Source of the DNA: Acidobacteriota bacterium
GTDB taxonomy: Bacteria > Acidobacteriota > Vicinamibacteria > Vicinamibacterales > 2-12-FULL-66-21
NCBI GenBank assembly: GCA_003222675.1
Contig: QHWT01000016.1
Span: 1-47,936, forward strand
DNA: 47,936 bases
Reading direction: 5' to 3'
Positions 1 through 47,936 of the stretch are shown here, one piece after another. How positions within the stretch are numbered: the first letter of the stretch is position 1; each line of letters starts with the position of its first letter. The translations under genes were made by a program, and so were the position numbers. A model generated the notes under the pieces. It saw only the letters and a program-made list of their open reading frames with translations, was not told the origin of the DNA and did no database searches.

Positions 1-41
1 CCTTCTGGCTGGTGATGCGACAATAGACGCGGGAGCTTGCG

Positions 42-269
42 ATGACGCCGTTGACCAGAATCACGCTCGACCCTGATGTGATGGGCGGCAAGCCGTGCAT
101 CCGCGGTCTGCGCAACACGGTCGGGACGATCGTCGGCCTTGTCGCGGCTGGCCGGAGCATTTCCGAGATCCTCGCGGCGTATCCCTACCTGGAAGAGGCA
201 GACATCCGCGAAGCGCTGTCCTACGCCGCGTGGCGCGTCGAAGAGACCGAAGTCCCGATCAACAAGTGA
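42..269 (+). CDS. DUF433 family antitoxin-like protein
   Basis: A 75-residue protein with the DUF433 signature: a start like 'ITLDPDVMGGKPCIRG', then a helix-turn-helix-like segment with 'SISEILAAYPYLEEADIREAL'. DUF433 proteins are small DNA-binding antitoxin-like partners of PIN-like DUF5615 proteins, and that partner follows directly, its GTG start overlapping this stop codon (GTGA). The gene is full length for the family. It probably represses its own operon and neutralises the neighbour; that role is inferred from family and context. Confidence 0.85.
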   Translation: MTPLTRITLDPDVMGGKPCIRGLRNTVGTIVGLVAAGRSISEILAAYPYLEEADIREALSYAAWRVEETEVPINK

Positions 270-645
270 TCAAGCTGGTCGTCGACGTCAGCCTGCCGCC
301 GGCGTGGGTTGACGTGTTCGTCACGTACGGGTGGCCGGCCGTTCACTGGACGAGCGTCGGAAACCCGCGCGCAACGGACCGCGTCGTCATGACGTGGGCG
401 CGCGAACACGTCCATGTGGTGTTCACGCACGACCTGGACTTCGGCACGTTACTCGCGCTGACGCGAGCGAGCGGCCCGAGTGTCATTCAGGTCCGCAGCC
501 AGGACGTGCTTCCTGAGCATCTCGAACAATCGTGATCACCACGATTCGCCGGTATGAATCCCAACTGCAAGAAGGGGCGCTCGTAACAGTGGATGAATCG
601 CGCGGCAAAGTACGCCTATTGCCGATCGGTCCGCTGAACAACTGA
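266..645 (+). pseudogene. DUF5615 PIN-like toxin, frameshifted near its C-terminus
   Basis: The reading frame starts with GTG at 266, overlapping the DUF433 stop, and gives a typical DUF5615 PIN-like core: 'KLVVDVSLPP' near the start (acidic residue of the active site), 'HWTSVGNPRATD' and 'VVFTHDLDFGTLLA'. It stops at 533-535 after 89 residues. The family normally runs about 115-120 residues, and the missing tail is readable in another frame from 532 to 645 ('VITTIRRYESQLQEGALV' and 'GKVRLLPIG'). One base seems to have been lost near 530. It is either a recent knock-out of the toxin or a sequencing error; the N-terminal acidic residues survive, so partial activity cannot be excluded. Confidence 0.75.
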
Positions 646-942
646 TAGCTCAATCTAGAGTAGCGATCGCGTGTGCGGGCTTGTGATCCAACAATCGAAG
701 TGCGCGGTTTAGTTACGCCCCGACCAGAATCACGGACGGTCTCGTCGCGCTACCGCGTTCAAATCAGGCCGGGCGGTTTGGCGCGAGGGTCGCCGTGTCT
801 GCGGCTCTCGGCTCCGTTCGACTGCTTCCGCCGAGTGCTGGTCAGGGTCATCGGATTGTTCGCCGTACGAACCGTGAACAGCGCCATACGGCGAACAGAT
901 ACCCTGGAGTCACGATCCAAAGAAATCCGACGATCGGAAGGA
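646..942. other. Intergenic stretch, no supported gene
   Basis: About 300 bases between the DUF5615 relic and the 3' end of the minus-strand fragment. The open frames here have arginine-rich, low-complexity translations with no recognisable motif or ribosome binding site. I see no convincing promoter, repeat or RNA. Confidence 0.4.
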
Positions 943-1311
943 CTACTCTCCCCACATTCCGAATGGCGCGTTGATGATTCCGAATACCACAACGACTGCA
1001 ATGGCAATTGGGATGATCGACTTCCAAAATGAGAGAGCAAACCGGACACGCCCGGTGTCGTCTGGAATAAGCGGCTCGCCTCTATCGATCATCGACAGCG
1101 GACCCGCAGTAACCCACCAACTGACGCGGAAGTGGACACTTTCGCCGTCGGCGACGAACTTTGAAGCGCCCTTGCGCAGGAACGCCTGGCGTAACGCGGG
1201 CAACGAAGATCCAAAGTGGTGCGCCCGGCGATTAAATGAGTCGTGCGCCAGCGTAATGGTGCCATCATAAGAAAGTGGAAATGGTATTGTGCGTTTCTTC
1301 GACGAAGTCTC
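943..1311 (-). pseudogene. Hypothetical membrane protein, probable C-terminal fragment
   Basis: The last roughly 110 codons of this minus-strand frame look like real protein: 'SYDGTITLAHDSFNRRAHHFG', 'FRVSWWVTAGPLSMIDRGEP' and a C-terminal hydrophobic helix 'IIPIAIAVVVVFGIINAPFG' that could anchor it in the membrane. Upstream, between about 1311 and 1569, the same frame becomes arginine-rich and unprotein-like, and there is no ATG or GTG with a ribosome binding site just before the good part. I therefore read it as a 5'-truncated gene. I do not recognise the family. It faces the histidine-kinase gene tail-away and shares no obvious operon. Confidence 0.35.
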
Positions 1312-1625
1312 TACAGCCCCCAGGCGCGCACAAGGCTCGCGCCGCGACGCATCTTCCCAACGACAAGAAAGGACGAATCTATCGAAGCACCTGTTCCGCG
1401 CGGACGTCGATCGGCCAAACCCGCAGTGGCGATCGCGGTTGCGATCGGGCAATTCCCTCGGCGGATTCAAGGACCTACCTGATTGCCTCGCGCCGTCTGG
1501 AGTGGCTAAACTGACGATGAGGTAAAGCGGCCCAGCCCAGGACGTTAAGACCGGCAAGCGGTATGGCATGGCCAGTTCGAGCGCCTATCGCAACAGTCGT
1601 CCATCGCGGAGACAGTTCCTTCTGC

Positions 1626-2825
1626 ATGACCGTGCGAACCCTAACAACATCCGCCGTTGAATCGTCGACTTCGTGCAGCTCTCCTGTCTTCAAGGAGCTG
1701 ATCAGACATCTGCGGCGCAGTCGCGCCCGCCTGCGGAAGCTGTGGCTTCACCGCATTCTCGACGGTCAATACCTCACGGCGATGACCGCAGAGGAAATCT
1801 GTGCCGAAACCACCTCCCTGTATGACAGTTACCTCGAGGTCCTGGCGACGGGCGACATCGAAGCGCTCGAAGGATACGCGCGCAATCTCTCCGAGCGCAT
1901 CATTCCGCGCGGCGTCCAGACCCGGGAGGTCGTCGGCATCGTGCTGCTCCTGCGCGATGTCCTCGCGCGAGAGCTGTTCAGCAAGTACGGGGAAGATAGC
2001 GTCATGCTGAACCGAGTGCTGGACGCATACGAGCCCGCCGCGAATCGGATCGCCACTACCGTCAGTGTCGGCTTCGTCCAGGAGCGTGAACGAACTATTC
2101 GCCGGCAGCAGGAGGCAATCCGCGAGCTCTCCGCCCGCAGACAGGCAGAACAGGCCCTGCGCGCACTGAACCAGCGGCTCGAAGAGGAGGCAAGGCGAAT
2201 TGCGCACGCCCTTCACGATGAGGTAGGCCAGCTGATGGTCTCAGTCTACCTCGCGCTGGACACGCTGCTCGCCCAGCTCCAACCCAACGCTCGCGAACGG
2301 CTGACCGAGATTCGCGCGCTGCTCGGGCAAGTCGAGGCACAGCTACGACGACTCTCTCATGAGCTCCGCCCGACGATCCTGGATGATCTCGGACTGAAAC
2401 CTGCCATCGAATTCCTCGCAGCCGGAATTTCGAAACGGACGGGCCGTTCAGTGGTTGTGACCGCCTCAATTGCCGGGCGTCTTCCGGGCCCCGTCGAAAC
2501 CGAGATGTACCGTATCGTGCAAGAGGCACTGATGAATATGATCAAGCACGCGCAAGCCACTCAGGCCGTTGTCCATTTGGTGCGCCATCCGGACGCGCTC
2601 TTCTGCTCTATTGCAGACAACGGCTGCGGTTTCGATGCGAGCGCGCGATCCGCACAGACACACAACCAGGGGCTCGGACTGATCGGCATGAGAGAGCGGG
2701 CTGCCAGTCTTGGCGGGACGTTCTCGATCGACTCGAGCCACGGCAGAGGGACGACTCTCAACGTAGTGGTTCCGCTGAAAGGTGTGACATGCCGCCCCGG
2801 GTACTCCTCGCCGACGACCACGTAA
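1626..2825 (+). CDS. Sensor histidine kinase, NarL/DesK type, with RsbRD-like N-terminus
   Basis: A cytoplasmic histidine kinase of about 399 residues. Order: an RsbRD_N-like helical domain (around 'YLTAMTAEEICAETTSLY' to 'LLRDVLARELFSKYG'), a coiled-coil linker, the HisKA_3 dimerisation box with phospho-acceptor His in 'AHALHDEVGQ', then a HATPase with N-box 'VQEALMNMIKHA' and G-boxes 'ADNGCGFD' and 'GLGLIGMRERA'. No membrane segment is visible, so it likely senses an internal or partner-borne signal. An alternative ATG at 1563 would add 21 residues; neither start has a strong ribosome binding site. Its 3' end overlaps the response regulator gene by 37 bases, so the two are co-transcribed partners. 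Family assignment is firm; the stimulus is unknown. Confidence 0.85.
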   Translation: MTVRTLTTSAVESSTSCSSPVFKELIRHLRRSRARLRKLWLHRILDGQYLTAMTAEEICAETTSLYDSYLEVLATGDIEALEGYARNLSERIIPRGVQTREVVGIVLLLRDVLARELFSKYGEDSVMLNRVLDAYEPAANRIATTVSVGFVQERERTIRRQQEAIRELSARRQAEQALRALNQRLEEEARRIAHALHDEVGQLMVSVYLALDTLLAQLQPNARERLTEIRALLGQVEAQLRRLSHELRPTILDDLGLKPAIEFLAAGISKRTGRSVVVTASIAGRLPGPVETEMYRIVQEALMNMIKHAQATQAVVHLVRHPDALFCSIADNGCGFDASARSAQTHNQGLGLIGMRERAASLGGTFSIDSSHGRGTTLNVVVPLKGVTCRPGYSSPTTT

Positions 2826-3421
2826 TCGTCCGACAAGGCTTCCGAGCCCTTCTGGAACGCGAGGGGCTCGAAGTCGTCGCCGAGGCGGCCAACGGTCATG
2901 AGGCCGTCCGGCTGGTCGGCGAACTTCTCCCGGACGTCGCAGTCCTCGACTTTGCGATGCCGCTCCTGAATGGCCTTGACGCGGCCAAGGAGATACGCCG
3001 GCGCTCCCCACGGACTCGCACGCTACTCTTGACAGTGCACACCGAGGACCACTACGTCCTCGAAGCGCTGCAAGCGGGGGTCCATGGATATGTTGTGAAG
3101 ACACAAGCGGCGGCGGATCTGGTGCAGGCAATTCGCGAGATTCGGGGGAACGCGATCTACTTGAGTCCCACCATCTCACGCGCGGTTGTCGAGGCGTACT
3201 TCGACAAGGTCACTCCGCCTGGCGATGTATTGAGCTCACGCGAACGGCAGGTACTTCAACTCGTGGCGGAAGGAAAGACGACGAAGGAGATTGCCGCAGT
3301 CCTCGGAGTCAGTATCAAGACGGCTGATAGCCATCGGGCTCGCATCATGCGGAAGCTGGACATTCACGACACTGCCGGGCTGGTCCGCTTCGCGATCCGG
3401 CGTGGGCTCATCCACGCGTAA
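2789..3421 (+). CDS. NarL/FixJ family response regulator
   Basis: A 210-residue two-domain regulator. The receiver domain opens with 'VLLADDHVIVRQGF' and carries the phospho-accepting Asp54 in 'VAVLDFAMP'; a LuxR-type helix-turn-helix covers roughly residues 148-208 ('LSSRERQVLQLVAEGKTTKEIA', 'VSIKTADSHRARIMRKL'). Phosphorylation by the kinase encoded immediately upstream should control DNA binding. The genes overlap by 37 bases, which implies translational coupling. All key receiver and HTH residues are present. Confidence 0.9.
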   Translation: MPPRVLLADDHVIVRQGFRALLEREGLEVVAEAANGHEAVRLVGELLPDVAVLDFAMPLLNGLDAAKEIRRRSPRTRTLLLTVHTEDHYVLEALQAGVHGYVVKTQAAADLVQAIREIRGNAIYLSPTISRAVVEAYFDKVTPPGDVLSSRERQVLQLVAEGKTTKEIAAVLGVSIKTADSHRARIMRKLDIHDTAGLVRFAIRRGLIHA

Positions 3422-3513
3422 TCCGGGTTTGCCCTCCGCATCAGCAATATTTCCCATTCGATTGCAGAGTACACCTAATTGTTTCTAGGAGTCCTCCTCC
3501 TTACGATGATCAC

Positions 3514-3845
3514 ATGAGAAATGGCAACGGAAACGAACGCCATCTGTGGGTGATGGTCGACAACGACGGTCACAGAACCTTATACGAATTGGTCGAGTGG
3601 GACAAGGAGGCGATGCCTTGCGGCTGGCCCGCGAACTTCATGCGCCGGCTGTCGTTGTTGACGTGGCGCTAACCGGCCTCCCCGCGCTCGACGAGATGTC
3701 TGAGGGGCGTCGCCGATTAAGGAAGTCGAGACTCATTCTGCTGAACGTACGTTCGGCGACTGGTAATGATGCGAACGGCACCGTTGTCCGACGTTTCGTT
3801 CGCCAGCCATCTAAACCCGTCCGGATGGCCGCGTCCTCGGACTGA
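3514..3845 (+). pseudogene. Degenerate receiver-domain fragment
   Basis: Just downstream of the NarL regulator there is a short stretch that resembles a response-regulator receiver domain split over two frames. One frame from ATG 3514 gives 'RHLWVMVDNDGHRTLYELVE' and stops at 3672; another continues with 'GDALRLARELHAPAVVVDVAL' followed by 'GLPALDEM' and 'SRLILLNVRS', which mimics the strand with the phospho-Asp and the following strand of a receiver. No output domain follows. I read it as a decayed duplicate of a regulator; the resemblance is weak. Confidence 0.3.
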
Positions 3846-3947
3846 TCGGAGTAACGAAGCTCCGCCTCAAACCAACGGATGCAGAAGCGGATCTTCGTTT
3901 GGCGTGGCGGACGTCGCCGACGACCGCAATCACGGGTGACGAAGCAC

Positions 3948-4619
3948 ATGGCTCACTTTATTCAATTTGTCCAACAGTACTCCGCGATTCTCGTCGACCC
4001 TTACGGCCGGCGGTACGTCGCGAGAGTTTACGGTGCATGTCGGCCGGACGATCTTTGGGATGGCTGGTTCGTTTTCTTCCCACTGGATGATGGACGGGCT
4101 GTGGCCACCGATCGGGAGACAACACAGGGCAGTCTGGCGGCCGTCCGCTATTGGGCGAGCGGGATTTCCACCCTCTACCTGTACGGCGCGCTCGAGCGAG
4201 CCCGCGCGATGCTTCCCGAGGCGCAACTCGCCCGGCGCCAAGCGCAAGCCAAGGAGGAGGAAGCGCGGGCGCGGGCCGAAGCGGCCGACTACGAGGCAGC
4301 AGCTCACGCGGCGCGGAAGGCAGCACTGGACACCGATCGGCGCCGGCGTGAAACGGAGGCGATGCTGCTCGCCGAACGAGAGGCTACTGCTCGGGCGGCA
4401 GCCCGACTGCACGACCAGGCCGCTCGGTCAGCCCGATACGACGCAAGTGAGGCGCACCGGCGCATGCGCGAATTCATGCGGAAGCACTCGAGCGAGCGTC
4501 GTTACACGTCCCAGCCATCGGCGCGCCCGGTTGCTGCCGATGCCCCGCGTCGGCGCCGTTCTGCGCACGCCAAAGCGACGCCACGAACGCACACAAAGCC
4601 ACGCGGGGACAAGAAGTAA
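3948..4619 (+). CDS. Conserved hypothetical protein with coiled-coil tail
   Basis: About 223 residues from ATG 3948. The first 85 or so residues form a compact domain ('MAHFIQFVQQYSAILVDPYG', 'WDGWFVFFPLDDGRAVATD', 'TTQGSLAAVRYWASGIS') with many aromatic residues. Residues about 90-190 are Ala/Arg/Glu-rich and strongly predicted by eye to be a charged coiled coil, and the last 40 are a basic low-complexity tail. The N-terminal part resembles uncharacterised proteins I associate with acidobacterial and related genomes, but I cannot name a function. The ATG at 3879 would add a basic, unlikely extension. Confidence 0.55.
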   Translation: MAHFIQFVQQYSAILVDPYGRRYVARVYGACRPDDLWDGWFVFFPLDDGRAVATDRETTQGSLAAVRYWASGISTLYLYGALERARAMLPEAQLARRQAQAKEEEARARAEAADYEAAAHAARKAALDTDRRRRETEAMLLAEREATARAAARLHDQAARSARYDASEAHRRMREFMRKHSSERRYTSQPSARPVAADAPRRRRSAHAKATPRTHTKPRGDKK

Positions 4620-4639
4620 AGTACTGGAGCCGATGTTAG

Positions 4640-5131
4640 GGGGGCGCCAGTTCCGTTGCGTCAGCGGACGTGAATGGAGACGGCAGGCCGGACCTGCTCG
4701 TAACGAATCTGTGCAGCACGGCCCCGCCCTGCTCGAACACTTCGCTAGGCGTGTTGCTGAACAACACCGCACCCGTAGATACAACTCCACCCGTGATCAC
4801 TCTTTCTGCTGCTCCGAAAGTTATGTGGCCGCCCAGCGGGAAAATGGTGCCAATAACGATCTCAGGGAGGATCACGGACACTGGTTCAGGAGTGAACGTG
4901 ACGAGCGCAACCTTTGCCGTGAGGGATGAATATGGCCGCGTGCAGCCGCACGGAGCCATGGCGCTCGGCCCCGGCGGCAGCTACTCCTTCACCGTGTTGC
5001 TGCAAGCCTCACGATTGGGGTCAGACCATGATGGGCGTCGTTACACGCTCAGCGTTGGCGCACGGGACAACGGTGGCAATGGCGGATCGAAAACTGGTGT
5101 TGTAATCGTGCCGCACGATCAGAGGCACTGA
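4640..5131 (+). pseudogene. C-terminal fragment of an FG-GAP/VCBS-repeat secreted protein
   Basis: The open frame begins right after a TAG at 4637-4639 with 'GASSVASADVNGDGRPDLLV', the classic FG-GAP calcium-binding repeat (DVNGDG), then 'GVLLNNT' and a beta-rich tail 'TPPVITLSAAPKVMWPPSGKM', 'GSGVNVTSATFAVRDEYG'. Full FG-GAP proteins have many such repeats and a signal peptide, both absent here, so this is the 3' end of a lost gene for a secreted or surface protein. It lies next to transposase debris, which may explain the truncation. Confidence 0.65.
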
Positions 5132-5195
5132 ATAAATCAGACCCGGGCCATTCGCTTGGGAACCGTTGCCGAGCAAGCCAGAACCCAAGTGGCGC

Positions 5196-5555
5196 TAGTG
5201 TCGTGTTCCCTGAAGTTCGTTGGCAAAATCGGCTGACCTTGTCCAAGATGACGTCGGCGGTCGCGGTCCAGACGAAGGGCGTGCAGTGCTCGTTGTAGTG
5301 CGCCAGATAGTCGTGGATGGCCGCTTCAAGGGCCAGCACGCTCTCGAAGGTGCCACGGCGAATCCGTCGGGTGGTGATGGTTGAAAAGAAGCGTTCCACT
5401 TGGTTCAGCCAGCTGGCACTCGTCGGCGTGAAATGCAAGTGATAGCGCGGATGGCGCACAAACCACCGAATCACCTTTGGCGCTTTGTGAGTCCCGTAGT
5501 TGTCGATGATCACGTGCACGTCGCGGTCCGGCGGCAACTGGGCATCGCCGCTTGA
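5196..5555 (-). mobile_element. IS630-type transposase, 3' fragment
   Basis: Minus-strand translation shows the C-terminal catalytic half of an IS630-family DDE transposase: 'VHVIIDNYGTHKAPKV' (second Asp), 'FTPTSASWLNQVERFFS' (catalytic Glu) and the family tail 'YNEHCTPFVWTATADVILDKV'. The N-terminal half is missing: beyond about 5555 the frame runs into unrelated DNA coding on the other strand. The probable right end, 'TAGTGTCGTGTTCC' starting near 5196 on the plus strand, resembles an IS630 terminus after its TA target, which is inference. It cannot be active. Confidence 0.75.
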
Positions 5556-5795
5556 GCGCCTCGCGGGTCCGGAAAACGTCCTCGCTAAAGAGCCTCCCGA
5601 CGCGAAGGAGTTTGCAGCTCTCGTCCGTTCGGACCTGGCGCGGCTGAAGGACGCGGAGAACGAAGCGAACTCGCTCGACAGCAGGTTCGACCTTGCGTAC
5701 AGCGCCGCTACGCACTCTGCCTGGCGGCACTGCGGCACCCCGCCGCCGATCCTAGCTCAGGGTTCGGTCGCTCGACCTCACTTAACGTTCCTTGA
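5556..5795 (+). pseudogene. HEPN-like protein remnant, 5'-truncated and frameshifted
   Basis: The plus strand beside the transposase fragment encodes 'LAKEPPDAKEFAALVRSDL', 'LKDAENEANSLDSRFDLAY' and then, after a one-base frame change near 5705, 'LCLAALRHPA', stopping at 5795. The pattern 'SRFDLAYNAAHALCLAALR' is typical of a small helical HEPN-like family. The first residues are missing at the transposase junction and the frame break destroys the core helix. HEPN assignment is by recall of the motif and moderate. Confidence 0.45.
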
Positions 5796-6470
5796 TCGAC
5801 AGGCCCTGCGAGGCGGCAAACGCCATGAGTCCGGTTATCGCCGCAGTGACCTCGCTGGTCTCGTTCGCGCTTCGCTGCAGCGTAAATGCAGTCCCTCTTG
5901 GATATCGAGCAAGCTTCTCCTTGAGCGCTGCGATCGATGTCAAGCGGTATTGCGCGAGTTCGATATGGGATTCGTCAGGCTCGTTGATGCTCCACACAAT
6001 GATTCTCGTGTCGTCCTCGTGAATCATGTAGCCCGTCTGCGTGCGGCAGGTGTCCGTGACGCACAGGGATTGCAGCTCGCGCAATTCACTTGCGCGTACC
6101 AGCCACCCTGACCGGTTCCGATCGCCTGACGAAACGCATCTTCAACCATCGCCTGTCTCGCGTTCGGACGTTCGACGGCGCGGCTGTACGCCAGCTCCGC
6201 TGCTCGATCGGTCCACGTCGCGTGCCAGCGCTGGAAAGCCATGCGCAGCGGCTCGAGCGCTGCCGGCGATCCGTGTTGTCCCAGCGTTTGAATGGCAGCA
6301 ATGACGACGTCGGGGTCGGAGTTGTCAAGATCGGTGATCGCTCGTATCTGCACGCCCGGCGTCATCCGCAGAGCCGCGATCTCGTTGAGAAATCTCCAGC
6401 AGCCGGTCGCGCGCGACGTCATCGCGCGATCGAGCAGCGTGGAGCCGGTCGCCTCGTCGACACGCAGGAA
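5782..6470 (-). pseudogene. HEAT-repeat-like protein C-terminus, frameshifted
   Basis: Two minus-strand frames join into one protein. From about 6470 down to 6100: 'YFLRVDEATGSTLLDRAMT', 'VQIRAITDLDNSDPDVVIAA', 'GQHGSPAALEPLRMAFQRW'. Then, after a one-base slip near 6100, 'SELRELQSLCVTDTCRTQT', 'RIIVWSINEPDESHIELAQY' and 'LKEKLARYPRGTAFTLQ', ending with TAA at 5782-5784. The first part has the helical repeat pattern of HEAT repeats. The 5' end is fused by an apparent deletion to the neighbouring pseudogene near 6475. I do not know its function. Confidence 0.5.
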
Positions 6471-7307
6471 GTAAGCGTCACGCGCTCTTCGGACAACTTC
6501 CCCATACGGCGAATGCTCTCAATCCGTCGGCCTTTCTCGTCGTATCCATAGTCGGGAGCGAAAAGCTGTGGTCCTCGAACACTGACTTGACAAGCTCCAT
6601 CAGTGATGCTCGCTCGTCGGTAGGCATGTTGGCGTCGATTACCGAGCCCAGCAGTCCGCCAGGGCCAGCGAACTCCATTCGTTCGCTCAGAACACGTCCA
6701 TCTTGGTCCCTGGAAAACACAACACGGCAGACGACAGCATCGCTGGCATCACGAAAGGTTACCTCCGACGGAAGCTCACGTTCGTGTAGGTCGTGCTGCT
6801 GGTCGTCGCGCCAGGAGTCGAGTACGCGGCGTCAGTTCCCTCCACCCCATACATCGTCCCACACGAACCGGTTGAACAACTTGCACCGCTACTCTCTGGA
6901 ACTGAAAGGAAAACCACTTTCGTCTTGCGACCGTTCTCATCGTACCGACAGAGTTCGGCTTCGCGCTTCGTGCCGTCGACATCAACCGTGACGGACGAAG
7001 CGGCTCGACCGCCTACCTCATAAGCATGGAGGACGCGCCTTGTCAGCACGTCGTTTGCCCACCACTGATCCTCGGTCAGCCGGCCACCCTCGTCGTATAC
7101 CCGTACTTCGCGGGGAACTGACCCGTCCGGATTGTGATGTTCGATTTCGCTCAGTTGGCCGTCTGGGCGGAACATCGCGACGGACCGGTTCTTCAGAGGC
7201 CACCAGTCTCCTGTCTCAGGATTCCACCCAGCAAAATGAGTTCGGAGAGTTCGTACCGGGCCGCGCAATTCCCTCCGGGCCAAGTCACTCATCGTTCGAC
7301 GCGTCAT
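6419..7307 (-). pseudogene. Unknown acidobacterial-type protein, two frameshifts
   Basis: From ATG 7307 the minus strand encodes 'ELRGPVRTLRTHFAGWNPE', 'FRPDGQLSEIEHHNPDGSVP', 'RYDENGRKTKVVFLSVPE'; near 6760 the frame changes to 'FSRDQDGRVLSERMEFAGPG' and 'LVKSVFEDHSFSLPT', and near 6550 it changes again to 'YGYDEKGRRIESIRRMGKL' before ending at 6419. The repeated 'YDE.GR' units resemble RHS/YD-like beta repeats seen in uncharacterised proteins. Three consecutive pieces in three frames make a functional product unlikely. The 3' end reads directly into the HEAT-like relic, suggesting a deletion removed the intergenic part. Confidence 0.55.
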
Positions 7308-7411
7308 TCACCGTGATGCACGTCCTTGCTGTCACGACGCCCAACCTGGGATGACCCGTTTTCGTCCTGAATTGCCCAGCGTGAAGTAGCCGCGTATCGC
7401 GACGACGTCGT

Positions 7412-8677
7412 TCACGGCTGCTGCCGAACAACTTCGTAGTCGCCCCGCCTTGCTCCTTCGCGAACCACCCATCCAGGCGCGGCCTTGAACGTCCACCCGT
7501 CTCCGGAGATCGTCGCGTCGTCGCCGCGCACGGGCGCCGGCAGACGCCGCGAGCGGCCATCGGACGCCTCGAGCACGCCGTTCTCCGCCGCGAGCGTGCC
7601 GCAGGCTCCCGACAGGCGATAGGGATGGAAGTACACGGTCCCGGCACCTGGAATCACCACGGCGCCGAGAGAATTCGAGGTGCCGCCGCCTCCGCACGGC
7701 ATCACGAACACCGGGCCGTCAACGAATCGCTGACGTAACTCGGCGATCAGTGCCTGCCGCTGCTGCTCGCGCTGTTCTTCGGCCGCGCGGAGCTCGGCGC
7801 CTCCGTATCGCGCGGCAGCCGCCGCGGCGTCCGCGACCGGTTGCACCCCGAGCGCTCGCATCAGCAGCACGACCGGATCGTCGCTGCCACGCACCGTTCG
7901 CGTCCAGCCGCGAGACGAGGCATCGAGCAGCAGGCCATACGCCGGCCCGGACGTGTATGTGAACGTGCGCACGAAGCTTTCCCCGTCCTCCGCGGCCGCC
8001 AGGAGTTCGAGCGCGCGCGCGATCGCGTCGGCCTCGGAGGGCGCGGCCAGCACCGTCTGGGTGTACGAGGCGAGGCCTTCAGTGATGTAGAGGGCGCGCT
8101 CGCTTTCGACTTTGTCCGGATATCGCGTGTGACGAGCCCCGCGGAAGGCCAGCGCCTCGCGAACGGCCTGGGCACGCAGCTCTCCTGATTCCCGCAGCGC
8201 CCGTGCGAGCGCGCGCCATTCGAGGCGCAACCAATACCGTCCATCGACGGAGTCCAGATGTTCGTTCGCTCCCGCCGGTCCGTTTAGTACTAGCGCCGGC
8301 TGGACGATGTGGAACGATTCGTGGAGAAACGCCTCGCCGCGCGTGCGAGCCGGCCAGTTGGCGATCGTGTCCCAGGTCATCGCCGCCCACATCGTGTTGC
8401 CCCACTGAATGGGCCCGTTCACCAGACCGATGAGCTTTGGGCGAGGCGCATCCGGTGGCGGTTGGCTGGTGGCGAACGTCTGTGTCCGCGCGTCGCCGAT
8501 CACCATCGGCGCGCAGATCGACACTCCCCAGAGGCGCCCACCGTCGCGCTCGCAGAGCACCTGCGCCTCCTTGAAGAACTCTTGTGCGCGCGGTTGATCG
8601 ACCTGCGCTACCGCCGGCGGCGCGAAAGCCGTCAGCAAGTACAAGAGAGTTCCCGCATGAAGCGCTCGTGTCCGCAT
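7412..8677 (-). CDS. Secreted putative zinc metallopeptidase (HExxH)
   Basis: A 421-residue protein with a Sec signal peptide (hydrophobic 'LLYLLTAFAP', cleavage after 'PAVA'). It has an HExxH motif, His119-Glu120-Ser-Phe-His123 in 'EAFLHESFHIVQ', and a glutamate about 77 residues later in 'YITEGLASYTQ' (Glu200) that fits the third zinc ligand of a gluzincin. The C-terminal third is a small beta domain with 'VFVMPCGGGG' and 'WTFKAAPGWVVREG'. I do not recognise a named peptidase family, so activity is inferred from the motif pair and the export signal. It stands alone on the minus strand. Confidence 0.7.
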   Translation of the reverse strand: MRTRALHAGTLLYLLTAFAPPAVAQVDQPRAQEFFKEAQVLCERDGGRLWGVSICAPMVIGDARTQTFATSQPPPDAPRPKLIGLVNGPIQWGNTMWAAMTWDTIANWPARTRGEAFLHESFHIVQPALVLNGPAGANEHLDSVDGRYWLRLEWRALARALRESGELRAQAVREALAFRGARHTRYPDKVESERALYITEGLASYTQTVLAAPSEADAIARALELLAAAEDGESFVRTFTYTSGPAYGLLLDASSRGWTRTVRGSDDPVVLLMRALGVQPVADAAAAAARYGGAELRAAEEQREQQRQALIAELRQRFVDGPVFVMPCGGGGTSNSLGAVVIPGAGTVYFHPYRLSGACGTLAAENGVLEASDGRSRRLPAPVRGDDATISGDGWTFKAAPGWVVREGARRGDYEVVRQQP

Positions 8678-8995
8678 CGGGCTCCTTTGCAGTCGAGAGT
8701 CGCGATTGTAGCTCCGATCGTCGACTCTATGCGGCGGGTGGAGATTGGCGAGCGACTGTGACGTAACTGTGACGTGAGCCTGTCGATTCAGCGAGATCTA
8801 CCGAGGTTTACGGCAATCGACCATCGTGACGTGTGCGAGGCTAAGTGGCTGGATCTGCAACGGTAATCGAAAATCTACAGCACGCCGTCGCAGACCGTCA
8901 AAGCAATTTCCAAGCGTGCTCCTTCAAACGCGCGTCAAGGACACCATTGATGAGTCTGAATCGAAAGTCGTCCTAAGGCTGCGGGGAATCTCAGA

Positions 8996-9026
8996 ACGGG
9001 CCTGAAATCATCAATTTCAGGCCCGT
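8996..9026 (+). terminator. Rho-independent terminator-like hairpin
   Basis: A perfect 13-bp stem 'ACGGGCCTGAAAT' pairs with 'ATTTCAGGCCCGT' around a 5-base loop, followed by TTCTTATT. No intact gene ends immediately upstream, so it may terminate a lost gene, perhaps one belonging to the integrated-element debris that follows. Confidence 0.75.
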
Positions 9027-9042
9027 TTCTTATTGGGACCTT

Positions 9043-9104
9043 GGTTGGCGTTGGCTGCGGAAGGATGGCTCTTGGACCGCGTTTGGGCACACTGGAGGGC
9101 ACAG
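9043..9104. repeat. Element-end debris homologous to 46569-46632
   Basis: The segment starting 'GGTTGGCGTTGG' matches the copy at 46569 through 'TTGGGCACAC'. Both end in two GGGCACA heptamers spaced 12 bp apart (9085-9091 and 9097-9103 here). The other copy lies just beyond the tRNA-Gln element, so this is probably a displaced end of an old integrative element. Confidence 0.5.
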
Positions 9105-9120
9105 TAAAGCCGATGCTAAT

Positions 9121-9139
9121 GTGTGCCTTGCGGGCACAC
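9121..9139. promoter_or_regulatory. Inverted repeat upstream of the BrnT-antitoxin pair
   Basis: GTGTGCC and GGCACAC form a perfect 7-bp inverted repeat with a 5-base spacer, 20 bases before the toxin's GTG start. The position fits autoregulation by the ribbon-helix-helix antitoxin; this is inference. Confidence 0.4.
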
Positions 9140-9159
9140 GTTGTGCTACGCTCAGGTCA

Positions 9160-9450
9160 GTGAAGTACTTCGCCTGGGATGATGCGAAGAACGCGAAGCT
9201 CAGGGCGGACCGCGGCATCGGATTCGAGGACATCGTCTTCCACAACGAACGTGGCGACCTGCCCGACATCTTGGAACACCCGAACCCCGACCGGTACGCC
9301 GGGCAGCGCATCTTCGTCATCCAGCGCGAGGACTACGCGTACCTTGTGCCGTTCGTCGAGGACGAGCACACGGTGTTCCTGAAAACGATCATCCCGAGCC
9401 GGAAGGCCACGAAGCGGTACCTCGGTGAGGAGTCCGACCATGAAGATTGA
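9160..9450 (+). CDS. BrnT-like toxin
   Basis: A 96-residue protein starting at GTG 9160: 'VKYFAWDDAKNAKLRADRG', 'GFEDIVFHNERGDLPDILEHP', 'YAGQRIFVIQREDYAYLVPF', ending 'FLKTIIPSRKATKRYLGEES'. The pattern of 'F.WD..K....', a central acidic strand, and a terminal K-T-I-I-P-S-R...Y is that of the BrnT/DUF4258-like RNase toxins of the RelE-like fold. Length is normal. The antitoxin gene begins inside its last codons (11-base overlap), so they form one operon, with the toxin first as is usual for BrnTA. An earlier GTG at 9121 would add 13 residues lying in the inverted repeat and is less likely. Confidence 0.8.
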   Translation: MKYFAWDDAKNAKLRADRGIGFEDIVFHNERGDLPDILEHPNPDRYAGQRIFVIQREDYAYLVPFVEDEHTVFLKTIIPSRKATKRYLGEESDHED

Positions 9451-9706
9451 CGCGGACGAGAAGGAGTTGCTCGAATCCGTCGAACGGGGCGAGTGGAAGT
9501 CCGCCGGCGGCGGTAAGCGTGAGAGAACCCGCTACGCACGGTACGCGAAGGCTACGTTCCGCAAGGATCGTCGGCTGAACATTCGTCTGTCGAGCAAGGA
9601 CCTGGAAGCGATCCAGAAGCGGGCACTCGCGGAAGGCTTGCCCTACCAGACGCTAATCGCGAGCCTGCTGCACAAGTACGCCTCCGGCCGCCTCAAAGAG
9701 GTCTAG
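9440..9706 (+). CDS. CopG/BrnA-like antitoxin
   Basis: 88 residues from ATG 9440, preceded by a good ribosome binding site (GAGGAG, 8 bases away). The N-terminus is acidic ('MKIDADEKELLESVERGEW'), the middle basic, and the end matches a ribbon-helix-helix segment: 'RRLNIRLSSKDLEAIQKRAL' followed by 'GLPYQTLIASLLHKYASGRL'. Ribbon-helix-helix antitoxins bind their partner and their own promoter. A near-identical second copy lies at 11825-12091, without a toxin. Confidence 0.8.
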   Translation: MKIDADEKELLESVERGEWKSAGGGKRERTRYARYAKATFRKDRRLNIRLSSKDLEAIQKRALAEGLPYQTLIASLLHKYASGRLKEV

Positions 9707-9850
9707 CACCGCGGCGGGCGCGTTGCCCACAGTGAACCGAAGGGGCTGCTCTTTCTTTGAAGCTGTGACGATCTCCACTAATGAGGACTGCGCGGCCCTC
9801 AGAAGTAATGCATACGCAACCTGATAGGTCTTCACGGCTGTTTCAACCAT
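9707..9850 (-). pseudogene. N-terminal fragment of an unknown protein
   Basis: From ATG 9850 the minus strand reads 'MVETAVKTYQVAYALLLRAA' and 'SSLVEIVTASKKEQPLRFTV', which looks like genuine helical protein, then runs without a stop into DNA that codes for the antitoxin on the other strand. I take it as a gene start cut off by the arrival of the toxin-antitoxin pair. No family recognised. Confidence 0.3.
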
Positions 9851-9878
9851 CCGTTCTTGAGGCGACGTTGCGGGGCGG

Positions 9879-10853
9879 CTACCGCGGCCGGACCTCTGCG
9901 GCCGTCCGTGTCACACGCACCTCGTCTCCGATGTCGATAACCATCAGATCCTCGCCCATCTCCACGCGTCCCGAGTACGACCGCTTTGTCTGATCCACGA
10001 TTGCTGCTGTTCCCGGACTGTGGGAGAACACGGCCAGCCGCGGCGATACTCGGCTGAAGATGCCAGCCGCCTGCTCCGGCGTGGTGTGACGCGCCACGAT
10101 CGCTTCGAAGGGTCCCTGGCTCGGCACGAGTTTGCGTAGCACGTCCAGATCGATCGCCTCGTGGATCAACACGTCCACGCCCTTGCAGAAGGCGACGAGG
10201 TTGTCGCTTGGCGACGTATCGCCTGAGAGCGCCACCGAGCGCCTGGCGTAATCCACTCGGTACCCGTACGAGGGTTTCACAAGTCCGTGGGTCACGAGGA
10301 GTGCGGTGACCGTGACGCCGTTTCTCTCGTAGACCTTTCCTTCGCGGATATCGTGCGCGATCACCCTGATGCCGTCTGGGGAAAAATTTTCGTCCACGTC
10401 CCGGCGAACATGAATATCAAAGGCGAATGCTTCCTCCAGGTGACGCATCATGTCGCGCGTACCGTCCGGGCCCCACACTTCGAGCGGCACCTTCCGTCCT
10501 GGCGCGGCCGACCATGGTGTGAGCATCAGGTCGGGGATATCGACGACGTGGTCCGAATGCAGGTGCGTGAGGAACAGCTTCGTGACGCCGTCCATTGAAA
10601 AACCCGCCTGCACCGAGCGCTGCATGAATCCGCGCCCGGCATCGAACAGGAACCGTTCGCTGCCGGCCTCAACGAGCGTGCTGATGCCAGCCACGCCCAC
10701 ATGAACACGAGGTCCGCTCGCCGTCCCCAGCAGGGTGACGCGAATTTTCTTCAGCGGCACGGCGCCATTCACCTGCTGGGAGGTTTGCGCGATGGCCGTG
10801 CCGCACAGGTAGAGGCCCAGAACGCTCAAGAGAAGCCGGCGTCGTAAGATCAT
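9879..10853 (-). CDS. Secreted MBL-fold metallo-hydrolase (RNase Z-like)
   Basis: About 324 residues from ATG 10853, chosen because GGAG lies 6 bases upstream and the product then starts with a clean signal peptide 'MILRRRLLLSVLGLYLCGTA'. The metallo-beta-lactamase fold shows the metal motif 'THLHSDHV' (HxHxDH), 'VTHGLVKPSYGYRV', 'ALSGDTSPSDNL' (metal Asp), 'DVLIHEAID' and 'VFSHSPGT'. This arrangement is that of the RNase Z/arylsulfatase-like group that cleaves phosphodiesters or sulfate esters; the export signal argues for a periplasmic substrate. It sits between two copies of the antitoxin tail sequence. Confidence 0.8.
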   Translation of the reverse strand: MILRRRLLLSVLGLYLCGTAIAQTSQQVNGAVPLKKIRVTLLGTASGPRVHVGVAGISTLVEAGSERFLFDAGRGFMQRSVQAGFSMDGVTKLFLTHLHSDHVVDIPDLMLTPWSAAPGRKVPLEVWGPDGTRDMMRHLEEAFAFDIHVRRDVDENFSPDGIRVIAHDIREGKVYERNGVTVTALLVTHGLVKPSYGYRVDYARRSVALSGDTSPSDNLVAFCKGVDVLIHEAIDLDVLRKLVPSQGPFEAIVARHTTPEQAAGIFSRVSPRLAVFSHSPGTAAIVDQTKRSYSGRVEMGEDLMVIDIGDEVRVTRTAAEVRPR

Positions 10854-10933
10854 TGGGCGCTCCATAAAACGGACCACACTGTAGTGGGATGCACACGGGC
10901 ACGCGTCAGAAGCTCTCGTCTTACGCATCCTGT

Positions 10934-10951
10934 CGCCTCAAAGAGGTCTGA
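10934..10951 (+). repeat. Third copy of the antitoxin 3'-end sequence
   Basis: CGCCTCAAAGAGGTCTGA matches the last codons and stop of the two ribbon-helix-helix antitoxin genes (near 9692-9706 and 12076-12091). Only these bases are shared, so it is either a remnant of a third antitoxin copy or a junction repeat left by the duplication of this region. Confidence 0.4.
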
Positions 10952-10980
10952 TTTAAAGGTAATACCATCGAGGCTGCGGC

Positions 10981-11379
10981 CTACCGTTTTTCCGCGTCGG
11001 TTTGCGTGAGCTGATGAACGCGCTGGTGTGACAGGCCCAGCAATCGTGCCGCGTCGCGCGCACTCATCTTCAGCCGTCCGCCACGCAGCGTACGGACGGC
11101 GCGCCGGGCTGCGACGGCCGCCCGCCGATCTTCCCGTTCGGCTTTCTTTCGGAGTGTGCTATAGGCACGGACAGCCCGCGCGGCGCCCGTCGGCAGTTTC
11201 ACCTCGTCGATGATGATGGCCTTGCGTGCATTGTCTACGAACAGCTCCATTGCTTCGACGATGCGACGGCGAGCCTCGTCGACCGTGCGTCCCTGCGTGT
11301 GACAGCCGCGCAGTCCGCGCACTGACGCGACCCACCATCCAGACGGATCTCGCTCATATGCGACGCGATAGGACTTCAT
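10981..11379 (-). CDS. hicB: HicB-like antitoxin with C-terminal HTH
   Basis: 132 residues starting at ATG 11379, which overlaps the HicA stop (ATGA). The N-terminal half is the HicB partial RNase H fold: 'YRVAYERDPSGWWVASVRGL', 'GCHTQGRTVDEARRRIVEAM'. The C-terminal part carries a helix-turn-helix 'MSARDAARLLGLSHQRVHQL', so it can bind DNA and autoregulate. It should neutralise HicA. Length is usual for HicB with a DNA-binding tail. The gene order toxin then antitoxin is canonical. Confidence 0.9.
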   Translation of the reverse strand: MKSYRVAYERDPSGWWVASVRGLRGCHTQGRTVDEARRRIVEAMELFVDNARKAIIIDEVKLPTGAARAVRAYSTLRKKAEREDRRAAVAARRAVRTLRGGRLKMSARDAARLLGLSHQRVHQLTQTDAEKR

Positions 11380-11582
11380 GATCTCTTCAGCCATCCCTTC
11401 CCCAGGCACGGCTCCAGGTCGCGCTCGATGCGGCGGAGCAGGCCAGGTCCGATGTCTTCGCCCGCGTGCACCGGTACCGTCGTCACGCATCGACCGCACT
11501 CAACGCGGAGATGCGATCCACGTTGCCGGGTCTCCGTGCAGCCCAAGGACCGAAGCAGCCGTCGCAGGTCCTTGGCCGTCAC
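11376..11582 (-). CDS. hicA: HicA-like mRNA interferase toxin
   Basis: A 68-residue protein with the HicA double-stranded-RNA-binding-like fold: 'KDLRRLLRSLGCTETRQRGSH' containing the essential His in 'GSHLRVE', then 'TTVPVHAGEDIGPGLLRRI'. HicA cleaves mRNA to halt translation. Full length for the family. It is translated just ahead of hicB with a 4-base overlap, and an inverted repeat lies about 31 bases upstream. Confidence 0.88.
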   Translation of the reverse strand: MTAKDLRRLLRSLGCTETRQRGSHLRVECGRCVTTVPVHAGEDIGPGLLRRIERDLEPCLGKGWLKRS

Positions 11583-11612
11583 GAGCCCAGAATAACCCCG
11601 GCCTGCCCGACA

Positions 11613-11630
11613 TGTCTAGTAAGGTAGACA
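11613..11630. promoter_or_regulatory. Candidate hicAB operator (inverted repeat)
   Basis: TGTCTA and TAGACA form a perfect 6-bp inverted repeat with a 6-base spacer, 31 bases upstream of the hicA start. HicB proteins with a DNA-binding tail repress at such palindromes, so this is the likely operator; I see no strong -35/-10 pair around it. Confidence 0.45.
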
Positions 11631-11811
11631 GTTTGAACGAGGTGGCGCATTGCCTCGATGCCACGGTCCGCCGGAAGCGGTTGGGCACGCCCCGGACTAC
11701 GCCGGTGGACACAGCCACCGCGTTGGAGGGCGCGAGGGCAACGTCTCGGGTTCGCCGATTGGTGCCCATTCCACTGGTTCACAGCGACTGTGCCGTTGGC
11801 TGCCGACCGGA

Positions 11812-12091
11812 GAGGAGTCCGACGATGAAGATTGATGCCGACGAGAAGGAGTTGCTCGAGTCTGTCGAGCGCGCCGAGTGGAAGTCCGCCAGCGGTGGCA
11901 AGCGCGAACGAACGCGCAACGCTCGCTACGCCGAGGCCAGGTTCCGAAAGGATCGCCGGATGAACATCCGGCTGTCGAGCAAAGACCTTGAGGCGATCCA
12001 GAAGCGGGCGCTGGCGGAAGGCTTGCCTTATCAGACGCTGATCGTGAGCCTGCTGCACAAGTATGCGGCCGGCCGCCTCAAAGAGATCTGA
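11812..12091 (+). CDS. Orphan CopG/BrnA-like antitoxin (duplicate)
   Basis: The coding part is ATG 11825 to 12091, 88 residues almost identical to the antitoxin at 9440 ('MKIDADEKELLESVERAEW', 'MNIRLSSKDLEAIQKRAL', 'GLPYQTLIVSLLHKYAAGRL'). The ribosome binding site 'GAGGAGTCCGAC' is shared too. Upstream, only the last codons of a BrnT toxin survive in frame ('TGEESDDED', stop at 11835), so the toxin has been lost while the antitoxin is intact. It may act as a solitary anti-toxin against related toxins or simply be a leftover. Confidence 0.75.
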
Positions 12092-12104
12092 AGAGACCTG
12101 CACC

Positions 12105-12395
12105 GCGGTCATGAACGCCGTGTTCAGGACGTAGATGAGCATCGCCGCGGCCACCGACAGCAGCCGGGCTCCCCACCGGCCGGCAGCCAGATAGAACCGC
12201 GAATCGCGGCCGCCATGTACGCGAACTGCCACAGGGAGACCAGGCCGAAGACCAGGAACAGATACCTATGACGAACGGACCGTGTCGTCGAGTCCGCTGA
12301 ACGATTCTCCAGTCGGCCGGTACGTCGAACCGCACCTCCTGCCTGGCGCGAGCCAGCGCCGCCTCAATGGTTTCCCAGGGGGCGCATGCGGGTTC
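12105..12395 (-). pseudogene. C-terminal membrane segment of a lost gene
   Basis: The minus strand shows 'TIEAALARARQEVRFDVPADW', then 'YLFLVFGLVSLWQFAYMAAA' in one frame and 'YLAAGRWGARLLSVAAAMLI' plus 'YVLNTAFMTAVQ' in another after a one-base slip near 12200. These are two hydrophobic helices of a membrane protein. The start is lacking and the end runs into the duplicated antitoxin. The family is unknown to me. Confidence 0.45.
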
Positions 12396-12417
12396 TTGGA
12401 TCGATCGTCAACCGCGC

Positions 12418-14907
12418 TCAACCCTCCCGAAGAACTTCGGCCGGATCAACACGCGACGCGCGGCACGCGGGTAGGGAGCCGGCGAGCGCGCCGACGGCAG
12501 CGAGGATGGCGGCCGAAGATATGAGAGTGACCGGATCGCGTGGCTCGAGTCCGTACAGCAGCGTCGCAATAAACCTGGACGCCCACATACTCGCGGCCGT
12601 GCCGATCGCCACGCCGACCCCCAGAAGGACCGTCACGCGCGCAAGGACGAGCCGGACAACACGCGCCGGTGCGGCGCCAATCGCCATGCGGATGCCTATC
12701 TCCGTTCGACGGCGATTCACCGCATACGCCGTCACCCCGTAGAGGCCGAGCGCTGACAGCAGCAGCGCAAGGACGCTGAACCATCCGGACAAGAGTGCCA
12801 CAATCCGTTCCTGCACGAGAGCGGCATCGACCTGCTGCTTCAACGGTGTGAACGTGATGCCGATGTTTGAATCAACCCGAGCGATCGCGTCGCCTACACT
12901 CCGCTCAAGCCAGAGCGGAGACCCGCTCGCCGCGCGCACGCTCAAAGTCGCGAGTGGAAAAAAGCCCGAACCTGTGGGCTGCTGCGCCAGCGGTACGTAC
13001 ATCGTTGGCGGCATAGCCGCGCGCAGCGACAGATAAGTTGCGTCCGCGACGACGCCCACGACCTCCATCCACGGACGCGTCTCGCCCGGCGTCGAGGACG
13101 GATTGCGGATACGCCGGCCGAGTGGATTCGCGCCCTGCAGGAATCTGCGGGCGAAGGTCTCGTTGACCATTGCGACCGGCGGCGACGCGAGCCGATCGCG
13201 CTCGTCGAAATCACGCCCCGCGACCAGACGAGTGCCGTAGGTCGCGAACCAGTCGGGCGTGATCACGTTTCGATAGGAAACGTTCTGCGGCGGCGCGAGC
13301 TGCGGGCCGTTTTCGGCCTGGACGTAGACATCAGTGATCGTCCCGCTGACCGGCGTTACTTCGGAAATGGCAGCGTGTGCGACCCCAGGGGTCGCGCGAA
13401 CGGTCGCGGCAATCCGCTCATACCGAGCAGCTCGCTGAGACGGCTCCGCGCTGGCCTGCGGAACGTCGAGGCGCACCAGCAGCACCGGGTCGCGATCGAA
13501 ACCGACGTTCAACGTCGCAAGCGTCGTGAATGTGCGAATGAAAAGACCCGCCGAGACAACCAGGACGAGGCACAACGCGACCTGCCCGGCTACCAGCGCG
13601 CCACCGAACCCGATGCCACGTTCGGCTCCAGCCCCTCGGCCGTGCTCGCGGATGGCGTCGATCGGTTCCGTACGGGGCGCGCGCAGCGCCGGGACCACAC
13701 CGAAGAGCACTGCGACCGCGATTCCAACCGACGCGGTGAACGCGAGCACACGCCAGTCGAGACTGGTGTCGAGGAACACCGCGGTGGCCGACGTCGAGAG
13801 TTGACGAACGAGCAGCGCGCTCGCCCATACGGCAATGACGAGGCCGACGGCGCTGCCAGAGGCCGCGAGCAACAACGCCTCAACGAGCTGTTGTCGGGCG
13901 AGCTGCCAGCGTGACGCACCAAGCGCGAGGCGCACGCTGAACTCGCGACGCCGCGCGGACGCCCGCGCGAGGAACAGATTCGCGACGTTCGCGCACGCAA
14001 TCAGCAGCACCAGCACAACGACCGCCATGATCGCCAGAATCGGCTGCCGATACCGCGCGCGCATCGTGGACGTGCCCCCGGCGGCGGACTGCACGCCGAA
14101 TGGCGTCGCGAAATGGCGCGCCCGCGCCTCGGCGCTCGCGTTGGCAGGCATCGTGGCTTCGCGAATCTGCGCCTGGACGCCACGTAGCGCCTGCTCCGCC
14201 GACTCGATGGTCTGGCCATCTTTCAGCCGCGCCATGATCAGCAGCCAGGAGGCGCGATCGAGCAGGCTGTCTCGCCCGCGCATCAGCGGTTCGGTGCCGA
14301 TCGGAAGAATCAGGTCGGACTTACTGCCAACATCGGTGCCAAAGAAATTTGGCGGCATCACGCCGACGATCGCAAATGGCACGCGATCGATCGTTTGTGT
14401 CTTGCCGACGATGTCCGTCGAGCCCCCAAACCGCCGCTGCCACAACGCGTAGCTGATCACCGCCACCGGTCCGTTCGCCCCGCCGCCGCGGCGATCGTCG
14501 TCGGCCGTAAACGGCCGTCCCAGCAGCGACTGCAGGCGCAGCGCGTCGAAGTAGCGGCCGCTCGCGTAGACGCCCTCAACGAAGTCCGTCTGCCCACCTT
14601 GTGCGAGGTTGAAGCGAGTCGTCCGCCGCGAGAACGCGAACGTCTCCTGGAAGAGATCCGCATGGTGATCGCGGATCTGCTCCCATGCCGGATTCGACCA
14701 CGGCGAGTTCGGGGTGACCGACGGGTTCGACAGGAGCAGCACTAGCCGGTCGGCGCGTTCGACGGGAAGGGCTCGCAGCAGCAGGCTGTTGACGATCGAG
14801 AACATGGCCGTGTTGGCGCCGATGCCCAGCGCGAGGCACAGGACGACGACGAGCGTGACGAGGGGCGTCGCGCGCATTGTGCGGACGGCAGTTCGGAGAT
14901 CACTCAT
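12418..14907 (-). CDS. ADOP-type ABC transporter permease (MacB/FtsX-like)
   Basis: An 829-residue permease with duplicated MacB_PCD plus FtsX halves. The N-terminus 'MSDLRTAVRTMRATPLVTLV' leads into the first membrane helix and the hallmark 'ALGIGANTAMFSIVNSLLLR'; a periplasmic domain includes 'AVISYALWQRRFGG' and 'VGVMPPNFFG'. Four helices around 'LLIACANVANLFLARASARR' close the first half, and the second ends with 'RASRVDPAEVLREG'. These long permeases are typical of acidobacteria and likely move macrolide-like or peptide substrates with a separate ATPase, which is not encoded nearby. A ribosome binding site (GGGAG) precedes the ATG. A broken relative lies at 19323-19947. Confidence 0.92.
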   Translation of the reverse strand: MSDLRTAVRTMRATPLVTLVVVLCLALGIGANTAMFSIVNSLLLRALPVERADRLVLLLSNPSVTPNSPWSNPAWEQIRDHHADLFQETFAFSRRTTRFNLAQGGQTDFVEGVYASGRYFDALRLQSLLGRPFTADDDRRGGGANGPVAVISYALWQRRFGGSTDIVGKTQTIDRVPFAIVGVMPPNFFGTDVGSKSDLILPIGTEPLMRGRDSLLDRASWLLIMARLKDGQTIESAEQALRGVQAQIREATMPANASAEARARHFATPFGVQSAAGGTSTMRARYRQPILAIMAVVVLVLLIACANVANLFLARASARRREFSVRLALGASRWQLARQQLVEALLLAASGSAVGLVIAVWASALLVRQLSTSATAVFLDTSLDWRVLAFTASVGIAVAVLFGVVPALRAPRTEPIDAIREHGRGAGAERGIGFGGALVAGQVALCLVLVVSAGLFIRTFTTLATLNVGFDRDPVLLVRLDVPQASAEPSQRAARYERIAATVRATPGVAHAAISEVTPVSGTITDVYVQAENGPQLAPPQNVSYRNVITPDWFATYGTRLVAGRDFDERDRLASPPVAMVNETFARRFLQGANPLGRRIRNPSSTPGETRPWMEVVGVVADATYLSLRAAMPPTMYVPLAQQPTGSGFFPLATLSVRAASGSPLWLERSVGDAIARVDSNIGITFTPLKQQVDAALVQERIVALLSGWFSVLALLLSALGLYGVTAYAVNRRRTEIGIRMAIGAAPARVVRLVLARVTVLLGVGVAIGTAASMWASRFIATLLYGLEPRDPVTLISSAAILAAVGALAGSLPACRASRVDPAEVLREG

Positions 14908-15628
14908 GGTATTCTCCCGACCTCAATCTCGCCTGAACGATATTGTGAATCCGCGGCTCGTCCATTGAACCGATTCTCAATATGTGCGTGGAATCGGTGC
15001 CGCGCTGCACACCTGCTGCAATGTCACGCTGTTACTTTTATAACACGTAGCGGAAGGGCGCCTTCACCTGCTACGCCTTTGCCATACGGTGGCTCAAAAG
15101 AAATCGAGGGGGTCGTCGAGGGACGCGTGCCTTTGACGGCATCCGCCAGTAGAAGCGGGTCTGTGGACATCCACTCCACAAGATCGCGCGCCAGGGCCAA
15201 GGGCAAGAACTGTGGATCTCAGAAATCCGCCGTTTGGACTCGTTGTGCTGGCTTCTTGCCTGTGGATCATCACGAGCATTGGCGCGCGTCGTCACCCGTC
15301 GATATTCAGCGCCCTCGATCGTCGTCGCGTCACGCGATGGAAGTGCGCGATTGAAATTGCGTTTCTGGTTGGAGGCGACGGTCAAAGAAACCGTCACCTT
15401 GTCTCGTTTTCCTTCCGTTTTCTGAACCGACCGAGCGAAAAACGCGTCGTGTGTACCCAGAAGTGTGCTCAGACGTTGTGCCCAAACGAGTAGCAGCGCG
15501 ACAACACAAAGCACTCTTGTGGTTGCATTTAGCGGCAAAGGTGACGGCTTGAACGGGGGTCGCCTTCAGGGCTTTGCTGTCGAGCGTTCCCGTGCAAGTA
15601 TCTTTGTCACGTATACTTGCAGACGCGC
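14908..15628. other. Intergenic stretch, no supported gene
   Basis: About 720 bases between the permease start and the tRNA gene. A minus-strand frame from 15538 begins with a membrane-like 'VLCVVALLLVWAQRLSTLLG' but continues as basic low-complexity sequence without a known motif or good ribosome binding site; it may be a small unknown protein or nothing. The tRNA promoter must lie just before 15629, but I cannot define it. Confidence 0.35.
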
Positions 15629-15723
15629 GGTGAGGTGGCCGAGAGGCTGAAGGCGGCGGTTTGCTAAACCGTTGTAGGGTCTTTAAAACCCTACCCAGGG
15701 TTCGAATCCCTGCCTCACCGCCA
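15629..15723 (+). tRNA. tRNA-Ser(GCU)
   Basis: A 95-base class II tRNA with encoded CCA. Acceptor GGTGAGG pairs with CCTCACC, discriminator G; the D arm begins GCCGAGAGG; the anticodon loop is 'TTTGCTAAA' giving anticodon GCT; a long variable arm 'GTAGGGTCTTTAAAACCCTAC' and the T arm 'GGGTTCGAATCCC' are intact. It decodes AGC/AGU. I see no duplicated 3' end nearby, so no element is inserted here within the window. Confidence 0.95.
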
Positions 15724-15978
15724 ACCTTCGCTCACGCTTGCCAACGAGAGCGTGAGCGACGGTTGGCAAGCCATGCGAAGGTTGTCTACCGTAACGCGGA
15801 GCGCGAACGTGGACCTATCCTAAGCGACGGGGCCGTCTCTATCACATCTCCAAACTTTTCGATGCAGCCCGGCGAGAGCCGGACCCGCAGGCTCTTCGAG
15901 CGGGCGTATCGCGCGTCCAAGGCCGCCGGGCTTTACTGGGCGTGAGAGCGCGGCCTGGTGAGTCTCGCGCGGAGACGG

Positions 15979-16098
15979 ATGAGAGATCGGATCGCCCAGA
16001 GCATTCTCGTCGTCGGTGGCCTCGCGGGCGTTGCCGTTGCGGTGGCGCGCGAGACCGACAGTGCCACCCGTGCCGCACCGGAGGATTGGGCGCGGTGA
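15979..16098 (+). CDS. Small membrane peptide, unknown
   Basis: A 39-residue frame 'MRDRIAQSILVVGGLAGVAV' followed by 'AVARETDSATRAAPEDWAR'. One N-terminal hydrophobic helix and an acidic tail. Its TGA overlaps a GTG (16095) that opens a second membrane-like frame, as in coupled genes. No family recognised and no strong ribosome binding site; the coupling is the main support. Confidence 0.3.
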   Translation: MRDRIAQSILVVGGLAGVAVAVARETDSATRAAPEDWAR

Positions 16099-16435
16099 GT
16101 GCCGGAATCGCCGAAGCGCTCGTGCTGGCCGCACTTCAGTTCGCGGTACTCGTCACACTCAACCTCCTACTCGGTCGTCCCGCACGCCGACGTGGTCGAT
16201 TACCCACGCGTCTCCGAATAGCACACCTGCTGGTAACGTTAAGCTGGTTCGGATATGAGCGGCAAGCGCTGTCTGGTCGCGCCGGGCGCTCGCTATCGAT
16301 CCAGACGCCCTTTGGCAATTCTCGCCGTTCAGCCGGACCGTCGAAGCCGCGTTCATCGGCGCGCAGATGTTCTTTGCATCGTGTGTGATTGCGTTCACTG
16401 TCGGGAATCCCGCGCGTGACGGTCAGCTTCACTGA
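16095..16435 (+). pseudogene. Degenerate membrane protein
   Basis: From GTG 16095: 'VSAGIAEALVLAALQFAVLV' and 'TLNLLLGRPA', a clear membrane helix; later, in a different frame, 'IDPDALWQFSPFSRTVEAAF' and 'IGAQMFFASCVIAFTVGNPA' with a stop at 16433-16435. Both ends look like real membrane protein but the frames disagree, so at least one indel lies between about 16200 and 16300. The function is unknown. Confidence 0.35.
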
Positions 16436-16548
16436 TTCAGCGCCCTGACCGCAAGCGACCCTGACAGCCATGTTTGTGGCTGATAAACTCGTCCGCGCAT
16501 ATGATTCAACCGCCGCCAGGCACGTCTCGCGGTAGGAGGTCTCCCGTC

Positions 16549-17888
16549 ATGAATCACAGCCGGCGTCAGTTCATCGGTCAGTGCGCCACGGTGGTGAGCG
16601 CATCAGCGGTGTCGGGCATGATCGATCGAATACCGGCCTCCGCCACGCCAGACCAGCCGCTGCTCAACTGGGCCGGCAACTATCGGTACAGCACGCAACG
16701 CGTCACTTCTGCGACCTCAGAAAACACGAGCGTCTTAAAGTTCTCGGCACGCGCCACTGCTTCAACGGGATCGCCGACAGCGCCGACGGTTTCCTTTCCC
16801 TTCGCGAGATGAAGCAGGTCGTCGAACTCGATCGCGCGGCGCGGAGGATCACGATCGAGTCGGGAATGAGCTACGGGCAGTTGTGTCCGTATCTCGATCA
16901 GCAGGGATTCGCGCTCCACAATCTGGCCTCGCTGCCGCACATCTCAATCGCCGGTGCCTGTGCCACCGCAACACATGGCTCCGGCCCGAAGAACGGGAAT
17001 CTCTCGACGGCGGTCTCGGCACTCGAGATCGTGACTGCCCGTGGCGATGTTCTGCCGATCGCGCGCACCAGAGATCGCGATACGTTTCAGGCCGCGGTCG
17101 TCCATCTCGGCGCCATCGGCGTTGTCACCAAGGTCACGCTGGATCTCCAGCCCGCGTTCACGATGCGGCAGGACGTCTATCTGGACCTGCCGATGGCGCA
17201 GGTCAGGGAGCATTTCGAAGACATCGCCTCCGCTGGGTACAGCGTGAGCCTGTTCACCGATTGGCAGAAGGGACGGGTCAACGAAGTCTGGGTGAAGCGT
17301 CGCGTCGAGAAGGATGCGCCCCTGACCACCTCGAAGGATTTCTACGGCGCACGTCCCGCGACTGCGAACGTCCATCCGATCATGGAGCTGTCAGCTGAAA
17401 ACTGCACTGAGCAGATGGGCGTTCCCGGGCCGTGGTACGAGCGGCTGCCTCACTTTCGAATGGGCTTCACTCCGAGCAGCGGCAAAGAACTGCAGTCGGA
17501 ATACTTCGTGCCGCGCAGGAATGCCGTCGAGGCGATCGCCGCCGTCGAGCGGCTACGCGATCACGTCACCCCGCACCTGATGATCACGGAACTGCGCACC
17601 ATCGATGCCGACGAGCTGTGGATGAGCCCATGCTACAAAAGGCCCAGTCTCGCGATTCATTTCACCTGGAAGCAGGAGTGGGAATCGGTGAGCAAGGTGC
17701 TGCCGATGATCGAACGTGAGCTGGCGCCTTTCGACGTGAGGCCACACTGGGGCAAGCTCTTCACCATTCCGTCGGCGGAGCTCCAGCAACGCTACGAGAA
17801 GTGCGCTGAGTTCAAGCGGTTCGTCGCTCAATACGACACGCACGGCAAGTTCCGCAACGAATTCCTGAGCGCGAAACTCTACGGCTGA
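16549..17888 (+). pseudogene. FAD-linked sugar-lactone/alditol oxidase, frame broken near 16715
   Basis: From ATG 16549, with an excellent ribosome binding site (AGGAGGT, 9 bases), comes a twin-arginine signal 'SRRQFIGQ' and 'LLNWAGNYRYSTQRV'. The expected continuation is lost near 16715; the other frame resumes with 'KHERLKVLGTRHCFNGIADS' and runs to 17888. It carries the FAD-binding part ('ACATATHGSGPKNG', 'HLGAIGVVTKVTLDLQP') and the ALO-type C-terminal domain ending in 'VRPHWGKLF' and 'HGKFRNEFLSAKLYG'. The family oxidises sugar lactones or polyols with FAD, here probably in the periplasm. A short deletion not divisible by three appears to have removed part of the first strand region. It may be inactive, or mis-sequenced. 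Confidence 0.8.
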
Positions 17889-17897
17889 AGCGTGAGT

Positions 17898-18006
17898 GGG
17901 GTCGCTGGACGCACGCGCGGGAGCGCGTGCGATGCGACAATCACCAGATTACCCAGTCCAGAAATCACCAAATCCGTTGGACTGTCTTCTTCTTCAGCAC
18001 CCTGCT
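17898..18006. repeat. Intergenic repeat, copy 1 (inverted relative to 21524-21634)
   Basis: About 109 bases between two convergent genes. Its reverse complement matches 21524-21634 closely, including 'GCTGAAGAAGAAGACA', 'TGGTGATTTCTGGA', 'TGGGTAATCTGGTGATTG' and a GC-rich palindrome GCACGCGC/GCGCGTGC. It probably belongs to a dispersed intergenic repeat family that may double as a terminator. Confidence 0.75.
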
Positions 18007-18021
18007 AAAGACCCGGCCTAC

Positions 18022-19164
18022 TCAACGCCCCACACCGGCCGGAACTGGTGCGGCCGTCAACTTGCGAATCAGGTCCACTTCCTCCTGCTTGTACGGCGTC
18101 CCATCCTGCTTGAAGATTTCGTGGAACCATATCTTCGGCTCCCGATCGACGTATGGCTTCTGCCACGAGTCCCAGGGCAGGTAGGTCTGAGTCTTTCCCG
18201 CCACGAAGCCCCAGTTGATGGCCGCCACCCTGTATTTCTGAGCGACCGGCAACGAGCCCTGGAACGTGCTGCCGTTGCCGCGTGCCATGTATTCGGTGCA
18301 CAGGATCGGCCGATGGTACCGCTGGAGCCATTTGATCCGCTTCTCGAACTCGGCGGCTCTGTCGTAGTTGTGAAACGAGATCACGTCCGAGCCCTCGAGC
18401 TGGACGCGCTCCATCGGCGACAGCTTGTCATCGCTCGACCAGTCGCCTTTCCAGACTCCGGACGTCAGCGGCTGCTCGGCGCCGGCCTCTCGTGACCACT
18501 CAAACGCCTGCGGCAGCAGAGCGAGCACGAGTTCGACCTTGTTCTTCGGTTCTGCGCTTCCGTAGCTGTTCGTGTTCGTATTGTCTGGCTCGTTCCAGAT
18601 GTCCCAGCCGAGCACCCGCGGATCCTTGCCGAATGCCTTCACCACGCCGGTGACATAGGCCTTGAGTCGCGGGTACTCCTGCGAGTCCTGCAGCGCCTTG
18701 GCCCCGGGGCTTTGCAGCCACCCGGAATTGTGCACGCCCGGCCTGGGATCGCGCTGCCGTCCAAGCTTGGGATGAGGATCCCAGCATGAATCGAACAGCA
18801 CGAACAAAGGCTTGATGCGGTGTCGCGCGGCGATATCGAGGAAGCGAGTGATTCGTTCGCGATAGCTGTCAGCATCCTGCTGCCACGCCAGGTCGTGCAG
18901 AAACACGCGCATCGTCGTCATCCCGAGACTCTCGGCCCAGCCGAGCTCCTTGTCGATCGTATTGGGATCGAACGTCTCGGCTTGCCACATCTCGAGCTCG
19001 TTGATCGCCGTGGCCGGAATGTAGTTGCTGCCCACCAGCCACGGTTGACCGGCGTACCACTCGTTCGCCTTCGCCTCGGACCAGCGCGCCATCGGCGTTT
19101 GCGCAGGCGCGAGCGTGACGAGACTGCAGATCAGCAAAAGACCGAAAAGTCGTGCCTTTTTCAT
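18022..19164 (-). CDS. Secreted glycoside hydrolase, cellulase-like (clan A)
   Basis: 380 residues with a Sec signal peptide (to about residue 22, 'LAPAQ'). The TIM-barrel pattern is clear: '[17 protein letters not shown]' (strand 2), '[16 protein letters not shown]', then acid/base Glu192 in '[11 protein letters not shown]' and the nucleophile Glu291 in '[13 protein letters not shown]'. '[17 protein letters not shown]' supplies substrate-binding aromatics. This matches GH5-like cellulases or mannanases, though the exact family cannot be fixed by eye. It is exported and likely cuts plant or microbial beta-glycans. The ATG is preceded by GGAG. Transcribed alone, convergent with the FAD oxidase. 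Confidence 0.85.
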
Positions 19165-19322
19165 CGCTCCGCCCTTTCGTCATCCACCATAGCTTTCGTG
19201 CTCTCAAGAGCTTACTAATTATTGTCGGCAATGCTGATGTTGAAAGGAGATCCCTTCCAACGGCAGCACCTGATTTGCCGTCGAAATGGGAGAGCGCTGT
19301 CCCGGGCGCAACAGGAGTGCTC

Positions 19323-19947
19323 GTGAAACAGGATGTTCGGGCGGCGTGGGACTGGACCTGGCTGGAGCAACTCGCGCGCGATGTCGGCTACGGATTGCGC
19401 CAGATCCGCCGCAATCCGGCGTTCTCGGGCATCGCCATCGCAACGCTGGCGCTCGGCATCGGCATCAACACCGCGATGTTCAGCGCCGTCGATGCGGTAC
19501 TGATTCGTCCCCTGCGGTTCTGCTGATCTCGTGCGTCAATCTGGCGAATCTGCTCATGTCACGCGGGGCCGCGCGTCGCCGCGAGGTGGCCGTGCGCGCG
19601 CCTGCGCGAAGGCCGATTCTTCGACGCGTCTGATCAACAATCGGAAGCGCCCGTGGCGATCGTCAACGAATCGTTTGCCGATCGCAACTTTCCAGGACGT
19701 TCGGCGATTGGCGCGCGATTCAAGTTCGGACGCTGGGGCAGCAAGGCTTACTGGTACACGATCGCGGCGTCGTGAAGGAAATTCGCGATCGCGGCGTGGC
19801 GGAAGAACTGCAGCCCACGATTTATCGCGTGTCCCGGCTGTCACCGTGGTATCGGTCATTCTCTTGGCCGTGGCAGCCCTGGCGTGTTTTGTTCCCGCGC
19901 GTCGCGCGTCGCGCATCGATCCAACGATCGCCCTGCAGCATGAGTAG
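19323..19947 (+). pseudogene. Relic of an ADOP-type permease
   Basis: Starts with GTG 19323 '[20 protein letters not shown]', '[20 protein letters not shown]', '[20 protein letters not shown]', the usual ADOP start, then breaks at about 19520. Pieces of the same family follow in shifting frames: 'SCVNLANLLMSRGAARRREV', 'VAIVNESFADRNFPGRSAIG', 'PARRASRIDPTIALQHE'. Some 600 of about 850 codons are missing, so several internal deletions occurred. Not functional. Confidence 0.8.
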
Positions 19948-20018
19948 GAATCGGCAATCGTGATGGGCGGACCGAGTCGCCGATCGTGATGGCCTTCGCT
20001 TTGCTATCCATTCGCCTC

Positions 20019-20204
20019 ATGAAGAACCAGCCCATTGACGATTGGAAAACGGGCGATGAACCGATGACGGCCGCACAGCGCTCGTACCTCGAGACGCTGT
20101 GTCGCGATACAGGTGAGGAATTCAACGACGCGCTCTCGAAGGCGGAGGCGTCGAAGCGGATCGATGAACTGCGCGAGCGGTCGCCGCGACTCTCTCGCGG
20201 TTGA
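20019..20204 (+). CDS. DUF3072 family protein
   Basis: 61 residues from ATG 20019: 'IDDWKTGDEPMTAAQRSYLE' followed by 'GEEFNDALSKAEASKRIDEL'. This is the full DUF3072 pattern, a small protein of unknown role found in soil bacteria, with an SAP-like helix pair at the end. An ATG at 19986 would add a short hydrophobic leader and seems less likely. Single gene. Confidence 0.75.
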   Translation: MKNQPIDDWKTGDEPMTAAQRSYLETLCRDTGEEFNDALSKAEASKRIDELRERSPRLSRG

Positions 20205-20244
20205 GAAGGACCTGCGGCGCTGAAATTGCCCAGCTCGCCGTGCG

Positions 20245-21522
20245 ATGCCGCATCTCAGGCAACATCACAAACTCGTCTTCTCCATCCTGATCGTCTGCGG
20301 CATCATCGCGGCGCTGCTGGCGATCGCGCAGGACCAGGAGACGCTCAAAATCGAGAGCACCTACGGCGCCGAGGACCGCAGGTTTCCCGCGTACCTTGCG
20401 GCGCTGCTCGGCGCAGACGCGACGGGCGGTAATCAATATCAGGTCCTTACCAACGGCGATCAAATCTTCCCTCCGATGCTTGGCGCTATCGCGGAAGCCA
20501 AACGCCGCATCAGCTTTGAGACCTACATCTACGAGCAGGGCACAGTTGCCGACCAGTTCACGGCCGCGCTCGAGGCCGCGGCGCGCCGCGGTGTGCAGGT
20601 TGATCTCGTCGTCGACGCGATGGGGTCGGACAGGGTGCCGGCAGAGGCCGTGAAGCATCTCCGCGATGCGGGCGCGCACGTCGGCCAGTTCGGCCAGCCG
20701 ACCTGGTACACACTCGAAGAGCTCAACTATCGCACCCATCGCAAGATCCTCGTCGTGGACGGCCGGGTCGGGTTCACGGGCGGCGTAGGTGTGGCCGATC
20801 ACTGGCTCGGTCACGCGGAGGATCCCGATCACTGGCGCGATACGATGGTGCGCATCGAAGGTCCGCTCGTCCGGCTGATGGAGGGCGCGTTCTACGAAAA
20901 CTTCGTCGAGACGCTCGGACCGGTCAAGCCATCGCTCGATCCGCCAGATGAATGGCTGCCGCCGACGCCGCGCGACAGCGCCTTCATCCTTCGCAGCTCC
21001 CCAACCGGCGGCAGCAATGATCTGAAGCGCCTCTATCTGCTTGCCATCGGCGCCGCGATGAAGACGCTCGATATCTGCACCCCGTATTTCATCATCGACG
21101 AATCCAGCGACTGGTCGCTCGCCCAGGCCGTCAAGCGTGGCGTCAAAGTTCGCGTGCTGGTCGAGGGAGAGCACACCGACGCCAAGCCCGTGAAGTACTC
21201 CAGCCGCAGCGCGTACGAGCGGCTGATGACGGAGGGGCTCGAGCTCTACGAATACCAGCCGACGATGATGCATACGAAGACGATGGTGGTGGACAGCGTG
21301 TGGAGCATGTTCGGCTCGGCGAACTTCGACAATCGATCACTGGAGCTCAACGACGAGATGAACGTGGCGGTGAGCGATCCCAGTCTGGCCCAGCGGCTGC
21401 TGCAGGACTTCGAAGCGGATCTGAAATCGGCGAAGCGTCTCGATCTCGACGCCTGGCGCCGCCGCTCGCCGCTCGAGAAGACGCGCGAGTACTTCTGGAG
21501 CTACTTCGGAGAGATCTTCTAG
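20245..21522 (+). CDS. Phospholipase D/cardiolipin synthase-like protein
   Basis: 425 residues. One N-terminal membrane helix ('LVFSILIVCGIIAALLAIA') anchors two PLD domains. The first HKD motif is His165-Lys167-Asp172 in 'HRKILVVDGRVGFTGG', the second His343-Lys345-Asp350 in 'MHTKTMVVDSVWSMFGSANF'. 'FETYIYEQGTVADQF' is typical of bacterial cardiolipin synthase (Cls-type) enzymes, which join two phosphatidylglycerols or use phosphatidylethanolamine. Both catalytic motifs are complete. No operon partner; the repeat copy 2 follows its stop. Confidence 0.88.
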   Translation: MPHLRQHHKLVFSILIVCGIIAALLAIAQDQETLKIESTYGAEDRRFPAYLAALLGADATGGNQYQVLTNGDQIFPPMLGAIAEAKRRISFETYIYEQGTVADQFTAALEAAARRGVQVDLVVDAMGSDRVPAEAVKHLRDAGAHVGQFGQPTWYTLEELNYRTHRKILVVDGRVGFTGGVGVADHWLGHAEDPDHWRDTMVRIEGPLVRLMEGAFYENFVETLGPVKPSLDPPDEWLPPTPRDSAFILRSSPTGGSNDLKRLYLLAIGAAMKTLDICTPYFIIDESSDWSLAQAVKRGVKVRVLVEGEHTDAKPVKYSSRSAYERLMTEGLELYEYQPTMMHTKTMVVDSVWSMFGSANFDNRSLELNDEMNVAVSDPSLAQRLLQDFEADLKSAKRLDLDAWRRRSPLEKTREYFWSYFGEIF

Positions 21523-21523
21523 C

Positions 21524-21634
21524 TGGCAGGCTGCTGAAGAAGAAGACAACCTGCGGAATTCGGTGATCTCTGGATTGGGTAATCTGGTGATTGTGCTTCG
21601 CACGCGCTCCCGCGCGTGCGTCTCTCTAGACCCC
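21524..21634. repeat. Intergenic repeat, copy 2 (inverted relative to 17898-18006)
   Basis: Begins two bases after the PLD-gene stop. It shares about 100 bases with copy 1 in opposite orientation, including the AAGAAGAAGACA stretch, the TGGGTAATCTGGTGATTG core and the CGCACGCGC-TCCC-GCGCGTGCG hairpin, which can act as a terminator. Confidence 0.75.
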
Positions 21635-21704
21635 GCCTTCGCACCACGCACCACGCACCTTGGACCTCGGACCCTCGGCCTTCGGATCAAGCGATAATCG
21701 TGAG

Positions 21705-23162
21705 ATGGTTCGCGTGCGTTTTGCTCCGTCTCCGACAGGCTACCTGCACGTGGGTGGCGCCCGAACGGCGCTCTTCAACTGGCTCTTTGCACGGCGGCAC
21801 GGAGGCACCTTCGTCCTGCGCATCGAAGACACCGACGCCGAGCGGTCCTCCTGGGCCATGGTGGCCGGCATTGTCGACGGCCTGCGATGGCTGGGACTCG
21901 ACTGGGATGAAGGGCCCGACGTCGGCGGGCCGCACGCGCCTTACTTTCAATCCGAACGGCTCGATCGATATCGCGAGAAGGCGCACGCCCTCGTGCGCAA
22001 GGGACATGCGTACTACTGCTATTGCTCGCCCGAGGATCTGCAGCGGAAGCGCACCGTCGCGGAAGGACGTGGCGAGGCGTGGACGTACGATCGCGCGTGT
22101 CTGAAGCTGTCGCGTGAAGACGCCGCGCGGCTCGACGCGGCGGGCGCGGCACGGGCGATTCGCTTCAACGTCCCCGCAGGTCAGACGCGATTCGCCGATC
22201 TCGTTCACGGACCGATTGTATTCGACAATTCCAATATCGAAGACTTCGTGATCTTGAGGTCCGATGCGCAGCCGACCTATCACCTGTCAGTTGTCGTGGA
22301 TGACATCGAGATGGAAATGACGCACGTCGTCCGCGGCGACGATCACATCTCCAACACGCCGAAACACGTGCTGCTCTACCAGGCATTCGGCAGGACGCCG
22401 CCGCAGTTTGCCCACGTGCCGCTCATTCTCGGGCCCGACAAGAAGCGGCTGAGCAAGCGGCACGGGGCGACGTCGGTGATGGAATATCACCGCCTCGGGT
22501 TTCTGCCCGAAGCGATGGTGAACTTCCTCGCACTCCTTGGGTGGTCGCCCGGCGGCGATCGCGAGCTGCTCGAAACAGACGAGCTGATCGCCCTCTTCAC
22601 GCTGGAAGGAATCAGTGGCGGGAACGCCGTCTTCAATCCTGAAAAACTGGACTGGTTCAACCAGCAACACATCGCGCGGCTGCCGGCTGCCGAACTGCTG
22701 CGGCGCATTGAAGGTCGCCTGCGCGCACGGGAATTGTGGCGCGACAGCCTGCCGGGCGGCGAAGCGGCATGGGTGGAAAAGGTCCTGGAACTGCTCAAGC
22801 CGCGCGTCAAGAAGCTCGATCAGCTCGTCGACGAGATCGAGCCGTTTCTCGTCGATCTGCCGCAGTTCGATCCCGCCGCTGTCCAGAAGCACCTGTCCGA
22901 CGTGGACGTGCGAAATACGCTCGGCATCCTCGCCGATCGGTATGGCCCGCTCGTGCCGTTCGATGCCGCAACCACCGAGCACGTACTTCGCGGCGTCGCG
23001 CAGGACGCCGGCCTCAAGGGAGCCGCCCTGATTCACGCCACGCGGGTGGCTGTCACGGGACGCGCCGTCAGTGCGGGGTTGTTCGACGTGCTGGCGCTGC
23101 TGGGCTCGACCCGTGTAGTGAATCGCCTGCGCCGCGCCAGAGATTACACACCCGTGTCGTAA
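21705..23162 (+). CDS. gltX: Glutamate--tRNA ligase
   Basis: 485 residues, a full-length class I aminoacyl-tRNA synthetase that charges tRNA-Glu. The start 'MVRVRFAPSPTGYLHVGGAR' holds the HIGH-like motif, 'RIEDTDAERSS' binds ATP/Glu, 'DVEMEMTHVVRGDDH'-like sequence follows, and the KMSKS-like loop is 'KKRLSKRHG' near residue 250. The C-terminal anticodon-binding helical part ends 'TRVVNRLRRARDY'. ATG 21705 was chosen because the conserved start follows immediately; an earlier in-frame start at 21660 would add non-conserved residues. Housekeeping gene. Confidence 0.97.
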   Translation: MVRVRFAPSPTGYLHVGGARTALFNWLFARRHGGTFVLRIEDTDAERSSWAMVAGIVDGLRWLGLDWDEGPDVGGPHAPYFQSERLDRYREKAHALVRKGHAYYCYCSPEDLQRKRTVAEGRGEAWTYDRACLKLSREDAARLDAAGAARAIRFNVPAGQTRFADLVHGPIVFDNSNIEDFVILRSDAQPTYHLSVVVDDIEMEMTHVVRGDDHISNTPKHVLLYQAFGRTPPQFAHVPLILGPDKKRLSKRHGATSVMEYHRLGFLPEAMVNFLALLGWSPGGDRELLETDELIALFTLEGISGGNAVFNPEKLDWFNQQHIARLPAAELLRRIEGRLRARELWRDSLPGGEAAWVEKVLELLKPRVKKLDQLVDEIEPFLVDLPQFDPAAVQKHLSDVDVRNTLGILADRYGPLVPFDAATTEHVLRGVAQDAGLKGAALIHATRVAVTGRAVSAGLFDVLALLGSTRVVNRLRRARDYTPVS

Positions 23163-23461
23163 ACGTTTGCACCACCGCCGACGCGCGCTGCCCACGCCGC
23201 GCCGCAAGACGGACGGCTGCGGTCGGAAAGTCATTTCCGATTCGGGCTACTTCTCTTCTGTTTTCTCTGATCCACTTGTGTTTGCGCCCGGCCCACGACC
23301 AAACAACGGAAATGAACGCCACTCATTTCCTCTTGCGCTACCCGAATGTAAGTTCCGTCATTTCAATCAATTAGAACCGATCACGTGGCACTGCCGTTGC
23401 AGTGGTTGGGCTCGCCTGAAACGTCGGTCTCAACCCGTTGGCAGCGGGAGGAGGACAACAA

Positions 23462-23716
23462 GTGGCGAAGGAAGATCGCGGATTCGCATCGATGGACAGG
23501 GCGAAGCAACGTGAAATTGCGAGCAAGGGCGGGAAAGCGGCGCACCAGAAAGGCACTGCTCACGAGTGGACGAGCGAGGAAGCACGCGACGCAGGGCGCA
23601 AGGGAGGCATCGCGAGCCATCGTCGTCGTCGCGAGCAGATGGGTACGAGCTCGGACATGGCCGAGCGTGGAAACGGTGACGCCGAGTCGAGCATGACCTC
23701 GACGGAGAACGAGTAG
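23462..23716 (+). CDS. KGG-motif stress-induced protein
   Basis: 84 residues starting at GTG 23462, with a strong ribosome binding site GGAGGAGG 8 bases upstream. It has two KGG units: 'KQREIASKGGKAAHQKG' and 'EEARDAGRKGGIASHRR', the signature of the small hydrophilic general-stress family (GsiB/con-10-like). Highly charged and probably disordered, it likely acts in desiccation or stress tolerance. Followed at once by a terminator hairpin. Confidence 0.8.
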   Translation: MAKEDRGFASMDRAKQREIASKGGKAAHQKGTAHEWTSEEARDAGRKGGIASHRRRREQMGTSSDMAERGNGDAESSMTSTENE

Positions 23717-23720
23717 CCTT

Positions 23721-23743
23721 CGAGGGGTCCCGGAGGCCCCTCG
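23721..23743 (+). terminator. Terminator hairpin after the KGG gene
   Basis: CGAGGGGTCC pairs with GGCCCCTCG around a CGGA tetraloop with one bulged T, followed by the pyrimidine run CCTTTCCTTCC. It begins five bases after the stop codon. Confidence 0.65.
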
Positions 23744-23956
23744 CCTTTCCTTCCTGACTCTCGGTTTGCGCGGCCGACATGCCCACAGAAGTATGCGTGT
23801 CGATCCACCACTGCTTTCCCCTCACATTCTTGATTCGCCTGAGATTGTTTCGCCGTGCCGCAGCGCGAACACCTGCACGCGCTAGTCGCCCACTAGCGTT
23901 GGGACCATTGGTGGTGCGAAAAAGCCAGCGGAAGGCTTTAGACTAAGCGCACCTTC

Positions 23957-24580
23957 ATGAGCCCTGAAGAATACGCCCGCGCCCGACGCGTGCTGATGCG
24001 CCGGGATCCTGTACTTGCGCCGGTCATCAGGAGGTTTCGCGAACGGTCGCTCATCGAGGGGCCTCCCGTCGATCCATTTTCGGCGCTCGTGCGAACGATT
24101 GTCGGCCAGCAGTTGTCGACGAAAGCGGCGGCGACGATTCATGGGCGGCTGATCGGTCTGATGCCCGGTGGCATCGCGACGCCGCAAGCGATTGGCGGCC
24201 TCGGCGACGATCAGCTACGGCAGGTCGGTATGAGCCGCCAGAAGAGCGCGTATCTCCGCGACCTTGCCGCGAAATCAGCCAGCGGCGAACTCCACCTCGA
24301 GGCCTTGTCCGAGATGACCGACGAGCAGGTCATCGACGCCATCACCAAGGTGAAGGGGCTCGGGCGATGGTCCGCCGAGATGTTCCTGATGTTCCGCCTC
24401 CGTCGGCCCGACGTGCTCCCGGTCGACGACCTCGGGATCGTGAACGCCATCCATCGTCTTTATAAGCTGCGCAAGAAACCCGACGCCGAGCGGATACGGA
24501 AGATGGGCGAAACGTGGCGACCCTATCGAACCGTCGCCTGTTACTACTTGTGGAGAAGTCTGGAGAATACGCCGCAATGA
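23957..24580 (+). CDS. DNA-3-methyladenine glycosylase (AlkA-like, HhH-GPD)
   Basis: 207 residues. A helical glycosylase with 'ALVRTIVGQQLSTKAAATIH' (active-site helix), the helix-hairpin-helix 'ITKVKGLGRWSAEMFLMFRL' and the catalytic Asp (Asp158) in 'VLPVDDLGIVNA'. It excises alkylated purines from DNA at the start of base-excision repair. Length fits the short bacterial AlkA group that lacks the N-terminal domain of E. coli AlkA. Its stop overlaps the next gene's start (ATGA), so it is translated with the amidohydrolase gene. Confidence 0.9.
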   Translation: MSPEEYARARRVLMRRDPVLAPVIRRFRERSLIEGPPVDPFSALVRTIVGQQLSTKAAATIHGRLIGLMPGGIATPQAIGGLGDDQLRQVGMSRQKSAYLRDLAAKSASGELHLEALSEMTDEQVIDAITKVKGLGRWSAEMFLMFRLRRPDVLPVDDLGIVNAIHRLYKLRKKPDAERIRKMGETWRPYRTVACYYLWRSLENTPQ

Positions 24581-27500
24581 GACCACAGCCACGGATCGCA
24601 CGGATCTTACGGATCGGGTTGCTCGCGGTCGCGATCGCCGCGGGGTTCGTCTCCCTGCGCGCGCAGCAGAAGGACGACAAGAAGGACGAGAAGAAGTGGG
24701 ACGTCGCCGCGGATCTCGGGCCGACGGAGAAGCTGGCGTTCGATACATCCGAGGGGACGTGGATGAACGTCGACGTCAGTCCCGATGGGCGGCAGATCGT
24801 CTTCGATCTGCTCGGCGACATTTATGTGATGCCTCTCGCTGGAACTGGAAGCTCACCGGCAACACGCATCACCAGCGGTCCAGCCTTCGACATGCAACCG
24901 CGTTTCAGTCCGGACGGCAAGCGGATCGCGTTTTCGAGCGATCGCGACGGCCTGTGGAACATCTGGTCGATGGACGCCGACGGGAAGAACGCGAAGCAGA
25001 TCTCGAGAGAGAAGCGCTGGTTCATCAACAGCCCGACATGGTCGCCGGACGGTACCTACATCTTCGCCCGGCGTCACTTCGTCGCCCAGCGATCGCTTGG
25101 CGCGGGCGAGATCTGGATGTTCCATGCGAGTGGAGCAGACGGTCTGCAGGTGACGGAGAAGAATGGCTTTCAGAAAGACGCCGGCGAGCCGGCGATTTCA
25201 CCGGATGGCCGCTACCTCTATTACAGCAAGGACGTCACGCCCGGACAGCAGTTCGAATACAACAAGGATCCGAACGGGACGATCTACGCGATCATCCGCC
25301 GGGACCTGAACACGGGACACGAGCGCACGTTCGTGAGCGTCCAGGGCGGGTCGGTCACGCCGCGCCCGTCACCTGACGGCAAGTGGCTGGCCTACGTCCG
25401 GCGCGTGCGCCTCGGGAGCCAGTTGTTCATCCGCGATCTTGCGACCGGCCAGGACCGCGCGCTCTTCGATCACCTCGACAAGGATCTACAGGAAGCGTGG
25501 GCCATTCACGGGCTGTACCCGCAGTACACCTGGATGCCGGACAGCAAGAGCGTCGTCATCTGGGGTGAAGGGAAGATCTGGCGGGTCGACGTCGCATCGG
25601 GTGAGAGCACGGCGGTCCCGTTCGTGGCTCACGTTGAGCAGACGCTGAACGAGGCGCTGCGTTTCCCGCAGAAGGTGTATACGCCGGAATTCCCCGTCAA
25701 GATGCTGCGCGACGTTGCCACGTCGCCTGACGGAAAGCAGGTGGCCTACAGCGCCCTCGGGCACCTCTATGTCAAGTCGCTTCCCGACGGCGCACCGAAG
25801 CGGGTGACGGGTGTGTCGGATCGTTTCGAGTTCGATCCAGCCTGGTCGACCGACGGTCAGTGGCTCGCATATACGACCTGGTCCGACGCGGACTACGGCC
25901 GCGTGCGCGTGATCAAGACGGACGGCAGCGGCGGACGGGACGTGTTCGACAAACCCGGTCATTACATCGAGGCGAGCTTCTCGCCCGACGGCAGGATGAT
26001 CGTCTACCGCGCAGCGGCCGCGGACACCGATCGCGGCAAGTTGTACGGGAGCGAGCCGGGCATCTACGTCGTGCCGACCGACGGATCCGCTGCCCCGCGC
26101 CTGGTGCGTGAGAGCGGCTCGGATCCGATGTTCGATCACACGGGCAAGCGGATCTACGTCACCGATTCCCGCAACAACAAGTTCGTGCTCGCCAGTGTCG
26201 GCATCGACGACCCGGCGCCGCCGCCTGGAGGAAACGACGAAGTCGTGCACTTCCAGTCAGACAATGCCGTCCAGATCGTGCCGTCACCAGATGGCAAGTG
26301 GGTTGCGTTCTCCGAACGCTGGCACGCGTTTGTCGCGCCGTTCCCGCATACGGGTCGCCCGATCGATCTCGGTCCAACGACGAGTGGGTATCCGGTCGCG
26401 CGCATCTCGCGCGACGCGGGGTTTTCCCTGCACTGGTCCGGCGACAGCCGCAAAGTCTTCTGGTCGCTCGGGCCGGAGCTGTTCTCGCGCGACCTTTCGC
26501 GAACCTTTACGTTCCTCAACAACGGGCTCGAGAAGGGTGACGAGCCGGAAGCAAAGGGAATACCGATCGGCTTCAATGCCAAGAGCGACGTGCCGGACGG
26601 CTCCATCGCCTTCGTTGGCGCACGCATCATCACTTCCGCCGGCGATCAGGTCATCGAGAACGGCACGCTCGTCATCGAGAACAACCGCATCGCGGCAATC
26701 GGGCCGTCTTCGTCAGTGGAAATCCCTGCCAGCGCGAGACGCATCGATGCATCGGGAAAAACGATCATGCCAGGCATTGTCGATGTGCACGGGCACGTCG
26801 GCGGGGAAGGCGACGGGATCCTCGCGCAGAACTACTGGCCCTTCGCGGCGAACCTCGCGTTTGGCGTGACGACCGTGCACGACCCCTCGAACGACAGCGC
26901 CACCGTGTTTACGAACGCGGAGTTGATCCGTTCGGGACAGAAACTGGGTCCGCGCCTCTACTCGACGGGCACGATCCTGTACGGCGCAGAGACACCGTTC
27001 AAGGCGGTCATTGAAAACTACGAAGACGCATTGTCGCATCTACGGCGGCAGAAAGCGATGGGCGCGTTCTCGGTCAAGAGCTACAACCAGCAGCGGCGCG
27101 ACGCGCGGCAGATGATCATCAAGGCAGCGCGCGAGCTGCAGATGGAGGTCGTGCCGGAAGGCGGCTCGCTGCTGTACTTCAACGAGACGATGATCCTCGA
27201 TGGACATACCACGGTCGAGCATTCGCTGCCGGTGCCGAATCTTTACAAGGACGTCGTCACCTTGTTCGCAAAGAGCAAGACGGGTTACACGCCGACGCTG
27301 ATCGTCGGCTACGGTGGCCTCTCGGGCGAGTACTACTGGTATCAGCACACGAACGTCTGGGAGAACACGCGCCTGCTGGCGTTCACGCCCCGCGAAATCG
27401 TCGATGCGCGGTCGCGCCGCCGAGTCATGGCGCCCGAGGACGATTTCAACCACGTGCTGATCGGAAAAGGCGCAAAGAAGGTGCTCGACGCCGGCGGGTC

Positions 27501-27831
27501 GGTGCAGCTTGGAGCCCACGGTCAGCTGCAGGGGCTTGGCGCCCACTGGGAGCTGTGGATGCTGCAGCAGGGAGGCATGACAAACCTGGAAGCGATCCGC
27601 TGCGCCACGATCAATGGCGCCCGCGTGCTCGGCCTGGGCGCCGACATCGGGTCGCTCGAGAAAGGGAAGCTCGCCGACCTCATCGTCCTCGACAGGAATC
27701 CGCTCGATGACATCCGCAACAGCGAGTCAATCGACATGGTGGTGCTGAACGGCCGCCTCTACAACGCGAAGACGCTCAATGAAATCGGCAATCATCCGCA
27801 CGAGCGGATGAAGTTTTCCTGGGAACGATGA
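24577..27831 (+). CDS. Exported TolB-like propeller/amidohydrolase fusion
   Basis: 1084 residues from ATG 24577, which overlaps the alkA stop. A hydrophobic leader ('IGLLAVAIAAGFVSLRAQQ') exports it. Residues about 40-660 form a WD40/PD40 beta propeller with repeated 'SPDGK' units ('VDVSPDGRQIVFD', 'FSPDGKRIAFSS', 'PSPDGKWLAYV'). Residues about 680-1084 are an amidohydrolase: metal His738 and His740 in 'IVDVHGHVGG', 'GATT'-like 'FGVTTVHDPS', 'TVEHSLPVPN', and 'SLEKGKLADLIVLDRNPLDD'. Such fusions are common in acidobacteria and annotated as imidazolonepropionase-like or dipeptidase-like; the true substrate is unknown. It overlaps the kinase gene by four bases. Confidence 0.9.
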   Translation: MRPQPRIARILRIGLLAVAIAAGFVSLRAQQKDDKKDEKKWDVAADLGPTEKLAFDTSEGTWMNVDVSPDGRQIVFDLLGDIYVMPLAGTGSSPATRITSGPAFDMQPRFSPDGKRIAFSSDRDGLWNIWSMDADGKNAKQISREKRWFINSPTWSPDGTYIFARRHFVAQRSLGAGEIWMFHASGADGLQVTEKNGFQKDAGEPAISPDGRYLYYSKDVTPGQQFEYNKDPNGTIYAIIRRDLNTGHERTFVSVQGGSVTPRPSPDGKWLAYVRRVRLGSQLFIRDLATGQDRALFDHLDKDLQEAWAIHGLYPQYTWMPDSKSVVIWGEGKIWRVDVASGESTAVPFVAHVEQTLNEALRFPQKVYTPEFPVKMLRDVATSPDGKQVAYSALGHLYVKSLPDGAPKRVTGVSDRFEFDPAWSTDGQWLAYTTWSDADYGRVRVIKTDGSGGRDVFDKPGHYIEASFSPDGRMIVYRAAAADTDRGKLYGSEPGIYVVPTDGSAAPRLVRESGSDPMFDHTGKRIYVTDSRNNKFVLASVGIDDPAPPPGGNDEVVHFQSDNAVQIVPSPDGKWVAFSERWHAFVAPFPHTGRPIDLGPTTSGYPVARISRDAGFSLHWSGDSRKVFWSLGPELFSRDLSRTFTFLNNGLEKGDEPEAKGIPIGFNAKSDVPDGSIAFVGARIITSAGDQVIENGTLVIENNRIAAIGPSSSVEIPASARRIDASGKTIMPGIVDVHGHVGGEGDGILAQNYWPFAANLAFGVTTVHDPSNDSATVFTNAELIRSGQKLGPRLYSTGTILYGAETPFKAVIENYEDALSHLRRQKAMGAFSVKSYNQQRRDARQMIIKAARELQMEVVPEGGSLLYFNETMILDGHTTVEHSLPVPNLYKDVVTLFAKSKTGYTPTLIVGYGGLSGEYYWYQHTNVWENTRLLAFTPREIVDARSRRRVMAPEDDFNHVLIGKGAKKVLDAGGSVQLGAHGQLQGLGAHWELWMLQQGGMTNLEAIRCATINGARVLGLGADIGSLEKGKLADLIVLDRNPLDDIRNSESIDMVVLNGRLYNAKTLNEIGNHPHERMKFSWER

Positions 27832-30683
27832 TCGGATCCAGCCTCTCCCATTACGTCGTCGAAGCCTTGCTCGGCGAGGGTGGAATGGGCAAGGTCTATC
27901 GCGCAACCGACACCGTGCTGAACCGCACGGTCGCAATCAAGATTCTGTCTGAGACGGCCTCCGGCGACGGCGAGTCGAAGCGGCGGCTGCTGCACGAAGC
28001 GCGCGCGGCCTCAGCCCTCAATCACCCGAATGTGGTGACCATCCATTCGGTCGAGGCTGAGCGCGGCCTCGATTTCATCGTGATGGAGCACGTGTCGGGG
28101 GCGCCGCTCACTATTCCACGCCAGGGTCTGCCGATCGATCTGGCCCTTGACTACGGCATCCAGATTGCCGCGGCACTCGCCGCCGCGCATGATGCAGGCG
28201 TCATCCATCGCGACGTGAAACCCGCGAACGTGATGATCAGCCGAACGGGACATCTCAAAGTCCTCGACTTCGGTATCGCGCGGCGTACTGAGTTGCATGG
28301 CAATGCCGCGACCCGGCAGCTCACCGTCGACGCGACGATCGGCAGCGCCGGCGTGATTGTCGGTACCGTCGGCTATCTCTCGCCGGAACAAATCGCGGGT
28401 CAGCCGGCGAGCATGCGTTCGGACGTCTTCTCTTTCGGCGCGCTCCTGTACGAGATGCTGGCGGGATCGCCTGCATTTTCAGGCGATACGGTGTGGGCGG
28501 TCATGGACGCGACGGTCAGAAACGCTCCACCTCCGGTCGAGTCACTGAGAACTGACGTTCCCAGCGATGTGGTCCGCATCGTGATGCGCTGCCTGGCAAA
28601 GAACCCCGACGATCGTTATCCGTCTGCTCGGGAAGTTTACGAAGAGCTGCGAAAGAGCCGCGCCGTCCTTTCTCCCGCGACACGTTCGCGATATGCGCGA
28701 TCCGCCGTCGCAGCGGGAGTCGCGCTCGCCATGCTTGGCGGCGGCGCGCTCGTCTGGTCGCGCGTGAAGGAGTCAAGCGTGCGCTGGGCACACGGGACGG
28801 CCTTGTCGGAAGTGACGCGTCTCGCGGCGGCGGGCGATCATGTGGCGGCGTATCGGCTGGCGCAGCGCGCAGTGGCGGCTGCGCCGAACGATCCACAGGT
28901 CGCCGCGGCGTGGACGGACATCACGTCGGGCGCGCGGATTACCAGCGATCCGTCGGGTGCGGACGTCGCCTTTCGCAGCTACTCGGCTGCCGACGAAGGT
29001 TGGGTGCCTCTCGGCCGCACGCCGACCACGGCACGCCATCCGGTCGCGATGCTCCGCTGGCGCATCACGAAGGACGGATACGACCCGATCGAGATCGCTC
29101 CCGACCACCCGGCTTTCCAGGCGCATCTCGTGCCGAAGGGCAGCACGATTCCGGGAATGGTGTACGTGCCCGCGGGGTCGTTTGCTCTCGAGAGCGACCA
29201 CGTTGACATCGCCCTGCCCGCGTACTGGATGGACCAGTACGAAGTGACGAACCGGGCGTTCAAGGAGTTCATCGATCGCGGCGGATATCGCGACCAGCGC
29301 TTTTGGCGTGAACCCTTCGTCGCGAATGGGCGTACGCTTCCGTGGTCCGAGGCGATGAATGAGTTCCGTGACCGGACCGGACGCATGGGTCCTTCGACCT
29401 GGGAGCTCGGCTCCTATCCTGATGGCCAGGAGGACTGGCCGGTGAGCGGCGTTAGCTGGTACGAGGCTGCCGCGTACGCCGTCTATGCGGGAAGGCAACT
29501 GCCAACCGTCTATCACTGGGACACCGCATCAGGCGCATTCGGGGTATTCTCCGAAATTCTGCGATTCAGCAATTTCGGCGGAAAGGGAACGATACGCGTC
29601 GGCAGCAGCGGCGGCCTGGGACCGTACGGCACGTACGACATGGCGGGCAACGTCAAGGAATGGGTGTGGAACCGCGCAGCGGGAGGACGCCGCTATGTCC
29701 TCGGCGGTGCGTTCAACGAAGCGAACTACATGTTCCACGATCCGGACGCCCAACCTCCACTCGAGCGCCGCGCTGGGATGGGATTCAGGTGCATGCTGCA
29801 GCCGACCGCGCTGACGCCGAAGCTCGTCGCCCCGATTGCGTCGCTCGAGCGCGACGTTGCCGAATTGAAGCCGGTAGGCGACGACGTCTATGAGGCGTAT
29901 CGACACCTGTACGACTACGATGCGTTGCCGCTCGATAGCCGTGTCGAGGAGATGGACACTAGCAATCCTCACTGGCGCCGCGAGCGCGTCTCATTTCGCG
30001 CGTCGTACGGCAACGAACGGGTCCTTGCCTCTGTGTTCGTCCCGACGAACGCGCGGCCGCCGTATCAGGCCGTCGTGTACTTTCCAGGCAGCGACGCGAC
30101 GCGGCTGGAGTCGAGCCGCACGCCGTGGATTCAATTTCTCGAGTTCATCATTCGGAGCGGACGCGTCGTCGTGTATCCCGTCTACCAACAGACCTACGAG
30201 CGTCGCGTGCCGGTGCAGTCAGGTCAGGGCTTTCTTCGCCAGATCAGCATCCAGCGAGGCCAGGACGTTCGGCGAACCATCGATTATCTCGAGACGCGAT
30301 CGGACATCGATCGGTCGCGCATCGCGTTTTACGGCGTCAGCCTCGGCGCGCAGCTCGCGCCGGTCTATCTGGCGATCGAGCCGCGCATCCGGACCGGCGT
30401 GCTTCTGTCGGGAGGATTCGAAACGTGGACGATCCCGCCTGAAACCGATCCCGTCAACTTCGTCACGCACGTCAAGCAGCCCGTTCTGATGGTCAATGGC
30501 CGTGACGATTTCGATCTTCCTTACGAAACCGCTCAGATCCCGATGTTCAGAATGCTGGGAACACCCGTCGCGGACAAGCGCCACGCGGTGCTCGAGGGAG
30601 GTCATATCCCGCCGCGTCCCAACGACGTCTTCAAGGAGATCCTCGACTGGCTGGATCGTTATCTTGGTCCGATCACCAGGTAA
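27828..30683 (+). CDS. Ser/Thr kinase-FGE-like-alpha/beta hydrolase fusion protein
   Basis: 951 residues in four parts. (1) A Hanks kinase, residues about 5-275: glycine loop 'GEGGMGKVYRA', Lys38 in 'VAIKIL', His127-Arg-Asp129 'HRDVKPANVM', Asp147 in 'LDFGIARR'. (2) One membrane helix about 289-310. (3) A PEGA-like strip, then a formylglycine-generating-enzyme-like domain (about 442-662) with 'MVYVPAGSF', 'YEVTNRAFKEFID', 'DMAGNVKEWVWN' and 'GMGFRCM'. (4) An alpha/beta hydrolase (about 690-951) with nucleophile Ser838 in 'YGVSLGAQ', Asp893 and His926 ('LEGGHIPP'). The kinase faces the cytoplasm and the other domains the periplasm by topology. FGE-type domains in this context often lack oxidase activity. 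Coupled to the amidohydrolase gene (ATGA). Confidence 0.92.
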   Translation: MIGSSLSHYVVEALLGEGGMGKVYRATDTVLNRTVAIKILSETASGDGESKRRLLHEARAASALNHPNVVTIHSVEAERGLDFIVMEHVSGAPLTIPRQGLPIDLALDYGIQIAAALAAAHDAGVIHRDVKPANVMISRTGHLKVLDFGIARRTELHGNAATRQLTVDATIGSAGVIVGTVGYLSPEQIAGQPASMRSDVFSFGALLYEMLAGSPAFSGDTVWAVMDATVRNAPPPVESLRTDVPSDVVRIVMRCLAKNPDDRYPSAREVYEELRKSRAVLSPATRSRYARSAVAAGVALAMLGGGALVWSRVKESSVRWAHGTALSEVTRLAAAGDHVAAYRLAQRAVAAAPNDPQVAAAWTDITSGARITSDPSGADVAFRSYSAADEGWVPLGRTPTTARHPVAMLRWRITKDGYDPIEIAPDHPAFQAHLVPKGSTIPGMVYVPAGSFALESDHVDIALPAYWMDQYEVTNRAFKEFIDRGGYRDQRFWREPFVANGRTLPWSEAMNEFRDRTGRMGPSTWELGSYPDGQEDWPVSGVSWYEAAAYAVYAGRQLPTVYHWDTASGAFGVFSEILRFSNFGGKGTIRVGSSGGLGPYGTYDMAGNVKEWVWNRAAGGRRYVLGGAFNEANYMFHDPDAQPPLERRAGMGFRCMLQPTALTPKLVAPIASLERDVAELKPVGDDVYEAYRHLYDYDALPLDSRVEEMDTSNPHWRRERVSFRASYGNERVLASVFVPTNARPPYQAVVYFPGSDATRLESSRTPWIQFLEFIIRSGRVVVYPVYQQTYERRVPVQSGQGFLRQISIQRGQDVRRTIDYLETRSDIDRSRIAFYGVSLGAQLAPVYLAIEPRIRTGVLLSGGFETWTIPPETDPVNFVTHVKQPVLMVNGRDDFDLPYETAQIPMFRMLGTPVADKRHAVLEGGHIPPRPNDVFKEILDWLDRYLGPITR

Positions 30684-30766
30684 TCGGCGGAACCGTCATC
30701 AATCGACTGCTCGAACGGGGGAACTCGCGGTTCTACCGGACGGTGCGATTCGCCATTTGTTGCAGC

Positions 30767-30813
30767 TTGACGTCGATTACAATTTGCAATAGGCTTATTG
30801 CTAATCGCAATGA
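30767..30813 (+). promoter_or_regulatory. Putative promoter/operator of the XRE-flotillin operon
   Basis: TTGACG at 30767 with TAGGCT 17 bases later gives a weak promoter. Overlapping inverted repeats sit right at the start: TTGCAATA/TATTGC(T)AA around 30784-30803 and ATTGC-TAATC-GCAAT just before and into the ATG at 30810. They are good candidates for autoregulation by the XRE protein. Confidence 0.4.
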
Positions 30814-31286
30814 CCCTCGGACAGAAGCTTCGTCAGCTTCGTCATCTCGAAGGGGAGCTTCGCGGCCTGGGCCGCGAGCTCACGCAATCGGAGCTCGTCC
30901 GTGCGATTCGCGCTGAGCTCGGCGCGAGCATCAGCCAGTCGTATCTCTCGCTCATCGAGAAAGGGGCCCGCAAGCACCTGTCGCACGAGTCGCGGCAGCT
31001 GCTCGCGCGGTTCTTCAAAGTGCACCCGGGCTACCTCGTCAGCGATCCGCCGGGGTTCCAGACCGGGCTCGGGTCGGTAATCGCCTCGGTCGAGACCGCA
31101 CTCGACCGATGGCTGGTTGACGGCGCGGCGCGCTTCGCGTACGACCCGTCGCTGGCCGCGGCGCTCGATCGCGTCGCGACGCACGCCGACTCGCGCAGAT
31201 GCCTCGTCCTGCTCGGGGAAATGCTGTCGATGCCAGGACTCGTCGATCACCTGTCGCACACGCTCGTGGGAGAGGAGCCGCGATGA
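30810..31286 (+). CDS. XRE-family transcriptional regulator
   Basis: 158 residues from ATG 30810. The N-terminal helix-turn-helix reads 'TLGQKLRQLRHLEGELRGLG' then 'TQSELVRAIRAELG', 'ISQSYLSLIEKGARKHLSHE' and 'LLARFFKVHPGYLVSDPPG', the Cro/C1 type with a slightly long insert. The C-terminal half is helical with no known domain. It is first in an operon with NfeD-like, flotillin and PspA genes, with a 4-base overlap to the next, and palindromes at its own start suggest self-repression; it probably controls this membrane-stress module. Confidence 0.82.
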   Translation: MTLGQKLRQLRHLEGELRGLGRELTQSELVRAIRAELGASISQSYLSLIEKGARKHLSHESRQLLARFFKVHPGYLVSDPPGFQTGLGSVIASVETALDRWLVDGAARFAYDPSLAAALDRVATHADSRRCLVLLGEMLSMPGLVDHLSHTLVGEEPR

Positions 31287-31861
31287 ACTGGCCGCAGATC
31301 TTCCTGGGGTGCTTCCTGATCGGGTTCGTGCTCAGCGCGCTGTCATTTGCCTTCGGCATCGTTAACGCCCACCTGCACGTTCCCTGGGAGCATCACGTGC
31401 ACGCCGGCGCGTTCCACGTCGCGAATGCGAACGGTCCCGCCGTCGGTCCGATCAATTTCGCGACGATGACGGCGTTTCTCGCCTGGTTTGGCGGCACCGG
31501 TTACCTCCTGACGTCGCAGTTCCGGTGGCTGGCGGTGCCTGCCGTCGGGCTGTCGGTGATGCTCGGGTTGTGCGGCGCGGCCGCGGTGTTCTGGATCATG
31601 GCGCGCGTGCTGTGGTCGCCGCACGAGAACATGCAGAGCGCGGACTATCACATGGTGGGCGTGCTCGGCCGTCTGAGCCAGCCTATTCGAGAGGGAGGCA
31701 TCGGCGAGTTGATCTACTCGCGAAAAGGGGCGCGCCAGTCCTGCGGCGCGCGCAGCGCGGACGGACGCGCCATCGAGAAGGGCACCGAAGTCGTGATCAC
31801 CGGGTACGAGCGCGGCATCGCTTCCGTGCGGCGATGGACCGATCTCGCGTCAGACGAGTAG
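31283..31861 (+). CDS. NfeD/YuaF-like membrane protein
   Basis: 192 residues from ATG 31283 (ATGA overlap with the regulator). Three or four hydrophobic helices ('IFLGCFLIGFVLSALSFAFG', 'MTAFLAWFGGTGYLLTS', 'GLSVMLGLCGAAAVFWIMAR') precede a soluble C-terminal beta domain 'HMVGVLGRLSQPIREGGIGE' ending 'EVVITGYERGIASVRRW', which resembles the OB fold of NfeD proteins. NfeD-type proteins pair with flotillins, and flotillin is encoded next. Role: membrane microdomain organisation. Homology is by pattern and context. Confidence 0.7.
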   Translation: MNWPQIFLGCFLIGFVLSALSFAFGIVNAHLHVPWEHHVHAGAFHVANANGPAVGPINFATMTAFLAWFGGTGYLLTSQFRWLAVPAVGLSVMLGLCGAAAVFWIMARVLWSPHENMQSADYHMVGVLGRLSQPIREGGIGELIYSRKGARQSCGARSADGRAIEKGTEVVITGYERGIASVRRWTDLASDE

Positions 31862-31962
31862 GAGCGACCGAGCGAGAGCGAGTGAGCCGGCGAGCGAAGC
31901 GGAGCGAGCTGCGAAGAGCGAGCGTAGCGGAGAGAGCCAGGCGGGGTGCCGGGGTCCCCGCC
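31862..31962. repeat. GAGCGA-rich low-complexity tract and hairpin
   Basis: Between the NfeD-like and flotillin genes lies an irregular array of GAGCGA/GAGCGAG units (31862-31937), ending in a GC-rich hairpin GGCGGGG/CCCCGCC (31940-31946 and 31956-31962). It is too irregular for a CRISPR. It may attenuate or buffer expression inside the operon. Confidence 0.6.
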
Positions 31963-32023
31963 GATGTAAGGGAAGAACGGAGCGGGGATCTCGCGTCAGA
32001 GACAGACTCCGCAGGAGGCAGTT

Positions 32024-33463
32024 ATGGGGCTTGAGACCGTGAGCGTCGGGTTCTGGGTCGTTGTCGGGCTGATGGTGCTGTGCGTGGCACTCCTCGGATC
32101 CTTCCTCGCGTCGCTCTATCGCAAGGCAGGCCCGCACGAAGCGCTGATCGTCTACGGCTTCCGCGGCACGCGCATTGTCAAAGGGCACGGCACCGTGATC
32201 TTCCCGATGATCGAATCGTCGCATCACCTGTCGCTGGAGCTCATGTCGTTCGATGTTGCTCCCGTGCAGGACCTGTACACGAAGCAGGGCGTCGCGGTGA
32301 CCGTTGAAGCGGTCGCGCAGATCAAGGTGAAATCGGACATCGAGTCGATCCAGACCGCGTCCGAGCAGTTCCTGACCAAGACGCCGGACCAGCGCGAAAG
32401 CTTGATCAGGCTCGTGATGGAGGGTCACCTGCGCGGCATCATCGGCCAGCTGACGGTCGAGCAGATCGTGAAGGAGCCGGAGATGGTCGCCGAGCGGATG
32501 CGCGGCACCTGCGCCGACGACATGAACAAGATGGGGCTCGAGGTCGTGTCGTTCACGATCAAAGAGGTGAGGGACAAGAACGAGTACATCGTCAACATGG
32601 GCCGGCCGGACGTGGCGCGCATCAAGCGCGACGCGGACGTTGCCGCCGCCGAGGCGGATCGCGACACGGCGATCAAGCGCGCGGAAGCGACGCGCGCGTC
32701 CGCGATTGCGAAGGCGCAAGCCGACCAGGAGCGCGTGCTGGCCGAGACGCTCTCGATGGCCAAGCAGGCGGAGGCGCAGCGCGATCTCGACATCAAGAAG
32801 GCGAACTACGTCGAGATGGTCAAGAAGCAGGAAGCGCAGGCGGACAAGGCCTACGAGATCCAGACGAACGTCATGCAGCAGCAGGTCGTGGCCGAATCCG
32901 TCCGCGTGCAGCAGATCGAGCGCGAGCAGCAGATCAAGGTGCAGGAAGCGGAAATCCTGCGGCGCGAGAAGGAGCTGATCGCGACCGTCCTGAAGCAGGC
33001 CGAAATCGAGTGTCAGCGGATCGCCGTCCTCGCCGAGGCGGAGCGCAACCGGCTATCGACGGAGGCGGAAGGGCAGGCGGCGGCCACCCGCATGAAAGGC
33101 GAGGCGGAGGCCGACATCATCTACAGGAAGGGTGATGCGGAAGCGCGCGCCATGAACGTGAAGGCGGAGGCGTTCCAGGAATACAACCAGGCGGCCGTCA
33201 TCGACAAGCTGCTGACGTCGTTGCCCGAGATCATGCGGGCGATCGCGAGTCCCCTCAACAAGGTGGACAAGATCACGATCGTCTCGACCGGCAACGGGCA
33301 TACGAGCGGCTTGAACAAGCTGACGGGCGACATGACGGAGATCGCCGCGCAGGTGCCCGCGCTGTTCGAGGCGCTGTCGGGCACGCCGATGGCGGACCTG
33401 CTGTCGAAGGTGCGGAAGATTGGTGACAAGGCTCCGCGGAACAGCGAGCCTGCAGGCGTCTGA
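32024..33463 (+). CDS. Flotillin family protein
   Basis: 479 residues, with ribosome binding site AGGAGG before ATG 32024. One N-terminal membrane helix ('FWVVVGLMVLCVALLGSFLA') is followed by the SPFH/band-7 domain ('ALIVYGFRGTRIVKGHGTVI', 'VAVTVEAVAQIKVKSDIES', 'MVAERMRGTCADDMNKMGL'), a long Ala/Glu coiled coil ('EAEADIIYRKGDAEARAM') and a hydrophobic C-terminus. Flotillins form scaffolds in functional membrane microdomains. The neighbours NfeD-like and PspA are typical partners, so the operon should maintain membrane integrity under stress. Confidence 0.93.
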   Translation: MGLETVSVGFWVVVGLMVLCVALLGSFLASLYRKAGPHEALIVYGFRGTRIVKGHGTVIFPMIESSHHLSLELMSFDVAPVQDLYTKQGVAVTVEAVAQIKVKSDIESIQTASEQFLTKTPDQRESLIRLVMEGHLRGIIGQLTVEQIVKEPEMVAERMRGTCADDMNKMGLEVVSFTIKEVRDKNEYIVNMGRPDVARIKRDADVAAAEADRDTAIKRAEATRASAIAKAQADQERVLAETLSMAKQAEAQRDLDIKKANYVEMVKKQEAQADKAYEIQTNVMQQQVVAESVRVQQIEREQQIKVQEAEILRREKELIATVLKQAEIECQRIAVLAEAERNRLSTEAEGQAAATRMKGEAEADIIYRKGDAEARAMNVKAEAFQEYNQAAVIDKLLTSLPEIMRAIASPLNKVDKITIVSTGNGHTSGLNKLTGDMTEIAAQVPALFEALSGTPMADLLSKVRKIGDKAPRNSEPAGV

Positions 33464-33474
33464 AGGAGAGCATC

Positions 33475-34143
33475 ATGGCAATTCTCGAACGCGTCTCCAC
33501 GCTCGTGCGCGCGAACTTGAACGATCTCATCGATCGCGCGGAGGATCCGGAGAAGATGATCAAGCAGGTGATCCTCGACATGGAGAACCAGCTTCTGCAG
33601 GTGAAGACGCAGGTGGCGATCTCGATGGCCGATCAGCACCTGTTGCAGAAGAAGCAGACCGAACACGAAGATCGCGCGGCGGAGTGGATGAAGAAGGCGG
33701 AGCTCGCCGTCGACAAGCAGCAGGACGACCTCGCCCGCGCCGCGCTCGAGCGCTATCAAAGCTTCACGAGGATGGCCGAGACCTACACCCGGCAGGCGGC
33801 AGATCAGAAGCTGCAGGTCGACACGCTGCGCAAAGCGCTCGCGCAGCTCGATCAGAAGCTGACCGAGGCGCGCGCCAAAAGCGATCTCCTCATCGCGCAG
33901 CACCGCCGGGCCCGCGCGCTCGGGAATGCAACCGACGCCCAGCTGGTCGTCGGCGGCCAGGGTCCTGCAGCGGGGTTCGATCGGATGGAGCAGAAGGTCA
34001 CTCGCGCGGAGGCCGTCAGCCAGGCGAAGTCGACGCTGGTGGCCGAAGACGTGGACCGCCGGTTCGAGGCGATGGAAAAGGAAGATGAGGTGGGCCGTCT
34101 TCTCGATGCGCTGAAGGCTCGCCGTGCGGGCTCGGCGCAGTAG
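33475..34143 (+). CDS. PspA/IM30 family membrane-stress protein
   Basis: 222 residues, 11 bases after the flotillin stop with an AGGAG site. The N-terminal helix 'MAILERVSTLVRANLNDLID' and 'EDPEKMIKQVILDMENQLLQ' are the PspA signature; the rest is a long helical hairpin ('AALERYQSFTRMAETYTRQA'). PspA binds stressed membranes, related to ESCRT-III. It is the last gene of the operon and is followed by a strong terminator. Confidence 0.92.
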   Translation: MAILERVSTLVRANLNDLIDRAEDPEKMIKQVILDMENQLLQVKTQVAISMADQHLLQKKQTEHEDRAAEWMKKAELAVDKQQDDLARAALERYQSFTRMAETYTRQAADQKLQVDTLRKALAQLDQKLTEARAKSDLLIAQHRRARALGNATDAQLVVGGQGPAAGFDRMEQKVTRAEAVSQAKSTLVAEDVDRRFEAMEKEDEVGRLLDALKARRAGSAQ

Positions 34144-34173
34144 GTTCCGGCACCCAACAAGTCGTCATGGGAC

Positions 34174-34201
34174 AAAGGCGGGCATGAAAACGCCCGCCTT
34201 T
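34174..34201 (+). terminator. Rho-independent terminator of the flotillin-PspA operon
   Basis: AAAGGCGGGC pairs perfectly with GCCCGCCTTT around an 8-base loop and runs into TTTTGCCTTT. It sits 30 bases after the pspA-like stop. Confidence 0.88.
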
Positions 34202-34230
34202 TGCCTTTGCGGAAGACCGTTCGGTATAAT
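34201..34230 (+). promoter_or_regulatory. tRNA-Gln promoter
   Basis: TTGCCT (34201-34206) and a perfect TATAAT (34225-34230) are 18 bases apart and the tRNA starts 21 bases after the -10 box. Confidence 0.65.
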
Positions 34231-34250
34231 TGAGGTTTCCGCCTGCCCGT

Positions 34251-34324
34251 TGGGAGGTCGTTCAACGGTAGGACACGTGGCTCTGGACCACGTTATCGGG
34301 GTTCGAATCCCTGCCTCCCAGCCA
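34251..34324 (+). tRNA. tRNA-Gln(CUG)
   Basis: 74 bases with encoded CCA. The acceptor TGGGAGG pairs with CCTCCCA, discriminator G. The anticodon stem CGTGG/CCACG encloses the loop CTCTGGA, giving anticodon CTG; the T arm is GGGGTTCGAATCCC. It decodes CAG. Its 3' 44 bases are duplicated at 46263, marking the insertion of an integrative element, with the intact tRNA kept at the left end. Confidence 0.95.
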
Positions 34325-35665
34325 AATCTCTAAGTCGAGATTTTCACGGTATTTAGGACTCGTTTCGCGCACGCGGTCGATCTCGTCCCCGGGCTCCTCA
34401 TCGACCGAACTCTTGACAGAAACTTGACAGGTTGAAAGCGAGGCCGATTCTCGCGGACCCGGATCGAACGTCTCGCCGCGCTCAAGGCGTGCCGCTGCGG
34501 CCTGGAGGTTCTCCAGTTTCTGGTTGTCGTAGCGCTCGGTGGTGATGATGGAGGCATGGCCGAGGAGGTCGCGCACTTGCGCCAGAGGGACGTTCTTCTC
34601 GACGAGCCGTGAGGCGTACTCGTGCCGCAGGTCGTGCCAGCGCAGGTTGATATGCCGGAACTCCGCGTGGCACTCCGGCGTTAGCGCCGTCCAGTTGTAG
34701 GACTTCCACACCGGCGCGACATCGTGAGCCTTCAGCACAGCCGTAACCCACGCCGTCCTGAACCTGCCGATGGGCTCGCCGGCTTCGTCGCTGAACACGA
34801 GGGCGTCGGCTGGCTTCTTCCCGCCATCGGCGTCGAGCTGCAACCATTCGAGGACCGCACGCAACCTCGCGGTCGCGATCGGCACGAGGCGGGTGCGTCG
34901 GCTCTTCGTCGTTTCGCCGCGCAAGGTGATCAGACCCCGAATGAGGTCTAGGTCCTTGAACCGAAGCGCGAGCATCTCGCCCTGCCGCATGCCCGTATCG
35001 AGCGCGGCGATGATCATCGAGCGCAGGAGCGGCGGTGCCACTGCGAGGAGTCGCGCTTCTTCGTTCTCGGCAACTCGTCTGCGCCGCTGGTTGTCCTCGC
35101 GCAGCTTGCGGACCAGGGTCTCGGTTCCGCGTCGGAACGGCGTCCGATCGATGTACTCGCGACCGACCGCCCAATTCATCATGTGGCGCAGGATCTCGAT
35201 CGTGCGGTTGATTGACGCCGGCGCCAAAACGCGAGGAGTCCTGCGTCGGCCAGCGATGCGCGGCTTCCTCAAGTCGGCGATGAAGTCTTCGACATCCGCC
35301 GTTCGTATCTCAGCGAGGGGTCGATCGCCGAAGTACTCGAGGATCGGCTTGAGCCGATAGTCGATCGTCTTGCCAATGGCGAGCTTCTTCGCGAAGACGT
35401 GGCGCTCTTTGTAGATGTCTGCGAACTGTTCGAACGTGAGCGCCGTCGTCTTGGGCTCGGGCTCCGCACGACGCTTCTCGAACGTGCCGGCTCGAACGCC
35501 CTTCTTCAGATCGTCGAGAACCGCGGCGGCCTCGGTCTTCGTCGTGATTTCGCGATTCGACCACTTCTCGAGGCTCACGCGCACGTGGCGAAATCTCGCC
35601 CACCAGGCGTGATCGCACCGATCGCGCGCCCTGCCCTTGTGTTCACACAGCTTGTAGAGACCCAC
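34262..35665 (-). CDS. Tyrosine integrase of the tRNA-Gln element
   Basis: The frame gives 467 residues. An N-terminal arm-binding part leads to the SAM-like core-binding domain ('LTFEQFADIYKERHVFAKKL', 'INRTIEILRHMMNWAVGREY'), then the catalytic domain: Arg in 'ALDTGMRQGEMLALRF', 'LRWHDLRHEYASRL' (HxxR), 'RDLLGHASIITTERYD' (His and the Tyr nucleophile). It recombines attP with the tRNA-Gln 3' half. Unusually the frame is open through the attachment core: the last residues ('LGGRDSNPDNVVQ') are antisense to the tRNA. Its C-terminus therefore depends on the integration site. The start ATG at 35665 gives a short cysteine/histidine-bearing leader ('YKLCEHKGRARDRCDHAWW'). Confidence 0.93.
   Translation of the reverse strand: MGLYKLCEHKGRARDRCDHAWWARFRHVRVSLEKWSNREITTKTEAAAVLDDLKKGVRAGTFEKRRAEPEPKTTALTFEQFADIYKERHVFAKKLAIGKTIDYRLKPILEYFGDRPLAEIRTADVEDFIADLRKPRIAGRRRTPRVLAPASINRTIEILRHMMNWAVGREYIDRTPFRRGTETLVRKLREDNQRRRRVAENEEARLLAVAPPLLRSMIIAALDTGMRQGEMLALRFKDLDLIRGLITLRGETTKSRRTRLVPIATARLRAVLEWLQLDADGGKKPADALVFSDEAGEPIGRFRTAWVTAVLKAHDVAPVWKSYNWTALTPECHAEFRHINLRWHDLRHEYASRLVEKNVPLAQVRDLLGHASIITTERYDNQKLENLQAAAARLERGETFDPGPRESASLSTCQVSVKSSVDEEPGDEIDRVRETSPKYRENLDLEIWLGGRDSNPDNVVQSHVSYR
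34281..34325 (+). repeat. attL: 45-bp direct repeat in the tRNA-Gln 3' half
   Basis: Identical over 45 bases to 46263-46307, starting CTCTGGACCACG and ending at CCAGCCAA. It covers the anticodon loop, T arm, acceptor and CCA, the usual core for tyrosine integrases. Confidence 0.92.
34408..34434 (+). repeat. Paired CTTGACA heptamers near attL
   Basis: CTTGACA occurs at 34412-34418 and 34423-34429, period 11. The surrounding 27 bases match 46135-46161 at 24 positions, on the inner side of the opposite end. The layout suits integrase arm-type binding sites; this pair lies inside the 3' part of the integrase gene. Confidence 0.5.
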
Positions 35666-35694
35666 GGTGGCTTCCTTCTCCTGCCGCGATGCTC

Positions 35695-35901
35695 TCAGTG
35701 CATCGATGCTTCGCCGAAGGCCTCGGCCCGCCGCGCGTGTCGTTCCAGCCAGGCGTCAATCCACTCTGGCTTCAAGCGAATCGATCGGCGGCCGCCTACG
35801 CGTGCGTGGTGGATCTCCCGCCGTTCGCAGGCGGTGTAGATCGTGTCCCGACTCACGCCGGCGTATTCCGCCGCCTCTGCAACGTTCAACCAAGTCTTCA
35901 T
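35695..35901 (-). CDS. Excisionase-like HTH protein (MerR/HTH_17)
   Basis: 68 residues: 'MKTWLNVAEAAEYAGVSRDT' followed by 'IYTACERREIHHARVGGRRS' and 'IRLKPEWIDAWLERH'. This is the classical excisionase/AlpA-type winged helix. It is 29 bases upstream of the integrase and transcribed in the same direction, so probably forms one unit. It likely directs excision or represses the integrase. Confidence 0.85.
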   Translation of the reverse strand: MKTWLNVAEAAEYAGVSRDTIYTACERREIHHARVGGRRSIRLKPEWIDAWLERHARRAEAFGEASMH

Positions 35902-36239
35902 GTCGAACCTCCTCGGAACGATCGGCCGGCAGCGAAATGCCGACCTTCACGGGTTGATGCCGCGTGATGCGGTCGCCATGGCGAGTCGCATCAAGCAGCG
36001 AAGTGGCTCGCGCGAACGATGTCCATCGACGCGACGAACCGATCGGTCCGTGATGTGAGGAGATTCAGAGGCGCGCGGTTGCTCAAACGTTCGAGTCGCG
36101 CGTTGAGCGCAGTTACAGTGGCGGACCGACGAACCGCGTCCAGAATAGCGCCGTCGTCGCGCGGCGTCAATTGGATCGCGAGCCGAATCGTCCTGCGATG
36201 TCCATCACCCGGCGGAAGTCGCGTTACGCTGAACAGGAC

Positions 36240-37358
36240 ATGGCCACCATCGGCACTTGCCACCTGTGCGGGCAGCAGAAACTGCTGACTTACGAGCATC
36301 TGCCGGCGCGGTCATCGTTCAACCGGGAATCTGTCGAAATGTTCGGCTTGGACAGTTGGTTGGGGCGGGCCGCCGACGGATCCATGACTGGGGGCACTGA
36401 GATGCCGGGCGGGGCCGGCGCTCACACGCTCTGCTATGAGTGCAACTCTCTGGTCACCGGCAATCACTACGTCGGCGAACTGAAGCGATGGACGACAACG
36501 GCGATGGCCATCATCGCGAAGGAACTGAAAGGGGATGCGGCCGGGAACGCGCTCCATTGGCAGATGAAGCGCGTCTACCCGTCGCGAATCCTCAAGCAGA
36601 TCGTCGCGATGCTCGCATCGGTCAACTCAGCATCCCTGCTGGATCACCATCAGCCGCTCCGAGAGTTCGCGTTGAATCCGCGAGCAATGGGATTGCCGAA
36701 CCGCTATCAGTTCTACATGTTCTTGACCCACCCCACGAGCACGGTGGCGCGGTATGCGGGCCTTTCGATAAGGCTCGCTCCAGGAACTTGGTGCGGGACC
36801 TGGATTACTGACTTGGTCTGGCCGCCGTTCGGGTACGTCATGACGATCGACGAATCGCAGCACGACCAGGCGGCTGACATCGACCTCCGACTGCCGATTT
36901 TAGTGACGGACGAACCATATCCTGGCGAATTTGCTGATCCGGTTGCGGGGGGGGCGTTTAGCAAGACGCGGCCCATGGCGTTACCGACGGCAGATTCGGT
37001 GCGCATTCCCGTTGACGTACGGCTTGCGGATGGCTACCGGACGGAGGGAGCCGAGTTGGCGCATCCGACGCCCTTCTCAGAGTGGACCGAGACGGAGATA
37101 AAGGAAGTTCTGGAAAGCTTGCTTCGCACTCTTTGCGTGCGAGCCGGCGAGGAGTACGACGTCAGTTTCAAATGGGTGTACGGGCAAGGTGCTGTCCTGA
37201 GTGTAGAAAGCGGTCCGCGCACAGCCACCACCGATTGGTTGCCGGTGGGCCTGTCTGTTGTGGCTGCGTTTACCGGACACGACAGAGTTCCGGACAAGGG
37301 CATCGCGAAGCATCACGACACGATGCGGTTTAATGACTCGCCCACCGGCGGCGAATGA
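36240..37358 (+). CDS. Zinc-finger HNH-like protein
   Basis: 372 residues from ATG 36240. The N-terminus has a treble-clef pattern: 'TCHLCGQQKLLTYEHLPARS' then 'AHTLCYECNSLVTGNHYV', i.e. CxxC ... H ... CxxC...N/H as in HNH endonucleases of the HNH_5 type. The remaining 280 residues are a mixed domain ('VYPSRILKQIVAMLASVNSA', 'DLVWPPFGYVMTID') I do not recognise. A DNA-cleaving role is plausible, but a missing classical second His keeps it uncertain. It is an isolated plus-strand gene in the element. Confidence 0.55.
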   Translation: MATIGTCHLCGQQKLLTYEHLPARSSFNRESVEMFGLDSWLGRAADGSMTGGTEMPGGAGAHTLCYECNSLVTGNHYVGELKRWTTTAMAIIAKELKGDAAGNALHWQMKRVYPSRILKQIVAMLASVNSASLLDHHQPLREFALNPRAMGLPNRYQFYMFLTHPTSTVARYAGLSIRLAPGTWCGTWITDLVWPPFGYVMTIDESQHDQAADIDLRLPILVTDEPYPGEFADPVAGGAFSKTRPMALPTADSVRIPVDVRLADGYRTEGAELAHPTPFSEWTETEIKEVLESLLRTLCVRAGEEYDVSFKWVYGQGAVLSVESGPRTATTDWLPVGLSVVAAFTGHDRVPDKGIAKHHDTMRFNDSPTGGE

Positions 37359-37705
37359 GCGGAACGAGCGACTTGGGCGGCCTTCGCATCGGGTCCATCA
37401 CGTGATTGCCTATCACGAGCTGCGCGGAGGCGGCGTCAAGGCCCGAAGGCCGCGCGACAGCGCGGTCAAAGCGAAGCGGAGAGCCTTGCACGCCGCCGAG
37501 CACAGCGCGAGCATCAAATACGTGATGGCCGCAGGGCACACACGCGGCTCAACGCGTGGCTACATCGCGGCCTAATAGCGGTCCACCGCGGAGCACAGTT
37601 TTCCCGGAAACGGTTTCGTCCACTTGCGCGCACATCAGAGCACAAGGCGGCGCTCGTTCGTCCGGACGAACGTGACTTGCGGACTGCGACGACGACGCTT
37701 GGCCG

Positions 37706-37781
37706 CCATGGCGTGAGCGACCCCGTCAGGGCAGCGGAAGGGCGATCTTTGACGCCGGTAGCGGGGTCGCTCACGCCATGG
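37706..37781. repeat. 20-bp perfect inverted repeat
   Basis: CCATGGCGTGAGCGACCCCG (37706-37725) and its exact reverse complement (37762-37781) flank a 36-base spacer. The size and the lack of a T run argue against a terminator. An origin of transfer or replication, or a recombination site, is possible. Confidence 0.75.
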
Positions 37782-37952
37782 TTCCTGCTGTGACTGCGAC
37801 TGCGTGGGGCGGCAGAGAGCGCCGCCCTTAATCCACCACGTGCGCGCGGTTCGCTGCCGAACATCCTCGCCGCCAATCACTTGCACCCTAACCGCGGTGA
37901 AACCCGCCGAACGCTCGCACCGGCTCCCGATCTAAACGGAACGCGCGCCGAT

Positions 37953-37983
37953 GGGGACAACCTCTAATTCCAAGGTTGTCCCC
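37953..37983. repeat. 11-bp perfect inverted repeat
   Basis: GGGGACAACCT and AGGTTGTCCCC flank a 9-base spacer CTAATTCCA. The form resembles the nick-region hairpin of mobilisable elements and lies 26 bases from the end of a mobilisation-type gene. Confidence 0.6.
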
Positions 37984-38008
37984 GAGGTCGTCCACAGCTG
38001 TTCTGGGA

Positions 38009-39046
38009 TCAGGCGACGTCAACCAGGGGAGAAAGATGCAGGTACTGTCGTGAGAGCTGGACGCACTCGACGCGCCCGTGATCTCGTTCCATGGCATCGG
38101 CCGTTTGCGTCGAACGGGCGATCCACAAGGCATTGCCGCCCTGTGCTAGCCAGTGACGGTAGAGAGCCCTGAAACGTGGAGCGCGGAACGCGCTCGCGGC
38201 TCGCTTAAACCGTTGGTCCGTAGCCGGCTGGTCCCCGGCAGCACGACGCTGACGCTCTCGGAAATACCACTCCATCTCTTCCACGGCCGACGGATGCAGA
38301 GGCTCGGCGAGGTGCTCGCGAGCAGCCCGCTGATAGAGCAGCTGCGCCCTCTTCAGCGGCCGCGGAACCAGGAGCCGAATCGTCCACCGATGGAGCACTG
38401 TCAGCATCGCCATGTGTCGCAACAAAAACAGCCGGAAATCCATCGGCGAGGGTTTGGTGACCAGGTAGAGGAGGACGTGAGGATGAGAATACGGCTGAAC
38501 GCCAATCGGCAACTTGTCTGGGAAGTACCGAACGACCTTGGCCTCACCATCTCCGAATGTGAGGTGTGGATAATCAATCTTCGGCAGGCGGTCACCGAGG
38601 TACCGCATGAAGTGCTGCCGTTTGTCGACGGCTGTACCGAGCCACACGAAGTCGTCGTTCTCGAGAACACCGTCCAGAATCATCACACGTTCGATCATGC
38701 GGCCGGGTGCAGCAGGCTTTCGGAAACGGCTGTCAGGCTCGCAAATCGCGGCCCACAGCGGTTTGTAGTGAACGTGGAACATGCGGCCTCGATGCAGGCG
38801 GCCTATCGCAATCGGCGTCGCGTATCGGCGCTGGACCAGCAGGTTGATGAAGTCCGTGCTCTTCTGCCCATGGACGATGCCGGCGAAGCTGCAGTACTGC
38901 CGCTCGACGAACACGCCCGAGTGCACGAGCACATGCGCCAGAAACCGTGCCTGGCGCTCAGTAAAACCGAACGCGGCGAGAGATTCCTCGCGCTGAGCGT
39001 TTGCGATTTCCACCGTCCAACGATCGGGTTCGGTCGGGAGGTTCAT
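38009..39046 (-). CDS. Mobile-element wHTH protein (replication-relaxation-like)
   Basis: 345 residues from ATG 39046, whose ATG overlaps the preceding gene's stop (ATGA). The N-terminus has a winged-helix pattern 'AAFGFTERQARFLAHVLVHS' then 'FVERQYCSFAGIVHGQKSTD' and 'LLVQRRYATPIAIGRLHRGR'. Residues about 100-230 hold 'RMIERVMILDGVLENDDFVW' and 'PVHVLLYLVT'-like beta strands. Proteins of this type occur in pairs in integrated elements of acidobacteria and deltaproteobacteria, next to relaxases; the exact function is unknown. The frame extends further upstream to 39430, but that part belongs to the neighbour. Confidence 0.5.
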   Translation of the reverse strand: MNLPTEPDRWTVEIANAQREESLAAFGFTERQARFLAHVLVHSGVFVERQYCSFAGIVHGQKSTDFINLLVQRRYATPIAIGRLHRGRMFHVHYKPLWAAICEPDSRFRKPAAPGRMIERVMILDGVLENDDFVWLGTAVDKRQHFMRYLGDRLPKIDYPHLTFGDGEAKVVRYFPDKLPIGVQPYSHPHVLLYLVTKPSPMDFRLFLLRHMAMLTVLHRWTIRLLVPRPLKRAQLLYQRAAREHLAEPLHPSAVEEMEWYFRERQRRAAGDQPATDQRFKRAASAFRAPRFRALYRHWLAQGGNALWIARSTQTADAMERDHGRVECVQLSRQYLHLSPLVDVA

Positions 39047-39995
39047 CCCAGGAGCTCCTCGGCGAGTCGCGCGTCTGGTGTCCGGCGGCCACTCCGTCCG
39101 CCGACTGTGCAGCCAAGGGAGCGGTAGCGCGTAAACCCTGACCGCGCCGAGGCGGCGGCGTGAGCGCCGCGATAGTGGCCGGTCGTGACCTCGATGTCCT
39201 CGTGGCGCGAACGGCCATCGCGGTCCTGGTATTCGATGCGCGCGTCGGGGAAATGAGCCTGCTCGTCGTAGTACGGCAGGTCGTGCTGGCGCGCCCAAAG
39301 CGCGATCTCTTTCGGCTCGCGATCTGGCCTGCCGTCGCTCTCCTTGCGACCGCGGTTGTGCTCCTGAAGGAACCGCTGATAGTCCCGCTTGAGCTCGTAG
39401 TCCAGAACGACGCGCTCGACTGATAGGCACGATAGACGTTCGTATCGTGTGTCAGTTCGCGGGGCTTTCTGATGCCCTCGTAGAATGTTTGGTGGGGCTC
39501 ATGGGCACGACCCTGGCGGCCATAGCGGTTTGCCTCCAGAAGATCACGCCCCCGGTTTGTCAACGTCACAGCGCGGTCGTTTGAGCTGAGGGGAGAGATG
39601 CGAATTAGCCCTTCGTTTTCGAGATGGCGGAGGCTTCTGCGAATGTCCTGCGATTGGTCGCGGGGCTCGTGCAGGTCGCTTTTGGAAAGCACCCGAAACG
39701 CGCCGACCGTCGCCAACATGCGGCTCTCGGCACCGTTGATCTCATAGACCCGGTCGCGCTCCCGGACCAGTTCGCGCTTGTGGCCGCGAGGCAGGTCGAG
39801 ATCCTTAGTAAACACGTCGCGCGTGTCGGATTCGTCATTGCGATCGCGCTCGCTCGGGCCGCCACGACTGCCGCGACTTCGATCGCCGGAATCTCCTCGC
39901 TCGCGGTCCGCAGTCGATCGAGGATCGTGCCGGTCCCACATCAGCCGCTCCCTTCCAGATGAAGCGGGCTGAAGGCCATCAATGCGTGAACGCAT
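39043..39995 (-). pseudogene. Mobilisation-type wHTH protein, frame broken near 39430
   Basis: From 39995 downward: 'RVYEINGAESRMLATVGAFR', 'RRSLRHLENEGLIRISPLSS', 'NRGRDLLEANRYG', up to 'THDTNVYRAYQ'. The frame is then lost and resumes in another with 'RVVLDYELKRDYQRFLQEHN', 'EIALWARQHDLPYYDEQAHF' and 'RIEYQDRDGRSRHEDIEVTT', ending in ATGA with the next gene. This is the winged-helix/nuclease-like protein of mobilisable elements (replication-relaxation type). About 15-20 residues are missing between the halves, so a short deletion has occurred. If it is needed for transfer, this copy is dead. Confidence 0.55.
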
Positions 39996-40189
39996 TCAGC
40001 CCACTCCGCTCGTGGGTCGAGTATGCGAGCCACATGCGGACTGCGCAATCGATCGTCGGGTCGCGTTGAGGCGTGGCGGATGCTGTCGGTTCTAATGGCT
40101 CAAAGAACAGTCCTCGGTTGGTTGCGTGAGAGAACGTGCCCGAAGCGGGGGCGACGGGATATGCTCTGTGTCGCTCGTTCGAGCCCTCA

Positions 40190-41118
40190 ATGGATGGCTG
40201 GGTAGCAGTCACGCACAGCGACTGGTTCGACTTCCTCGCGCAACTGCGGCAGCGCGAAGAAGTGAATTTCTGGAGCCCGTCCGACTACTACGCGTTCCAC
40301 GGCGCGCCTGGCTCACCGTTCTTCTTCAAGCTGACGTCGCCACGAAACGCTATCGGCGGCTTCGGGTATGTCGCCAGCTTTTCCCGATTGCCTGAATGGC
40401 TCGCATGGGAGTGCTTCGGCGAGGGCAATGGCGCCGCCACCTTCCAGGACCTGAAGGCGCGGCTTGATCGGATACGCGACCGAAACAGAATGCAAGGCGC
40501 CGGCGGTCTCTCGCAGATCGGCTGCATCATCCTCGTGCAAGCGGTGTTTTTCCCCCGCGATCAGTGGATACCGCAACCGGCCGACTGGGCGGCCAGGAAC
40601 CTACGGTACAAACGCTACGAGTTGACGATTGGGGAAGGGGCACGTATCTGGCGGGAGTGCCAGGAACGCACCGCTTTGGCGTTTCCGCGCGACGTAATGG
40701 TTGTCAGTGAAGAGCGGGAACGGTACGGTGAACCAGTACTGATGCGGCCACGACTCGGCCAGGGTGCTTTCCGCGTCGCAGTGACGATGCGTACAGACGG
40801 GCGTGTGCGGTGACACAGGAACACTCGCTGCCGGTGCTCGAGGCTGCTCACATCGTGCCGTACGCTCAAGGCGGCCTGCACGAGGTGACCAATGGACTCT
40901 TGCTTCGTTCCGACCTTCATCGGCTCTTCGATCTGGGATACATCACGGTGACACCGGAACTTCGCCTTGAAGTCAGCGGTCGGCTTCGAGGAGATTTTGA
41001 AAACGGACGGACCTATTACCCGATGCACGGTTCGCAGGTGAGCGTCCCCTCGCGCGCGGGCCTGCAACCCGACGGCAATCTGCTACGCCGGCACAACGAG
41101 ACCGTTTTTCGAGCGTGA
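40190..41118 (+). pseudogene. HNH endonuclease, single-base frameshift near 40785
   Basis: From ATG 40190: 'MDGWVAVTHSDWFDFLAQLR', 'VNFWSPSDYYAFHGAPGSPF', 'IGGFGYVASFSRLPEWLAW', an N-terminal domain that looks SRA/YDG- or PUA-like. After 'GQGAFRVAVT' the frame slips by one base and the other frame supplies the HNH domain: 'DAYRRACAVTQEHSLPVLEA', 'AHIVPYAQGGLHEVTNGLLL', 'RSDLHRLFDLGYITV'. Intact relatives are single proteins of about 300 residues. They probably cut modified or foreign DNA. The slip separates recognition and nuclease parts, so this copy is likely inactive, or one base is missing in the sequence. Confidence 0.75.
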
Positions 41119-41178
41119 TGCCTGACGCACCGACGTGTGTCGCGTTCCTGCGCGCCCTACATTTAGCCCCGCGATTGT

Positions 41179-42108
41179 ATGGACGACGCTGACGCCCACA
41201 TTCGCGTCGCTGCGTTCAGGTTCCTGGAAGAGCAGCGGCGGCTTGCTCCGGATGAGGGTGTCCTCACGCGGAAAGTGCTGGAGCAGGGGTTCACCTACGA
41301 AGGACAGCGCGTACCGCTCGTGGGCCCCCAAGGCATCTTCAAACCACGACTGCTGCGCGAGGTCCCACTGAGCATCACCACGGTGCCAGTGATTGAGGGC
41401 GAGACACGCCCCTACGACGATGCGTTCGGCGAGGACGGTCTGCTGCGTTACCGGTATCGAGGAACAGACCCGCGCCATCACGAGAATGTCGGGCTACGAC
41501 TCGCTATGGAGCGGAAACTACCGCTTGTTTACTTCCACGGCGTCGTGCCCGGCCTCTACGTCGCCGAGTGGCCCGTCTACATTGTCGGCGACGATCCTGC
41601 CCGCCTGACATTCACCGTGAGTGTTGACGACCGTCGGTTTGCGAGCCTGGGGTCCACGGGGCAGCTCGACGTGGAAGAAGCCGAGATCCGACGGCGATAT
41701 GCGACACGCGTGTTTCAACAGCGCCTGCACCAGCGCGAGTTTCGCGAAAGGGTCGTGCGAGCGTACCAGTATCACTGCAGCGTCTGTCGGCTCCGCAGGG
41801 ACGAGCTGCTGGAGGCCGCTCACATCGTGCCCGACGCCGACCCGCTCGGCCTCCCTTCACTCCCGAACGGACTTGCTCTCTGCGCGCTCCATCACGCCGC
41901 CTTTGATGCTCACCTGATCGGCATCAGGCCGGACTACCAGGTTGAGGTCCGCAGGGATGTCCTGGAGGACAAGGACGGGCCGATGTTGATTCATGGACTG
42001 CAGGGGTTCCACGGCGCACGCCTACTCGTCCCAAGGAGGCCAAGCTCGCAGCCCGACCGGCACCTGCTCGAAGAACGATACGCGCGATTTCTTCGTCACA
42101 CAGGATAG
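41179..42108 (+). CDS. HNH endonuclease, intact
   Basis: 309 residues. N-terminal 'MDDADAHIRVAAFRFLEEQR' plus 'VLEQGFTYEGQRVPLVGPQG' form a helical-beta domain; 'YRYRGTDPRHHENVGLRLAM' continues it. The C-terminal HNH domain is complete: 'YHCSVCRLRRDELLEAAHIV' (CxxC and His of the H-N-H) and 'PNGLALCALHHAAFDAHLIG' (Asn and His). This is a restriction-like HNH_2 family. It follows the broken HNH gene, same strand, 60 bases apart. Similar stand-alone HNH enzymes act against methylated or foreign DNA; no methylase is encoded nearby, which would fit a modification-dependent enzyme. Confidence 0.85.
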   Translation: MDDADAHIRVAAFRFLEEQRRLAPDEGVLTRKVLEQGFTYEGQRVPLVGPQGIFKPRLLREVPLSITTVPVIEGETRPYDDAFGEDGLLRYRYRGTDPRHHENVGLRLAMERKLPLVYFHGVVPGLYVAEWPVYIVGDDPARLTFTVSVDDRRFASLGSTGQLDVEEAEIRRRYATRVFQQRLHQREFRERVVRAYQYHCSVCRLRRDELLEAAHIVPDADPLGLPSLPNGLALCALHHAAFDAHLIGIRPDYQVEVRRDVLEDKDGPMLIHGLQGFHGARLLVPRRPSSQPDRHLLEERYARFLRHTG

Positions 42109-42122
42109 TCAGCCCGGGAAGC

Positions 42123-42761
42123 TCAAGTCGCTTTTTGCCGCTGTCTCAGCCGAGCGCGCACCGCCGAAATGGCATCTTGTATCGATCCGTCGTTCACTAG
42201 AACCGACACTGGATACATGCCGCGCGAGGCCTCACGTCGCGCGAGCGAATGATAAAGCGCAGATAGTTGCGATGCCTGCCGTGTTGGTCGCCGCCCGTGC
42301 GGGCGTGACCGAGTAACGAGGAAGATCTTCGTGGGTACTACTCCTGACCAGGCCAGTTCCTCGACGGCTAGCAGCCTGTCCAACATGTGTCGCGAAACAC
42401 CGCTGGCGCGTCCGTACACCCACGTCGACCACCAGAACCTGTCGAGAACTACGGTCCGCCCAGCGTTCAACGACGGCAGGATTTGCGACTGAATCGTCTC
42501 CACATGTGCCGCCGTGATGAGTAGCTGCAGAGCACTGTGGTTGAGGGATCGAACTCCGAAGCGGGATGGTCTGTGATAAAGACGGTAGATGTGTGCGGCC
42601 AAAGTGCCCGGCTCCTGGCCAGGGAACGATGCTCGGTCACATCTGATTCCATCCCGTCGGAGGCCTAGGACGAGGCTTCGGGTTAAAGTCGTCTTGCCGA
42701 CACCGTCGATACCCTCGAAAACAATGAGTTGACCTGTCCTGTCAATGGACCAAGTTCTCAT
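42123..42761 (-). CDS. Thymidylate kinase-like P-loop kinase
   Basis: 212 residues from ATG 42761. P-loop 'FEGIDGVGKTTLTRSLVLGL' (Gly17-Thr24), a conserved 'FPGQEPGTLAAHIYRLYH', the substrate motif Asp107-Arg108 in 'VVLDRFWWSTWVYGR' and a LID-like 'RSRPHGRRPT'. This is the dTMP/deoxynucleoside kinase family, which adds phosphate to nucleoside monophosphates with ATP. It differs from housekeeping Tmk by a short LID region. An upstream ATG at 42866 would overlap the opposite gene and adds an unconserved leader. It is divergent from, and only about 180 bases from, the NDT/MazG gene. I infer a role in the same nucleotide-handling system. Confidence 0.8.
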   Translation of the reverse strand: MRTWSIDRTGQLIVFEGIDGVGKTTLTRSLVLGLRRDGIRCDRASFPGQEPGTLAAHIYRLYHRPSRFGVRSLNHSALQLLITAAHVETIQSQILPSLNAGRTVVLDRFWWSTWVYGRASGVSRHMLDRLLAVEELAWSGVVPTKIFLVTRSRPHGRRPTRQASQLSALYHSLARREASRGMYPVSVLVNDGSIQDAISAVRARLRQRQKAT

Positions 42762-42812
42762 AAGTACCGGCGTCTCATCGGCTTCGGCCGATGGCTTGGA
42801 AAGTCCCGCCGC

Positions 42813-42866
42813 GGTTTTCCACGCGATTTCCACAGTGTTTGCACAGGATTCGCGCAGGTTTTCCAC
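42813..42866. repeat. TTTCCAC repeats in the divergent promoter region
   Basis: GGTTTTCCAC occurs at 42813-42822 and 42857-42866 with a shorter ATTTCCAC at 42826-42833. They precede the NDT/MazG promoter and lie between the divergent genes, so they are candidates for a shared operator. Confidence 0.45.
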
Positions 42867-42897
42867 CGATAACCCATTGTTTTACAGTGGTTTACGG

Positions 42898-42926
42898 TTG
42901 ACAATGCTCGGCGCCCATTCTACAGT
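42898..42926 (+). promoter_or_regulatory. Sigma-70-type promoter of the NDT/MazG-AAA operon
   Basis: A perfect -35 TTGACA (42898-42903), 17-base spacer and TACAGT -10 (42921-42926). Transcription would start near 42933, which excludes the in-frame starts at 42745 and 42904 and supports ATG 42946. Confidence 0.65.
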
Positions 42927-42945
42927 CCGTTTTCCCCGCAGCGAC

Positions 42946-43794
42946 ATGAAGCGGCACGCTCAATCGACCGGTCAGATAGTCCTGTTTCCCACTCCTGGCG
43001 AGTTGGCAGGGGAAGCGTCTGCCAATTTCGGCACGTCCGAGCTGGTCGTATCCGCCGAACGCCCGCCGGTGATCATCCCAGAAACGGCCGAGATTGTTGT
43101 CTCGGGTTCGTTCCGTAAAGACTTGGCCGGTTTTACCCGAGAGTTCGAAGAGCTTCGCGACCTGGGTTTCCGCATCCTGTCACCGACAAACACGAGAGCC
43201 GTCAGCGAGGAGGATGGATTCGTTTTCATGGAGGGAGAGGAAACTGCCGCCCCCGAAACGATCGAACTTCGGCACTTGGACGCGATCCAGCGTTCCGCTT
43301 TTGTGTGGCTACATGCTCCCGAGGGATACGTTGGCCCGAGTGCCGCGCTTGAAGTAGGATTCGCCCGCGCTTCCGGCATTCCCGTGTATTCACGCGTAGC
43401 TCCAACAGAGAGGGTGCTTCAGAATCTCGTCCAGACAGTCTCATCGCCAAGCCAACTCGTGACTGTACTCAAAAGCCATCCGGTGCCCCCGCTTCCGGCT
43501 GTCCAACCATTCCAGAAGTACTATGCACGCGCCGCAGTTCGACGCGGATACGAGAAAGAAAGCGCGCAAGATACTTTGCTGCTAATGCTTGAGGAGTTTG
43601 GAGAGCTCGCGCGCGCGCTTCGCAAACGGCAAAAACTGCGACGTGACAGTAAGGGGCGTGTGGCGCAGGAAGAGCATGAACTCGCCGACATCTTCATCTA
43701 CGTCGTACACATGGCTAATGTGCTTGGCGTCGACCTGGCTCAAGCTGTTCAAAAAAAAGAACAAGTGAATATCCAGAGATTCTTGACGAGGTAG
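42946..43794 (+). CDS. Nucleoside deoxyribosyltransferase-like/MazG fusion protein
   Basis: 282 residues from ATG 42946. Residues about 40-170 are an NDT-like Rossmann domain: 'IVVSGSFRKDLAGFTREFEE' (Ser-Gly-Ser-Phe loop), 'GFRILSPTNTRAV' and 'GPSAALEVGFARASGIPVYS', where Glu136 matches the catalytic Glu of nucleoside 2-deoxyribosyltransferases. Residues about 190-280 are a MazG helical NTP-pyrophosphohydrolase: 'LLLMLEEFGELARALRKRQK' (EExxE, Glu216/217/220) and 'QEEHELADIFIYVVHMA' (ExxD, Glu245-Asp248). Together they could strip or hydrolyse (deoxy)nucleotides. The AAA+ gene starts six bases after the stop, so both form an operon. Codon use is less GC-rich than the chromosome, indicating transfer. 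Confidence 0.82.
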   Translation: MKRHAQSTGQIVLFPTPGELAGEASANFGTSELVVSAERPPVIIPETAEIVVSGSFRKDLAGFTREFEELRDLGFRILSPTNTRAVSEEDGFVFMEGEETAAPETIELRHLDAIQRSAFVWLHAPEGYVGPSAALEVGFARASGIPVYSRVAPTERVLQNLVQTVSSPSQLVTVLKSHPVPPLPAVQPFQKYYARAAVRRGYEKESAQDTLLLMLEEFGELARALRKRQKLRRDSKGRVAQEEHELADIFIYVVHMANVLGVDLAQAVQKKEQVNIQRFLTR

Positions 43795-43800
43795 GGCTCG

Positions 43801-46131
43801 TTGACGGACTTCGAACTTCTTCGCACGGGAAGGCGGAGGCTGCATGAGTTCTGTTCGGTCCACGAAGCGAGTGTTGATTTCTTTCGTTCGGGTGGGAGCT
43901 ACAGACTGCACCAACGAGAGGAGGGCGACCTAGGCTCACGACTCCGACACATGACGAGCACTGCAACATGTCTTGAGTCCTTGCTCGACAGCCCCAGCAT
44001 CGATCTTGCTGATCTGTCAGCTCGGATCAGCTGGTTCGTGTCGCAAGCGCTCGCGAGACGCGACAAGGATTGGACCTCCGAAGGTTCTGCAGCTATTTAC
44101 TGCCGTTGCCGAGCACTTCCTCTGATAATTCAGTACGCCGCAGCCGACGCCTTTCCGCGGATTGGCGCGCACTTGGAGCGTGTTTTTCTCCAGCTCAATA
44201 ACGGTGAGCGATTCGGGATTGGAGAAGCTGATGCCCAAGAGGATCGTCCCGAACGATGGTACCCTCCGAACGCATTCCACACATCTTGGGCACTTGAGGC
44301 GGTAGAACGCGCGAAACGATTTGGAAGCGCTTTTCGTGGCCTCAGAAGGCGATTGCGGTTTCCACAACGATACAACGCGATGTTGGTGTGGGCTTGGGAA
44401 GTTCTCGGCTGCCAGATCGCACTTCATGACGCGAAATCGTCTGGACGCGATACGGACCAATTACTGTACGCGCTAGTAATCGCAACGCGCTTTTCTGCCC
44501 CAAGCGTCTACTCGCAATCCACAATTCGGTATCGAGATCTCGTCAAGGGGGCACTTGAAGTCTTTTTTGCTGAACAAGACCCTACCGGCACCTGGGTTCA
44601 TCATGAGCCGCTCTTTCACTACCGCGAAGCGGGCAATGCGTATTGCTACATCTTCGAATCGCTGACTCCGCTCCTGAAGAATGCTCTACGTGCAGACGCG
44701 GCCTGGTTGAGGGCGCTCCTGCGCCCATTTGCGCCGAAGTTGTTTGAACTGCTTGCCTATGCCGAAGCGACAAAGCTTCCGCTCGGTAACGGGCGGGCCG
44801 TTGGCTGGTCCTCGGGCCACCGGACGAATATGCCGTTTGCGGAGAGTTGGGCAACGGCCGCGGTCTTCGGGTGCATGCAGGCGATGAGGCGGCTCGTGGG
44901 CATCTGGACGAAAGAAGATGCTCTTAAAGAGCTGAACCATCTGACTCCGTTGGAAAGCCCTGATGACGCGATTTCCAAACTTGTCGAGCGTGGGCACAGC
45001 TGGTCGGATTCGTCGACTGTGGCGGAGCAGCTCATAACTATGTTTGTCAATCCACGCCGCATGAGTCCTCAGCCTGAAATAATCGATCCGGACGAGCGTT
45101 CGATTGGCGACACACAGGCGCGGGCGGCGATTCTGTTTGGTCCTCCCGGAACTAGCAAGACAACGTTGATTCAGACCGTGTCTGCTGCAGTTGGCTGGGA
45201 GTACGTGGAGCTGCATCCGAGCCATTTTGTGGCTGGAGGGCTGCCAAATGTTCAACGCACAGCGGACGAGATTTTTACCCGGCTGATGGAATTGGATCGC
45301 TGCGTAGTGCTATTCGACGAGATCGATGAGCTGATGCGCGAGCGTGAAACAGAACCAGATGCTTTCGGGAGGTTCTTAACGACCAGCATGCTTCCGAAGC
45401 TTGCGGAACTTTGGAAACAGAGGCGGATTCTCTACTTCGTGGGCACGAATCACATTGGTCATTTCGATCAGGCCCTGACACGTAGCCAGCGGTTTGACGC
45501 CCTCATCTTGGTGCCGCCGCCCGCGTTCGCCGCGAAGAAACGACGGCTGCTGAAGGTTCTGTCCGAGTTAGATCCTAGGATGCCCGTCGACGTGGTGGTT
45601 ACTGCCCAACAGGTGCAGAGAGAGCTCGACGCGATCTCAGCCACGGAGCTAAAACCAAACGACGAGCTTCACGAGGAGCATCTCCTGGCGAAGTTCGTTC
45701 TAATCCGGTGGGACCAACTGGAAGAGCTGGCGCACATCTTGTTGCGTTTGGCCCGTAACAGCAGGTCGCCGCGCCTATTACTGGATGGACCGATGTTGAA
45801 ATCCGCGCTCACCGAGATGGCCGACCCTCGATTGAAGCAGTATGGGCCGTATATGGCCTTCCTTAAAGACCGTGCCCGCTCTGGTCGCGACTTCGGAAAG
45901 GATGTTGTGTGGCTGGTCAAGGGACGCAAACCGACATCACGTAAAGCACAAACGTTTCTGCGTACTGCGAACGGCTCCGATTGGTGCATCGGTACCCGCG
46001 AGCTCATAGCGGATGCTGTAGATGCGGACTTGAAGTTTAGTCCGGACGGCACCGTAACGTTTGGCCGATCGCGCGCTAATCGGCGGTCCCGTCGGCCCAA
46101 TCAGTCGGTCGCAAGGCGGCGAGCTCGCTAA
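43801..46131 (+). CDS. AAA+ ATPase with large helical N-terminal domain
   Basis: 776 residues from TTG 43801, preceded by GAGG at a good distance and six bases behind the MazG fusion. Residues about 60-420 are helical with tryptophan-rich motifs ('WYPPNAFHTSWALEAVERAK', 'EQDPTGTWVHHEPLFHYREA', 'GRAVGWSSGHRTNMPFAESW') that suggest an alpha/alpha toroid as in terpene-cyclase-like folds. Residues about 435-600 are AAA+: Walker A 'LFGPPGTSKTTL' (447-455), Walker B 'CVVLFDEIDELM' (Asp506-Glu507), sensor 1 'YFVGTNH' (Asn550), a possible arginine finger in 'SQRFDAL'. The C-terminal part is helical and basic. Likely the sensing or power subunit of the system. Start and domain assignment for the N-terminus are inference. 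Confidence 0.85.
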   Translation: MTDFELLRTGRRRLHEFCSVHEASVDFFRSGGSYRLHQREEGDLGSRLRHMTSTATCLESLLDSPSIDLADLSARISWFVSQALARRDKDWTSEGSAAIYCRCRALPLIIQYAAADAFPRIGAHLERVFLQLNNGERFGIGEADAQEDRPERWYPPNAFHTSWALEAVERAKRFGSAFRGLRRRLRFPQRYNAMLVWAWEVLGCQIALHDAKSSGRDTDQLLYALVIATRFSAPSVYSQSTIRYRDLVKGALEVFFAEQDPTGTWVHHEPLFHYREAGNAYCYIFESLTPLLKNALRADAAWLRALLRPFAPKLFELLAYAEATKLPLGNGRAVGWSSGHRTNMPFAESWATAAVFGCMQAMRRLVGIWTKEDALKELNHLTPLESPDDAISKLVERGHSWSDSSTVAEQLITMFVNPRRMSPQPEIIDPDERSIGDTQARAAILFGPPGTSKTTLIQTVSAAVGWEYVELHPSHFVAGGLPNVQRTADEIFTRLMELDRCVVLFDEIDELMRERETEPDAFGRFLTTSMLPKLAELWKQRRILYFVGTNHIGHFDQALTRSQRFDALILVPPPAFAAKKRRLLKVLSELDPRMPVDVVVTAQQVQRELDAISATELKPNDELHEEHLLAKFVLIRWDQLEELAHILLRLARNSRSPRLLLDGPMLKSALTEMADPRLKQYGPYMAFLKDRARSGRDFGKDVVWLVKGRKPTSRKAQTFLRTANGSDWCIGTRELIADAVDADLKFSPDGTVTFGRSRANRRSRRPNQSVARRRAR

Positions 46132-46134
46132 CAC

Positions 46135-46161
46135 AACTCTTGACGAAAACTTGACAGATTG
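46135..46161 (+). repeat. Paired CTTGAC heptamers near attR
   Basis: CTTGAC occurs at 46139-46144 and 46150-46155 (period 11), in a 27-base stretch that matches the copy near attL at 24 positions. It lies 102 bases inside attR. A candidate arm-type integrase site. Confidence 0.5.
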
Positions 46162-46262
46162 CGTACGAACCGGCCGTCCCCGACCGGAGACGACCCTACG
46201 ATCCGCACGCTTTCCCTAAGAAAACCGCCACAACCCAAAATCACCGACGCCGCTTCTGCCCC

Positions 46263-46307
46263 CTCTGGACCACGTTATCGGGGTTCGAATCCCTGCCTCC
46301 CAGCCAA
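46263..46307 (+). repeat. attR: 45-bp direct repeat of the tRNA-Gln 3' half
   Basis: Identical to 34281-34325. The tRNA is not rebuilt here: the preceding bases do not continue the 5' half. It marks the right end of the element. Confidence 0.92.
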
Positions 46308-46632
46308 TCTGACAAGCCACACTCAGTTAACCACTTCCACGGACGTAGCCGCGAAGGGCAGTCTCGACTCAGGGGTCCGGTGAGACACAACTGAGACACG
46401 GTGACAGAATCCGGCGTCGGATGCGCAACGATCACGTTCACCGAGGCGGTGCGACGCTTTCATCCACGTGATCCCCGATGAGTGGACCATCGGCAAGTGC
46501 CCCCTACGACTTGATCGCGCGCCTCGACAACGGCATAGCCTTGGGAGCGATGGACCTACAGGTTTCCTGGTTGGCGTTGGCCGCCGAATGATGGTCCTCG
46601 GACCGGCTTTGGGCACACTCCTGGGCACACTC
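46308..46632. repeat. Debris of earlier integrations beyond attR
   Basis: Immediately right of attR come TGAGACAC twice at 46381-46388 and 46392-46399 (period 11), then a segment homologous to 9043-9104 with GGGCACA twice at 46611-46617 and 46623-46629 (period 12). On the minus strand the frame toward attR reads like the end of an integrase leading into the tRNA-derived peptide. No intact gene is visible. I read this as the remains of one or two older elements in the same tRNA. Confidence 0.45.
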
Positions 46633-46689
46633 GGAGAATGTTCGCCATCGCGCGAAATGGCTTTCTAACCGTCTATGACGACGACCGCG

Positions 46690-46800
46690 TCAGATTTGCG
46701 CCGAGCGCGTGGCGGCTCCCGCGATCGCGGCGTGCTTCCACAGCCGCACGGTCACCTCGCCAATGCGCTCGCCGTCCGCGAGCGTGATCGAGTGCGAGGG
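46690..46800 (-). pseudogene. Carboxypeptidase-regulatory-like domain fragment
   Basis: Minus strand: 'HSITLADGERIGEVTVRLWK' then 'HAAIAGAATRSAQI' and a stop at 46690-46692. This is the start of a CarboxypepD_reg-like beta sandwich ('ADGERV..VTVRLWK.A.I.G'), common in secreted acidobacterial proteins. Only about 35 codons survive. Confidence 0.4.
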
Positions 46801-46858
46801 CCCGCGAGGCGCCGGAGTCCGAACGCGCCGTCCAGGTAGCCGAGCTCAGTTTGCGAGA

Positions 46859-46893
46859 ATTGCTGATTTGCTGATCTCCGATTGCTGATTGCG
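46859..46893. repeat. TTGCTGAT short repeats
   Basis: TTGCTGAT occurs at 46860-46867, 46868-46875 and, as ATTGCTGAT, around 46881-46889, just beyond the 3' end of the permease gene. Such slipped intergenic repeats resemble degraded members of the intergenic families seen at 17.9 and 21.5 kb. Confidence 0.4.
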
Positions 46894-46905
46894 GTTGCTG
46901 GAAGG

Positions 46906-47936
46906 CTATAGCACCGTCAACACAACGTCCGTCAAGAGCAGCCAGCTCGCGAGCCCGGCCACCTGCACCGCAAGGGTCGTCGGCTTACGTTCGGACGTCC
47001 AATGGTTGCGTGCTGCGAACAACAGCAGCAGCACCGCGAGAGGCGTCGCGGCAATCACCCATGTCGTGAAGACGGCGGATGGCTGCGTCAGCACCCCATA
47101 CGCGCCAGCGGAATGCTGCGGCAACACGAACGCGCTAACGATCCAATCAATCCACCTCGCGAGCGCCATGGCTGCCGCGCTTGCAGGAAGCAGCAGAGCG
47201 AGCGCGATAATCCCGCTCCCGCACCACGACGAAATGTACAGGCTCCACGTCGTCAGCAGCACGATGCTCGCCGCCAGCGGCCAGAACGATGTGCGGGAGA
47301 TTTGCGGCGGCGCGAATACGAACCACGGCAGAACCACGCCGAGCACGAGTGCAAGGACGAGCACGACGCTCGCTTTCACCGCCCATTGCTGCGCGCGCGG
47401 CACGGGCAGCATCGCCTGCGATTGGAGCATGCCGAAGTGCCGCTCCTGCGCGCTGGCGAGGGATCCCATGAGCAGCGGTAGTAGCGCGAAATACAGCATG
47501 CCGACCCCGCGCATCGGGAATTCCTTGGCGAAGTCCACGTTGAGCCGGCCCGCAACTGTCAGCCCGGTCCATATGAGCGCATATATAGCGACCATGGCAA
47601 AGGTCATCTGCTGCAGGCGCAGTTCCTTCTTCGCGAGCATCCAGAGCGGCGGCCGGGTCGGGCTGGCGTCTGTCACTGTGAACCATCGCGGCAGGCGCAG
47701 TTCCTCCCGCCCACCCTCAGTGTCCTGCAGCCGCATGAACGATCGCGCAGACAGGACGGCCCCGGCCGCGGCGAAGATCCACATCGCCGCCATCCAGACG
47801 TCGAGGGCCAGCGCCTCGGCGGCAGCCGTTCCGGTGCCGTAGATGATGACGCCGCCCAGCAGCGCGAGGACGTACGTCATCCCTGGAATGGACGCCGTGA
47901 ACACCACGCCCGCCATCTGACTCCGCAGCCGCATCG
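46906..47936 (-). CDS. ABC-2 type transporter permease, partial
   Basis: The gene ends at 46906 and runs off the window at its 5' side; at least 342 residues are visible. There are about eight hydrophobic helices ('VLALLGGVIIYGTGTAAAEA', 'MTFAMVAIYALIWTGLTVAG', 'ALLPLLMGSLASAQERHFG', 'VVLVLALVLGVVLPWFVFA', 'SIVLLTTWSLYISSWCGSG'). The 'SLASAQERHFGML' loop after a helix is typical of ABC-2 permeases that work with a separate ATPase. The true start is probably beyond 47936 and the substrate is unknown. Confidence 0.7.
   Translation of the reverse strand, partial: MRLRSQMAGVVFTASIPGMTYVLALLGGVIIYGTGTAAAEALALDVWMAAMWIFAAAGAVLSARSFMRLQDTEGGREELRLPRWFTVTDASPTRPPLWMLAKKELRLQQMTFAMVAIYALIWTGLTVAGRLNVDFAKEFPMRGVGMLYFALLPLLMGSLASAQERHFGMLQSQAMLPVPRAQQWAVKASVVLVLALVLGVVLPWFVFAPPQISRTSFWPLAASIVLLTTWSLYISSWCGSGIIALALLLPASAAAMALARWIDWIVSAFVLPQHSAGAYGVLTQPSAVFTTWVIAATPLAVLLLLFAARNHWTSERKPTTLAVQVAGLASWLLLTDVVLTVL

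What the first reader, a model, noticed from the sequence alone, without database searches (positions are those of the whole stretch)
42123..46131. Candidate nucleotide-centred defence system: TMK-like kinase, NDT/MazG fusion and helical-AAA+ ATPase
Seen: three genes at the attR end of a tRNA-borne element, with a strong promoter, tight spacing (6 bases) and a divergent kinase within 180 bases. Known: MazG hydrolyses NTPs/dNTPs, NDT enzymes exchange or release bases from deoxynucleosides, TMK phosphorylates dTMP, and AAA+ proteins drive sensors or remodelling. Inferred: the set might deplete or alter (deoxy)nucleotides on phage infection, with the AAA+ protein sensing the threat. I do not recognise this exact combination as a described system.
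Basis: partly seen in the sequence, partly recalled or inferred. Interest (0 to 1): 0.82.

Follow-up and report, generated by a model that had tools for sequence, protein, structure and literature searches.

The report
Nucleotide-destroying enzyme paired with AAA+ motor
A bacterial mobile element carries a conserved gene pair, an enzyme that looks built to dismantle DNA building blocks and an ATP-driven motor protein, plus a kinase whose relatives sit in gene clusters for chemically altered thymine, so it is probably an unrecognised defence or quality-control module for DNA building blocks.

Summary
A TMK-like kinase (42123-42761, -) diverges by 184 bp from an N-glycosidase/MazG fusion (42946-43794, +), followed after 6 bp by a mostly helical AAA+ ATPase (43801-46131, +), at the attR end of a tRNA-Gln element. 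The set recurs: of 19 non-redundant loci with this AAA+ family, 16 have the N-glycosidase gene directly upstream (9 of 16 fused to MazG), in several phyla; the full three-gene set recurs in a Bipolaricaulota MAG. The third partner varies: a kinase (5 of 16) or a DNA-glycosylase relative of AlkA or AlkC type (7 of 16). The N-glycosidase domain folds like DNPH1, which destroys 5-hydroxymethyl-dUMP. The kinase belongs to a distinct clade whose other 7 known members (window and L009 aside) lie in base-modification clusters (6 with the 5-hmdU DNA kinase helical domain, 1 with Nmad2/MazG_C/UDG/TIR). I propose a module that degrades (modified) deoxynucleotides in two steps, dNTP to dNMP to base plus sugar phosphate, controlled by the AAA+ motor, probably as phage defence. 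Biochemistry and defence are inferred, not shown; the catalytic Asp and Tyr of DNPH1 are replaced. My paper searches found no description of the pair.

The parts
42123..42761 (-). TMK-like P-loop kinase (212 aa) of a clade mostly marked by DRxWWST
   Evidence: Pfam Thymidylate_kin 8.3e-15; clade with kinases of 5-hmdU DNA kinase clusters, support 94/92
42762..42945 (.). Divergent intergenic region with promoter-like site and GTTTTCCAC repeats
42898..42926 (+). Promoter-like TTGACA-17-TACAGT
42946..43794 (+). DNPH1/NDT-fold N-glycosidase domain (aa 45-180) fused to MazG domain (aa about 185-280)
   Evidence: Pfam MazG; DNPH1 best structural match Z 13.1; EExGELA...ELAD in 9 of 9 MazG-bearing rows
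43801..46131 (+). AAA+ ATPase with a mostly helical N-terminal region of about 420 aa
   Evidence: Pfam AAA 8.3e-19; model pLDDT 81.7; p97/Vps4-type AAA Z about 17-18
41179..42108 (+). Neighbouring HNH restriction-type endonuclease (element cargo, not core)
   Evidence: HNH_2 1.6e-11; PADLOC HNH 3.1e-20; NF045808 62 bits, below its cut-off of 180
34262..35665 (-). Tyrosine integrase of the carrier element
   Evidence: Phage_integrase 9.4e-22
34251..34324 (+). tRNA-Gln, attachment-site gene
46263..46307 (+). attR: 45-bp copy of the tRNA-Gln 3' part (34281-34325)

Best explanation
A deoxynucleotide-destroying module. Step 1 (inferred from family and intact motif): the MazG domain cleaves a dNTP, probably a modified pyrimidine one, to dNMP plus pyrophosphate. 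Step 2 (inferred from fold and invariant Glu136): the fused DNPH1-like domain cuts the base off the dNMP, leaving base plus deoxyribose-5-phosphate, so that the loss is irreversible. Step 3 (inferred from neighbours): the TMK-clade kinase works on the same dNMP or modified base (5-hydroxymethyl-dUMP type); in other loci its place is taken by another kinase or by a DNA-glycosylase relative that would act on the same bases once in DNA. Step 4 (inferred): the AAA+ protein binds, assembles or gates the nucleotide enzyme in response to infection. Net effect: depletion or sanitation of (modified) deoxynucleotides, most likely as phage defence.
For: Pair in 16 of 19 non-redundant AAA+ family loci above 350 bits. 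In two samples of 396 phylum genomes, drawn the same way, the full-length AAA+ family (3) and the glycosidase family (4) share 3 genomes, the window's own included. MazG motif intact in 9 of 9. Glu136 and His110 invariant in 17 of 17. Fold nearest DNPH1, including DNPH1 with hmdUMP. DNPH1 hydrolyses hmdUMP (PMC10603095 passages; PMC10483697 start of abstract in a listing). Kinase clade: 7 of 7 members other than window and L009 lie in base-modification clusters. Glycosylase relatives beside 7 of 16 pairs. ATPase motifs intact in 15 of 15 AAA+ rows but for one P-to-A in a Walker A. Mobile element with HNH nuclease.
Against: DNPH1's catalytic Asp80 aligns with an invariant His and Tyr24 with Val/Ala/Thr, so hydrolysis is not assured; that sequence alignment is weak (hhalign E 0.073, probability 0.8%), and a deoxyribosyltransferase scores nearly as well in fold (12.6 against 13.1). 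Substrate untested. No defence assay. L013, L014, L016 and L017 lie beside core chromosomal genes. A PADLOC scan of 10 further neighbours gave hits for 4, each to single genes and none forming a recognised system. 7 of 16 glycosidases lack MazG. The TMK-clade kinase is in 2 of 16 loci. No relative of the pair turned up in the viral scans. More distant AAA+ relatives (L025, L042, L007/L040, 150-240 bits) show no glycosidase in the stretches held.
Confidence: 0.42

Rival explanations
1. Nucleotide-pool sanitation rather than immunity: the module removes damaged or oxidised pyrimidine deoxynucleotides (such as hmdU), with glycosylases clearing the same bases from DNA; it spreads on elements as a stress-tolerance trait.
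For: DNPH1 is a sanitiser; AlkA/AlkC-type glycosylase relatives beside 7 of 16 pairs; loci beside DNA polymerase III-, gyrB- and FhaA-type genes.
Against: Very patchy: full-length AAA+ in 3 of 396 phylum genomes and 2 of 396 in a second phylum, of which one is the genome of L015 itself and the other a partial distant match. On an integrative element here and next to TrwB/TrwC conjugation genes in L010. The kinase clade is tied to modification clusters.
Confidence: 0.22
2. The DNPH1/NDT-like domain is a sensor that binds a nucleotide signal; the AAA+ protein (or MazG) is the effector.
For: The catalytic Asp and Tyr are changed; a relative in L077 is fused to a membrane domain (8xMP, 28.0 bits against cut-off 30) beside a Drt8 reverse transcriptase, an input-effector layout.
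Against: The nucleophile Glu is invariant in 17 of 17, and fusion to a MazG domain with intact motif suggests sequential catalysis.
Confidence: 0.18
3. NAD+-hydrolysing abortive-infection effector, like the NDT-fold effector of Retron-Eco1.
For: NDT-like proteins are retron effectors, and Retron-Eco1 is reported to hydrolyse NAD+ (passage and reference title seen in PMC12548924).
Against: Best structural matches are nucleoside-monophosphate N-hydrolases and deoxyribosyltransferases; fused MazG and dNMP-linked neighbours point to nucleotides; no reverse transcriptase among the window proteins scanned.
Confidence: 0.1
4. Element-borne nucleotide metabolism that helps the element itself, or unrelated passengers without joint function.
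For: The TMK-clade kinase is divergent and rare in the family (2 of 16).
Against: Pair adjacency in 16 of 19 loci, short gaps or overlaps, and repeated partner types.
Confidence: 0.08

Closest known systems
DNPH1/RCL (2'-deoxynucleoside 5'-phosphate N-hydrolase; 5-hydroxymethyl-dUMP N-hydrolase)
   Same: Fold (rat DNPH1 Z 13.1, rmsd 2.4, 121 residues; human DNPH1 with hmdUMP Z 12.7), GS[IF]R loop, nucleophile Glu
   Different: Asp80 to His, Tyr24 to V/A/T; fused to MazG in 9 of 16 loci; paired with AAA+
5-hmdU DNA kinase clusters (TMK-like kinase + HMUDK_hel + weakly TS-like gene + MazG_C, XRE, ImmA in several)
   Same: The window kinase is in the same clade as their kinase
   Different: No HMUDK_hel, TS-like or MazG_C protein among the 9 window proteins scanned; N-glycosidase-MazG and AAA+ instead
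DefensePredictor systems with thymidylate synthase, dNMP kinase, 5-hmdU kinase domains (PMC13092281; section 5 and passages seen)
   Same: Nucleotide-modification enzymes in anti-phage context; MazG and UDG among predicted, unvalidated ones
   Different: No DNPH1-like-MazG/AAA+ pair in the passages I saw; supplements and figures not read
IetAS
   Same: AAA domain scores against IetA (3.4e-10)
   Different: Only the AAA module matches; no protease partner seen
Retron-Eco1 NDT-like effector
   Same: NDT-like protein in an immune context
   Different: No reverse transcriptase among the window proteins scanned; partner genes differ
PADLOC candidate PDC-M51
   Same: The kinase matches PDC-M51B (9.2e-13)
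   Different: No other PDC-M51 protein among the seven window proteins scanned; no held paper names it

Membership tests
dTMP kinase | Curated dTMP kinase model cut-off (TIGR00041, 83.25 bits) | tested here: not met
   54.1 bits; P-loop and DR motif present
dTMP kinase | Thymine-contacting Arg and Gln of canonical TMK (roles recalled) | tested here: not met
   Against E. coli TMK (4tmk), AAR becomes AAH and AYQG loses the Gln
5-hmdU DNA kinase | Kinase clade | tested here: met
   9-member clade, support 94/92; 230-303 bits against at most 62 for the other rows
5-hmdU DNA kinase | HMUDK_hel domain, fused or adjacent | tested here: not met
   Absent from the 9 window proteins scanned, which include both neighbours of the kinase
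DNPH1-type dNMP N-glycosidase | Fold | tested here: met
   Top VIA-align match, Z 13.1; deoxyribosyltransferases of the same superfamily nearly tied
DNPH1-type dNMP N-glycosidase | Catalytic triad Tyr24-Asp80-Glu104 | tested here: not met
   Glu kept in 17 of 17; Asp to His in 17 of 17, Tyr to V/A/T, on a weak alignment
MazG pyrophosphohydrolase | Pfam cut-off and EExxE...ExxD metal motif (motif recalled) | tested here: met
   25.8 bits against 22; motif in 9 of 9 rows
Classical AAA ATPase | Walker A/B, sensor 1, second region of homology | tested here: met
IetAS | IetA plus S8-family protease IetS (partner recalled) | tested here: not met
   Only the AAA core matches IetA; the adjacent gene is the glycosidase-MazG; no protease family among the 9 window proteins scanned by Pfam
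Retron | Reverse transcriptase plus ncRNA | tested here: inconclusive
   No RT family among the window proteins scanned; ncRNA not searched
Anti-phage defence system | Protection against phage | not testable with these tools
   Needs an experiment

The most novel reading that the evidence does not exclude
An undescribed immune strategy: an AAA+-controlled two-domain enzyme that recognises hypermodified (5-hydroxymethyl-dU type) nucleotides made by phages, converts dNTP to dNMP and then irreversibly to base plus sugar phosphate, aided by a kinase captured from phage-type base-hypermodification pathways or by dedicated DNA glycosylases, so that phages with modified thymine are starved or their DNA is picked apart.
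Probability: 0.2. Interest if true: 0.85.

Novelty: new variant of a known kind. Interest (0 to 1): 0.62.

Why it matters
It would link nucleotide-pool sanitation (DNPH1 type), base hypermodification and antiphage defence in one modular locus, give a prokaryotic setting for a DNPH1-like enzyme coupled to an AAA+ motor, and offer a directly testable prediction: that hosts destroy modified DNA precursors made by phages.

Tried and rejected
Ordinary second dTMP kinase: rejected as the main reading (clade, altered base pocket). IetAS: AAA core only. Viral origin of the pair: no relative in the viral-contig scans (pattern-limited) and none with the helical region in phages (2 records, AAA part only; P0002 was not searched in phages). 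P0002 in plasmids: 2 partial matches, one read as L069, not tallied. Pfam NDT alone was too weak (0.029), so a structure was used. The A8 kinase profile found none at E <= 1e-38 in a 388-genome sample of another phylum. The 21 phage records matching P0001 were not placed in the tree. Five of 39 kinase rows were dropped from the tree as shorter than 120 residues (L048, L049, L058, L065, L066). The WWST label alone is not one clade, because L083 and L084 lack it. Dropped from the AAA+ tally: L026-L029 (generic AAA, at most 85 bits) and L025, L042, L007/L040 (150-240 bits; the 350-bit line is my choice). Duplicates dropped: L001 (= window), L005/L038 (= L020), L030 (= L009), L039 (= L006), L041 (= L015). 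The PADLOC RT_UG29 and RTasDnaG-like hits of L022:3358-5145 cover about residues 11-378 and were read by eye as a DnaG-type primase, untested. Motif shared between the intergenic regions of window and L009: none seen. Paper searches bearing on the pair or the set; none of their listed papers, by title, start of abstract or the passages I opened (PMC13092281, PMC9430817), describes it. The library lacks most subscription papers and all bioRxiv preprints, and Burroughs 2015 was not held.
Full report
What is there. The window is contig C15 of a 7.16-Mb genome; its phylum is probably Acidobacteriota, because the same-phylum genome G286 has a contig of the same length (599,299) as an Acidobacteria record that holds the same locus. 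An integrative element sits in tRNA-Gln (34251-34324), with an integrase and a 45-bp perfect repeat of the tRNA 3' part at 34281-34325 and 46263-46307. At its right end lie the kinase (42123-42761, -), the N-glycosidase/MazG fusion (42946-43794, +) and the AAA+ gene (43801-46131, +); the gaps are 184 and 6 bp. A promoter-like TTGACA-17-TACAGT lies before the second gene. The gene before the cluster is an HNH endonuclease of restriction type.

The conserved core. A genome-contig scan with a three-row AAA+ alignment returned 21 loci. With loci and after removing duplicates, 19 loci score above 350 bits with the AAA+ profile (L017 is split between two frames, 357 and 371 bits). In 16 of the 19 a gene of the N-glycosidase family lies directly upstream: window, L006, L009-L017, L019-L022, L024. 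The three without: L018 (AAA+ lacks its N-terminal part), L023 (the AAA+ gene begins at base 152 of the contig) and L008 (a double-ThyX gene in that place). Below the 350-bit line, which is my choice, L025 (240), L042 (184) and L007/L040 (150) show no glycosidase in the stretches held. The profiles were built mostly from these loci, so the scores are not independent evidence, but plain blastp with P0002 and P0003 shows 13 of the 15 non-window pairs (all but L009 and L021, whose glycosidase frames the ORF picker had missed). Records are labelled Acidobacteria (several orders), Bipolaricaulota, Dormibacterota, Actinobacteria (three), Betaproteobacteria and Spirosoma, mostly MAGs. In two samples of 396 phylum genomes, drawn the same way, the full-length AAA+ family is in 3 (a fourth hit, G386, covers only the AAA part) and the glycosidase family in 4; 3 genomes are shared, including the window's own; the hypergeometric probability is 3.9e-7, or about 4e-5 by hand without the window's genome.

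Variable partners. Nine of the 16 glycosidases are fused to MazG: window and L009-L016. Next to the pair are: the TMK-clade kinase, divergent, in window and L009; another P-loop kinase in L011 and L013 (AAA_18 above cut-off) and in L014 (AAA_18 26.7 bits, below its cut-off of 29.4), and also beside the AAA+ gene of L018; an AlkA-type HhH-GPD DNA-glycosylase relative whose ORF overlaps the AAA+ ORF in L006, L017 and L019; an AlkC-type HEAT-repeat relative upstream in L015, L016, L020 and L021. L020 and L015 match AlkC at 2.4e-16 and 7.1e-14; L016 has only a sub-threshold Pfam match (0.037) but is 57% identical to L015; L019 matches 3-methyladenine glycosylases at 1.9e-13. In L015 and L016 one gene lies between. 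So 12 of 16 have a kinase or a glycosylase relative beside them; in L010, L012, L022 and L024 I recognised none, though not every neighbour there was scanned. The host chromosome also has an AlkA-type gene (23957-24580), outside the element.

The kinase. P0001 scores below the dTMP-kinase cut-off (54.1 against 83.25) and lacks residues aligned to the E. coli TMK Arg in AAR and Gln in AYQG (their thymine role is recalled). A tree of 34 rows (39 candidates, 5 short ones dropped) puts it in a 9-member clade (94/92), nearest to L009 (99/95); the 9 score 230-303 bits with the A8 profile, the rest 62 or less. I first tracked the clade by the motif WWST, which 7 of 9 have; L083 and L084 do not. Members were found in 25 viral loci (2 of them), 5 plasmid records (1), 17 genomes of family loci (2) and 392 phylum genomes (4 with the window); 388 genomes of another phylum gave none. 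The 7 members other than window and L009: L037, L043, L044, L082, L083 and L084 lie with or are fused to the 5-hmdU DNA kinase helical domain HMUDK_hel (by Pfam in L037, L043, L044; by blastp at E <= 2e-125 in L082-L084), and L068 lies with ThsB-type TIR, Nmad2, MazG_C and UDG genes. A weakly TS-like gene (PF00303 16.8 bits in L037, below the cut-off of 24.3; no Pfam match in L043) and its relatives accompany L037, L043 and L082-L084. So the window kinase comes from a lineage otherwise found in base-hypermodification clusters.

The N-glycosidase. The AlphaFold model (A7, 17 rows; mean pLDDT 75.7, block means 87-95 for residues 51-170) matches rat DNPH1 (Z 13.1, rmsd 2.4 over 121), human DNPH1 with hmdUMP (12.7), a deoxyribosyltransferase (12.6) and MilB (about 11.5); rows within 1 of each other are tied, and Foldseek E-values are only about 1e-3. 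Glu136, aligned with the DNPH1 nucleophile Glu104, is invariant; the DNPH1 acid Asp80 aligns with an invariant His110, and Tyr24 with Val/Ala/Thr (the hhalign match itself is weak, E 0.073). The roles of E104, D80 and Y24 are from passages of PMC10603095. The MazG motif EExGELA...ELAD is intact in 9 of 9.

The AAA+ protein. Fifteen-row model, mean pLDDT 81.7; residues 1-420 mostly helix; the AAA part matches p97, Vps4 and spastin (Z about 17-18). ATPase motifs are intact. It is therefore probably an active hexameric remodeller (inference).

Defence context. For: the mobile element and HNH neighbour here; TrwB/TrwC conjugation genes beside L010; an integrase-like ORF beside L018 (read by eye); the glycosidase domain in L077 fused to an 8xMP-like membrane domain (28.0 bits, cut-off 30) next to a Drt8 reverse transcriptase (2.2e-149); the kinase relative L068 among TIR genes. 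The DefensePredictor paper (PMC13092281: section 5 and passages seen; figures and supplements not) reports validated systems that include thymidylate synthase and 5-hydroxymethyluracil kinase domains; the legend of that figure also lists dNMP kinase and NMAD, and whether they share one system I did not see; MazG, MazG-C, aGPT-Pplase and a nucleotide-modification domain are predicted there and stated to be unvalidated. Against: L013, L014, L016 and L017 lie near MacB/FtsX-, gyrB-, FhaA- and polIII-type genes, and a PADLOC scan of 10 neighbours gave hits for 4, each to single genes.

Reading. The pieces meet at the dNMP: MazG makes it from dNTP, a DNPH1-like enzyme destroys it, a kinase of the hmdU lineage may act at the same node, and DNA glycosylases cut the same bond in DNA. 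I therefore propose a controlled two-step destroyer of (modified) deoxynucleotides, most likely defensive. Only the gene arrangement, families, folds and motifs are shown; substrates, control by the AAA+ protein and phage protection are inferred.

Noticed in passing
L077:4717-7386: Drt8 reverse transcriptase followed by an NDT/DNPH1-like domain fused to an 8xMP-like membrane domain: possible DRT8 effector.
   Followed up: partly
L037:577-6706: 5-hmdU DNA kinase cluster in a bacterial genome: TMK-like, HMUDK_hel, weakly TS-like, MazG-MazG_C, C1 peptidase, and by eye ImmA/IrrE and XRE; similar sets in L083, L084 (with a dUTPase-looking gene) and L043 (viral contig).
   Followed up: partly
L068:2274-13603: Mesorhizobium plasmid island: TMK-clade kinase, ThsB-like TIRs, Nmad2, MazG_C, uracil-DNA glycosylase, patatin.
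   Followed up: partly
L008:4451-9737: Parabacteroides plasmid: double-ThyX protein, related AAA+ protein, HIT protein, PRA-PH/MazG-superfamily protein and dihydrofolate reductase in one run.
   Followed up: partly
window 38009-39995 (-): Apparently broken reading frame in the element; two overlapping ORFs, the parts scanned have no Pfam family above cut-off.
   Followed up: no
window 42813-42866: GGTTTTCCAC repeated 44 bp apart in the divergent promoter region, resembling DnaA-box-like sequence by eye.
   Followed up: no
L015:9893-10843 and L016:9756-10592: A second, MazG-less glycosidase-family gene downstream of the pair in two actinobacteria.
   Followed up: no
L017:1900-4271 and 10698-11195: AAA+ gene split between two frames, plus a second AAA+ fragment on the opposite strand of the same contig.
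   Followed up: no
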